This document shows positions 1 through 40,510 of a DNA stretch of 40,510 bases, in pieces. Under the pieces are notes generated by a model that made no database searches, had not been told where the DNA came from, and saw only the letters and a program-made list of their open reading frames with translations. Position 1 is the stretch's first letter. Every line of letters begins with the position of its first letter. The position numbers and the translations under genes were made by a program. This DNA comes from Bacillota bacterium (GTDB lineage Bacteria; Bacillota_I; Bacilli_A; Erysipelotrichales; Coprobacillaceae), in the NCBI GenBank assembly GCA_030540195.1, contig JAUNWT010000013.1, positions 1-40,510 on the forward strand, written 5' to 3'.

Positions 1-91
1 AAGCCTTATCATTAAGTTAATTATTTTTTGTCCAACAAAGTCGGTTCAGTATAGTTATTCCGGATTTTTATAAATTAAAGGAGGTATTATT

Positions 92-280
92 ATGGCTAAT
101 GTGATTATTGTTTTATTAATTGTTGCCTATTGTGCATGGGTCATCTATACACATTTCTTTAGAAAGAAAGATGGACACAAGTGTAGTGGTATTTGTGCAG
201 GGTGTAGTCAATGTTCATCTCCTTTAGATGATTATTATAAAGATCAAAAGAAAATGAAAGAGAGACATAATCATGGGTAA
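92..280 (+). CDS. FeoB-associated Cys-rich membrane protein
   Basis: Small protein of 62 residues with one N-terminal membrane segment (about residues 3-20), a basic stretch, and the cysteine cluster CSGICAGCSQC near residues 31-41, followed by a charged tail. This layout is typical of the FeoB-associated Cys-rich proteins usually encoded just after feoB. They are thought to help ferrous iron uptake at the cytoplasmic face, but their exact role is unproven. The ribosome binding site AAAGGAGG lies 8-10 bases before the ATG. feoB would be expected just left of the window, which starts too late to show it. The first eight residues are the same as those of the protein at 399. Confidence 0.8.
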   Translation: MANVIIVLLIVAYCAWVIYTHFFRKKDGHKCSGICAGCSQCSSPLDDYYKDQKKMKERHNHG

Positions 281-386
281 TGTAAGTGGTTCGACTTTCT
301 ATATGTTTTTAGGAGTACTTGTTATTTATTTAATAGGTGTTTCTATTTACACACTTATTCAAAAAATTAAAAAGAAAAGAAAATAA
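273..386 (+). CDS. Small single-pass membrane protein, 37 residues
   Basis: A 37-residue frame that overlaps the end of the preceding gene by 8 bases, which suggests translational coupling. The protein begins MGNVSGSTFYMF, has one hydrophobic segment at about residues 9-29 and ends in a strongly basic tail (KKKRK), so it should sit in the membrane with its C-terminus inside. It has no cysteines. It lies between two Cys-rich FeoB-associated proteins and ends 12 bases before the next start, so it is probably part of the same operon. Function is unknown. The support is position, overlap and the clean TM-plus-basic-tail design. Confidence 0.6.
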   Translation: MGNVSGSTFYMFLGVLVIYLIGVSIYTLIQKIKKKRK

Positions 387-398
387 CAGGAGGTAATT

Positions 399-752
399 AT
401 GGCTAATGTTATTATCGTTCTTGTATTAGTTGTGGTTGTTTTAATTGCTTTAAAATCAACAAGAAAACACATGAAAGGTGAAAGTTCTTGTTGTGGCGGT
501 GGTGGAGAAATCTATCAAGCATTAGAGGATAAAAAATTAGACAATCCAATTATTAAAGAAAATGTATTTAAAATTAAAGGAATGACATGTCAACATTGTG
601 TGGCTAATGTCACTAAAGCAATCAATGCAGTTGATGGGGTTAGTGCTCAAGTTAATCTAAAAAAAGAAGAAGCACATGTTGTTTATGATCGTGAAGTGGA
701 TGATCAAAAAATTATAAGCGCTATACAACAAGCTGGATATGATGTCAAGTAG
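399..752 (+). CDS. FeoB-associated-type membrane protein fused to an HMA metal-binding domain
   Basis: 117 residues. The N-terminus (residues 1-17) is one membrane segment beginning MANVIIVL, the same start as the protein at 92. It is followed by a basic loop and the pair SSCCGGGG (about residues 29-36), a reduced form of the FeoB-associated Cys cluster. From about residue 52 to the end is a heavy-metal-associated (HMA) domain with the metal site GMTCQHC (residues 60-66), as found in copper chaperones and the N-termini of copper ATPases. The fusion would tether a metal-binding domain to the membrane beside an iron transporter. Metal specificity cannot be told from the sequence. The ribosome binding site is AGGAGG. 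A hairpin terminator starts at the stop codon and ends the operon. Confidence 0.8.
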   Translation: MANVIIVLVLVVVVLIALKSTRKHMKGESSCCGGGGEIYQALEDKKLDNPIIKENVFKIKGMTCQHCVANVTKAINAVDGVSAQVNLKKEEAHVVYDREVDDQKIISAIQQAGYDVK

Positions 753-777
753 GGAAGAAGAAATTCTTCCCTTTTTT
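752..777 (+). terminator. Intrinsic terminator after the Feo-associated genes
   Basis: Perfect 8-bp stem GGGAAGAA / TTCTTCCC (752-759 and 764-771) with a GAAA tetraloop and a run of six T. Confidence 0.9.
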
Positions 778-807
778 CATATTTTGAAAAAAATACTGAT
801 AAAACGG

Positions 808-836
808 TTGCAAAACTTGTCTATACATGATAGTAT
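808..836 (+). promoter_or_regulatory. Promoter of the surface protein gene
   Basis: TTGCAA (808-813), 17-bp spacer, TAGTAT (831-836), about 80 bases before the start codon at 919. The spacer and the bases just after the -10 box hold an operator-like inverted repeat. Confidence 0.5.
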
Positions 837-854
837 ACAACTTGTATAGACAAG
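816..854 (+). promoter_or_regulatory. Operator-like inverted repeat over the promoter
   Basis: Perfect 12-bp arms CTTGTCTATACA (816-827) and TGTATAGACAAG (843-854) around a 15-bp centre. The right half also reads as a nearly self-complementary 14-mer, CTTGTATAGACAAG. TTGTATAGACAA-like sites are typical of GntR/HutC-family repressors such as TreR. One arm lies between -35 and -10 and the other just after -10, as a repressor site would. The cognate regulator is not identifiable in the window. Confidence 0.5.
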
Positions 855-918
855 AGATAACTTAACAGTTATAGATTGTTTTTTGTAGTCTTAAATTATA
901 TGGGGAAAAGGTGAGAAT

Positions 919-2325
919 ATGAAAACAAAAAAATTGTTAGTGACATGTTTATTATTAGTTATGATTATTTGTACAGGTACATGTACAGTAGAAGCGTTAG
1001 AATATCAAGAAAGTGAAACAACTTTTATTGATGAAGGGGGAAACTATTCGCTTTATTATATTTTGAATCATTTTAATCATTTTGTAAGAACAGATGTTGA
1101 TGCAGGGCACACAATTGGGGCAGTCGCTGTTGGTGGAAAAGCTAATTATGATCGTGGGAATGGGAAACAAGAATATAAACAAACAACAAGTAGTTATATG
1201 AAAGGAACGATTACGAAGATTGTTTCAGATGGTTATTTTAAAAACTTATATGTAGGAGAAATAAATAAAACAAATACTTTTTATCATCAAAATGAAGCAC
1301 ATACATTTATTAGTAAAAATGATTGTTATCTTGATTTTGATCAAGCCTTTGATTCTATAAAAAAGGAAGCAAACTCATTTATAGGGGCAGGTGATTATAA
1401 AATTACATTGGATGATTTAGATCATGTTTCTAATACAAATACGACATTTGAAGGGGAGCATTGGAGCTTAGCAAGGATAAATGAATGTGAAAAATCTAAA
1501 GTGATTCTTACAGTGGATGCTCAATATTCTTATGAATTTGAAGATGGTGTATTAAATTCAATTGATCGAGTTATTACCAATTATACTGCAAATAAGGAAA
1601 CAATGGATGATATTAGTCATCAGGAAGTTATGTTGATTTCTAATGATCGAGGAAGTATTAAAATACCTTATGTAAGAACACTCATTAATGGAAATGAAAA
1701 GGTTATTGAAAATACAAGTGAATGGGGAGATGGGACAAGTTTTGTTTATATGTTACCAAACGCTACAGAAGTAACAACAAATATTTCTCAACAACATATT
1801 GGACATATTGTGGCACCCAATGCTTATTTACATGAAATGAATGGAAATGTAAATGGATGTTTTGTTGTAAATAAATTACAAATACTTACAAATGTCAATG
1901 GTGGTGCAAGTGAATCACACATGTTTCCTTATCATGGACAAAGAATAAAAAATGATACTTCAAAACCTGAAGACGATACACATAGAAAACGAGATCCAAA
2001 AGAAAATGATAAGTTAAATAAAGAATCTACATCCAATGATTCACAAGAAAATAATGATTTAAAAACCAAATCAACAATACAAGAAAATACATCAACAAAT
2101 AATGAAATTATTTTAAATAAAGAAGAATTAAAAACAAACACATCTCATACACTAAACACTCCAATTGATTCTTCAAATAATGAAGTTGTTGTTGAAAATA
2201 AAAAACAAACAAATGTTAAGCAAAAGGATTCTGTAAAAACAGGTGATGATACACATTTATTCATGTATGTTTTATTAGAGTTACTTGCTTTTGTTGGTAT
2301 TGTTTCTTTAAGAAAGAAGGCGTAA
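919..2325 (+). CDS. Wall-anchored surface protein with a choice-of-anchor-A-like domain
   Basis: 468 residues. It has an N-terminal signal peptide (residues 1-26), then a region of about 300 residues with the pattern of the choice-of-anchor A / putative adhesive domain: an early block ending AVAVGGKANYDRG and a late block IVAPNAYLHEMNGNVNGCFV followed by GGASESH. Residues about 340-430 are a low-complexity, Asn/Lys/Thr/Ser-rich stalk. The C-terminus has SVKTGDD, a hydrophobic segment and RKK, which is a sortase sorting signal with a non-canonical VKTGD in place of LPxTG. It is probably an adhesin or wall protein displayed on the surface; the ligand is unknown. It is transcribed alone from an operator-bearing promoter and ends at a bidirectional terminator. 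Confidence 0.75.
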   Translation: MKTKKLLVTCLLLVMIICTGTCTVEALEYQESETTFIDEGGNYSLYYILNHFNHFVRTDVDAGHTIGAVAVGGKANYDRGNGKQEYKQTTSSYMKGTITKIVSDGYFKNLYVGEINKTNTFYHQNEAHTFISKNDCYLDFDQAFDSIKKEANSFIGAGDYKITLDDLDHVSNTNTTFEGEHWSLARINECEKSKVILTVDAQYSYEFEDGVLNSIDRVITNYTANKETMDDISHQEVMLISNDRGSIKIPYVRTLINGNEKVIENTSEWGDGTSFVYMLPNATEVTTNISQQHIGHIVAPNAYLHEMNGNVNGCFVVNKLQILTNVNGGASESHMFPYHGQRIKNDTSKPEDDTHRKRDPKENDKLNKESTSNDSQENNDLKTKSTIQENTSTNNEIILNKEELKTNTSHTLNTPIDSSNNEVVVENKKQTNVKQKDSVKTGDDTHLFMYVLLELLAFVGIVSLRKKA

Positions 2326-2354
2326 AAAAAGAGAATTGAATTCAATTCTCTTTT
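2324..2354. terminator. Bidirectional terminator
   Basis: Perfect 20-base palindrome GAGAATTGAATTCAATTCTC (2331-2350) flanked by seven A on the left and TTTT on the right. It serves the surface protein (+) and the convergent DUF4240 gene (-). Confidence 0.8.
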
Positions 2355-2357
2355 CTT

Positions 2358-2789
2358 CTACCAATATTTGGTATTGCTTTTTGTTTTAATATTATATTTT
2401 GGTGTATGTGGATATTTTTCAATAGGTTTCTTATTTTTTAATGACCATGCTTTGGCTGGAAGTGTTAAAAGTGTAGGACATTTTAACTCACCATCCATAG
2501 GTTTGATTAAAGAAATAATATCATGATAATATTTGTTTCCATTTGTTAGAACATAAGCTCTTTGGTTTAAGAAATCTTCATCACTTACTTGATCTTGTTG
2601 AATGCTGTTTTCTAGAATTTCTTTACGATCTAACTGATAAAGAAATTCAGACATTAAATCATGAAAATCAAAAATATATTTATCATTATGATCTATTAAA
2701 AATTGTAAAATGGGTTCAAAAACTTGATCCTCATTTTCATTGTTCCAATCACCTTTTTTTAATATTCCCCAAAAAGAATTTTTAAACAT
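2358..2789 (-). CDS. DUF4240-like protein
   Basis: 143 residues, soluble, acidic in the first half and basic at the end. The N-terminal FKNSFWGILKK and the later VSDEDFLNQRAYVLTNGNKYYHDII (written here in two parts: VSDEDFLNQRAY and VLTNGNKYYHDII, about residues 68-92) fit the DUF4240 pattern, where an FW start precedes a SDDxFxxFRxWLIxxG block. The molecular function of the family is unknown. It starts 43 bases after the stop of the PBP gene on the same strand, so it may be co-transcribed. A GGTGAT ribosome binding site precedes the ATG. Family assignment is by eye and moderate. Confidence 0.55.
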   Translation of the reverse strand: MFKNSFWGILKKGDWNNENEDQVFEPILQFLIDHNDKYIFDFHDLMSEFLYQLDRKEILENSIQQDQVSDEDFLNQRAYVLTNGNKYYHDIISLIKPMDGELKCPTLLTLPAKAWSLKNKKPIEKYPHTPKYNIKTKSNTKYW

Positions 2790-2832
2790 TTTTCATCACC
2801 ATGGCTTATTTTATAGGATAATGAAAAATATA

Positions 2833-4707
2833 TCAAGGAGTCCCTTTCCTAAACCAATAAACAATCCCGTTTTCATCAAATTCACCAGATAAAGGATTAA
2901 TAGAAATCGCATTTAATTTAGAAGTAGGATAATACCATGCTTCTTTTTTTATATGTTTGTTTAAAAAAGAAATGGACACATCCTTTGTGATTGTTTTTTC
3001 TTCACTTTGTTCCATCTTACGATTATCATCATAACCAACCCAACCAGTAATTAAGATATTAGGATTATAAGCTACAATTAAATTATCATAATCAGTACTT
3101 CCTGTTTTACAAGCAACGGTATATTTTGTTTGATAGTTCGCCATGGTGGCACTTAAATAAGTAGAAAATTGCTTATTGAAAGTTCCTGTTAATAATTGAC
3201 TTAAAATAAGACAACTTTCTTTATTAAGGTTTTGTGTTCTTTTGTTTTTATGCTGATAAATAAGATTCCCTTGATGATCTGTTATTTTTTCAATCGTATA
3301 AATAGGTTGATATTTTCCTGTAGAAGCAATATTACAATAAATATTAGAAAGATTATAAATATTAGTATTAACAGTACCTAAAGCTAAAGAAGCATTGTTT
3401 TTAGCTTTAATATGATAATTTCTTAAAAAGTTATAGAGATTTTCTGTACCTAAGAAAAGATGGGTTTTGACAGCATAGATATTATCGCTTACGGCGATGG
3501 CTTGTGCTAAAGTAATATCTTTATAAGCATATTTTTGATGAAAGTTAGAAGGTGAATAGGTTGTTTGATTTTCTAGTTTAAAAGTTGTGGGTTCACATAA
3601 AAAAGAGGTTGTAGGATTAAAGCCATTTTCTAATGCAAGATAATAAAGTAAAGGTTTCATGGTACTTCCAATTTGTCGATTGGCATGAAGGGCACGATTG
3701 TATTGAGATTTGGAATAATCTTTTCCACCAAGTAAAGCTTGAAGCTGACTTGTTTTAGGATTTACTATCGTAAAAGCACATTGGAGGTCACTTTGAATAT
3801 CTTTTTCTTTAATTAATTGATTTAAAGTATCTTGGTACTCTTGATGGAAAGAAGTATAAATATTTAAACCTTTATTTAAGTATTGATTATTATAATACCC
3901 TAAGTCTTCGAGTTCTTGTAAGACGGTATCTTTGTAATAATAGGTTGACATATTTTCATTAAGAGAATGTTCTTTTGCGAGATTAAGTGTTTGTTTTTTA
4001 GTAGCTTCTAAAACACTTTTGGTAATCACATTGTTTTCATACATCGCATTTAATACCAGTGCTTGTCTTTGTTTAGCTTTTTTTTCATGGAGTAAAGGAG
4101 AATAATATTGAGGACCATTGACGACGCCCGCTAACATACTTGCTTCATTTAAAGTAAGTTCACTCGCTTTTTTCTTATAAAAATATTGAGCAGCATTTTC
4201 GATACCATAGATGCCATGACCAAAGTAAACATTATTGACATAGCCTTCTAATATTTTATCTTTTGATAAATGGGTTTCTAATTGTAAAGTAAAGAAAGCT
4301 TCTTTAACTTTACGAGACCAGGTTTTTTCATTCGTGAGATAAAGAAGCCGAGCATATTGTTGGGTAATAGTACTTGCTCCTTGGGAATTTTTTCTTTTTA
4401 TGACATTTGTTTTTATTGCCCGGGAAATTCCGACATAATCAAAGCCATGATGTTGATAAAAACGTTTATCTTCAATGGAAATAATAGCGTTTAAAAAATA
4501 TGGACTGACATTTTCTAAAGAAACATATTGTCCACTATAGTTGTTAATACTTTGATAAAAGATTTCATTTTGATCATCATAAAGCTTTATGTAACGATCT
4601 TTATTTAATTCAGGTTCACCAACACAAAAAGCAACAAGGTACATCAACAATAAAAAAGTTAATAAACCAGCTAAACAATAAACAATTCTCTTTATAAAAC
4701 GTATCAT
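2833..4707 (-). CDS. Class A penicillin-binding protein (PBP1A-type)
   Basis: 624 residues. One N-terminal membrane anchor (8-29), then a GT51 transglycosylase domain with the catalytic Glu79 in EDKRFYQHHG, the QGASTITQQ motif (109-117) and the KILEGYVNNVYFG block. A transpeptidase domain follows with SxxK at 348-351 (STMK), SDN at 407-409 and KTGS at 534-537. It polymerises and cross-links peptidoglycan outside the membrane. All catalytic motifs of both activities are present. There is no long C-terminal extension, so it is compact compared with Bacillus PBP1. It is divergent from the DUF1934 gene. A GGTGAT ribosome binding site lies just before the ATG. Confidence 0.93.
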   Translation of the reverse strand: MIRFIKRIVYCLAGLLTFLLLMYLVAFCVGEPELNKDRYIKLYDDQNEIFYQSINNYSGQYVSLENVSPYFLNAIISIEDKRFYQHHGFDYVGISRAIKTNVIKRKNSQGASTITQQYARLLYLTNEKTWSRKVKEAFFTLQLETHLSKDKILEGYVNNVYFGHGIYGIENAAQYFYKKKASELTLNEASMLAGVVNGPQYYSPLLHEKKAKQRQALVLNAMYENNVITKSVLEATKKQTLNLAKEHSLNENMSTYYYKDTVLQELEDLGYYNNQYLNKGLNIYTSFHQEYQDTLNQLIKEKDIQSDLQCAFTIVNPKTSQLQALLGGKDYSKSQYNRALHANRQIGSTMKPLLYYLALENGFNPTTSFLCEPTTFKLENQTTYSPSNFHQKYAYKDITLAQAIAVSDNIYAVKTHLFLGTENLYNFLRNYHIKAKNNASLALGTVNTNIYNLSNIYCNIASTGKYQPIYTIEKITDHQGNLIYQHKNKRTQNLNKESCLILSQLLTGTFNKQFSTYLSATMANYQTKYTVACKTGSTDYDNLIVAYNPNILITGWVGYDDNRKMEQSEEKTITKDVSISFLNKHIKKEAWYYPTSKLNAISINPLSGEFDENGIVYWFRKGTP

Positions 4708-4737
4708 AGTATCACCGATTTTATTCTTTCCATTTTA

Positions 4738-4746
4738 TGGTATAAT
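4738..4746 (+). promoter_or_regulatory. Extended -10 promoter of the DUF1934-cls operon
   Basis: TGG-TATAAT, an extended -10 element ending at 4746. The -35 region is poor. Transcription would begin near 4753, after the first possible ATG (4747), so translation must start at the ATG at 4762. The mRNA leader is then only about 10 bases, holding little more than GGTGAT. Confidence 0.6.
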
Positions 4747-4761
4747 ATGCACGGTGATAGA

Positions 4762-5160
4762 ATGAAAAAGAAGATAAAAGTAAATTATAAAAGTATTTTT
4801 AAATATGATGATCATCATGAAACAGTTCAATTTAAAAGTGATGGAACTTATGAAAAAGGTTTTGAAAAAGAAAGATTTGTTTTTTATAACAATGATCAAA
4901 AGATAGAAATTGTTTTAAAAGGAAATGAAATGACATTAGTGAATGGTCCTTCATTACTTAATCTATCTTATCATCGAAAGATAGGAAATCATTATCATAC
5001 AGAATATGGAATGATCGAACTTTTTACAGAACTTATTACAATGGAACATGATCGTTATTTAAAAGTGAAGTATATTTTAAGTGATGGACATCAACAATTA
5101 AGTGAAGTTTATCTTATGATGAAATATGATTTTTATGGAGAAGAAAATGAAGCAATCTAA
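4762..5160 (+). CDS. DUF1934 family protein (YwiB-like)
   Basis: 132 residues, predicted soluble, rich in beta strands (alternating hydrophobic and charged residues). It resembles the DUF1934/YwiB family, a small lipocalin-like beta-barrel of unknown function. The placement beside cls, argS and rpoE parallels the ywiB/ywiE/argS/rpoE neighbourhood of Bacillus subtilis, which strengthens the call. An upstream in-frame ATG at 4747 lies directly after the -10 box and would not be on the transcript, so the ATG at 4762 was chosen. The end overlaps the cardiolipin synthase start by 14 bases, implying coupled translation. Confidence 0.7.
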   Translation: MKKKIKVNYKSIFKYDDHHETVQFKSDGTYEKGFEKERFVFYNNDQKIEIVLKGNEMTLVNGPSLLNLSYHRKIGNHYHTEYGMIELFTELITMEHDRYLKVKYILSDGHQQLSEVYLMMKYDFYGEENEAI

Positions 5161-6652
5161 AAAGTTATTAATGAATAAAATATTGTTTTCAGGGTTATTG
5201 ATCTTAGCACAATTAATTGTTGTGTTTGTAGCCTTTCTAACAATACATAGATCATCAAGATTTTTAGTTTATTTATTTAAACTCATCAGTATTTTAGCCG
5301 CTTTATATATTATTAATAAAGATGATGCTAGTGCTTATAAGATTACTTGGCTTGTTTTAATTGCGGCAGTTCCTTTTGTTGGCGGTGTTCTTTATTTATT
5401 TTTAGGAGATAAAAAACCAAGTCAAAGATTACAACTTGCTTTTTTAAAACAAATAAAAAATCAACGTATTATTGAAAATGATATTATTGAAGAAGTAGAG
5501 GATCCTTTTGTAAAAGGACAAATGAATTATTTAAATCAACAAAGATATCCAACGTATTATGGACAAGGGGTAAAGTATTTTTCTTTAGGAGATGAAGCCT
5601 ATGAGCCTTTATTAGAAGCTTTAAGAAATGCTAAAAAATTTATTTTTATGCAATTCTTTATCGTTGATGAAGGAAAGATGCTTCATAGTGTTTTAGAAAT
5701 CTTAAAACAAAAAGTCCAAGAAGGTGTAGAAGTACGCTTTATGTATGATGATGTAGGTTCACTTACAATGTTACCACGTCATTATTACCGTCAATTAGAA
5801 AAGATGGGAATACAAAGTGTAGCTTTCAATCCTTTTGTCCCTTTTTTATCACTTGCAATGAACAACCGTGATCATAAAAAAATCGTTGTCGTTGATGGAG
5901 AAGTTGGTTTTAGTGGAGGTTTTAACTTAGCGGATGAGTATATTAATCAAAGAGTTAAATACGGGCATTGGAAAGATTCAGGACTTATGATTCATGGAGA
6001 AGCGGTCAATTCTTTAACGAAGATGTTTTTAGAATCATGGAATGTCGCGAAAAATAGCGAAGAAGATTATGAAAAATATTATGTTCATGAAGAAAATAAA
6101 GAAAGTGATGGATTTGTTGTTCCTTATGGAGATTCACCTTTAGATGATGAAAATGTTGGGGAAAATGTGTATTTAAATATGATCAATCAAGCCCATGATT
6201 ATTTATATATTACAACCCCTTATCTTATTTTAGATGATAACTTACAAACAGCTTTGATCAATGCATCTAAAAGAGGGGTTGATGTACGTATTATTACACC
6301 GGGTATTCCTGATAAAAAAATTGTATTTAGAGTCACACGCTCTTATTATCAAACATTAATGAAACATGGAATTCGTATCTATGAATATACACCGGGATTT
6401 ATTCACGCTAAAAACTTTTTAGTCGATGATAAGTGTGCAACAGTAGGTACGATTAACTTAGATTATCGTAGTTTATATCTTCATTTTGAAAATGGAATTT
6501 ATGTTTATAAAAGTAAAATATTAAAAGATATTAAAGAGGATTTCTTAAAGACGGTTGAAGTTTGTCATGAGGTGACTTTAGAAGAAGTGATTACTGGTAA
6601 ATTTATGGGACGGTTTGAAGCCATTTTACGTGTAATTGCGCCATTACTTTAG
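5147..6652 (+). CDS. cls: Cardiolipin synthase
   Basis: 501 residues. Two N-terminal membrane segments (about 12-33 and 39-56) and a third at about 68-86, then two phospholipase-D domains with HKD motifs: H243-K245-D250 followed by GFSGGFN, and H420-K422-D427 followed by TVGTINLDYRS. It condenses two phosphatidylglycerol molecules into cardiolipin and glycerol at the membrane. Upstream in-frame ATGs exist at 5126 and 5135, but GGAGAA at 5137-5142 sits correctly for the ATG at 5147. It overlaps the DUF1934 gene and is its operon partner. No clear terminator follows. Confidence 0.92.
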   Translation: MKQSKKLLMNKILFSGLLILAQLIVVFVAFLTIHRSSRFLVYLFKLISILAALYIINKDDASAYKITWLVLIAAVPFVGGVLYLFLGDKKPSQRLQLAFLKQIKNQRIIENDIIEEVEDPFVKGQMNYLNQQRYPTYYGQGVKYFSLGDEAYEPLLEALRNAKKFIFMQFFIVDEGKMLHSVLEILKQKVQEGVEVRFMYDDVGSLTMLPRHYYRQLEKMGIQSVAFNPFVPFLSLAMNNRDHKKIVVVDGEVGFSGGFNLADEYINQRVKYGHWKDSGLMIHGEAVNSLTKMFLESWNVAKNSEEDYEKYYVHEENKESDGFVVPYGDSPLDDENVGENVYLNMINQAHDYLYITTPYLILDDNLQTALINASKRGVDVRIITPGIPDKKIVFRVTRSYYQTLMKHGIRIYEYTPGFIHAKNFLVDDKCATVGTINLDYRSLYLHFENGIYVYKSKILKDIKEDFLKTVEVCHEVTLEEVITGKFMGRFEAILRVIAPLL

Positions 6653-6662
6653 TTAAAAAACA

Positions 6663-6696
6663 TTGACTTTATGCACTCTTAATGGTAACGTATAAA
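6663..6696 (+). promoter_or_regulatory. Probable argS promoter
   Basis: TTGACT at 6663-6668, then TGG-TAACGT (6683-6691, 17-bp spacer) or TATAAA (6691-6696, 22-bp spacer). The -35 is good and the -10 uncertain. No T-box leader fits in the 76 bases between cls and argS. Confidence 0.45.
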
Positions 6697-6728
6697 CGAT
6701 TAAATATCTTTTTATAAGGAGGTAAAAA

Positions 6729-8390
6729 ATGGCTGTAAATAAAATTGAAATTGCATTAAAAGAAGCATTAAAAAAAGCAATGATCAAATGTAATTTCGTA
6801 GAAGATTATGAAATAGATCAAATCACAATAGAAATACCAAAAGAAAAGAGTCATGGTGATTATTCAACAAATATCGCTATGCAACTTACAAGATTACTTA
6901 GAAAGAATCCAAGAATGATTGCGGAAGAATTAATTGAAGCGATTGATAAAGAAGAAGCAAATATTGATTCTATTGAAATTGCAGGACCTGGATTCATTAA
7001 CATGTTTATGAAAAAAGATGCTTTAACTTCTATTATTAAAGAAGTATTAGAAGAAAAAGATGATTATGGAAAAAGTGATGCAGGAAAAGGAATTAAATAT
7101 AATGTTGAATTCGTTTCTGCCAATCCAACAGGAGATCTTCACTTAGGACATGCTAAAGGGGCAGCAGTAGGAGATAGTATTTGTCGTATTATGTCAGCTG
7201 CAGGATATGATGTTACTAGAGAATATTATATTAATGATGCAGGAAATCAAATTTATAACTTAGCTTTATCTTTATATGCAAGATATAGAGAAGCTTTTGG
7301 TTTAGATTTTGAATTACCTGAAGATGGGTATCATGGTCAAGATATTAAAGATATCGCTGTGAAAATTAAAGAAGAAGTTGGCGATAAATATTTAAATGCT
7401 GATCGTGATGAAATGATTGCTTTCTTTAGAAAAGAAGGAACTAAATTTGAATTACAAAAGATTAAAGATATTTTAGCTGAGTTTAGAGTTAAGTTTGATG
7501 TATGGTTCTCTGAAACTTCTTTATATGAAGAAAATAAAGTCGTTCCTACAATTGAAAAATTAAAAGAAAAAGGATTTACTTATGAAAAAGATGGGGCTTT
7601 ATGGTTCAAATCTACAGAATTTGGTGATGATAAAGACCGTGTCTTAATTAAATCTGATGGAAGTTATACGTATTTAACACCTGATATTGCTTATCATTTA
7701 AATAAATTAGATAGAGGTTATGAATATTTAGTAGATTTATTAGGAGCTGATCATCATGGTTATATCAATCGTATGAAAGCCGCAATTCAAGCTTTAGGTT
7801 ATAATAGTGATCAATTAAATATTGATATTCTACAAATGGTAAGAATGATGGAAAATGGTGAAGTCGTTAAAATGTCTAAACGTACAGGAAATGCCATTAC
7901 AATCAAAGATTTAATTGATGATATTGGTGTCGATGCTACACGTTATTTCTTTGCCGCAAAAGCAGCCAATACACCTTATGATTTCGATTTAACACTTGCT
8001 AAATCAAAATCAAATGATAACCCTGTTTATTATGCACAATATGCTCATGCAAGAATGTGTTCTATTTTAAGACAAGCAAAAGAAAATGATATTACAATTG
8101 CAGATCATTTTGAATTACTTGTAAATGATAAAGAAATGGCTTTATTAAAACATATTAATGAATTTAGAAATGAAATTGCGGATAGTGCAAAATCAAGAAG
8201 TCCACATAAAATCGCAAATTACATTCAAAGACTTGCACAATTATTCCATAGTTTCTATAATGATTGTTATGTAATAGATAAAGAAAATGTTGAATTATCA
8301 ATGCAACGTTTAGCTTTAGTAGAAGCAACACGTATTACTTTAAAAAATGCATTAAACTTAATTGGTGTTGAAGCACCTGAAAAAATGTAA
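6729..8390 (+). CDS. argS: Arginyl-tRNA synthetase
   Basis: 553 residues, the usual length for a bacterial class I ArgRS. It has an N-terminal Add1-type domain (about 1-110), the HIGH motif as HLGH (138-141) within ANPTGDLHLGHAKGA, the KMSK signature as KMSKRTG near residue 380, and a C-terminal helical anticodon-binding domain (DALR type) with the YAHAR and LVEATR segments. It charges tRNA-Arg with arginine. AAGGAGG at 6716-6722 precedes the ATG. It is followed 12 bases later by rpoE, as in many Firmicutes. Confidence 0.96.
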   Translation: MAVNKIEIALKEALKKAMIKCNFVEDYEIDQITIEIPKEKSHGDYSTNIAMQLTRLLRKNPRMIAEELIEAIDKEEANIDSIEIAGPGFINMFMKKDALTSIIKEVLEEKDDYGKSDAGKGIKYNVEFVSANPTGDLHLGHAKGAAVGDSICRIMSAAGYDVTREYYINDAGNQIYNLALSLYARYREAFGLDFELPEDGYHGQDIKDIAVKIKEEVGDKYLNADRDEMIAFFRKEGTKFELQKIKDILAEFRVKFDVWFSETSLYEENKVVPTIEKLKEKGFTYEKDGALWFKSTEFGDDKDRVLIKSDGSYTYLTPDIAYHLNKLDRGYEYLVDLLGADHHGYINRMKAAIQALGYNSDQLNIDILQMVRMMENGEVVKMSKRTGNAITIKDLIDDIGVDATRYFFAAKAANTPYDFDLTLAKSKSNDNPVYYAQYAHARMCSILRQAKENDITIADHFELLVNDKEMALLKHINEFRNEIADSAKSRSPHKIANYIQRLAQLFHSFYNDCYVIDKENVELSMQRLALVEATRITLKNALNLIGVEAPEKM

Positions 8391-8402
8391 GGAGAGATTA
8401 AG

Positions 8403-8735
8403 ATGGATAAAAATAGATCAATGGTTGATGTCGCTTATGAATTAATGTCTAAAAAGAAAAAAGCTGTAAACTTCTATAAATTATGGCAAGAAGTAAGTGA
8501 AGTTAAAGGTTTTGATGAAGAAGAAAAAAATGAAAAAGAATCTTTATTCTATACAAACATTACTTTAGATGGACGTTTTATTACAGTTGGTGAAAATAAC
8601 TGGGATTTACGTTCTCGTCATAAATTTGATGAAGTACACATTGACATGAATGATATCTATACGGATGAAGATGAAGAATCTGAAGAAGTAGAAGATGATG
8701 TTGATAGTACAATCGAAGATGATTATAATAACTAA
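8403..8735 (+). CDS. rpoE: DNA-directed RNA polymerase delta subunit
   Basis: 110 residues. The N-terminal HARE-HTH domain (about 1-75) contains SMVDVAYELM and the YTNITLDGRFITVGENNWDLR block typical of RpoE. The last 30 residues are almost entirely Asp and Glu. In Firmicutes this subunit binds core RNA polymerase, displaces nucleic acid and speeds recycling. The tail is shorter than in Bacillus. It is co-transcribed with argS and closed by a hairpin terminator. Confidence 0.93.
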   Translation: MDKNRSMVDVAYELMSKKKKAVNFYKLWQEVSEVKGFDEEEKNEKESLFYTNITLDGRFITVGENNWDLRSRHKFDEVHIDMNDIYTDEDEESEEVEDDVDSTIEDDYNN

Positions 8736-8754
8736 GAGGCAATGCCTCTTTTTT
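8734..8754 (+). terminator. Terminator of argS-rpoE
   Basis: Stem AAGAGGC / GCCTCTT (8734-8740, 8744-8750), 3-base loop, T-run to 8754. The stem starts in the stop codon. Confidence 0.9.
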
Positions 8755-8757
8755 AAT

Positions 8758-8789
8758 AAAATAGTTACTTTCAAATAAAAGTATATTTT
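8758..8789 (+). promoter_or_regulatory. Candidate autoregulatory operator of the DeoR gene
   Basis: Inverted repeat AAAATA-gt-TACTTT / AAAGTA-TATTTT with a 6-base centre. Its core (8766-8783) shares 14 of 18 positions with the palindrome between the glycyl-radical genes at 11886-11903, including TTTCAAAT. It covers the -35 box and spacer of the DeoR gene. Confidence 0.55.
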
Positions 8790-8797
8790 ATTATAAA
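8769..8797 (+). promoter_or_regulatory. Promoter of the DeoR regulator
   Basis: TTTCAA (8769-8774), 17-bp spacer, TATAAA (8792-8797), 16 bases before the start codon. It is overlapped by the candidate operator. Confidence 0.6.
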
Positions 8798-8812
8798 TGA
8801 AAGGAGCATTTT

Positions 8813-9559
8813 ATGAATAAAAGACAAACACAAATATTAGAATTGCTTACACAAAATAAAAAAATAGAAGTCACAAAACTTTCTGAATTATTAGGAGTTT
8901 CCCAAGTAACCATTCGTAAAGACTTAGATGCACTTGCTGAAAGTGGTATGTTAGTAAGAGAACATGGTTATGCCACTCTTAATAAAAGTGATGATATGAA
9001 TATTCGTCTTGCTTATCACTATGAACAAAAACAAAAAGTAGCGAAAAAAGCCGTAGAATCTATTCAACATGGAGAAACAATCATGATTGAATCAGGCTCA
9101 TGTTGTGCACTCGTTGCTTTAGAAATTGCGAAAACAAAAAAAGATGTTACTCTTATTACCAATTCTGCTTTTATTGCGGATTATATTCGTAAACATACAT
9201 CTATTAAAATTATTTTATTAGGTGGCGAATATCAACACGAATCCCAAGTAATGGTAGGACCAATGATGAGAAAATGTGCAGAATCATTTTTTGTAGATAA
9301 ACTCTTTATTGGCACAGATGGATTTAGCATTGAAACAGGTTTTACAGGAAATGATTATATGCGCTGTGAAGCCGTCAAAGATATGGCAAGACAAGCTAAT
9401 AAAGTAATTATTGTGACAGAGTCAGATAAATTCCATCAAAAGGGAGTTTCTAATCTAATCGATGTAGAAAAAGTTTCTTGTATTTATACTGATCAAGGAA
9501 TTCCTCAAGAAGTTGAAGAATATTTTAAAGAAAAACACATACAAGTTGAAAAAGTTTGA
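8813..9559 (+). CDS. DeoR-family sugar-metabolism regulator
   Basis: 248 residues. The N-terminal DeoR helix-turn-helix (about 1-55) begins MNKRQTQILELL and has VTKLSELLGVSQVTIRKDL. The C-terminal domain (about 75-235) is the isomerase-like sensor fold with IESGSCCALVALEIA, LITNS and LLGGEY, followed by LFIGTDGFSIETGFT, and probably binds a sugar phosphate. Family members usually repress sugar or polyol operons and their own gene. The shared palindrome at its own promoter and at the glycyl-radical promoters points to that operon as its target. It is monocistronic between two terminators. The ribosome binding site AAAGGAGC is well placed. Confidence 0.9.
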   Translation: MNKRQTQILELLTQNKKIEVTKLSELLGVSQVTIRKDLDALAESGMLVREHGYATLNKSDDMNIRLAYHYEQKQKVAKKAVESIQHGETIMIESGSCCALVALEIAKTKKDVTLITNSAFIADYIRKHTSIKIILLGGEYQHESQVMVGPMMRKCAESFFVDKLFIGTDGFSIETGFTGNDYMRCEAVKDMARQANKVIIVTESDKFHQKGVSNLIDVEKVSCIYTDQGIPQEVEEYFKEKHIQVEKV

Positions 9560-9583
9560 TCCTAAGGTTTCCTTAGGATTTTT
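9559..9583 (+). terminator. Terminator of the DeoR gene
   Basis: Perfect 9-bp stem ATCCTAAGG / CCTTAGGAT with a TTT loop (9559-9579), then a T-run. Confidence 0.9.
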
Positions 9584-9709
9584 AATTCTAATTTTTTACT
9601 TACATCAAAAATTTGACTAATTATAAAATTCTTAATGTGCAACTAATACCAATTTAATATTAAATTTATTTGAGGATATAATATACCATCACATAATAAG
9701 AATGAGCAT

Positions 9710-9758
9710 AAAAAAAGAAGAGATTCTTTTTTACGTAAGAATTCTTCTCTTATTAGAG
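9710..9758 (-). terminator. Terminator of the 9772 gene
   Basis: Read on the minus strand: AAGAGAAGAATTCTT, an 8-9 base loop, AAGAATCTCTTCTT with a small bulge, then seven T. The remaining bases between 9584 and 9709 are AT-rich with no gene seen. Confidence 0.65.
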
Positions 9759-9771
9759 ATAATATAACACA

Positions 9772-10503
9772 TTAATAATATGAAAATTTTGATTGTTTTG
9801 GTAATTCAAAATCAATATTTAATTTATCTAATAGTTTTTTTATTTTTGGATAATCTTCTGCTCCAGTATATTGACCACCAATAAGCCCGTTATAAATAAC
9901 ATTATCTTTTTTTATTATGATATAAGCTAATTCATCATAATTGGCTCCTTCACATCCAAAGGCGATTTTAGTTGTATCGTTTATGATGTAATCTTTTTTA
10001 CCATGCAAACTACCTTTTATTTGCACATATTTTTCATTAGCGTAATCTTCATTTGCCATATAATAAACAAAAAAATTATTTAATCCATATACATTTTCAA
10101 ATTCAAGATTTAAAATTGTATGCATCTCTTTTAAAACACCATTTTCAGTTAAAGTTGTTCCATGGTCTGAAGTTATTTCAAATCCAAAGGGTTCTATACC
10201 ATCTTCTTTGTAATTGTCAGTAAAATCATCTGAATTATTTTTTACAATATCTTCATAAAGATCTTCATAAATAGATGATGAAACGATATTAGAATTTTCA
10301 TAATCTCTTTTAGCTTCAGCAGATATTTCTTTTGATTTAAATAGATTCCATGCACCTGAGATAATAGTATAAGTAGCAATTCCAATAATAACTACTAATA
10401 ACATCATAAAAACTTTAAGTTTATTTCCATGACTTTTTTTCTTCTCACTCTTTTTATCCTTAGTATTCTCATTAATTTCTTCTATTTTATTATCAGTGCT
10501 CAT
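9772..10503 (-). CDS. Unknown single-pass membrane protein with an extracellular domain
   Basis: 243 residues, no family recognised. Residues 1-29 are hydrophilic and Lys/Glu-rich. Residues 30-50 form one membrane segment, so the remaining 190 residues should lie outside the cell. That part is acidic, with mixed strand and helix character (for example VYNGLIGGQYTGAEDYPKI near the end), and has no Cys-based lipobox. The longest frame starts at 10524 without a ribosome binding site; AGAGGA lies before the ATG at 10503, which was chosen. It is transcribed alone, opposite to its neighbours, between the DeoR gene and the glycyl-radical genes. Nothing ties it to their pathway. Confidence 0.7.
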   Translation of the reverse strand: MSTDNKIEEINENTKDKKSEKKKSHGNKLKVFMMLLVVIIGIATYTIISGAWNLFKSKEISAEAKRDYENSNIVSSSIYEDLYEDIVKNNSDDFTDNYKEDGIEPFGFEITSDHGTTLTENGVLKEMHTILNLEFENVYGLNNFFVYYMANEDYANEKYVQIKGSLHGKKDYIINDTTKIAFGCEGANYDELAYIIIKKDNVIYNGLIGGQYTGAEDYPKIKKLLDKLNIDFELPKQSKFSYY

Positions 10504-10542
10504 ATTATTTTTTCCTCTATTCATTAAACGCTGTATAAGCTA

Positions 10543-10548
10543 ATTATA
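10543..10548 (-). promoter_or_regulatory. -10 box of the 9772 gene
   Basis: TATAAT on the minus strand, 40 bases before the chosen start codon. No convincing -35 box. Confidence 0.4.
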
Positions 10549-10775
10549 ACTGGTCATAGTTTCAAAATCTATTATTAAGTTAATTTTTCTTATCATAACT
10601 AAGCCAAAAAATATTAAAAAGTTGGTTCTACAATTCAAATAAATGGGAAGATTTTGAATCGGTTAAAATTAAATAATGACAAATATTTTAAATAAATTTT
10701 AATATACTCTTAATGAAGAATGATTATTTCTAAATAGGGAATATGATAACATAAAATAGAAAAGAGAGAGTGTAT

Positions 10776-10910
10776 ATGGAAAATTTAGAAAGAAAAGATA
10801 TTTTAAATGTAAAAGAAAATACTAAAAAACAAAGTGTTTTTGATCATTCTGAAGAGGTATTAAACATTTTGTATAATACGTATATAAAGAGCCAATTTCA
10901 TAAAAAATAA
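10776..10910 (+). CDS. Small hypothetical protein, 44 residues
   Basis: A 44-residue frame beginning MENLERKDILNVKENTKKQ and ending SQFHKK, mostly charged with an amphipathic helix at about residues 26-39. There is no membrane segment. A GAGAGAG ribosome binding site lies about 7 bases before the ATG, and a strong hairpin terminator begins in its stop codon, so it is probably expressed. Function is unknown. The 270 bases between this gene and the 9772 gene are AT-rich. They hold a short open stretch encoding SWFYNSNKWEDFES that may be the remnant of a lost gene. Confidence 0.5.
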   Translation: MENLERKDILNVKENTKKQSVFDHSEEVLNILYNTYIKSQFHKK

Positions 10911-10945
10911 AAAGCTATCTTGTAATGTGAATAAGATAGCTTTTT
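10909..10945. terminator. Bidirectional terminator
   Basis: Perfect 13-bp stem AAAAAGCTATCTT / AAGATAGCTTTTT (10909-10921, 10933-10945) with an 11-base loop. It ends both the 44-residue gene (+) and the activase gene (-). Confidence 0.9.
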
Positions 10946-10949
10946 CTAT

Positions 10950-11846
10950 CTAAAAGAAACAATCAATGCCTTTGTCTAAGAAGACCTGTTGGTAATCTTT
11001 TAAATCTTCTTCGTGATATGCCTGATAAGTTTTTAAAGAATATTCTTTATTCAATAAATCATATTTTTTTTCACCAAATTGATGAAAAGGAAGAAGTTGG
11101 ACTTTTTGAATGTGTGATGCTTTTAATAATTCACTTATTCCTTGTGCGTCTTCTAAAGAATCATTAAAATCTGGAATAACAGGAATACGTGGTAAAACAT
11201 TAAGTTGATGTGAAATAGCCCATTGAAGATTTTCAACAATTAAATCATTATAAACACCTGTTCCTTCAAAATGTTGAAGTCGATCATAATGTTTTACATC
11301 AAAGAGTAAAAGATCAAATAAAGGGGCGAGTTTTTGAAATGTTTCTTTTTGAATATATCCCGTTGTTTCAATAGCGACGTGGAGATTTTTTTCTTTAAGA
11401 GCTAAAACAAGTTTTTCTAGAAATTCTGGTTGTGCCATTCCTTCACCACCAGAGATAGTTACGCCACCATTTGATTCTTCATAAAAATCAATATCTTGAT
11501 TGCAGATATCCACAATTTCTTGAGTTTCTTTATAATCCCCTTCATGACTTAAAGCCTTAGCTGGACAGTTGTTGACACATTGTAGACAACCAATACATTT
11601 TTCATGAGTGAAGATCATGTGATTATCATTTTCTTGAATTGCTTGTTTTGGACAATCAAGTAAACATTTCTTACAATGAACGCATTTTTCAAAGTCATAA
11701 AGTATTTGTAATTTATGTAATTGGGATTCAGGATTGGAACACCATTTACATTTTAAAGGACAGCCTTTAAAGAAAACAGTTGTACGAATACCTGGACCAT
11801 CATGAATACTAAATTTTTGTATATTAAATATTAATCCTTTTTCCAT
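10950..11846 (-). CDS. Glycyl-radical enzyme activating enzyme (radical SAM)
   Basis: 298 residues. The radical-SAM motif CxxxCxxC is at Cys29, Cys33 and Cys36, right after the KFSIHDGPGIRTTVFFKGC start typical of PFL-activase relatives. An inserted ferredoxin-like module carries two 4Cys clusters (Cys55/58/61/65 and Cys84/87/90/94), as in activases of dehydratase-type glycyl-radical enzymes but not of classical pyruvate formate-lyase. The SAM-binding GGE lies near residue 130. It makes the glycyl radical on the partner enzyme encoded divergently at 12010. The longer frame to 11894 lacks a ribosome binding site; GAGGAG sits correctly for the ATG at 11846. Confidence 0.92.
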   Translation of the reverse strand: MEKGLIFNIQKFSIHDGPGIRTTVFFKGCPLKCKWCSNPESQLHKLQILYDFEKCVHCKKCLLDCPKQAIQENDNHMIFTHEKCIGCLQCVNNCPAKALSHEGDYKETQEIVDICNQDIDFYEESNGGVTISGGEGMAQPEFLEKLVLALKEKNLHVAIETTGYIQKETFQKLAPLFDLLLFDVKHYDRLQHFEGTGVYNDLIVENLQWAISHQLNVLPRIPVIPDFNDSLEDAQGISELLKASHIQKVQLLPFHQFGEKKYDLLNKEYSLKTYQAYHEEDLKDYQQVFLDKGIDCFF

Positions 11847-11865
11847 AGTCTTTCTCCTCGCTTTT

Positions 11866-11894
11866 ATCCTAACATATCTTTGTTTAAGTTTCAA
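11866..11894 (-). promoter_or_regulatory. Promoter of the activase gene
   Basis: On the minus strand: TTGAAA (11894-11889), 17-bp spacer, TGT-TAGGAT extended -10 (box 11871-11866). The -35 box lies inside the palindrome at 11886-11903. Confidence 0.65.
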
Positions 11895-11903
11895 ATGAAA
11901 CTA
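11886..11903. promoter_or_regulatory. Candidate DeoR operator between the divergent glycyl-radical genes
   Basis: AGTTTC-AAAT-GAAACT (11887-11902), a perfect inverted repeat over the -35 box of the activase promoter and 27 bases upstream of the -35 box of the enzyme gene. It matches the palindrome at the DeoR promoter in 14 of 18 positions. Confidence 0.6.
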
Positions 11904-11928
11904 AAATTGTTTATTTATGAAATTATTA

Positions 11929-11956
11929 TTGACTTATTTTAGACTTATTATATAAT
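11929..11956 (+). promoter_or_regulatory. Promoter of the glycyl-radical enzyme gene
   Basis: TTGACT (11929-11934), 16-bp spacer, TATAAT (11951-11956), 54 bases before the chosen start. Confidence 0.75.
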
Positions 11957-12009
11957 TTAGTTGCAAAAGAAAGAATGAAAACTTACGAATGAAAGTTGAG
12001 GGAAGGAAA

Positions 12010-14421
12010 ATGAAGAACAGCGAACACTTTGGTGAACTTACACCAAGAATGAATCATTTTAGAGAAGAAGTTTTAGATAAAAAGCCTTACATCTGTGCAA
12101 AACGAGCATTGCTTGCAACAGAAGCTTATAAAAACCATTTAAATGAACCGCCAATTATGAAAAGAGCGTATATGTTAAAAAATATTTTAGAAAAGATGCC
12201 TATTTATATTGAAGAAGATACTTTGATTGTCGGAAATCAAGCTTCATCAAATAGAGATGCTCCTATCTTTCCAGAGTATACAATGGAATTTGTCATGAAT
12301 GAACTTGATTTATTTGAAAAAAGAGATGGGGATGTTTTCTATATTACAGAAGAAACAAAGGAAGAATTAAGATCCATTGCACCATTTTGGGAAAATAATA
12401 ATTTAAGAAGTAAAGGAGGCGCTTTACTTCCAGACGAAGTGAGTGTATATATGGAAACAGGTTTCTTTGGAATGGAAGGAAAACTTAATTCTGGAGATGC
12501 CCATTTAGCGGTAGACTATCAACAAGTTTTACAAAAAGGTTTAAAAGGATATGAAGAAAGAGTTAAAGATTTAAAAGAAAATCTTGATTTATGTATGCCA
12601 GAAAATATAGATAAATATCAATTCTATAAAGCTGTTTTAATTGTCATTGATGCAGTGAAGACATTTGCAAATCGATATAGTGAACTTGCTTTAGAACTTG
12701 CTAGAAGTGCTGAAGGAAAACGAAAAGAAGAATTAGAAGAAATTGCACGTGTTTGTAAGAAAGTTCCTTATGAAAAAGCAGAAACTTTCTATGAAGCGAT
12801 TCAATCAACCTGGTTTATTCAATTGATTCTACAAATTGAATCAAATGGACATTCTTTATCTTATGGTCGTTTTGATCAATACATTTATCCTTATTATAAA
12901 CATGATAAAGATCTTAATGATATAACAGAAGAACAAGCTGTTGAATTATTAGATAACTTATGGATCAAAACACTTACTATCAATAAAGTACGTTCACAAG
13001 CTCATACTTTTTCAAGTGCAGGAAGTCCAATGTATCAAAATGTAACCATTGGTGGACAAACACCTGATAAACAAGATGCAACGAATGAACTTTCTTATTT
13101 GGTTTTAAAATCAGTTGCGCAAACACGTTTACCTCAACCAAACTTAACTGTGCGTTATCATAAAAATATGCCAAAAGCATTTTTAGATGAAGCCATTGAA
13201 GTTATGAAACTTGGAACAGGAATGCCTGCTTTCAATAATGATGAAATCATTATTCCATCCTTTATTGAAAAAGGTGTTAAAGAAGAAGATGCTTATAACT
13301 ATTCAGCGATTGGTTGTGTTGAAACGGCGGTTCCTGGTAAATGGGGCTATCGTTGTACAGGAATGTCTTATATGAACTTCCCACGTATTTTATTAATGGC
13401 AATGAATGATGGGGTAGATATGACTTCTGGAAAACATTTCTTTGAAGGCAGTGGCTACTTTAAAGATATGACATCTTACGATGAACTTTTCAAAGCAATT
13501 GAAAAAGGAATGCGTCATTTAACACGTATGTCTGTCATTGTCGAAAATGCCATCGATTTAGCATTAGAAAGAGATGTACCAGATGTTTTATGTTCTGCCT
13601 TAACAGAAGATTGCATTGGTCGAGGAAAGACCATCAAAGAAGGTGGCGCTGTTTATGATTTTATTTCTGGCTTACAAGTAGGAATTGCGAATATGGCTGA
13701 TAGTCTTGCAGCGATTAAAAAACTTGTCTTTGAAGAAAAGAAAATTACTCCTGAAGAATTATGGAATGCAATTTTAGATGATTATACAAGTAAGGAAAGT
13801 CAAAGAATTCAAGAAATGTTGATTAATGATGCACCTAAATATGGTAATGATATTGATGAAGTCGATCAGTTAGTGGTTGATGTTTATAATATCTATATTG
13901 ATGAAATGAAAAAATATCCAAATACACGTTATGGAAGAGGACCAATTGGTGGTATTCGTTATGCCGGAACTTCAAGTATTTCTGCCAATGTTGGACAAGG
14001 TTATGGCACAATGGCCACTCCTGATGGAAGAAAAGCACATACGCCTCTTGCTGAAGGATGTTCACCAGCGCATGCTATGGATAAAAATGGACCAACAGCA
14101 GTGTTTAAATCTGTTTCTAAATTACCAACCCATGAAATTACGGGAGGAGTCTTATTAAATCAAAAGGTAACACCTCAATTGTTATCGAAAGAAGAAAATA
14201 GAGAAAAGATTGAAATGTTGATTAAAACCTTCTTCAATCGTTTAAAAGGATATCATGTTCAATACAATGTTGTTTCTAAAGAAACATTATTAGACGCTCA
14301 AGTACATCCTGAAAAACATAAAGATTTAATTGTTCGTGTTGCTGGATATTCTGCATTCTTTAATGTGTTATCAAAAGCAACACAAGATGATATTATTGGA
14401 AGAACTGAACAAACATTATAG
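12010..14421 (+). CDS. Glycyl-radical enzyme, YbiW/PflD-type (probable anhydrohexitol-6-phosphate lyase)
   Basis: 803 residues. The thiyl-radical cysteine is Cys436 in SAIGCVETAVPGKWG with the acid/base Glu438, so it is of the dehydratase/lyase type (GCVE) rather than pyruvate formate-lyase, which has two adjacent cysteines. The glycyl radical residue is Gly779 in VRVAGYSAFF. E. coli YbiW and PflD sit beside a matching activase and fructose-6-phosphate aldolase genes. They have been reported to open 1,5-anhydroglucitol- or 1,5-anhydromannitol-6-phosphate to 1-deoxyfructose 6-phosphate. The same pairing here (activase at 10950, aldolase at 14434) makes that the best guess; the exact epimer is unknown. 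The start at 12010 was chosen for its GAGGGAAGG site. The enzyme needs anoxia. Confidence 0.85.
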   Translation: MKNSEHFGELTPRMNHFREEVLDKKPYICAKRALLATEAYKNHLNEPPIMKRAYMLKNILEKMPIYIEEDTLIVGNQASSNRDAPIFPEYTMEFVMNELDLFEKRDGDVFYITEETKEELRSIAPFWENNNLRSKGGALLPDEVSVYMETGFFGMEGKLNSGDAHLAVDYQQVLQKGLKGYEERVKDLKENLDLCMPENIDKYQFYKAVLIVIDAVKTFANRYSELALELARSAEGKRKEELEEIARVCKKVPYEKAETFYEAIQSTWFIQLILQIESNGHSLSYGRFDQYIYPYYKHDKDLNDITEEQAVELLDNLWIKTLTINKVRSQAHTFSSAGSPMYQNVTIGGQTPDKQDATNELSYLVLKSVAQTRLPQPNLTVRYHKNMPKAFLDEAIEVMKLGTGMPAFNNDEIIIPSFIEKGVKEEDAYNYSAIGCVETAVPGKWGYRCTGMSYMNFPRILLMAMNDGVDMTSGKHFFEGSGYFKDMTSYDELFKAIEKGMRHLTRMSVIVENAIDLALERDVPDVLCSALTEDCIGRGKTIKEGGAVYDFISGLQVGIANMADSLAAIKKLVFEEKKITPEELWNAILDDYTSKESQRIQEMLINDAPKYGNDIDEVDQLVVDVYNIYIDEMKKYPNTRYGRGPIGGIRYAGTSSISANVGQGYGTMATPDGRKAHTPLAEGCSPAHAMDKNGPTAVFKSVSKLPTHEITGGVLLNQKVTPQLLSKEENREKIEMLIKTFFNRLKGYHVQYNVVSKETLLDAQVHPEKHKDLIVRVAGYSAFFNVLSKATQDDIIGRTEQTL

Positions 14422-14433
14422 GAGAAAAGAAAA

Positions 14434-15114
14434 ATGGAATTTATAATTGATACAGTAAACTTAGAAGATATAAAAGAAGCAGTAGAATATATGCCAATCG
14501 TAGGAGTAACAAGTAATCCTTCAATTGTGAAAAAAACAAGTCCAAAAGACTTCTTCAAACATATGAAAGAAGTAAGAAAAATCATTGGGAAAGAAAGAAG
14601 TCTTCATATTCAAGTCATCTCAAAAGAATGTGATGAAATCGTTAAAGAAGCGCATCGTATTCTAGAAGAAATCGATGATCAAGTCTATATTAAAGTACCG
14701 GTATCTTATGAAGGAGTTAAAGCTATTAAAAAACTCAAAGCAGAAGGAGTCAATGTGACAGCAACAGCTGTTTATGATTTAATGCAAGCCTATATGGCCT
14801 TAGCTGCTGGAGCAGACTATATTGCCCCTTATGTCAATAGAATAGGGAATCTAGGAAATGATCCAATGGAACTGATCAATGAACTATCTAATAGAATCGT
14901 CCAAGATGGTTATGATTGTAAGATCCTAGCAGCAAGCTTTAAAGGAGTGCAACAAGTAAGAGATGCTTTCAATTATGGAAGTCAAGCAATCACAGCACCC
15001 GTAGAAGTGTTAAAACAAATCTTTGAAAATCCAAGTATTGAAAAAGCAGTGAATGATTTTAATAGTGATTGGTATGATGTTTATGGAGAAGGTAAAGGGA
15101 TTTGTGATTTATAA
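14434..15114 (+). CDS. fsa: Fructose-6-phosphate aldolase / transaldolase-like protein
   Basis: 226 residues, the size of FSA (about 220) rather than full transaldolase (over 310). Motifs are VTSNPSI (25-31), the Schiff-base Lys87 in YIKVPV, and NVTATAVYDLMQAYMALAAGADYIAPYVNR, whose parts NVTATAVYDLMQA and GADYIAPYVNRIG line the active site. FSA enzymes cleave fructose 6-phosphate or, in the proposed pathway, 1-deoxyfructose 6-phosphate to glyceraldehyde 3-phosphate plus hydroxyacetone. It starts 12 bases after the glycyl-radical enzyme gene and shares its transcript. A hairpin terminator follows. Confidence 0.88.
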   Translation: MEFIIDTVNLEDIKEAVEYMPIVGVTSNPSIVKKTSPKDFFKHMKEVRKIIGKERSLHIQVISKECDEIVKEAHRILEEIDDQVYIKVPVSYEGVKAIKKLKAEGVNVTATAVYDLMQAYMALAAGADYIAPYVNRIGNLGNDPMELINELSNRIVQDGYDCKILAASFKGVQQVRDAFNYGSQAITAPVEVLKQIFENPSIEKAVNDFNSDWYDVYGEGKGICDL

Positions 15115-15120
15115 TAAAAG

Positions 15121-15153
15121 AAATGCTCGTGTTTATAAAACAGAGCATTTTTT
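15121..15153. terminator. Bidirectional terminator after fsa
   Basis: Outer stem AAATGCTC / GAGCATTT (15121-15128, 15143-15150) extended by TGTTT / AAACA with one bulged G, then a T-run. It also lies at the end of the convergent ABC permease gene. Confidence 0.85.
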
Positions 15154-15823
15154 AATATTCTTTTTTGTTTAAGAGTTTTAAACTGATGTGATAAGAAATG
15201 ATATTACAAATGAATGTAAGTATAACAGTAGAAAAAGTTACAAGTGAGAAATTATTTTCAATAAGTGAATCAATAACTGTTTCTAAATCAAATCCAATAA
15301 ATTTAGTTAGAAAATAAATAAGTGCAACACTTGCAAAGATCCCGCCAAAAACAATAATCATCGCAAGTTGACTTCTTTGAGCTTCATAGTAGATTCCTAC
15401 GGGAGTTACAATTGCAATCACAAAATAAGAAAACGTAAGAGTAAGTAAACATCCTTGAAGAAAATCGCTATTTAAAAAATGAAAAGATTGTTGAATACGG
15501 TAGTAACCTATACTTGAAATACAAATCGCAAAGAATAGAAAGAGTAATCCTAATAAAATACCTAGGCTATATTTTTGTTTGAGATAATCTTCTTTTTTGA
15601 TAGGTAAAGTAAATAAAGAGGTAAAGCCATGATTGATACTATCATAGCTAATTGTACTCATTAAAATAATACTTGGAAATATACTGAAATAGCCTAAAAC
15701 AAAGGTTGGGTTCTTATAGAAATAAGAAGCGCCAAAACCAAATAAAACAAGAAAGAGAAAGAGTAATTTGCTTTCTTTGATATATGAAAAATCTTTAATA
15801 AATAGTCCTTTCATTTTATTCAC
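15152..15823 (-). CDS. ABC-2 type permease
   Basis: 223 residues with about six hydrophobic segments and short loops (for example LLFLFLVLFGFGASYFY and GILLGLLFLFFAICISSIGYY). It has the look of the membrane partner of YtrB-like ABC systems. It overlaps the ATPase gene upstream by 8 bases and probably forms an exporter with it. The substrate is unknown; relatives act in stress from cell-wall-active compounds or export small molecules. It is the last gene of a three-gene operon led by a GntR regulator. Confidence 0.8.
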   Translation of the reverse strand: MNKMKGLFIKDFSYIKESKLLFLFLVLFGFGASYFYKNPTFVLGYFSIFPSIILMSTISYDSINHGFTSLFTLPIKKEDYLKQKYSLGILLGLLFLFFAICISSIGYYRIQQSFHFLNSDFLQGCLLTLTFSYFVIAIVTPVGIYYEAQRSQLAMIIVFGGIFASVALIYFLTKFIGFDLETVIDSLIENNFSLVTFSTVILTFICNIISYHISLKLLNKKEY

Positions 15824-16652
15824 CCCTTAACATCATATAAAATAAAGTATCAAAATTATTCTTTTCAATAATAATTTCTGGATAGTTTTCTCGATAGAAT
15901 TGTTTTTGGTTCGTTAAAACAGCATAACCATAATTTTCTTTTCTTGTTTTTATAAAGTAATTAGGGTCTACTTGATTAAATTGTTCATCTGTTAATTTTA
16001 ATAAACCATATTGATCTAATAAACAATCGGTTGTTTCATGAAAAATAAATTTTCCATCATCAATCATATAAATGTCATCACATAAACCTTCTAAATCAGA
16101 AGAAATATGAGAACTAATTAAAACTGAACGGTTTTCATCTTCTTCCATAAATTCTCGAATTAAATCAATAATTTCTTCTCGCGCAAGAACATCCAAACCA
16201 TTTGTAGGTTCATCGAGAATAAGGAATGAGGCATGATGTGATAAGGCAATTAAAACATTGATTTTTGCTTTCATACCTGTCGAGAATTCATTAATTTTTT
16301 TATCTAAAGGAAATTGATATTGTTTACATTTTTGTAGAAAGTAATCTAAATCAAAATCTTGATAAGTATTTTTTAAAACATCTATTAAATCTTTCAATTT
16401 AAGATATTCACATAAAGAAATATTGGCTAGTGTACAACCAATTTGATTCTTATCAACCTCTTTATAATCTTTATCTAAAAGTGTAATATCACCAGAATCA
16501 ATATGAATAAGATTTAAAATAGCTTTAAAAAGTGTCGTTTTCCCTGAACCATTTTTTCCTATAATTCCCGTAATAGATCCTGATTTTATTTCTAATGAAC
16601 AATCTAAATGAAAATGTGAATACGATTTTTGAACATGATTAACCTTTAACAT
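15816..16652 (-). CDS. ABC transporter ATP-binding protein (YtrB-like)
   Basis: 278 residues. Walker A is GKNGSGKTT (32-40), the signature is EFSTGMKAK, Walker B is FLILDEPTNGLD, and the switch His lies in LISSHISSDLEGL. The last 80 residues form a short C-terminal domain beyond the nucleotide-binding domain, common in this subfamily. It powers the permease encoded next. It starts 1 base after the stop of the GntR gene, in the usual GntR-ATPase-permease order. Confidence 0.92.
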   Translation of the reverse strand: MLKVNHVQKSYSHFHLDCSLEIKSGSITGIIGKNGSGKTTLFKAILNLIHIDSGDITLLDKDYKEVDKNQIGCTLANISLCEYLKLKDLIDVLKNTYQDFDLDYFLQKCKQYQFPLDKKINEFSTGMKAKINVLIALSHHASFLILDEPTNGLDVLAREEIIDLIREFMEEDENRSVLISSHISSDLEGLCDDIYMIDDGKFIFHETTDCLLDQYGLLKLTDEQFNQVDPNYFIKTRKENYGYAVLTNQKQFYRENYPEIIIEKNNFDTLFYMMLRGE

Positions 16653-16653
16653 A

Positions 16654-17025
16654 TTACTCCTCCATTAATAGTTCTAGCATTTCTTTAATTTCTTCATAAC
16701 TCACACCTACTTGTTTTCCCTTTTGAAGAGCTTTTTCTAAATGATCTTCAATTTCTTTTCGAGCTTCTTCTAAAAGGTTTTCTTCATTAACAGCAAGAAT
16801 AAAAGTTCCTTTACCATGAATGGTTTTAGTAAGACCTTCACTTTCTAAAAAGTCGTATGCTTTTTTTACGGTAAGAGCACTAATTTGTAATTCTTTAGCA
16901 AGGCTTCTTACAGAAGGCAAAGCATCATTTTCTTTTAAAGTGTGGTTATTGATTTGTTTCTTTATCTGATCGACAATTTGTTCATAAATTGGAATCATAG
17001 ATGAGTGATTAATAATTATGCGCAT
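16654..17025 (-). CDS. YtrA-type GntR regulator
   Basis: 123 residues. A GntR winged helix fills residues 10-75 (PIYEQIVDQIKKQI, then LPSVRSLAKELQISALTVKKAYDFLE and GKGTFI), followed by only a short helical dimerisation tail of about 45 residues. That is the YtrA subfamily design, which lacks a ligand domain. These proteins repress the ABC operon they lead. The promoter carries three 10-bp repeats that would serve as its operator. AAGGAGG precedes the ATG. Confidence 0.9.
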   Translation of the reverse strand: MRIIINHSSMIPIYEQIVDQIKKQINNHTLKENDALPSVRSLAKELQISALTVKKAYDFLESEGLTKTIHGKGTFILAVNEENLLEEARKEIEDHLEKALQKGKQVGVSYEEIKEMLELLMEE

Positions 17026-17046
17026 ATAAGTCCTCCTTCATCTGTA

Positions 17047-17079
17047 AACAGTATATAACAGTATAAAACAGTTTGTCAA
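17047..17079 (-). promoter_or_regulatory. Promoter and triple-repeat operator of the GntR-ABC operon
   Basis: Minus strand: TTGACA (17079-17074), 18-bp spacer, TATACT (17055-17050). Over the same bases, AACAGTATAT, AACAGTATAA and AACAGTTTGT begin at 17047, 17057 and 17067, so the repeats are one helical turn apart and cover the -10 box and spacer. Confidence 0.7.
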
Positions 17080-17137
17080 CACCTCCCTTTTTTATTCACT
17101 GTTTTTATGTTAATATGATTAAAACAAGGTGAAGTGT

Positions 17138-18097
17138 ATGGAAAGAAAAGGGACAGGGAAATTAAGAGCTATTAATGATCAAAAAGTATTTGATTATTTT
17201 ATAAATGAAAAAATAGGAACTAAAAAGGAAATAGCACAAAAAACAAATGTTTCTATTATGACAACAGGAACCATCTTAAATGATTTTTTATCAAGAGGGA
17301 TTATTGTAGAAAATGAACTTATTTATGTTGAAAAAGGACGTCCTACGCATCAATATAAATTAAATCCAGATTATTATCATATGTGTATGATGTATGTAAA
17401 AAAAGAAAAGGATTGTTGTTTTATTGTTTATTGTTTAAAAAATGCTTTAGGTGAATTGATTGAATCTAAAGAAATAAAGAAAAAGGAATTAGCAGGAGAA
17501 GATATTGTTGAGTGTTTAAATCAAATAATGGATGAAGACAAGAATCTTCAATATATTTCTTTAGGATTACCGGCAATTATTTCAAATAATCTAGTTATTG
17601 AATCAGATATTGATTCATTAAAAGGATTTCCTTTTGATAAGAAGATTCAAAAGGAAATTATTTTGATGAATGATATTAAATGTGTTACTTATGGATATAA
17701 TCAAATACATCATCAAAATGTTTGTTTTCTTACTTTTCCAAAAGATTCAGGACCTGGTTGTGGTGTGATATTAGATAATCAATTGATTGATGGGAATAAT
17801 GGAATTGCAGGAGAAATTGCTTATTTACCATTATTTGATTTTTTAAAGAAAAGAGAATTTGATAATTCACTTGAAAATATTATTCAAGTTGTTGCGACCA
17901 CAATTGTGATGTATAATCCTCATTTACTTATCCTTACAGGAGAAAATATAAAAGAAGATGATTTAGATGATATTCAAAAAGGATGTTTAAATTATGTTCC
18001 TATTCATTTTATGCCTTCTTTAAAATATCAAGAGAATTGTGAAGATTATTATTTTCAAGGATTAGAAAGTCAAATTATTAAAAGGATTCAATTATAG
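17138..18097 (+). CDS. ROK-family transcriptional regulator
   Basis: 319 residues. The N-terminal winged helix (about 10-70) has GTKKEIAQKTNVSIMTTGTILNDFL, read as two parts GTKKEIAQKTN and VSIMTTGTILNDF, and ends GRPTHQYKLN, the usual linker of ROK repressors. The rest is a ROK/ASKHA sugar-kinase-like sensor with ISLGLPAII, a degraded GPGCGVIL block and GNNGIAGEIAYLPL. It lacks the CxCGxxGC zinc motif of classic ROK proteins. It probably senses a sugar and controls the RbsD-like and acetyltransferase genes downstream. The longer GTG start at 17129 is part of the AAGGTGA ribosome binding site, so the ATG at 17138 was chosen. Confidence 0.8.
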   Translation: MERKGTGKLRAINDQKVFDYFINEKIGTKKEIAQKTNVSIMTTGTILNDFLSRGIIVENELIYVEKGRPTHQYKLNPDYYHMCMMYVKKEKDCCFIVYCLKNALGELIESKEIKKKELAGEDIVECLNQIMDEDKNLQYISLGLPAIISNNLVIESDIDSLKGFPFDKKIQKEIILMNDIKCVTYGYNQIHHQNVCFLTFPKDSGPGCGVILDNQLIDGNNGIAGEIAYLPLFDFLKKREFDNSLENIIQVVATTIVMYNPHLLILTGENIKEDDLDDIQKGCLNYVPIHFMPSLKYQENCEDYYFQGLESQIIKRIQL

Positions 18098-18116
18098 AAG
18101 ATGAAAATCTTCTTTT
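18096..18116 (+). terminator. Terminator of the ROK gene
   Basis: Stem AGAAGAT / ATCTTCT (18096-18102, 18107-18113), GAAA loop, short T-run. Modest strength. Confidence 0.6.
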
Positions 18117-18170
18117 ATATTGACTATTTATTAAAAGACTTTTAATATATAAGTGAAGGGGATGAAAAAT

Positions 18171-18635
18171 ATGAAAAGAAGAATACTCAATAAAGAACTT
18201 GCAGCGCTTGTGGCACAAATAAGACATGGGGAAATGATTTTTATTGCAGATGCAGGAAGTGGGACAAGTCCTAAAGCAATGTACCCATTAGATCCAAGTG
18301 TGCAATATATTGATTTAGAAGCAGTAACAGGATCACCAAGTTTTCATGATATTGTCACCACACTTAAAGAATGTGGTGATTTTGAAGGCGCTATTGTGAC
18401 AGAAGATATGTTAGAATTAAATCAAAAGGATTATCAAACGGTTGAAAAGTTATTTGGAAAAGAGAATATACATGTTATGCATTATATTCCTGAATATTAT
18501 CAAATGAGAGATCGTTGTAAAGCAGTTGTACAAACAGGAGATTATGGTGTTCATGCTCAAGCAATTTTAATTGCAGGATATCCAAGTGCTGATATTCCTA
18601 TGGAATGGTTAAAGGAAGGATTAAAACATGACTGA
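18171..18635 (+). CDS. RbsD/FucU-family sugar-binding protein
   Basis: 154 residues. It has the RbsD/FucU (pyranase/mutarotase) pattern: start MKRRILNKELAALVAQIRHG, then IFIADAGSGTSP, IDLEAVTGSPSFHDIV, and a late VVQTGDYGVHAQAILIAGY. Family members interconvert the cyclic forms of ribose or fucose so that a kinase or transporter can use them. The region between the two motif blocks is longer than in E. coli RbsD, so the sugar is uncertain. The frame opens at 18153 with GTG, but AAGGGG at 18156 fits the ATG at 18171, and family proteins start at this point. It overlaps the next gene by 8 bases. Confidence 0.75.
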   Translation: MKRRILNKELAALVAQIRHGEMIFIADAGSGTSPKAMYPLDPSVQYIDLEAVTGSPSFHDIVTTLKECGDFEGAIVTEDMLELNQKDYQTVEKLFGKENIHVMHYIPEYYQMRDRCKAVVQTGDYGVHAQAILIAGYPSADIPMEWLKEGLKHD

Positions 18636-19185
18636 AAAAGAAAAGATGAAAGCAGGTTTATGGTATGATGCCAATAATGATCAAGAACTCATTGATCAAA
18701 GACTTATATGTCAGGATTTATGTTTTGAATTAAATCAATTAAAACCAAGTGATGAAAAAAGAAATGAACTAATTGAAAAGATTTTAGGGTATTTTCCAGA
18801 AGGTCTTGTTCTATTAAGCCCTTTTACAGCGGATTATGGAAAAAATATAAAATTAGGAAAGAATGTTTTTGTGAACATTAATAACTATTTTATGGATGGA
18901 GCATCCATTGAAATAGGCGATAATGTTTTCATTGGACCTTCATGTGGTTTTTATACAGCGAATCATCCTTTAGATTATACAAACAGAAATCAAGGTTTAG
19001 AAAAAGCCTTACCAATTAAAGTAGGAGATAATTGTTGGTTTGGAGCCAATGTTTCTGTAATGCCAGGAGTTACGATTGGCTCTGGATGTGTCATTGCTGC
19101 AGGAGCAGTTGTTACTAAAGATATGCCAGAAAACAGCTTGATTGCAGGTGTTCCAGCAAAAGCTATTAAAACAATTGAACAATAA
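18628..19185 (+). CDS. Maltose/galactoside O-acetyltransferase family protein
   Basis: 185 residues, the typical LacA/Maa size. The N-terminal helix pair begins MTEKEKMKAGLWYDAN, then a left-handed beta helix of hexapeptide repeats (for example IKLGKNVFVN and VTIGSGCVIAAGAVV), with the catalytic His in TANHPLD and the C-terminal NSLIAGVPAKAIK. It moves an acetyl group from acetyl-CoA to a sugar, probably as detoxification of non-metabolised sugars. It is translationally coupled to the RbsD-like gene, so both probably act on the same sugar. Confidence 0.9.
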   Translation: MTEKEKMKAGLWYDANNDQELIDQRLICQDLCFELNQLKPSDEKRNELIEKILGYFPEGLVLLSPFTADYGKNIKLGKNVFVNINNYFMDGASIEIGDNVFIGPSCGFYTANHPLDYTNRNQGLEKALPIKVGDNCWFGANVSVMPGVTIGSGCVIAAGAVVTKDMPENSLIAGVPAKAIKTIEQ

Positions 19186-19186
19186 A

Positions 19187-19209
19187 AATGACCTCCATTG
19201 GAGGTCATT
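19187..19209. terminator. Bidirectional terminator
   Basis: Perfect stem AATGACCTCC / GGAGGTCATT (19187-19196, 19200-19209) with a 3-base loop. An A-run on the left serves as the T-tract for asd on the minus strand. Confidence 0.85.
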
Positions 19210-19214
19210 ACCTT

Positions 19215-20252
19215 TTATTTTAATAAACCTAATTCGATCATTTTTAATCCGATGTCTACAGAGTTATAAGCAGCACCTTTCATTAATTGGTCACCTGTAA
19301 TCCATAAACTTAAAGCATTATCTTTATATAAATCTTTTCTTACACGTCCAACGTGAGTTAATTCATCACCAATAAAGCTTGTTGGCATTGGATAAACTTG
19401 ATTTGCTAAATCATCGCATAAATCAATACCTGTACTATTTCCTAATAATTCAAAGACTTTATCCATAACGATTGGTTTTTTAGTTTCAATATAGATTGAT
19501 TCACTATGTCCACGTAAAACAGGAACACGAACACAAGTTGCATTGACTTCAATATCTTTATTGAAGATTTTTTTAGTTTCATTAACCATTTTCATTTCTT
19601 CTTTACTATATCCATTTGATAAATCAAATTTATCAACTTGAGGAATACAGTTGAAAGCAATTGGGAAATGTTTTTTATCCCCAGCACAAGGTAATGTTTT
19701 AGCAACAGGTTCTTTACCATCTAAAACTTCTTGACTTTGACGATAAAGTTCTTCCATACCAGCAACACCAGCACCAGATACAGCTTGATAAGTAGAAACA
19801 ACGATTCTTTCAATATCAAATTCATCATTTAATCTTGTAAGAGCACTACACATCATAATTGTTGTACAGTTTGGACAAGAAATAATTCCATGATGATTTT
19901 TTAAGGCTTCACCATTTACTTCAGGAACAACTAAAGGAACATTAGGATCCATTCTAAAATGTGAAGTATTATCAATGTTGACACATCCAGCTTCTACGGC
20001 ATATTTCATATATTTTTCTGAAATACTTCCACCAGCAGACCAGAAAGCAACTTCAACACCTTCAAAACTATTTTCAGTTAATTCTTCAACAACAAATTTA
20101 TGTCCTTCAAATTCGATCTCTTTTCCAGCACTTCTTGCAGAAGCTAATAATTTAATACTTTCAAAAGGAAAGTTAAATTGGAAAACACATCTTAACATTT
20201 CACGACCAACGGCACCAGTAGCACCTACAATAGCAATTTTAAATTTTTTCAT
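19215..20252 (-). CDS. asd: Aspartate-semialdehyde dehydrogenase
   Basis: 345 residues, full length. The NADP-binding loop is GATGAVGREM (10-19), the catalytic Cys129 is in SCPNCTTIMM, the active-site region has GAGVAGMEEL, and a C-terminal RGHSESIYIETKK carries the substrate-binding Arg and His. It reduces aspartyl phosphate to aspartate semialdehyde, the branch point for lysine, threonine and methionine. It is 13 bases downstream of hom and shares its attenuated transcript. An aspartokinase gene is not in the window. Confidence 0.95.
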   Translation of the reverse strand: MKKFKIAIVGATGAVGREMLRCVFQFNFPFESIKLLASARSAGKEIEFEGHKFVVEELTENSFEGVEVAFWSAGGSISEKYMKYAVEAGCVNIDNTSHFRMDPNVPLVVPEVNGEALKNHHGIISCPNCTTIMMCSALTRLNDEFDIERIVVSTYQAVSGAGVAGMEELYRQSQEVLDGKEPVAKTLPCAGDKKHFPIAFNCIPQVDKFDLSNGYSKEEMKMVNETKKIFNKDIEVNATCVRVPVLRGHSESIYIETKKPIVMDKVFELLGNSTGIDLCDDLANQVYPMPTSFIGDELTHVGRVRKDLYKDNALSLWITGDQLMKGAAYNSVDIGLKMIELGLLK

Positions 20253-20265
20253 TTCTATAATCTCC

Positions 20266-21420
20266 TTATCCTCTTACTTTAAAAATAACAGCATTTTCAT
20301 CATTTAATTTATTTTTTAAATCAGCTAATTCTATTTCTTCTGTTATATAAATATGATCATCTTTTTCGCTATAGTATGTTTCATAAGGAATATCAACAGG
20401 TTTAGATGCTCTTACATAATAACGTGAAGAAGAAATAGGGTAAACATGTTTACAATCTTCATAATCATGTGACCATCTTTCAACTTGGTGTGTTTTCATA
20501 ATATCACTGACAACTGCAGAAGCAGTAACATAACGACCAGCACCACGACCATAATAGATGATGTTATTTACATAATCGTTGTCGATTTCTACAACGTTAT
20601 AAGAATCCATGACATTTGCGACAAGTTCATTTAAATTAACAAGTGTTGCAGAAACATCAATTCCTAAACCATCTTTTACTGGTTTTGCTTGAGCAATCAT
20701 TTTAAAACGATAACCTAACTTTTTAGCGTAATCCATATCTAATTTAGTGACATTACGAATACCACTTGCTTGAATTTGATCAAAGTCTACAAATTTTTGA
20801 TAACCATTTTGTGCTAAGATACAAATCTTATGAGCTGCATCAATTCCATCTAAATCTAAAGCAGGATTGGCTTCAACGTATCCTAACCCATCTGCAATTG
20901 ATAAGGCTTCATCAAAATCAAGATTTTCATTTTCCATTAAAGTTAAAATAAAGTTTGTTGTTCCGTTTAAAATACCAACAATTTCTTTTGTGTTGTTTGC
21001 AATCAAACTTTCTTTTTGACTTGCTAAAACAGGAATACCTCCCCCTACAGAAGCTTCATAGAAAATATGTACATCATTTGCTTTAGCAGTTTGGAAAATT
21101 TCTTTACCATAATGAGCTAATAAAGCTTTATTAGCTGTAACAACGTGTTTTTTGTTATTTAAGGCTTCTAAAATAATATTTTTTGCAATTGTTGTTCCCC
21201 CAATAAGTTCAACAACAACATCAATTTCTTCATCATTAATTACATCGTGATAATCTTTTGTATAAATAATTCCCTCAGGTAAGTCTACTTCTTCAAGACC
21301 ACACCCATATTTAACAACGATTTCTTGTTTCATTTCTTTTTCTAAACGTGTTTTTTCATTTGTAAGAATTTCAACAACTCCATATCCTACAGTACCAAGT
21401 CCAATAACACCGATTTTCAT
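20266..21420 (-). CDS. hom: Homoserine dehydrogenase
   Basis: 384 residues. The NAD(P)-binding motif is GVIGLGTVGYGVVEIL (4-19), with VTANKALLAHYG, the substrate-binding GGGIPVLASQKESL and the catalytic block GTTNFILTLMENENLDFDEAL. It reduces aspartate semialdehyde to homoserine. After about residue 320 only a short region, YYVRASKPVDIPYETYY to the end, remains, where most Firmicutes enzymes have a full ACT domain of about 75 residues for threonine feedback. The frame opens at 21450, but AAGGGGG lies before the ATG at 21420. It leads the hom-asd operon downstream of a leader-peptide attenuator. Confidence 0.95.
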   Translation of the reverse strand: MKIGVIGLGTVGYGVVEILTNEKTRLEKEMKQEIVVKYGCGLEEVDLPEGIIYTKDYHDVINDEEIDVVVELIGGTTIAKNIILEALNNKKHVVTANKALLAHYGKEIFQTAKANDVHIFYEASVGGGIPVLASQKESLIANNTKEIVGILNGTTNFILTLMENENLDFDEALSIADGLGYVEANPALDLDGIDAAHKICILAQNGYQKFVDFDQIQASGIRNVTKLDMDYAKKLGYRFKMIAQAKPVKDGLGIDVSATLVNLNELVANVMDSYNVVEIDNDYVNNIIYYGRGAGRYVTASAVVSDIMKTHQVERWSHDYEDCKHVYPISSSRYYVRASKPVDIPYETYYSEKDDHIYITEEIELADLKNKLNDENAVIFKVRG

Positions 21421-21433
21421 GATATTCCCCCTT

Positions 21434-21460
21434 AATAAAAAATAGACCAAATGGTCTATA
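21434..21460 (-). terminator. Attenuator terminator in the hom-asd leader
   Basis: On the minus strand: ATAGACCA-TT-TGGTCTAT followed by TTTTTT, directly before the hom ribosome binding site. Its 5' arm can instead pair with an upstream leader segment (see 21480-21532), so termination would be conditional. Confidence 0.85.
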
Positions 21461-21479
21461 AAGATTTTAACATTATGAA

Positions 21480-21532
21480 ACCATTATTTTTATGCTTTAT
21501 TTGTTAAATGCATCAATAATAGTAATAATGGT
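21480..21532 (-). promoter_or_regulatory. Alternative pairing segments of the hom-asd attenuator
   Basis: Segment 1 is ACCATTATT inside the leader peptide codons (21532-21524). Segment 2 is AATAATGGT (21488-21480), a perfect 9-bp complement. Segment 2 continues as AATGGTTT and can pair with AGACCATT, the 5' arm of the terminator, giving an antiterminator of 8 bp with one G-U. This is the classic 1:2 / 2:3 / 3:4 attenuator layout. Confidence 0.8.
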
Positions 21533-21538
21533 CATCAT
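21497..21538 (-). CDS. Threonine/isoleucine leader peptide
   Basis: Thirteen residues, MMTIITIIDAFNK, with two Thr and four Ile codons in a row (residues 3-8). A GTGAGGT ribosome binding site precedes it on the minus strand. It lies between the hom promoter and the attenuator hairpin, so ribosome stalling at the Thr/Ile codons when charged tRNA is scarce would free segment 2 to form the antiterminator. It is analogous to the E. coli thr operon leader but unrelated in sequence apart from the codon bias. Confidence 0.82.
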   Translation of the reverse strand: MMTIITIIDAFNK

Positions 21539-21567
21539 GTTAAACCTCACTTTCTTTATTTTTTGAT

Positions 21568-21596
21568 ATAATAGCATGATTGTATACACGAGTCAA
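21568..21596 (-). promoter_or_regulatory. Promoter of the hom-asd leader transcript
   Basis: Minus strand: TTGACT (21596-21591), 17-bp spacer, TGC-TATTAT extended -10 (box 21573-21568). The spacer carries GTATACAAT, also present in the thrC promoter. Confidence 0.75.
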
Positions 21597-21651
21597 TTTT
21601 TTCTCATGAATTTCTTTCCTTATATTATATTAATAATAAAATCTTGTATTG

Positions 21652-21680
21652 TTGACTTTGTATACAATATTCAATATAAT
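21652..21680 (+). promoter_or_regulatory. Promoter of thrC-thrB
   Basis: TTGACT (21652-21657), 17-bp spacer, TATAAT (21675-21680), 26 bases before the thrC start. The spacer contains GTATACAAT (21660-21668). No attenuator is seen on this side. Confidence 0.8.
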
Positions 21681-21706
21681 AAATTCAATTATTGGAGGAT
21701 AAAGTG

Positions 21707-23191
21707 ATGAATAAGACATATATAAGTACACGTAATCATCAAAATCAAATCAATTTCTATCAAGCAATCGTACAAGGAATTGGTAATGATGGGGGATTGT
21801 TAGTTCCTAATTTTGATTTTCAAAAATTAGATTTAAATAAATTAGTTCAATTAAATTATGTAGATTTAGCGACAGAAGTGATTTCAACTTTTGTACCTGA
21901 AGATGGAAAAGAACTCATTCATCAAGCATGTTTAAATGCTTATGGAAAAGGATTATTTCCTGAAATTGTTGTTCCTGTAAAAAAAGCAGGAGATGTTTAT
22001 GTTGCTGAATTATTCCATGGGCAAACAGCTGCATTTAAAGATATGGCTTTATCTCTTTTACCACATTTAATGACATTATCTTTAAAACAATTAAAAGAAG
22101 ATCGTGAAGTCATGATCTTAGCAGCGACAAGTGGAGATACTGGAAAAGCAGCGTTAGAAGGATTTAAAGATGTTGAAGGAACATGTATTAAAGTCTTCTA
22201 TCCATTAGATGGAGTGAGTGCCATTCAACAACAACAAATGGTTTCTCAAGAAGGAAAAAATGTTAAAGTTGTTGGAATTCATGGAAACTTTGATGATGCT
22301 CAAAGTGCGGTTAAAGTAGCTTTTGGTGATTCAATGTTAAAAGAAGTCAGTGACAAACATCATGTTTTCCTTTCTTCTGCGAACTCAATTAATGTAGGAC
22401 GTTTGATTCCACAAATTGTTTATTATTTCCATAGTTATTTTGAACTTGTAAGAAATAAAGAAATTGAAATGGGAGATCAAGTAAATTTCTGTGTTCCTAG
22501 TGGAAACTTTGGAAACTGTTTAGCTGGATGGTTTGCGAAGAATATGGGATTGCCTGTTAATAAATTTATTGCAGCATCAAATAAAAATAATATTTTAACT
22601 GATTTCTTCACGACTGGTAAATATGATGCTAATAGAGAATTCTTTAAAACAAATGCACCGGCTATGGATATTTTAGTATCAAGTAACTTAGAAAGACTTG
22701 TATGGTATATGTCTGGAAAAGATGGCGATAAAGTTAAAGAATACATGGAAAAATTAAAAGCGGATGGTATCTATGAAGTTGATGATGAAACATTTGCACG
22801 TATTCAAGATCAATTTAAAGCAGGATATTTAAATGAAGAAGAAGTGTTAAAAACAATTAAAGATTGTTATGAAGATAACGGTTATGTCTTAGATACGCAT
22901 ACAGCATGTGGTTATGGTGTTTTAAAACAATATCAAAAAGAAACGGGAGACCAAACAAAAACAATCTTACTTTCAACAGCTTCTCCATATAAATTCCCAG
23001 AATCTGTTTATAAAGCATTATTCAATGAAGAACTTGATGTTTATGAAGCTATTGAAAAATTAAATGAAAAAACAGGTGTAGCGATTCCTAAACCATTAGT
23101 AGGAATCAAAGATCGTGAAGTGTTACATAAAACACATATCGATAAAACAGAAATTATTAATTTTATTAAATCAGAAATGGAAGGACTTTAA
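21707..23191 (+). CDS. thrC: Threonine synthase
   Basis: 494 residues, the long form (about 500) as in E. coli and many anaerobes. Motifs are an N-terminal YISTRNH, the PLP lysine Lys111 in HGQTAAFKDMAL, ILAATSGDTGKAALEGF, and the phosphate-binding VPSGNFGNCLAG. It converts O-phosphohomoserine to threonine and phosphate. The frame opens with TTG at 21692, but that TTG overlaps the TTGGAGGAT ribosome binding site, so the ATG at 21707 was chosen. It is followed 3 bases later by thrB. Confidence 0.95.
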   Translation: MNKTYISTRNHQNQINFYQAIVQGIGNDGGLLVPNFDFQKLDLNKLVQLNYVDLATEVISTFVPEDGKELIHQACLNAYGKGLFPEIVVPVKKAGDVYVAELFHGQTAAFKDMALSLLPHLMTLSLKQLKEDREVMILAATSGDTGKAALEGFKDVEGTCIKVFYPLDGVSAIQQQQMVSQEGKNVKVVGIHGNFDDAQSAVKVAFGDSMLKEVSDKHHVFLSSANSINVGRLIPQIVYYFHSYFELVRNKEIEMGDQVNFCVPSGNFGNCLAGWFAKNMGLPVNKFIAASNKNNILTDFFTTGKYDANREFFKTNAPAMDILVSSNLERLVWYMSGKDGDKVKEYMEKLKADGIYEVDDETFARIQDQFKAGYLNEEEVLKTIKDCYEDNGYVLDTHTACGYGVLKQYQKETGDQTKTILLSTASPYKFPESVYKALFNEELDVYEAIEKLNEKTGVAIPKPLVGIKDREVLHKTHIDKTEIINFIKSEMEGL

Positions 23192-23194
23192 AGA

Positions 23195-24088
23195 ATGAAA
23201 GTCAAAGTCAAAGTACCAGCAACAAGTGCTAACTTAGGTCCAGGATTTGACGTTGCTGGATTAGCGTTAACTTTATATAATACCTTTACTTTTGAATTAA
23301 ATGAAGGTGGCTTAAATATTACAGGTTGTCCAACACAATTCTGTAATGAAGAAAACTTAACATACCAAGCTTTTAGCCAAGCAGCGCAAAGCTGTGGGTT
23401 AGATTTTAAAGGTGTGAATATTCATTGTGAAAGCCAAGTGCCTTATACAAGAGGTCTTGGAAGTAGTTCAACATGTATCGTGGCAGGAATCGTGGGAGCT
23501 TTTGCTTTTAAAGATAAGACAGATGATCGTCAAGAAATTCTTGAACTAGCTACAAAAATTGAAGGACATCCAGACAACGTGGCACCAGCCATCTTTGGTG
23601 GGCTAACAGTATCAGTCATGGAAGAAGAACAAGTACTTACTTTAAATATTCCAGTAAAACATGAATATCGTTTTGTAGCGCTTATTCCACCATTTACTTT
23701 ATCTACAGAAGAATCACGTAAAGTGTTACCACAAACATTAGATCGTCAAGATGCAATCAAAAATGTTTCACATTTAGCTCTTGTTGTTGCTTCTTTAATC
23801 AATGGGTATGATGACGGTTTAAAATTAGGATTTAAAGATCGTTTACATCAACCATATCGTGGTAAATTAATACATAATTATGATGAAATCATGAAAGTAT
23901 TAGAAGCAGATGAAAATGTTTTAGGATGTTATTTATCAGGGGCAGGACCTACTTTAATGGCGGTTATTCGCGAAGAAGATAAGATGGGTGTTGTTCGTTT
24001 AAAAGAAGAACTTGGATCATTATTAAATGATTGGGAAGTTATTAAATTAGAATTAGATCATAAAGGTTATACTTGTGATTATGAATAA
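23195..24088 (+). CDS. thrB: Homoserine kinase
   Basis: 297 residues. A GHMP kinase with VPATSANLGPGFDVAGLAL at the start, the ATP loop VPYTRGLGSSSTCIVAGI (about residues 84-101, canonical Pro replaced by Thr), GHPDNVAPAIFGG, and the C-terminal YLSGAGPTLMAV. It phosphorylates homoserine to give the thrC substrate. Together with hom and asd on the other side of the divergent promoters it completes aspartate semialdehyde to threonine. A strong terminator follows. Confidence 0.95.
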   Translation: MKVKVKVPATSANLGPGFDVAGLALTLYNTFTFELNEGGLNITGCPTQFCNEENLTYQAFSQAAQSCGLDFKGVNIHCESQVPYTRGLGSSSTCIVAGIVGAFAFKDKTDDRQEILELATKIEGHPDNVAPAIFGGLTVSVMEEEQVLTLNIPVKHEYRFVALIPPFTLSTEESRKVLPQTLDRQDAIKNVSHLALVVASLINGYDDGLKLGFKDRLHQPYRGKLIHNYDEIMKVLEADENVLGCYLSGAGPTLMAVIREEDKMGVVRLKEELGSLLNDWEVIKLELDHKGYTCDYE

Positions 24089-24115
24089 AAGAGGAAAACA
24101 ATTTCCTCTTTTTTT
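24088..24115 (+). terminator. Terminator of thrC-thrB
   Basis: Stem AAAGAGGAAA / TTTCCTCTTT with an ACAA loop, T-run to 24115. Confidence 0.92.
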
Positions 24116-24124
24116 GATCATAAG

Positions 24125-24154
24125 AAAAAATCCTCTAGTTTTCACTAAAGGATT
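24125..24154 (-). terminator. Terminator of the 2TM-Nudix-like gene
   Basis: Minus strand: AATCCTTTAGT, short loop, ACTAGAGGATT with one mismatch, then a T-run. Confidence 0.75.
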
Positions 24155-24164
24155 ATCTTTTTGT

Positions 24165-24866
24165 TTATGAAATCGAATCTTTTACGAAATAAACAATTTC
24201 TAAATTTTTTTCTTTAATATTAGAATCAGATAACATTTCATCCATTGTCATCCAATAGTAATGCTTATTATTTATCACAAAATTATCTTTTTTCATATAG
24301 ATAGGTAATTTAGATAATGTTACAAAGTAAAGACTGTGATTATAAATTCTATTTTCATTATGACTAACTGAATATTTTTCTTGAGTTCTAGAAGTAATAA
24401 ATTCACAATTGATTGTTGATTGATCAAGCTGTAAATCTTCTTTTAATGCTTCTTTTATAGCCGCTTCATTATTTTCATCTTTAGTTTTGTAATTGATAAA
24501 TAATTTACATTGCCATCTTTCGTCATCGTAAAGTAAGTATTTATCTTTGTTTTTGATGATGACTAACGAATGCCTATGAGCCACTAAATCTAGATTATTA
24601 ATATCATTTATTAAGTTTTCATAATTATATTTTTTTGTCATAAACTCTTTTCCTACCTTAAATAGATAACGTACACCAACTACTATAAAAAAATATTTGA
24701 TAGCAATACTTGGAATTATAAAAAATGAATCATAACTTGCTGTTAAAGCAGATAATAGAAAGGAAATAGCAGAAAAAATAGTATCTCGTGTTATGTTATT
24801 TCCGATATATTCACTTTTATTTTCTAATAGATGTTCTAAATCTTTCTTTTCGATGTATAGACGCAT
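24165..24866 (-). CDS. Two-TM protein with a degenerate Nudix-like domain
   Basis: 233 residues. Residues 1-27 are a charged helix, then two membrane segments (about 28-45 and 50-70), then a cytosolic domain from about residue 95 with HRHSLVIIKNKDKYLLYDD, a helix ENNEAAIKEALKEDLQL at 131-147 in the place of a Nudix box, and YYWMTMDEML. The box keeps a few acidic residues but not the full GX5EX7REUXEEXGU pattern, so hydrolysis is doubtful. The architecture resembles the TM-Nudix (Cap16-type) effectors of CBASS anti-phage systems, but no cyclase, HORMA, TRIP13 or Cap2 gene is near. A defence or signalling role is inference only. Confidence 0.55.
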   Translation of the reverse strand: MRLYIEKKDLEHLLENKSEYIGNNITRDTIFSAISFLLSALTASYDSFFIIPSIAIKYFFIVVGVRYLFKVGKEFMTKKYNYENLINDINNLDLVAHRHSLVIIKNKDKYLLYDDERWQCKLFINYKTKDENNEAAIKEALKEDLQLDQSTINCEFITSRTQEKYSVSHNENRIYNHSLYFVTLSKLPIYMKKDNFVINNKHYYWMTMDEMLSDSNIKEKNLEIVYFVKDSIS

Positions 24867-24886
24867 TGTGCACCGACCTTTCCCAA

Positions 24887-24915
24887 ATTATATCTTAAAC
24901 CAAAATAATATACAA
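24887..24915 (-). promoter_or_regulatory. Promoter of the 2TM-Nudix-like gene
   Basis: Minus strand: TTGTAT (24915-24910), 17-bp spacer, TATAAT (24892-24887), 20 bases before the start codon. Confidence 0.7.
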
Positions 24916-25003
24916 GAAATAGATATTAAAGTATCTCTATAAATATATACGCCAAAAAAATAAAAATTTCTTCTTTTTTTATTTAGAATTATCTGAATAA
25001 GAA

Positions 25004-25042
25004 AAGACTGTATGAAATTAGTTTTCTAATTTCGACAGTCTT
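25004..25042 (-). terminator. Hairpin terminator of the XRE gene
   Basis: Long stem made of AAGACTGT / ACAGTCTT and GAAATTAG / CTAATTTC separated by a small internal loop, with a TTTT apex. On the minus strand it is followed by a T-rich tail. Confidence 0.8.
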
Positions 25043-25068
25043 GTATGTAATAGAATAATTCTTATGTT

Positions 25069-25281
25069 TTAGTCTATTTCTGCAGTAATGCATAAAAAAT
25101 CAATACTATGATTAAAAATTTTGGAAAGAAGTTTCCATGTAGCAATTGGCATTTCTCTTTCGTAGTTTTCATAGTGTGAATACGTACGGGGAGAAACAGA
25201 GATTAGTTTTGCAAGATCTTTTTGTTTGAGATCATTGTCTTCTCTTACATTTCGTAAATTAATGAAAATGATTTTACCCAT
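25069..25281 (-). CDS. Small XRE-family regulator
   Basis: 70 residues consisting of one Cro/CI helix-turn-helix: LRNVREDNDLKQKDLAKLIS, VSPRTYSHYENYEREMP and ATWKLLSKIFNHSIDFL. There is no effector domain. It is transcribed alone toward its own terminator and away from the 25474 gene. The target is unknown; position would allow it to control the divergent 25474-25715 pair or itself. An AAAGGA ribosome binding site precedes the ATG. Confidence 0.88.
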   Translation of the reverse strand: MGKIIFINLRNVREDNDLKQKDLAKLISVSPRTYSHYENYEREMPIATWKLLSKIFNHSIDFLCITAEID

Positions 25282-25441
25282 ATAATGTCCTTTCTGTTTC
25301 TCTTGTCAACACAACGAATATCATAATGGATAAGAGAGACTTGTTCTTTATATTTTCATTATATGGAAGAAATATTGAGTCATAGAAAAACGGAACAAAT
25401 TGGGCTTTTTTTCGTACAATTCATTTTTTAGACATATTTTT

Positions 25442-25450
25442 TGTTATAAT
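25442..25450 (+). promoter_or_regulatory. Extended -10 promoter of the 25474 gene
   Basis: TGT-TATAAT ending at 25450, 23 bases before the start codon. The -35 is not clear. Confidence 0.55.
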
Positions 25451-25473
25451 AAGATAAAAATGGAGGTATAAAA

Positions 25474-25713
25474 ATGGAAGGTATTACAGAAATTGATAAA
25501 ACTGCTTATATAGATGAATGTAAAGAAATTGTAAGAAATGAACTTGATGAAGAACTTTCAGATGAAATGCTTACAATTGTGACAAATGAAATTATGGATA
25601 CATGTTTATTTATTGGTGGAGACTTTAAAAAAGAAAATATTGTTGATATTACAAAACAATATGTCACAATGGGTGGTATTAAAAGAATAAAGAAAGCACA
25701 TGAGGGTCTATAA
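25474..25713 (+). CDS. Small acidic protein of unknown function
   Basis: 79 residues, helical and acidic (DECKEIVRNELDEELSDEML), with a basic C-terminus (IKRIKKAHEGL). No membrane segment and no recognised family. GGAGG precedes the ATG. It sits directly before the alpha/beta hydrolase gene: its final codons carry the GAGGG ribosome binding site of that gene, and the hydrolase ATG follows its stop by 1 base. The two are therefore co-transcribed and probably coupled. Confidence 0.75.
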   Translation: MEGITEIDKTAYIDECKEIVRNELDEELSDEMLTIVTNEIMDTCLFIGGDFKKENIVDITKQYVTMGGIKRIKKAHEGL

Positions 25714-25714
25714 A

Positions 25715-26446
25715 ATGCAACATTATTGTGAAATACCAACACCTAAAGGGACACTTAGAGGATTCTTTCATAAACCAAATCAAGACAAACATCCAGTTTG
25801 TTTGATTTTTCATGGTTTTACTGGACAAAAAACAGGAACAAAATTTTCTTATGTTCAATTATCACGTATGTTAGAAGCTAAAGAAATTGCTTCTTTTCGC
25901 TTTGATTTTTTAGGAAGTGGCGAAAGTGATGGCAACTTTGTGGATATGACTTTTCAAGATGAACTTTCTTGTGCCAGAGTTATTTTAGAAGAATGTTTAA
26001 AAATGGAAAACTGTACAGAAATCTATGTTTTAGGACATTCAATGGGTGGTGCTATTGCGAGTGAACTTGCAAAGCTTTATCCAGATGTGATTAAAAAGAT
26101 GGTTTTATGGGCACCTGCTTTTAACTTACCAGATGCACTTCATTATTTAACAGGTCAAGTTGAAAGAGCGAAAACATATGATCATGGTGGTTATGAAATA
26201 TCAGATGAATTTGTAGAAGATATTTTAAAAAGAGATTTTTATCAAAATCTAGATACGTATCAAAATGAATTATTAGTTATTCATGGAACGAAAGATACGA
26301 CAGTGCCTTATGAAATTAGTAATAAATATATGAAATTATTTCATGAAGGAACAAAATTTGTTTCAATAGAAGATGGAAATCATAATTTTGATAAACTTTC
26401 AGATATTAAACAGGTTTTAAAATTAACTTTAGAATTTTTTGAATAA
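25715..26446 (+). CDS. Alpha/beta hydrolase, cinnamoyl-esterase-like
   Basis: 243 residues. Alpha/beta hydrolase with the oxyanion motif FHGFTGQKTGT, the nucleophile elbow GHSMGG (about residues 107-112), the acid in HGTKDTTVPYE and the catalytic His in EDGNHNF near residue 228. The segment SFRFDFLGSGESDG and the short lid fit the gut bacterial cinnamoyl/feruloyl esterase group (LJ0536 and Est1E types). It may cleave plant phenolic esters in the cytoplasm, though other small esters are possible. The frame opens upstream at 25700, but GAGGG at 25702 fits the ATG at 25715. Confidence 0.82.
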   Translation: MQHYCEIPTPKGTLRGFFHKPNQDKHPVCLIFHGFTGQKTGTKFSYVQLSRMLEAKEIASFRFDFLGSGESDGNFVDMTFQDELSCARVILEECLKMENCTEIYVLGHSMGGAIASELAKLYPDVIKKMVLWAPAFNLPDALHYLTGQVERAKTYDHGGYEISDEFVEDILKRDFYQNLDTYQNELLVIHGTKDTTVPYEISNKYMKLFHEGTKFVSIEDGNHNFDKLSDIKQVLKLTLEFFE

Positions 26447-26469
26447 TGTGCGTGGCACATTATTTTTTT
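26443..26469 (+). terminator. Terminator of the hydrolase gene
   Basis: Stem ATAATGTGC / GCACATTAT with a GTG loop, then seven T. Confidence 0.9.
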
Positions 26470-26482
26470 ATGTAAATAGTTA

Positions 26483-26511
26483 TTGAAATATAATACTATA
26501 CGTCATATAAT
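26483..26511 (+). promoter_or_regulatory. Promoter of the PadR-DUF1700 operon
   Basis: TTGAAA (26483-26488), 17-bp spacer, TATAAT (26506-26511). The flanking AATATAATA and TATAATATT are an imperfect inverted pair that could bind PadR. Confidence 0.7.
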
Positions 26512-26540
26512 ATTGTTACATAAAGAATAGGAGGGTAAAT

Positions 26541-26867
26541 ATGATATTTAATACAGGGGCTGCTTTGTTGGATGCCATTGTTTTAAGTGTTGTTGCGAAG
26601 GAAACAGAAGGAACATATGGTTATAAGATTACCCAAGATGTAAGAAAAGGAATCGATGTTTCTGAATCGACATTATATCCTGTCCTTAGAAGATTACAAA
26701 AGGATGAGTGTTTAGAAACGTATGATAAACAAATAGATGGTAGAAATAGAAGGTATTATCGAATTACAGAAAATGGAAAGAATAAATTAGAAATGTATCG
26801 AATAGAGTGGATTGATTACACAAAAAAGATTAATTCATTATTAAAAGGAGGGGATAATAATGAATAA
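26541..26867 (+). CDS. PadR-family regulator
   Basis: 108 residues, a PadR winged helix (LDAIVLSVVAKETEGTYGYKI read in two parts, then ESTLYPVLRRLQKDECLETYDK and GRNRRYYRITENGKNKL) with a short C-terminal helix for dimerisation. It leads an operon with DUF1700, DUF4097 and PspC genes, a common Firmicutes arrangement linked to envelope stress, and probably autoregulates. It overlaps the DUF1700 gene by 8 bases. Confidence 0.92.
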   Translation: MIFNTGAALLDAIVLSVVAKETEGTYGYKITQDVRKGIDVSESTLYPVLRRLQKDECLETYDKQIDGRNRRYYRITENGKNKLEMYRIEWIDYTKKINSLLKGGDNNE

Positions 26868-27471
26868 GGAACAATTTTTAAAAGAATTAGAAGATTTATT
26901 ACAAGATATTGATGCAACAGAAAGAGAAGAAGCATTGAATTATTATCGTGATTATTTTGAAGATGCTGGAAGTGAACATGAACAAGAAGTTATTAAGGAA
27001 CTTGAATCACCTGAAAAGGTTGCACAAACAATTAAAGAAGGATTAGACGTTGAAAATCATCAAGACATCAAATCTGATTATGAAGAAAATCATTATTATA
27101 ATGAAAGAAATACACGTATTTTAAGAGGAATTATTGTTATCTTATTAGTTCTTCTTGTTTTACCAACAGTTGGTGGTATTGGTGGATTAATTGTTGGAGC
27201 GGTAGGTTTATTTATTGGTATTGTTTGTGTTGGTATTTTTGGAACATTTGGTTTACTTTGTGCTGTTGTAGCATTAGCTGTCGTAGCGATTCGCTTATTT
27301 ATAGATGGCTTAATTGCAGGTGGTCTGATTTGTTTAGGAATAGGTTTATTGCTTGTTTCATTAAGTTATTTAACATCGTTGATGACAGTAAGTTTGTTTA
27401 AGTATTTACCACAAGCTTTTAGAGCAATGGTTGATTTAGGAAAAAATATTTATAATAAGGTGGTTGGTTAA
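26860..27471 (+). CDS. DUF1700 (HAAS-domain) membrane protein
   Basis: 203 residues. The N-terminal 65 residues are a helical HAAS-type domain with EREEALNYYRDYFEDAG and VIKELESPEKVAQTIK, followed by a loop and four hydrophobic segments from about residue 88 to 180. This is the standard DUF1700 design, thought to receive or relay signals at the membrane together with the PadR regulator and DUF4097 partner. Biochemical function is unknown. It is co-transcribed with both neighbours. Confidence 0.85.
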   Translation: MNKEQFLKELEDLLQDIDATEREEALNYYRDYFEDAGSEHEQEVIKELESPEKVAQTIKEGLDVENHQDIKSDYEENHYYNERNTRILRGIIVILLVLLVLPTVGGIGGLIVGAVGLFIGIVCVGIFGTFGLLCAVVALAVVAIRLFIDGLIAGGLICLGIGLLLVSLSYLTSLMTVSLFKYLPQAFRAMVDLGKNIYNKVVG

Positions 27472-27472
27472 T

Positions 27473-28231
27473 ATGAAAGTTTATAAACATATAGCCCTTG
27501 CTTCGTTGATTATAGGAATTGTTTTATGTATTGTTGGCTTTTTTATGAATGGAATTAGTGAATTACCAGATGAAGCACAGAAATTAAGTAGATATGTCAC
27601 AATAAGATCTTATGGAAAAGCAAGAAACGTTTCAACAGAACTGAGCGTTGATAATGATTGTGATCTATCTTTAGAGTTATCTGCGACAAATGGGACAATT
27701 AAATACTATGATGGTGAAGTTATTAAAGTTAAAGCAGATAATGTGGATAGTGATTATGATTTTAAATATGATGGAATGAAAGCGAATATTTCTTTTGATG
27801 GCGTGAATAATAAAAAACAAGCAGGAAATGTGACACTTTATTTACCGAAAAATATAAGATTTAATAATGTGAGTTTAGATTTTGATGCATCTAATATTAC
27901 AATAGAAGCTTTACAATGTAATCAACTTGATTTAGAAAGTGATGCAAGTAAAGTTACCATTAAACATCTTCAAGCAAATGAAAAAACAAGTGTTGACAAT
28001 GATATGGGTGATCTTAAATTAAATTATTTAAATACAAATTCATTTGATATAGAAAATGATATGGGCAATATTGATGTAAAGATGGCAGAAACAAGAAACC
28101 AATATCATGTTGATAAAGATGGTAGTATGAGTTCAATTAATGTAAGTAAAGTGGATGAAGTTATTGGTGATAAAAAGATTAGTATTGATACAGATTTAGG
28201 AAATGTCACAATTCATTTTGAGGGGGAATAG
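27473..28231 (+). CDS. DUF4097-family beta-helix protein
   Basis: 252 residues. One N-terminal membrane segment (about 6-28), then an extracytoplasmic region of repeated short beta strands (for example LDFDASNITIEALQCNQLDLESDASKVTI split as LDFDASNITIEA and LDLESDASKVTI), characteristic of DUF4097 right-handed beta-helix proteins (LiaG-like). It probably acts at the outer face of the membrane in envelope-stress sensing. The frame opens upstream with TTG at 27464, but AAGGTGG fits the ATG at 27473. Confidence 0.85.
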   Translation: MKVYKHIALASLIIGIVLCIVGFFMNGISELPDEAQKLSRYVTIRSYGKARNVSTELSVDNDCDLSLELSATNGTIKYYDGEVIKVKADNVDSDYDFKYDGMKANISFDGVNNKKQAGNVTLYLPKNIRFNNVSLDFDASNITIEALQCNQLDLESDASKVTIKHLQANEKTSVDNDMGDLKLNYLNTNSFDIENDMGNIDVKMAETRNQYHVDKDGSMSSINVSKVDEVIGDKKISIDTDLGNVTIHFEGE

Positions 28232-28233
28232 CA

Positions 28234-28425
28234 ATGAAAAAAAGATTATATCGTTCAAGAGAAGATAAAATGGTGGCAGGTGTTTGTGGTGGATTAGCTA
28301 AGTATTTTGATGTTGATCCTTCACTTGTAAGACTTGCATGTGTCCTACTTTGTTTATACGCAGGAACAGGTTTATTAGCTTATATTCTTGCTGCAATTAT
28401 TATTCCAGAAGATCCTACTTATTAA
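28234..28425 (+). CDS. PspC-domain protein
   Basis: 63 residues comprising one PspC domain: KKRLYRSREDKMVAGVCGGL, AKYFDVDPSLVRLACVL, a membrane segment, and the ending IIPEDP. PspC proteins are membrane-stress sensors or regulators. It is the last gene of the PadR-DUF1700-DUF4097 operon and starts 2 bases after the preceding stop. No strong terminator follows before the rplM promoter. Confidence 0.93.
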   Translation: MKKRLYRSREDKMVAGVCGGLAKYFDVDPSLVRLACVLLCLYAGTGLLAYILAAIIIPEDPTY

Positions 28426-28469
28426 ATTGAAAAATATTAAAAATAATATGATTTTGTCGCATTATTTTG

Positions 28470-28498
28470 TTGACATTGATATTGTGATTTCATATAAT
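28470..28498 (+). promoter_or_regulatory. Promoter of rplM-rpsI
   Basis: TTGACA (28470-28475), 17-bp spacer, TATAAT (28493-28498), both consensus. Confidence 0.92.
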
Positions 28499-28501
28499 TA
28501 A

Positions 28502-28555
28502 AAAGGTTTCATAGGCAAAAACCTTTAAAGTCCCCGGTAAGGATAAACAAAGGAG
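28502..28555 (+). promoter_or_regulatory. L13 ribosomal protein leader
   Basis: Directly after the promoter: hairpin AAAGGTTT / AAACCTTT (28502-28509, 28519-28526), then AAGTCCCCGGTAAGGATAAAC-type sequence and GGAG. This matches the L13 leader element of Firmicutes, in which L13 (or L13-L16) is thought to bind its own mRNA and reduce expression. Assignment is from position and sequence by eye, not a covariance search. Confidence 0.7.
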
Positions 28556-28565
28556 AAAAGAAAAG

Positions 28566-29003
28566 ATGAGACAAACAACAATGGCAAATGCTGCCACAAT
28601 CGAAAGAAAATGGTATGTAGTTGACGCAGCTGGACAAACATTAGGTCGTTTAGCTTCAGAAGTTGCTACAGTGTTAAGAGGGAAAAATAAACCTACTTAC
28701 ACACCACATGTTGATACTGGTGATTATGTAATCATTATCAATGCTGACAAAGTAGTTATGACAGGTAAAAAATTAGAAAACACTAAATATTACCGTCACT
28801 CAGGATGGTTAGGTGGTCTTAAAGTTAAGACAGCTAAACAATTCTTAGAACAAAATCCAACAGGATTTGTTGAAGCAGCAGTTAAAGGTATGTTACCACA
28901 TAACACTTTAGGTAGAAAACAAGGTATGAAATTATTTGTTTATGCTGGTGATAAACATCCTCATGCAGCACAAAATCCAGTAGAAATGAAAGTGAAAGGG
29001 TAA
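28566..29003 (+). CDS. rplM: 50S ribosomal protein L13
   Basis: 145 residues. Signature segments are [49 protein letters not shown] and the C-terminal [14 protein letters not shown] with [13 protein letters not shown]. It binds 23S rRNA early in 50S assembly. It is led by the L13 leader and followed by rpsI after 11 bases, the universal bacterial order. Confidence 0.98.
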
Positions 29004-29014
29004 GGTGAAAGATA

Positions 29015-29407
29015 ATGGCAAACGTACAATATAGAGGAACAGGTAGAAGAAAATCTTCTGTAGCACGTGTTATCTTAACACCAGGTACAGGAAACTTCGT
29101 TATTAATGGAAAAGAAGCTAGAGAATATTTAGCATCAGACGTATTAAACATGATCGTTAATCAACCATTAGAATTAACAAACACTAAAGACAAATTTGAT
29201 GTAACTGTTAATGTTTATGGTGGAGGGTACTCAGGACAAGCTGGTGCAATCCGTCATGGTGTTGCTAGAGCTTTATTGCAAGCTGGTGACGATTATAGAC
29301 CAACATTAAAAGCTGCAGGATTCTTAACTCGTGATTCACGTGTTAAAGAACGTAAAAAATATGGTCTTAAAAAAGCACGTCGTGCTCCACAATTCTCAAA
29401 ACGTTAA
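29015..29407 (+). CDS. rpsI: 30S ribosomal protein S9
   Basis: 130 residues. [16 protein letters not shown] at the start, [20 protein letters not shown], and the basic tail [12 protein letters not shown] that reaches the P-site tRNA. The 3' end of the gene is intact. It lies 590 bases from the integrase stop codon, and rpsI 3' ends are a known integration target of integrative elements, so this side probably marks the left junction of the element. Confidence 0.98.
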
Positions 29408-29437
29408 TTTATACGTTTATTCAGAGAAATTCACAAA

Positions 29438-29493
29438 AACTCAAATCGACAAAACCTTGTATTTACGGGGAAAAACTCGATTTGGGTTTTTTT
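29438..29493 (+). terminator. Terminator of rplM-rpsI
   Basis: Stem AACTCAAATCGA / TCGATTTGGGTT (29438-29449, 29477-29488) with a 27-base loop, then a long T-run. Confidence 0.8.
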
Positions 29494-29517
29494 CTTTTTT
29501 TGTAAAATAAAAACGGT

Positions 29518-29579
29518 ATGCAACTTATATGCAACACGTATGCAACAAAGTTCTCACCACATATTCTCAAATATGCAAC
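29518..29579 (+). repeat. Phased ATGCAAC direct repeats
   Basis: Four copies of ATGCAAC start at 29518, 29529, 29540 and 29573, spaced 11, 11 and 33 bases (multiples of 11, so on one face of the helix). Related inverted GTTGCA and TTGCAT sites follow at 29645 and 29664. They lie at the integrase end of the element and are most likely arm-type binding sites of the integrase or excisionase; iterons are the alternative. Confidence 0.6.
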
Positions 29580-29612
29580 AAATTAATTGTTATATTCAAT
29601 TTTGAAATGAAC

Positions 29613-29641
29613 TTGCATATTAAAATATGAGATGCTATAAT
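29613..29641 (+). promoter_or_regulatory. Promoter of the antitoxin RNA
   Basis: TTGCAT (29613-29618), 17-bp spacer, TGC-TATAAT extended -10 (box 29636-29641). No reading frame follows; a strong terminator lies about 60 bases downstream. Confidence 0.8.
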
Positions 29642-29647
29642 CTAGTT

Positions 29648-29710
29648 GCAAATCTGAGAACAATTGCATCAAAACGAAAAGGTAAGGATCCGTCAATCCT
29701 TACCTTTTCT
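29648..29710 (+). ncRNA. Antitoxin RNA of a par/Fst-like type I system
   Basis: Predicted RNA of about 63 bases from the extended -10 promoter to the terminator. It consists almost only of one 22-base segment (29650-29671) and the terminator hairpin. That segment repeats at 29814-29836, so the RNA is complementary to the toxin mRNA around its start codon (15 contiguous bases, AAATCTGAGAACAAT). Size, convergent layout and shared terminator match RNA II (about 65 bases) of the pAD1 par system. Confidence 0.75.
29677..29708. terminator. Shared bidirectional terminator of toxin and antitoxin
   Basis: Perfect 13-bp stem AAAAGGTAAGGAT / ATCCTTACCTTTT with a 6-base loop. It ends the antitoxin RNA (+) and the toxin mRNA (-). 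Confidence 0.88.
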
Positions 29711-29740
29711 AACTTTTAGAGTGGTCTAACACTAGGCTAG

Positions 29741-29827
29741 TTATCGCTTAAATCTTTTGTCTAACCATTTGCATATGTAATAAACTAAAACACCTGCCAC
29801 GACAGATACTACTAAATCTGAGAACAA
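29741..29827 (-). CDS. Small hydrophobic type I toxin
   Basis: 28 residues, starting at TTG (read as Met): FSDLVVSVVAGVLVYYICKW followed by LDKRFKR. One membrane segment of about 17 residues ends in K-W-L-D and a basic tail, typical of membrane-acting type I toxins of the Fst kind. A near-perfect anti-16S sequence AAAGGAGGTGA lies 9 bases before the TTG. An ATG nearer to it, in another frame, is only 1-2 bases away and would give a non-hydrophobic peptide. The mRNA runs from about 29860 to the shared terminator. Type I toxins usually damage or depolarise the membrane; this one should help keep the mobile element in the cell. Confidence 0.72.
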   Translation of the reverse strand: MFSDLVVSVVAGVLVYYICKWLDKRFKR

Positions 29828-29836
29828 TGTACATCA
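29814..29836 (+). repeat. Second copy of the antitoxin-target repeat
   Basis: AAATCTGAGAACAATGTACA and three more bases, near-identical to 29650-29671 (the first 15 bases are the same, then one insertion and one change). On the minus strand it spans the toxin start codon and early codons, so it is the pairing target of the antitoxin RNA. Confidence 0.8.
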
Positions 29837-29852
29837 CCTCCTTTCAGGGAGG
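29837..29852 (-). promoter_or_regulatory. Ribosome-binding-site-hiding hairpin in the toxin mRNA
   Basis: On the minus strand CCTCC-CTGAAA-GGAGG forms a 5-bp stem that occludes the toxin ribosome binding site. Such internal blocks are common in type I toxin mRNAs. Confidence 0.6.
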
Positions 29853-29866
29853 ACGATAACAAAGTA

Positions 29867-29875
29867 ATTATATCA
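29867..29875 (-). promoter_or_regulatory. Promoter of the toxin mRNA
   Basis: Extended -10 TGA-TATAAT on the minus strand (box 29872-29867). Transcription would start near 29860, 33 bases before the toxin start. The -35 box is weak. Confidence 0.6.
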
Positions 29876-29920
29876 AATATTGTCGATAAAGAATATATTG
29901 AAGATAGTATAATTTGAAAT

Positions 29921-29949
29921 AAAACGAAGGACTTGAAATCCTTCGTTTT
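29921..29949. terminator. Terminator between integrase and toxin gene
   Basis: Stem AAAACGAAGGA / TCCTTCGTTTT (29921-29931, 29939-29949) with a 7-base loop. It ends the integrase operon on the minus strand and insulates the toxin promoter. Confidence 0.85.
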
Positions 29950-29995
29950 TACTTGCCGGAAAAGTTGTTTGGATTACTCTATGGCAATGAAAACA

Positions 29996-31093
29996 TTATT
30001 TATTTTTTATGCTTTCCGGATAGTAAATACTGTTTACAGCATCGATTAATAATTTAATATCGATATGTGTATAAACCTTTTCGGTCAAGCTCATTGCTCC
30101 TTTATGTCCAACAATCATTTTTTGATATGTAGGAGATACTTCAGCTTCAGCTAATAATGAAATACATGTATGTCTACAACAATGAGGTGTTTGATCAAAT
30201 CCAAGTTGTACCATTAATGGTAGAAAATAACTATCATAATAATTTCTATATTTAAATCTTTTATCTTCTTCGGTGTGTAATAGATATTCACATTTTGAGG
30301 AATGATACCAGTTTTCAACAAGGGGATAGATATAATCACTGATAGGAACTTTACGTATACCGTTTTCTGTTTTTGATTTAATTACATTAAAATAATGTTC
30401 TTCCAAATGAATATTTTCTTTTTTTAGTGATAATAGCTCATCAATTCTAACACCAGTGTAAATCATTATAAGAATGATTTGGTAATACTTATCATCTTTT
30501 AAAGACCATAATATATCAATTTGTTTTTTGGTAAATGCTTTTCTATCGTACTTATTTGGGTTTTTATCACTATATTTACTGATATTCACATATTTTGAAT
30601 AATCTTTTCCACAAATATCTAATTTCATTGCATAAGAATATAATTGGTTAAATAATATCTTTATTTTTCTTAAAGTTGGATAATTTTTATCACAATTATC
30701 AATTACATTCTGTAAATCTTTTGTTTTTAAATCTCTAAATTTGTGTTCAAATAAAACAGAACATGCATTATATGCTGCACGATAACCGTTGATTGTCGAT
30801 TTAGTAGCATCAGCGTATTTTTCTACCGACCAATTATCATAGACTTCTCTAAATGTCATACTTCCATTTTCTAAATCAAAAGGACGTTCATGATATTTAG
30901 CTAACATTTGCATACCTTCTTGTCTTGTTTTTGCGTATCCAATAATTGCATATTTTTGAATACTTTTACCTTTGGCTTCATCTAAAGCATAACCTGTGGT
31001 AATACGCACCATATAAGGTTTTCTTCTACGAGAAGCGTTACTCATTTTTGTAACACTTCCATAACTATTTGGTAATTTTAAATTTTTTGCCAT
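29996..31093 (-). CDS. Tyrosine recombinase / integrase
   Basis: 365 residues. An N-terminal AP2-like arm-binding region (PNSYGSVTKMSNASRRRKPYMVRI), a SAM-like core-binding domain (about 75-165), and the catalytic domain with Arg216 (YTGVRIDELL), Lys241 (SKTENGIRKVP), His304 and Arg307 (HCCRHTCISLL), His330 (IVGHKGA) and the nucleophile Tyr341 (KVYTH). It is of the Tn916/ICE Int type. It catalyses integration and excision, here probably at the rpsI 3' end. The longer frame to 31123 lacks a site; AGGAGG fits the ATG at 31093. It overlaps the tnpV gene by 29 bases. Confidence 0.95.
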   Translation of the reverse strand: MAKNLKLPNSYGSVTKMSNASRRRKPYMVRITTGYALDEAKGKSIQKYAIIGYAKTRQEGMQMLAKYHERPFDLENGSMTFREVYDNWSVEKYADATKSTINGYRAAYNACSVLFEHKFRDLKTKDLQNVIDNCDKNYPTLRKIKILFNQLYSYAMKLDICGKDYSKYVNISKYSDKNPNKYDRKAFTKKQIDILWSLKDDKYYQIILIMIYTGVRIDELLSLKKENIHLEEHYFNVIKSKTENGIRKVPISDYIYPLVENWYHSSKCEYLLHTEEDKRFKYRNYYDSYFLPLMVQLGFDQTPHCCRHTCISLLAEAEVSPTYQKMIVGHKGAMSLTEKVYTHIDIKLLIDAVNSIYYPESIKNK

Positions 31094-31445
31094 CAAAGAC
31101 AACCTCCTTATTTTGATATACATATGCTTTTAGAATTTCTTTTCTTATATTGGATAGTAATTTTTCTCGTTCAATTTTTGAAACAAATTTATTGTTTTCA
31201 AATAGTACTTTTGTTCTGCTTTGAAAAAGTTGTTCACAAAAGCAATTAAGAACAAATAGCTTATGTTTATATTTATGACTATATTTGGATAGAAGATATT
31301 TGGATGGATGCTGTTCTTTTAAATAGTTAAGTTTTTCAGTAGCATAGTAACCTAATGCAGGTTCAGCATCATCAAATATAGGATAATAAATATCTCCTAT
31401 TTTCTTGTATTTAATTTTGTGTTTTATATTATCTTTCTCGATCAT
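31065..31445 (-). CDS. TnpV-like transposon-encoded protein
   Basis: 127 residues. The block YYPIFDDAEPALGYYATEKL with NYLKEQHPSKYLLSKYSHKY fits the TnpV pattern, where an IGRYGxLRxxYLKEHRPxxY block precedes a helical region. TnpV proteins are found in clostridial mobile elements and have no proven role; they are thought to assist excision or mobilisation. The gene overlaps the relaxase upstream by 17 bases and the integrase downstream by 29, so all three share one transcript. A TTG start at 31475 is possible but has no ribosome binding site. Confidence 0.65.
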   Translation of the reverse strand: MIEKDNIKHKIKYKKIGDIYYPIFDDAEPALGYYATEKLNYLKEQHPSKYLLSKYSHKYKHKLFVLNCFCEQLFQSRTKVLFENNKFVSKIEREKLLSNIRKEILKAYVYQNKEVVFDGKKFKITK

Positions 31446-32628
31446 GTGTTTTCTTCTTTCTAATAGGTTCTTCAAGTATGCGCTCTACTTCTTTTCTTCC
31501 TATTACTTTTTTTAGTTTGTTTAATTGATTTTGTAATTTCATATTTTCATGAGTAAGAAACCCATTTTCTCTTTGTAAATAGTTAATGGTACCTCTTAAG
31601 GGACCTATTTCTTCATTCAATTGTTTTACTTCACGATAAAGACGATTGTATTTGGTTATAACAACATCAATAATTTTTCTGAGTTTATTGATATAAGGTT
31701 CGATTATTTTATTTAAATAAGTTTTTGCGCTCATAAGTTTAGTTGGTTGGGGTATTTCCCATAGTTCTTCTTTGTTGATTTCGTTTGTCATTCTATAAAG
31801 TTCTTGTTCATTATCTTTGATTTCATATAATTTTGATTCAATTTCAGCATATTGTTTTTCAGAGGATTTGATACAAGAATCTAAATGATCTTTTTGTAAG
31901 CTTAAATAAGATATAGAATCTGTGAGTGATTCAACTTCCTCTTCACGTTTTTTCTTTTCGTAATTTAGAACACTTAAATGTTTTTCATGTGTGCCAAGTT
32001 GTAACCAATGAACATTGTATTTTTCCATTACTTTTGATAATTCTTGTTTTTCGGATGCAATCCATTGATTCCATTCAGTGTTACCACGACTACCACCCTT
32101 AAAACCTAATTGAGCAAGTGCTTGTTTAAGAGAAACACGTGTATCTAAACCACGCTTACTATTGGTGATAAAAGGTATGAAATCAATATGAAGATGCGGA
32201 GTTTCTTCGTCCATGTGCAAATGTGCTGAAAAGACAAATAGTGATGGATTTCTTTTTTGAAAGTTCTTCATGTATTCATCAAGTATTATTTTGGCAAGTT
32301 CTCCTTCAGGAGATCTAGCGTTTGTATCTTTACAATTCCCAATTTGAATAATGACTTCATGAAATGTTTTTTCTTGTTTACTTGTTCTTATCTTATTGTA
32401 GTAATCTTTAATAACACGATCTTTTCTCTTTTGTTTAGCGTTGTATCTTTGTAAAGCTTCATCAAATAATTGATAATAGGCTGTATGAATATTCATATTT
32501 ATATATTCAATATTTTGGCTGGTGCGCGATGGATCAACGTTGTTTGCAATGAATTTTCTACTATTATGATTTTGATTTCCTTTACCAAGCATTGCACTGA
32601 TTGTTCGAGATAAATGATATTCATTCAT
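31429..32628 (-). CDS. MobV-family relaxase (Pre/Mob)
   Basis: 399 residues. N-terminal motif HNSR (21-24) and the metal-binding three-His motif HMDEETPHLH (138-147), the hallmark of MobV relaxases, followed by GGSRGNTEWNQWIA. Residues about 220-385 are coiled coil (KKKREEEVESLTDSISYLSL and LQRENGFLTHENMKLQNQLN), as usual in this family. It nicks oriT and pilots the strand during mobilisation by a helper conjugation system. The candidate oriT is immediately upstream. A GAGG site lies before the ATG. Confidence 0.92.
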   Translation of the reverse strand: MNEYHLSRTISAMLGKGNQNHNSRKFIANNVDPSRTSQNIEYINMNIHTAYYQLFDEALQRYNAKQKRKDRVIKDYYNKIRTSKQEKTFHEVIIQIGNCKDTNARSPEGELAKIILDEYMKNFQKRNPSLFVFSAHLHMDEETPHLHIDFIPFITNSKRGLDTRVSLKQALAQLGFKGGSRGNTEWNQWIASEKQELSKVMEKYNVHWLQLGTHEKHLSVLNYEKKKREEEVESLTDSISYLSLQKDHLDSCIKSSEKQYAEIESKLYEIKDNEQELYRMTNEINKEELWEIPQPTKLMSAKTYLNKIIEPYINKLRKIIDVVITKYNRLYREVKQLNEEIGPLRGTINYLQRENGFLTHENMKLQNQLNKLKKVIGRKEVERILEEPIRKKKTHDRER

Positions 32629-32650
32629 TAAATAAGCCTCGCAGAGCGCA

Positions 32651-32704
32651 AAGCATCTTTTGTTTTTGACAAAAGTGCTTTTGCGTTACTTTCGCAAAAG
32701 TAAC
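32651..32704. other. Candidate oriT
   Basis: Just upstream of the relaxase gene. Two inverted repeats stand side by side: AAGCATCTTTTG / CAAAAGTGCTT (32651-32662, 32670-32680, one bulged base) and the perfect GTTACTTT-CGCA-AAAGTAAC (32685-32704). MobV oriTs usually lie here and contain such paired repeats. The nick site cannot be placed. A run of eight T follows at 32711, so the second hairpin could also act as a terminator on the plus strand. Confidence 0.5.
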
Positions 32705-32770
32705 AAAGGCTTTTTTTTAAAAGAAGATTGCAACATTGCAAGTATCTAAGGAGTCTACAACCTTGCAATG

Positions 32771-33727
32771 TTAATTTAATTTCCAATACCATGATTTACC
32801 TTCTTTGAATGATTGAATTTTTAGTTCAGCCTTTGCTTGATCGAGTGTTCTTTTTGAAAAATTCAAGTTCTTCCCTTTTTCGTACATTTCACTTGCTTTG
32901 ACAGGAGAGTTTGCTAATGTTTCTTGAAGAAATTCTTTTGCTCTATCTTTATCCGTTAATTTTTTAAATCCATCGAGTAATTCATCAACATCAATTTCAT
33001 ATTCACCAATCCATTTAAAACCTTCATCATCAAATTTAAATGCAAATGGTTTGCCTCTTTGAGCAAGACTTGATTTATCCTGAACAACAGCTCTTATACC
33101 ATTTTCATTTTTTAATTCACCACAAATAAGAACACTACGAGCAGCTGCAGGAATATCAATACTTCCTAAATTACGATAAGAAGATTTACTTCCTTTACCT
33201 TTATTCATATGTCCTACTAAAACAATAGCAACTTGATGTTTTTGAGCAATTGTCATTAGATTCTTCAATAATGGTCGCATTTCATTGGCTCTATTCATAT
33301 CAACTGTTTGCCCAATATATGCTTGTATTGGATCAAGAACTAACAACTTTGCGTTTTCTTGAATAATTGCTTGTTCAATTCTTTCATCTAACATGGTAAG
33401 TGAACAATGGTCTTCTTTGATAAAAACGATATTATTAAAATCAACATTTTCAAATTTTTCTAGACGAGGTTTAATTGTATCTTCATAGCCATCTTCAGAT
33501 GTTTGATAAATGACAGTCATTGGTTCGTGTTTAATATTTTCTTCTTCGGTAGGTAAGGGAGAACCAGTAGATAGCAAACCAGCAAGATAAAGTACAAGCA
33601 TTGTTTTTCCACTTCCTGGATTTCCTTGAATTATTGTTAATTTACCGAAGGGGATATAGGGATACCATAACCACTCAACATCAGTACTTTGTACCTCAGA
33701 TAAGCGCGTTATTTCTAATTCAACCAT
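32771..33727 (-). CDS. RepA/AAA_25-type RecA-like ATPase
   Basis: 318 residues. Walker A is QGNPGSGKT (34-42) and Walker B is LLVLDPIQAY with Asp131, followed by a sensor block AIVLVGHMNKGKGSKSSYRN and DIPAAARSVLICGE. This is the RepA-like hexameric helicase / AAA_25 fold found in plasmids, phages and mobilizable elements. The C-terminal 75 residues form a small winged-helix-like domain. It probably unwinds DNA when the excised element replicates or transfers. Its ATG directly follows the stop codon of the 33728 gene, so the two are coupled. Confidence 0.85.
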   Translation of the reverse strand: MVELEITRLSEVQSTDVEWLWYPYIPFGKLTIIQGNPGSGKTMLVLYLAGLLSTGSPLPTEEENIKHEPMTVIYQTSEDGYEDTIKPRLEKFENVDFNNIVFIKEDHCSLTMLDERIEQAIIQENAKLLVLDPIQAYIGQTVDMNRANEMRPLLKNLMTIAQKHQVAIVLVGHMNKGKGSKSSYRNLGSIDIPAAARSVLICGELKNENGIRAVVQDKSSLAQRGKPFAFKFDDEGFKWIGEYEIDVDELLDGFKKLTDKDRAKEFLQETLANSPVKASEMYEKGKNLNFSKRTLDQAKAELKIQSFKEGKSWYWKLN

Positions 33728-33964
33728 CTAAATATTTCCTTTAAAATAACCAGTTTCTTCCCATACTTTTTTATCGGGACAGTAGTAATTGAATTCTGAT
33801 GAATTATCTCTTTTCATTGCATAACCAAATTTCAAAATACCTTTTTGTAAGCCGATACGGATAAATTGTGCATCCTTTCCAATGGCTTTTGAGAGTTCCA
33901 TAATAGGAACATTTCTACCAGTAAATTCTGGTAATTCAATAAATACTCTATTTTCTTCTTTCAT
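33728..33964 (-). CDS. Small excisionase-like / helix-turn-helix protein
   Basis: 78 residues. The central segment VPIMELSKAIGKDAQFIRIGLQKGILKFG, read in two parts (VPIMELSKAIGKDAQFIRI and GLQKGILKFG), looks like a MerR/Xis-type winged helix that reads DNA, and a Tyr/Trp-rich tail follows. It may be the recombination directionality factor or an initiator accessory protein; the sequence alone does not decide. The ORF opens with GTG at 33970, but AAAGGAGG fits the ATG at 33964. It is the first gene of the minus-strand operon of the element. Confidence 0.6.
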   Translation of the reverse strand: MKEENRVFIELPEFTGRNVPIMELSKAIGKDAQFIRIGLQKGILKFGYAMKRDNSSEFNYYCPDKKVWEETGYFKGNI

Positions 33965-34011
33965 GTTCACATTCCTCCTTTAAAAAGAGTATTAAATTGT
34001 GAAAGAAAGTT

Positions 34012-34020
34012 TGCTATAAT
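34012..34020 (+). promoter_or_regulatory. Extended -10 promoter of a short RNA
   Basis: TGC-TATAAT ending at 34020. The -35 is poor. It points away from the minus-strand rep operon and is followed 90 bases later by a strong terminator. Confidence 0.55.
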
Positions 34021-34026
34021 GTACAA

Positions 34027-34109
34027 GAAAGGACATTATAAAAACAGTTCTTTCGCGTTACATAGAGTTCATTAGATGTGTCGCCAAACGTTATCTAATG
34101 AACTTTTTT
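34027..34109 (+). ncRNA. Candidate small RNA upstream of the rep operon
   Basis: About 83 bases between the extended -10 box and a perfect 12-bp terminator, with no reading frame. It is antisense to the leader of the 33728-32771 transcript if that transcript starts near 34150-34200. That is the layout of a counter-transcribed RNA controlling replication genes. A 12-codon frame on the opposite strand (34091-34129) ends inside the same hairpin, but its start is only 2 bases from its GGAG. The rest of the 33965-34313 gap is AT-rich with the operator noted at 34175. Confidence 0.45.
34066..34109 (+). terminator. Terminator of the candidate small RNA
   Basis: Perfect stem AGTTCATTAGAT / ATCTAATGAACT (34066-34077, 34093-34104), 15-base loop, T-run to 34109. 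Confidence 0.85.
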
Positions 34110-34174
34110 ATTTTCTGTTTTATATTCATCACTCCTTTCGTATGGATAACTTTATGCAAAATATAAATAGCATT

Positions 34175-34188
34175 TAGTTATCTAACTA
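34175..34188. promoter_or_regulatory. Operator-like palindrome in the divergent region
   Basis: TAGTTA-TC-TAACTA, between the rep operon and the XRE gene. A pair of CAACACAAT direct repeats follows at 34216 and 34226, 10 bases apart. Either could be the binding site of the XRE protein. Confidence 0.4.
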
Positions 34189-34313
34189 CACTATACTATC
34201 AAAAGAAACTAATTGCAACACAATACAACACAATTAATTTACTTTTGGTGTTTAATTCATATTTAAAATACTTTATAATAGAAATGAATATATAAAAAAT
34301 GAGGAGTGATATG

Positions 34314-34970
34314 ATGTATTTTGCGCAATTTATGAAAGATTTACGTCAAGAAAAATCATTAACACAAACTGAAATAGCTGAAATATTAGGGGTTAGTGTT
34401 CAATCTATAAAAAAAATAGAGAATGGAACAACTAACTTTCCCAGTAAGATATTGTTAAACAAATTAGCTGATTATTTAGATCAATTTCCTATAGCAATTG
34501 CATCAAAAATAATTTTTGGTGATGAAGATTGTGATAGAGATGAAGTAGGGTATTTATCTGCACGCTATTTAGCATATAAATACATAAATGGCTGGAATTT
34601 AGATGAAGTACCTATTTGGCTTGAAGATAAAACACAATCAATATGTTTCGCTGGAAAAATATCTAAAAGAAGAGAACCAAAAAACACATCAATTGTTATA
34701 GAATTTAGTGAATTTATTTTAAATGATTCAGAGAAAATAACACTTGATGATGCTTATAGTATTTTAAGTACAATTATGATGATTGTTTCACAAAATGAAG
34801 AATCTTTTAGAAGGGTAGAAGTATTATTTGATCTTCATAACCATTATGAAAGTGAAGCATTTCAACTTCTTGAAAGTGTAACTTTATATCGTGTTCCAAC
34901 CGATTTGATTTTAGTTGAGTTTGAACCAGATACAGGAGCAATAAGTCGAGAGATTAGTGTGAAAAAATAG
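34314..34970 (+). CDS. XRE-family regulator with a C-terminal beta-rich domain
   Basis: 218 residues. The N-terminal helix-turn-helix (about 1-60) has MKDLRQEKSLTQTEIAEILG and VSVQSIKKIENGTTNFPS. Residues about 75-218 form a second domain of unknown family, with strands and helices (for example SIVIEFSEFILND and FRRVEVLFDLHNHYESEAFQ). A regulator of the element, an antitoxin, or part of a defence pair with the DUF2971 protein downstream are all possible. GAGGAG at 34301 fits the ATG at 34314 best; 34311 is an alternative. A TATAAT box is at 34274-34279. Confidence 0.75.
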   Translation: MYFAQFMKDLRQEKSLTQTEIAEILGVSVQSIKKIENGTTNFPSKILLNKLADYLDQFPIAIASKIIFGDEDCDRDEVGYLSARYLAYKYINGWNLDEVPIWLEDKTQSICFAGKISKRREPKNTSIVIEFSEFILNDSEKITLDDAYSILSTIMMIVSQNEESFRRVEVLFDLHNHYESEAFQLLESVTLYRVPTDLILVEFEPDTGAISREISVKK

Positions 34971-35035
34971 ATTTATAAAGTATCATTTTAATGGATTGAA
35001 CTAATTAACAATATATTTATTTGGGAGGGTTAACT

Positions 35036-35860
35036 ATGGATGAAACAGATTATCTTTATCATTATACAAATATTGAAACATTGGCTCTTATATTAAAAAA
35101 TAGGACAATTCGTTTTAATTCACTTGATAAAGTTGATGATTTACAAGAGCAACAAACAGCAGATGTTAAAAATATAGGACAATTTTGTTATGTAAGTTCG
35201 TGGACAGATGATTCAACTGAAAGTATTCCAATGTGGAATATGTATGCCTCTTTAAATCTTGGAGTACGAATTAAACTTTGTAAAAATCCGTTTAAAATAC
35301 ATAATAATACTGCTGAAGAATTATCAAAAGTATTGAATGTAAAAGTTAATGATGAATCAAATGGTAATGGTATGAAAAGTATAATTCCATTAGCGGAGAT
35401 GTTTGAAAAAGGTTTTTATTCTATTCAAGCTTTAAATGGAGATTTGCTGCATAAGGTAGAATACACAGATGATCCTAGTAAATTATATCCACGTTTATTA
35501 ATTGAAGATGGTAATCAATTTACATTGTTACTTGGTAATCTTGGAAAACATAAAAATTTACACTGGGAATTCCAAAAAGAATGGAGATATATACTAAATA
35601 TTCTACCTTTAAATATGAATCAGCCTGTACAAACCATGGCTCAAAATTTCCAATTAGTAGCAAATAAAATTAAATTAGGTAAGGAAAAGCAACCGTTTCC
35701 TTATTATGATATACATATTTCAGATGAAGCGTTTGAAAAAATGGAAATTGTACTTAGCCCACGTCTAAGTGCGGGAAATAGAGTTATTGTTCAAGCTCTT
35801 ATAGAAAAATATAACCCAACAGCGATAGTAAAAGAAAGTAGTTTATCTGGGCTTATATAA
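35036..35860 (+). CDS. DUF2971-family protein
   Basis: 274 residues. It begins DYLYHYTNIETLALILKNRT with IRFNSLDKVDDLQE, then FCYVSSWTDDSTESIPMWNMY and, near residue 180, WEFQKEWRYIL, the three conserved blocks of DUF2971. The family is common on mobile elements; biochemical activity is unproven. The YHYT start and the Trp/Glu blocks recall ADP-ribosyltransferase-like folds, which is speculation. It follows the XRE gene by 65 bases on the same strand and is followed by a terminator, so the two form a cargo operon. GGGAGGG precedes the ATG. Confidence 0.75.
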   Translation: MDETDYLYHYTNIETLALILKNRTIRFNSLDKVDDLQEQQTADVKNIGQFCYVSSWTDDSTESIPMWNMYASLNLGVRIKLCKNPFKIHNNTAEELSKVLNVKVNDESNGNGMKSIIPLAEMFEKGFYSIQALNGDLLHKVEYTDDPSKLYPRLLIEDGNQFTLLLGNLGKHKNLHWEFQKEWRYILNILPLNMNQPVQTMAQNFQLVANKIKLGKEKQPFPYYDIHISDEAFEKMEIVLSPRLSAGNRVIVQALIEKYNPTAIVKESSLSGLI

Positions 35861-35867
35861 AAAATGA

Positions 35868-35900
35868 AAAAGGTGAGTATTGAGTAATACTTACCTTTTA
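35868..35900 (+). terminator. Terminator of the XRE-DUF2971 operon
   Basis: 14-bp stem AAAAGGTGAGTATT / AATACTTACCTTTT with a GAGT loop and one G-T pair. Confidence 0.85.
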
Positions 35901-35951
35901 TTGCAGAAGGACTGATATTAGTTGGTTATCGTAAAAAAACTAGTTTAATCA

Positions 35952-35986
35952 CTCACAAATATATAAAATTTCAATACCTTTGTGAG
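35952..35986 (-). terminator. Terminator of the SDR gene
   Basis: CTCACAAA / TTTGTGAG arms (35952-35959, 35979-35986) with a 19-base loop. On the minus strand a T-run follows a few bases later. Confidence 0.6.
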
Positions 35987-35998
35987 AATTGCGTTTTA

Positions 35999-36751
35999 TT
36001 ATTTTCCAGCTACGCAACCACTATCAACAGGAAGTACAACACCGTTTATAAAAGATGATGCATCTTCACATAAGAATACTGCAGCGTTAGCAATATCTTC
36101 TGGTTTTCCTAAATGACCACATGGATTTGATTCTTCTGCTTGTTTATAAGCATCAGGAGCAATTTCTTTGAGTGAATTTACTAATTCAGTTTCGATAGTT
36201 CCTGGTGCAATGGCATTAATAGTGATATTAGATGTTGCGTAATCCAGTGCAGCTGCTTTTGTAATGCCTACAACACCATGTTTAGCTGCACAATAGACTG
36301 AATTTCCTTTGCATCCTAATAGTCCTGCACCAGATGTCGTATTGATAATACGTCCAAAACCATTTTCTTTCATTATTTTTATTTCTTCAATCATACAGTT
36401 TGTAACAGCAATTAAACAAATTCCAATTACGTTATTAACTTCTTCACTGGTACATTCATCAAGTGGCTTTGCTGGAATACCAAATCCTGCATTATTCATA
36501 GCATAGTCTAGTTTTCCAAATTGTTCTTTTATCCATACATAGGCATTTTTGATTTCATCAATATTAAATAAATTAACATGTTTATAAACAACCTTTTTTC
36601 CTTGACCGCATAATTCTTTTGCTAAAGTTTCTCCTTTGTCATCTTGAACATCAAAAATAATAACTTGGCAATCTCTATCAGCAAACATGCGAACCATCCC
36701 TTTTCCAATTCCACTTGCTCCACCAGTAACTAATACAACACGATTTTTCAT
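35999..36751 (-). CDS. Short-chain dehydrogenase/reductase
   Basis: 250 residues, classical SDR. The cofactor loop is TGGASGIGKGM near residue 9, the structural motif NNAGFG, the catalytic Ser in NTTSGAGLLG, and Tyr-x-x-x-Lys as YCAAK. The Asp at the end of beta-2 (IIFDVQDDKG) favours NAD over NADP. The substrate is unknown; similar enzymes act on sugars, polyols, bile acids or 3-hydroxyacyl groups. It has its own MerR-type promoter and is divergent from the MerR gene at 36946. GGAGG precedes the ATG. Confidence 0.92.
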   Translation of the reverse strand: MKNRVVLVTGGASGIGKGMVRMFADRDCQVIIFDVQDDKGETLAKELCGQGKKVVYKHVNLFNIDEIKNAYVWIKEQFGKLDYAMNNAGFGIPAKPLDECTSEEVNNVIGICLIAVTNCMIEEIKIMKENGFGRIINTTSGAGLLGCKGNSVYCAAKHGVVGITKAAALDYATSNITINAIAPGTIETELVNSLKEIAPDAYKQAEESNPCGHLGKPEDIANAAVFLCEDASSFINGVVLPVDSGCVAGK

Positions 36752-36783
36752 TTTTCTACCTCCAAATATTTTATTATATATAA

Positions 36784-36814
36784 ATTATAATTTATGGAGT
36801 AACTTTATAGTCAA
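36784..36814 (-). promoter_or_regulatory. MerR-type promoter of the SDR gene (19-bp spacer)
   Basis: Minus strand: TTGACT (36814-36809), 19-bp spacer, TATAAT (36789-36784). The spacer is 2 bp longer than normal and holds the imperfect dyad TAT-AA-AGT-T-ACT-CC-ATA (36793-36809), the arrangement that MerR-family activators untwist. Confidence 0.8.
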
Positions 36815-36945
36815 GGGTGTCTTATTTATCTAATTTAGACACATTACATTCTAAAAATACATAAAATTGAAGAAATAAATTGTCTATGATATAATTTTAT
36901 ATCAATAAAACATTGGACTAACTTTAATGTTAAGGAGATTATATT

Positions 36946-37758
36946 ATGAAAATTAGTGATGCAGCTAAATTGCTAGGAATATCTACAGATACAATACGCT
37001 ATTATGAAAAAGAAGGAGTTATTACTCCAAAAAGAACAAGTAAAAATAATTATCGTAATCTAGATGGTAGAGATATTATTTCATTATTGGTTTGTATATA
37101 TAACCGAAAAATTGGCTATTCTATGAAAGAATCAGTAGAGTATGTTGAAGGTATACCTGTTTCTAAAGTAACGGATATTTTAAATAATAAAATTTGTGAA
37201 TTAGAATCAGAAGTAAAGGAAACTAAAAATCTTATAGATTATTTAACAACTTTAAAGGTTGAGTCAGAAACAGATTTTTATAATATTGGGAACTATTGGA
37301 TCACTGTTGAACCTAAATGTTATTTATTACCTTATGCGAAAATTTCTCAATCAGAATTTTGTTTTACTAAAGATGATCCAAGATATTATGCAAAATTATT
37401 TGAATATCTCCCATTCATTAGTCAAGCACAAGTAACAGATGTAAAACAATATGATTCTTCACAAAGTGTAACAGAGTGGTTTTTTGTGATACCAGAAATT
37501 ATTTATAATCAACTTCCTCAAGAATTTTTAAAAGATACAAAAGTTATGCCAAAGCAACATTGCTTAAATACAGTTGTTATTAATGAAAACTGGGAATACC
37601 CAAACAATGAAATTTTTAAAGATATATCTATTTATTTGAAAAAACGTAATATTAAATCTTGTGGAATTGCGGCAGCAACTTATCCAAATTACTATTTTCA
37701 AGAGAATGGTAAAAAAGTACGTTATGCAAAAGTTAAAGTACCTATAGAGTTGGAATAA
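36946..37758 (+). CDS. MerR-family regulator with a C-terminal effector domain
   Basis: 270 residues. The MerR winged helix (1-75) begins MKISDAAKLLGISTDTIRYY and continues EKEGVITPKRTSKNNYR, then a coiled-coil dimerisation helix (about 83-112). The rest (about 115-270) looks like a GyrI/BmrR-type ligand domain, with a Tyr-rich strand pattern (YWITVEPKCYLLPYAKI), as in multidrug-binding MerR proteins. It is divergent from the SDR gene, whose promoter has the 19-bp spacer that such regulators act on. Its ligand may be the substrate of the SDR enzyme. Confidence 0.88.
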   Translation: MKISDAAKLLGISTDTIRYYEKEGVITPKRTSKNNYRNLDGRDIISLLVCIYNRKIGYSMKESVEYVEGIPVSKVTDILNNKICELESEVKETKNLIDYLTTLKVESETDFYNIGNYWITVEPKCYLLPYAKISQSEFCFTKDDPRYYAKLFEYLPFISQAQVTDVKQYDSSQSVTEWFFVIPEIIYNQLPQEFLKDTKVMPKQHCLNTVVINENWEYPNNEIFKDISIYLKKRNIKSCGIAAATYPNYYFQENGKKVRYAKVKVPIELE

Positions 37759-37825
37759 ATAGTTGAATAGAGAATATGAAAAATATGTAGACTTTATAAA
37801 AGTGTGCATATTTCTTTTTTTGTTT

Positions 37826-37831
37826 TATAAT
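37826..37831 (+). promoter_or_regulatory. -10 box of the LevR-like gene
   Basis: TATAAT, 29 bases before the start codon. The -35 is not clear. Confidence 0.5.
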
Positions 37832-37860
37832 ATGAATATATTTAGAAAAGGAGAAATTTT

Positions 37861-40461
37861 ATGAAAAAGAAATATGAGGTTCTTTTTTATATTGATAAAC
37901 TATCTACAAAAAAAGATCAAAATGATCCCTCTAAAATGGTGTTTTCAACAAAAGAATTAGCAAGTCATTTAAATATTCAACGTTCTAATTTATCTGCTAT
38001 TTTGAATGAATTAGTTAGAGAAAATAAATTAGAAAAAATATCTGGGAGACCGGTTCTTTATAAAATACATAATAAATTAGATGAAGATGATTCAATATTC
38101 AATCAACTAATAGGGTTTAATGGGAGCCTTGCTAAGCCTATTCAAGATACAAAATCAACACTTTTATATCCTGGGGAAAAACCGGTTATTCTATTATCAG
38201 GTGAAAGTGGTACAGGTAAGAGTTTATTTGCTGAAAAAATATATGAATTTTCTAAAGAGAAAGGTCTTATTAACAAAAATGGACAATTAGTGAAGCTGAA
38301 TTGTAAATACTTTATGAATGATGAAACTATGATTAAAAATTTATTTATTGATTATGGGAAAGCTGCTTTAAAAAAGGCAAAAAATGGAATGGTTTATTTT
38401 GATAATGTTCATTTAATACCAGAAAAATATAAATCAATTATATATGATTTAATTGAAATGAGTTCAACAAAAGAAAATAATTTTATGGTTATTTTGTCAT
38501 CAGATTGTTTTAATGAAAATGATTTAAAAAGCAATGCTCTTGACAATATATCAATAAAAATTGATTTACCTTCTTTATATAAAAGAGAATTGTCTGAAAG
38601 ACTAGAATTAATTCAAGAATGTTTTAAAAAAGAAGCAATAAAAATTGATAAATCAATTGTTATAGAACCTGAAACATTAGAATGTTTATTACTTTATCAT
38701 TGTAAAAATAATATAAAGCAACTTATAAATGATATTTCTAATGCTTGTTCACATGCTTTTTGGAAGAATTTAGATAATAATTCAAATGTTTATGTCTATC
38801 TTGATGATTTTCCAATCTATGTAAAAAAAGGATTTATTTTTTATAAAGAAAATGCAAAAGAATTAAGTAAAATTATTACACATGATTTTTTATATTATTA
38901 TTCAAAAGATTCTATTGAAAAAATAAAAATAAAGGAAAGTACTTCTACTGTTTATGAACATCTTGAAAAACAGGATACATTATTAGTTGATAAATCTCTT
39001 TTATTGAAAAATAAATATGATCAATTAATATCACATTATAGACAATATATTGATAAAGAGAAAATAGATGAATTGAACATTAGTAAATATGTTCCACAAG
39101 AAATTTTAGATATTGTAAAAGAATTTTTAGATAGTTCATCACAAAAAATAAAACGAGTTTTTCCACAAGAAGTCTTTATTGTTTTATCTCTTCATTTGAC
39201 AGAAATAATAAATAATACTCAAAATGAACAGATGAATTTTGAATTAAATCAGATAGTAAATAAATATCAAGAAGAATATATGCTAAGTTTAAAATTAATA
39301 GAACACGTAGAGAAGAAATATAAAATAACCATACCATTAGATGAAGCAGTAAATATTGTTTTTATTTTACTTTTAAATCAACTAAAAGAAAATGAAAATA
39401 AACCTGTATTGTTAATTGCTATGCATGGAAAAAATGTAGCAAGTTCTCTTGTTGGTGTTGTTAAACAAATGTCAAATAGTGATAGTGTTTATTCATACGA
39501 TCTTTTATTAGAAAAGAAAATGCAAATGGCTTATGAAGAAATGAAATCATTGATTGAAAAAATTAATAGAGGTAAAGGTGTATTGCTTATCTATGACATG
39601 GGTTCTGTAAAAACTATGGGCAAATTGATTTCTAAAGAAACAGGTATAGATATCCGTTTTATTGCTGCTCCTTCCACAATGATTGCTTTAGAAACTGTAA
39701 AAAAGATGAGCAGTAATGATGATTTAGATGATATCATGTCTGAATTGGAACAAAGTTATCAACATTATTTCCCATCAATTGTTGAAAACTATCATCGACA
39801 AAAAAAGAAAAATGTTATTATCACTTTATGTATGAATGGTGAAGGTGGTGCTATACAAATAAAAAAATACTTAGAGGATTCATTGGAATTACAAGATATT
39901 GATATTGTTCCATTATCAATGAATAACCATAAAGAATTAATGTTTAAAATTAATGAATTGAGAAAATTATATAATATTTTATGTACAATGGGCTCATTTG
40001 ATCCTCGATTATATGGCATTAAATTTATTTCTGTAACTCAACTATTTAATACACCATTAGATAAATTATCATTATTAATTTCAAGTTCTAATCAAGACAT
40101 TGTTATTAAAAAGAAAATAAAATATTCATTAATATTTAAAAATATTGAAAAACAAGCACCGAATATTGACATTGATGTCTTGAAAAAAGTATTACCAGAA
40201 TTTATTCAAGAATTAGATCATCAATATCAATTATCCTATGATAAAAAGATTGGTCTTATTATGCATCTTAGTGGTGTTATTTGTAGTTTGGTTGATAATG
40301 TACCAATTCCTAAAAAATATAATTATAAAAACATAATTTCAACACATAAAAAAACATATGAATATTTATATGATGTATTAGAAATGGTGGAAGAACCTTT
40401 TAATATTCAATTTTCTGATTCTGATATTGCAAGTTTAATTACGATTATTAAAGAGATTTAA
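37861..40461 (+). CDS. LevR-like PTS-responsive transcriptional regulator
   Basis: 866 residues. An N-terminal winged helix (about 25-70, FSTKELASHLNIQRSNLSAI), a AAA+ domain (about 80-300) with Walker A GESGTGKS (114-121) and Walker B MVYFDN (177-182), a first PRD (about 385-510, His445), an EIIA-Man-like domain (514-640, His522 in IAMHGKN), an EIIB-like segment (about 650-745), and a second PRD (about 755-866, His802). The order matches LevR-type activators of sigma-54-dependent mannose-family PTS operons. The GAFTGA loop that contacts sigma-54 is missing: the stretch from about 160 to 178 goes straight to Walker B. The target PTS operon is not in the window. AAAAGGAG precedes the ATG. Confidence 0.88.
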   Translation: MKKKYEVLFYIDKLSTKKDQNDPSKMVFSTKELASHLNIQRSNLSAILNELVRENKLEKISGRPVLYKIHNKLDEDDSIFNQLIGFNGSLAKPIQDTKSTLLYPGEKPVILLSGESGTGKSLFAEKIYEFSKEKGLINKNGQLVKLNCKYFMNDETMIKNLFIDYGKAALKKAKNGMVYFDNVHLIPEKYKSIIYDLIEMSSTKENNFMVILSSDCFNENDLKSNALDNISIKIDLPSLYKRELSERLELIQECFKKEAIKIDKSIVIEPETLECLLLYHCKNNIKQLINDISNACSHAFWKNLDNNSNVYVYLDDFPIYVKKGFIFYKENAKELSKIITHDFLYYYSKDSIEKIKIKESTSTVYEHLEKQDTLLVDKSLLLKNKYDQLISHYRQYIDKEKIDELNISKYVPQEILDIVKEFLDSSSQKIKRVFPQEVFIVLSLHLTEIINNTQNEQMNFELNQIVNKYQEEYMLSLKLIEHVEKKYKITIPLDEAVNIVFILLLNQLKENENKPVLLIAMHGKNVASSLVGVVKQMSNSDSVYSYDLLLEKKMQMAYEEMKSLIEKINRGKGVLLIYDMGSVKTMGKLISKETGIDIRFIAAPSTMIALETVKKMSSNDDLDDIMSELEQSYQHYFPSIVENYHRQKKKNVIITLCMNGEGGAIQIKKYLEDSLELQDIDIVPLSMNNHKELMFKINELRKLYNILCTMGSFDPRLYGIKFISVTQLFNTPLDKLSLLISSSNQDIVIKKKIKYSLIFKNIEKQAPNIDIDVLKKVLPEFIQELDHQYQLSYDKKIGLIMHLSGVICSLVDNVPIPKKYNYKNIISTHKKTYEYLYDVLEMVEEPFNIQFSDSDIASLITIIKEI

Positions 40462-40471
40462 TACTTATTTT

Positions 40472-40508
40472 AATAGCTTATTGTAAAGTAAGCTATTTTT
40501 TATTTTTT
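40472..40508 (+). terminator. Terminator of the LevR-like gene
   Basis: Stem AATAGCTTA / TAAGCTATT (40472-40480, 40489-40497) with an 8-base loop and two T-runs. Confidence 0.88.
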
Positions 40509-40510
40509 AG

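Follow-up and report, generated by a model that had tools for sequence, protein, structure and literature searches.

The hom-asd operon and its promoter

The window, i.e., the whole stretch of 40,510 nucleotides analysed here, comes from a gut bacterium and belongs to Faecalibacillus, a genus of the Coprobacillaceae within the Erysipelotrichales. On its minus strand it carries hom (20269–21420), the presumably regulated gene, coding for a homoserine dehydrogenase (NF004976, 377 bits for a cut-off of 205) that is 99% identical to those of Faecalibacillus intestinalis and F. faecis. The next gene, asd (19215–20252, minus strand), starts 16 nt after hom and codes for an aspartate-semialdehyde dehydrogenase (NF011456 and TIGR01296), and a terminator detected at 19209–19187 by a scan of the window closes the hom-asd operon. 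The thrC and thrB genes lie on the plus strand, divergently from hom-asd. The end products of homoserine are threonine, isoleucine (via threonine), and methionine. IlvC was present in 15 of the 15 genomes tested and a homoserine acyltransferase of the MetA family in 14 of them, including the closest relatives of the window's genome; the window's own draft assembly is the one in which the acyltransferase was not found. A search of a plasmid collection returned no near match. Elsewhere in the window, directly beyond rplM-rpsI, the region 29996–34970 contains genes for an integrase, a mobilisation-like protein, a RepA-like ATPase, and an HTH regulator, and by its ORF sequences looks like an integrated mobilisable element.

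The elements of the putative attenuator extend from 21596 to 21420 on the minus strand, ahead of hom-asd. They begin with a sigma-70-type promoter (21568–21596, 10/12 match), composed, as the first-pass annotation had read it, of TTGACT (21596–21591), a 17-nt spacer, and TATTAT (21573–21568). This promoter is not significant alone, as a scan of the leader region returned fewer promoter-like sites than in shuffled sequences. A GTATAC motif lies between its two hexamers, and a TTGAC...GTATACAA...TATTAT-like layout precedes hom in most members of the family. This recurrence of GTATACAA suggests a shared repressor site that would act besides attenuation. A 10-nt palindrome-like motif (TTGTATACAA/TGTATACAAT) is found at 21579–21588 on the minus strand and at 21658–21668 on the plus strand, i.e., between the −35 and −10 hexamers of both divergent promoters, those of hom and thrC. 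As the operator of a specific regulon, the GTATAC motif was rejected: the genome has 16 copies of exact TTGTATACAA and 14 of its reversed control, hence no genome-wide enrichment.

Leader peptide, segments, and terminator

Downstream of the promoter, a GAGG Shine-Dalgarno (SD) sequence (21545–21548, minus strand) precedes a short ORF, MMTIITIIDAFNK (21497–21538, minus strand), coding for the leader peptide M(M)TIITIIDAFNK of 12–13 residues. Its control codons are Thr3, Ile4, Ile5, Thr6, Ile7, and Ile8. If translation started at the second ATG, which the F. faecis relative G003 has as its sole remaining leader start, the peptide would be MTIITIIDAFNK. Inside the Thr-Ile-Ile codons lies segment 1, ACCATTATT (21524–21532, minus strand), to which segment 2, AATAATGGT (21480–21488, minus strand), is perfectly complementary. 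The leader, its SD, and this complementarity had all been named in the first-pass annotation, and every one of these elements was found. The same annotation had proposed that segment 2 can pair instead with the 5′ arm of the terminator, and this is borne out: AATGGTTT (21485–21478) can pair with AGACCATT, i.e., segment 3 (21450–21457, minus strand), over 8 positions, one G-U among them.

Between the leader and hom, the first structural gene, stands an intrinsic terminator, ATAGACC-ATTT-GGTCTAT followed by a T run (21436–21459, minus strand), with its hairpin ATAGACCATTTGGTCTAT at 21459–21442. It had been described earlier with a 2-nt loop; the terminator and its T run are present, but an 8-bp stem closed by a 2-nt loop is impossible, and the hairpin that can form has 7 bp and a 4-nt loop. 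At −7.8 kcal/mol, it is not strong. A further helix was absent from the earlier description. The SD/start region of the leader, GAGGTTTAACAT, of which the GAGG is part as a piece of the 5′ arm, pairs with ATGTTAAAATCTT (3′ arm, 21461–21477, minus strand; 92% over 13 nt), directly upstream of the terminator. As a whole, the 128-nt leader RNA is more stable than 200 out of 200 dinucleotide shuffles (z −4.0).

A predicted switch that depends on the position of the ribosome

We folded the transcript up to the terminator loop while blocking a ribosome footprint at each codon in turn. The footprint, of assumed size, extended from 17 nt upstream of the first base of the A-site codon to 12 nt downstream of it, and equilibrium folding was used in place of co-transcriptional folding. 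In this model, the terminator 5′ arm of the window is captured by upstream RNA with a probability of 0.97, 0.97, and 0.95 when the ribosome stands at Thr3, Ile4, and Ile5, of 0.51–0.70 at codons 6–8 (Thr6 to Ile8), and of 0.21–0.22 from Asp9 to the stop codon (0.25 when no ribosome is placed), so that the predicted drop coincides with the end of the Thr/Ile run. The switch predicted for F. intestinalis G004 is sharper (0.85–0.97 at codons 2–9, then 0.02–0.03), and that of the close relative G005 is weak (0.46 falling to 0.14). As a control, only the spacer between the leader and the terminator was shuffled, 150 times. The difference between starved and completed states is 0.59 in the window (G000) versus −0.03 ± 0.17 in the shuffled spacers, none of which reached a value as large; the difference of 0.93 in G004 was equalled by 0 of 150 shuffles, and that of 0.33 in the diverged G002 by 4 of 150. 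Folding in both states, the check that the first-pass annotation had put forward, reveals in the window a codon-dependent switch that the 150 spacer shuffles did not reproduce. In the computed folds of the window and its genus, the antiterminator and the terminator are mutually exclusive, and the position of the ribosome at the control codons sets which of them forms.

Leaders of the relatives and their codon content

We examined the regions upstream of hom in 40 genomes of the family. The leaders differ in sequence and share the same plan. Those found in Faecalibacillus include MITIKTIIDAFKK and MIIHMTIFK; those of Thomasclavelia and its genus are MLSMGISLTITITSNSIITPIK, MLLMGMNSMMIIITSLIMPMNK, and others; and further members of the family have MKLMIMTS, MMITINISKTIMCFLNC, MITTTMTRIQ..., and MYKMMTMCISN. 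The conservation that the earlier reading had called for holds in part: Faecalibacillus and Thomasclavelia retain the plan, whereas the leader ORF is gone from several more distant members. In L042 and in G062 (L055), the leader ORF, of the Thomasclavelia type, is without its usual stop and continues through the terminator (MLLIGKNSTIMAIISSIIAPIIKIMVLL...); the hom match of G062 contains 12 internal stop codons.

Over 12 leaders, Met occurs 15 times versus 4.3 expected (ambiguous double starts being taken out of this count), Ile 36 versus 19, and Thr 17 versus 7, and no other residue is enriched. In seven well-separated leaders, Thr, Ile, and Met together number about 40 versus 15 expected, with p values of about 5e-9 to 4e-11 in ten out of ten choices of representative, and Met by itself gives 3e-4 to 1e-8 over ten such choices; these values assume independent leaders, which they are only approximately. 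For the leader of the window alone, the enrichment in Thr, Ile, and Met is modest (p 0.009). By their codon content, the leaders of the relatives probably also monitor methionine.

Two geometries and a helix with the Shine-Dalgarno region

In the geometry of Faecalibacillus, segment 2 has its partner in the RNA of the control codons. The leader of Thomasclavelia has its stop codon 2–6 nt before the 5′ arm of the antiterminator (inside or beyond it in G031), and a ribosome placed at the stop codon brings the antiterminator down to 0.00–0.15 in 7 of the 7 genomes modelled. Stalls at the first codons are predicted to leave it near 1 in 5 of these 7. For some mid-leader stalls, and for many of them in G031, G064, and G061, the model predicts no antiterminator; it is therefore incomplete there.

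The pairing of the leader SD region with the segment that immediately precedes the terminator is found in most genomes, and when the genomes are taken one by one, about half give energies with p ≤ 0.05 relative to shuffled partners. Within Faecalibacillus, where the MAFFT alignment of six leaders had too many gaps for pairs to be counted, compensatory changes are visible by eye (TTTAAC/GTTAAA in the window, CTTAAC/GTTAAG in G004, and TTTGAC/GTCAAA in G005). In the other two clades, the aligned pairs hold in 86–95% of cells versus 7–69% in slid controls. Formal covariation within clades is weak, with few double changes and pairs kept mostly via G-U changes, and only the in-leader hairpin of Thomasclavelia exceeded the shuffle control (18/500). 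Because of this weakness, we base the claim of conservation on energies, pairing percentages, and codon content.

Seven genomes, from three genera, have no convincing leader ORF, which is degenerate or absent: G018 (locus L057), G027 (L018), G029 (L048), G032 (L060), G035 (L016), G036 (L025), and G060 (L056). In all seven, the SD-region helix or a remnant of it persists together with the terminator, while G009 has neither the leader ORF nor the helix. From these sequences, we read the loss of the ORF with the helix kept as leader decay, another role of the helix being conceivable.

Proposed mechanism and alternative explanations

The element that precedes hom-asd in the window is very probably a ribosome-mediated transcription attenuator, a reading drawn from its sequence and from folding models. 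The parts and their mutually exclusive pairings are there, their outcome depends on the codon in the model, and the plan is conserved. We infer from this that, in vivo, the terminator ends transcription, the leader is translated, and the operon responds to threonine and isoleucine. RNA polymerase would start at about 21561 and a ribosome would load on the leader. With charged tRNA-Thr or tRNA-Ile in short supply, the ribosome would stall on codons 3–8 and cover ACCATTATT; segment 2, thus freed, would pair with the terminator 5′ arm, and transcription would enter hom-asd. If both tRNAs were plentiful, the ribosome would reach the stop codon and leave segment 1 exposed; segments 1 and 2 would pair, the SD/start region would do so with its downstream partner, and formation of the terminator would end transcription. 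The terminating fold would also hide the leader SD, and therefore an untranslated transcript should terminate too. The logic of the E. coli thr operon, which the first-pass annotation had proposed here, finds support in the folds modelled for the window and in a plan that is conserved among relatives.

A non-translated RNA switch, in which the SD helix and the terminator would respond to the binding of a metabolite or a protein and the leader ORF would be incidental, is improbable. It would fit the persistence of the helix that joins the SD region to the pre-terminator segment where the ORF is lost or degenerate, but among all codons only those for Thr, Ile, and Met are enriched in the leaders, the ORF is kept in frame across Thomasclavelia, including in G065, which carries an in-frame 3-nt deletion, and the predicted switch point falls on the control codons or on the stop codon. 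Besides, neither a conserved loop nor an aptamer-like core is seen in these leaders, and they match no Rfam family. We consider slightly less probable still a constitutive partial terminator accompanied by a chance ORF, which would damp hom-asd and sense no amino acid. Codon enrichment across unrelated leaders, and the codon-dependent switch that appeared in none of the 150 spacer shuffles, argue against it; the weakness of the terminator and the AT-rich genome, in which chance Ile codons are common (about 2 out of 12 expected), are in its favour. A T-box, i.e., the direct sensing of tRNA that is the usual Firmicute solution and is widely used in this genome (21 matches), is by far the least credible, and the sequence refutes it except in some highly reduced form: the 219-position model (RF00230) is longer than the leader RNA can accommodate, this RNA shows no tRNA-binding core, and no T-box was found in the window at the gathering score, near the leader at E values up to 5, or, using the covariance model, at the loci of 14 relatives.

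At the scale of the family, we propose tentatively, with a little less than even confidence, that the hom leader is a combined Thr/Ile/Met sensor which includes its own SD in the switch and exists in two geometries in sister genera. If this is true, a finished round of translation would both end transcription and block re-initiation, and sister genera would obtain the same logic in two ways, through pairing of the codon region in Faecalibacillus and through occlusion at the stop codon in Thomasclavelia.

Relation to known attenuators

The ribosome-mediated attenuator proposed here resembles the E. coli thrL/thrABC system (RF00506) in its short Thr/Ile-rich leader, in its segments 1–4 with mutually exclusive pairings, and in the terminator placed ahead of homoserine pathway genes. 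The E. coli leader has 21 residues. That of the window, with its 12–13 residues, is far shorter, its SD joins the terminating fold, and its relatives add Met codons; moreover, the operon is hom-asd, with thrC-thrB divergent, instead of thrABC. No sequence or covariance match to thrL was detected, and the enterobacterial Thr_leader family of Rfam (RF00506) has no match in the window even at E values up to 5. The window's probable attenuator resembles the control of the E. coli threonine operon but appears to be independently built.

The first-pass annotation had also considered ribosome-stalling attenuation as rare in Firmicutes, which more often use T-boxes. T-boxes are indeed widely used here, but such attenuation is not especially exotic. 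Leader attenuators of his operons have been predicted in Erysipelotrichales, including Coprobacillus and Erysipelatoclostridium (PMC9413887), i.e., in the same order, in related genera, and from the same type of comparative evidence, with His codons and a his operon in place of Thr/Ile(/Met) codons and hom-asd. The ilv leader-peptide attenuators of Listeria (Rli60, PMC5864092) and Staphylococcus aureus (PMC5794164) have experimental support, and in Rli60 mutants of the start codon and of the SD lower downstream transcription (superattenuation, PMC5864092). Both are Firmicute cases of leader-peptide control of amino-acid operons, as in the window, but they concern branched-chain operons and codons and their sequences are unrelated. 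Others have been predicted for hisZ and hisS* in bacilli (PMC2965389). Because of the published Erysipelotrichales his and Listeria and Staphylococcus ilv cases, this kind of attenuator is already known. In the open-access literature, which our search covered and which leaves subscription papers aside, we found no report of a Thr/Ile/Met leader of hom in Firmicutes, and the less expected features are the enrichment in Met, with the sensing that it would imply, and the involvement of the SD.

Extensive use of T-boxes (21 in this genome) need not keep an organism from controlling the homoserine branch point by a leader-peptide attenuator. Such a peptide can average several tRNAs and a T-box reads one, which may explain this choice where three products branch off. 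The leaders that are kept, rebuilt, or lost in neighbouring genera would offer a natural series for the origin and the decay of an attenuator.
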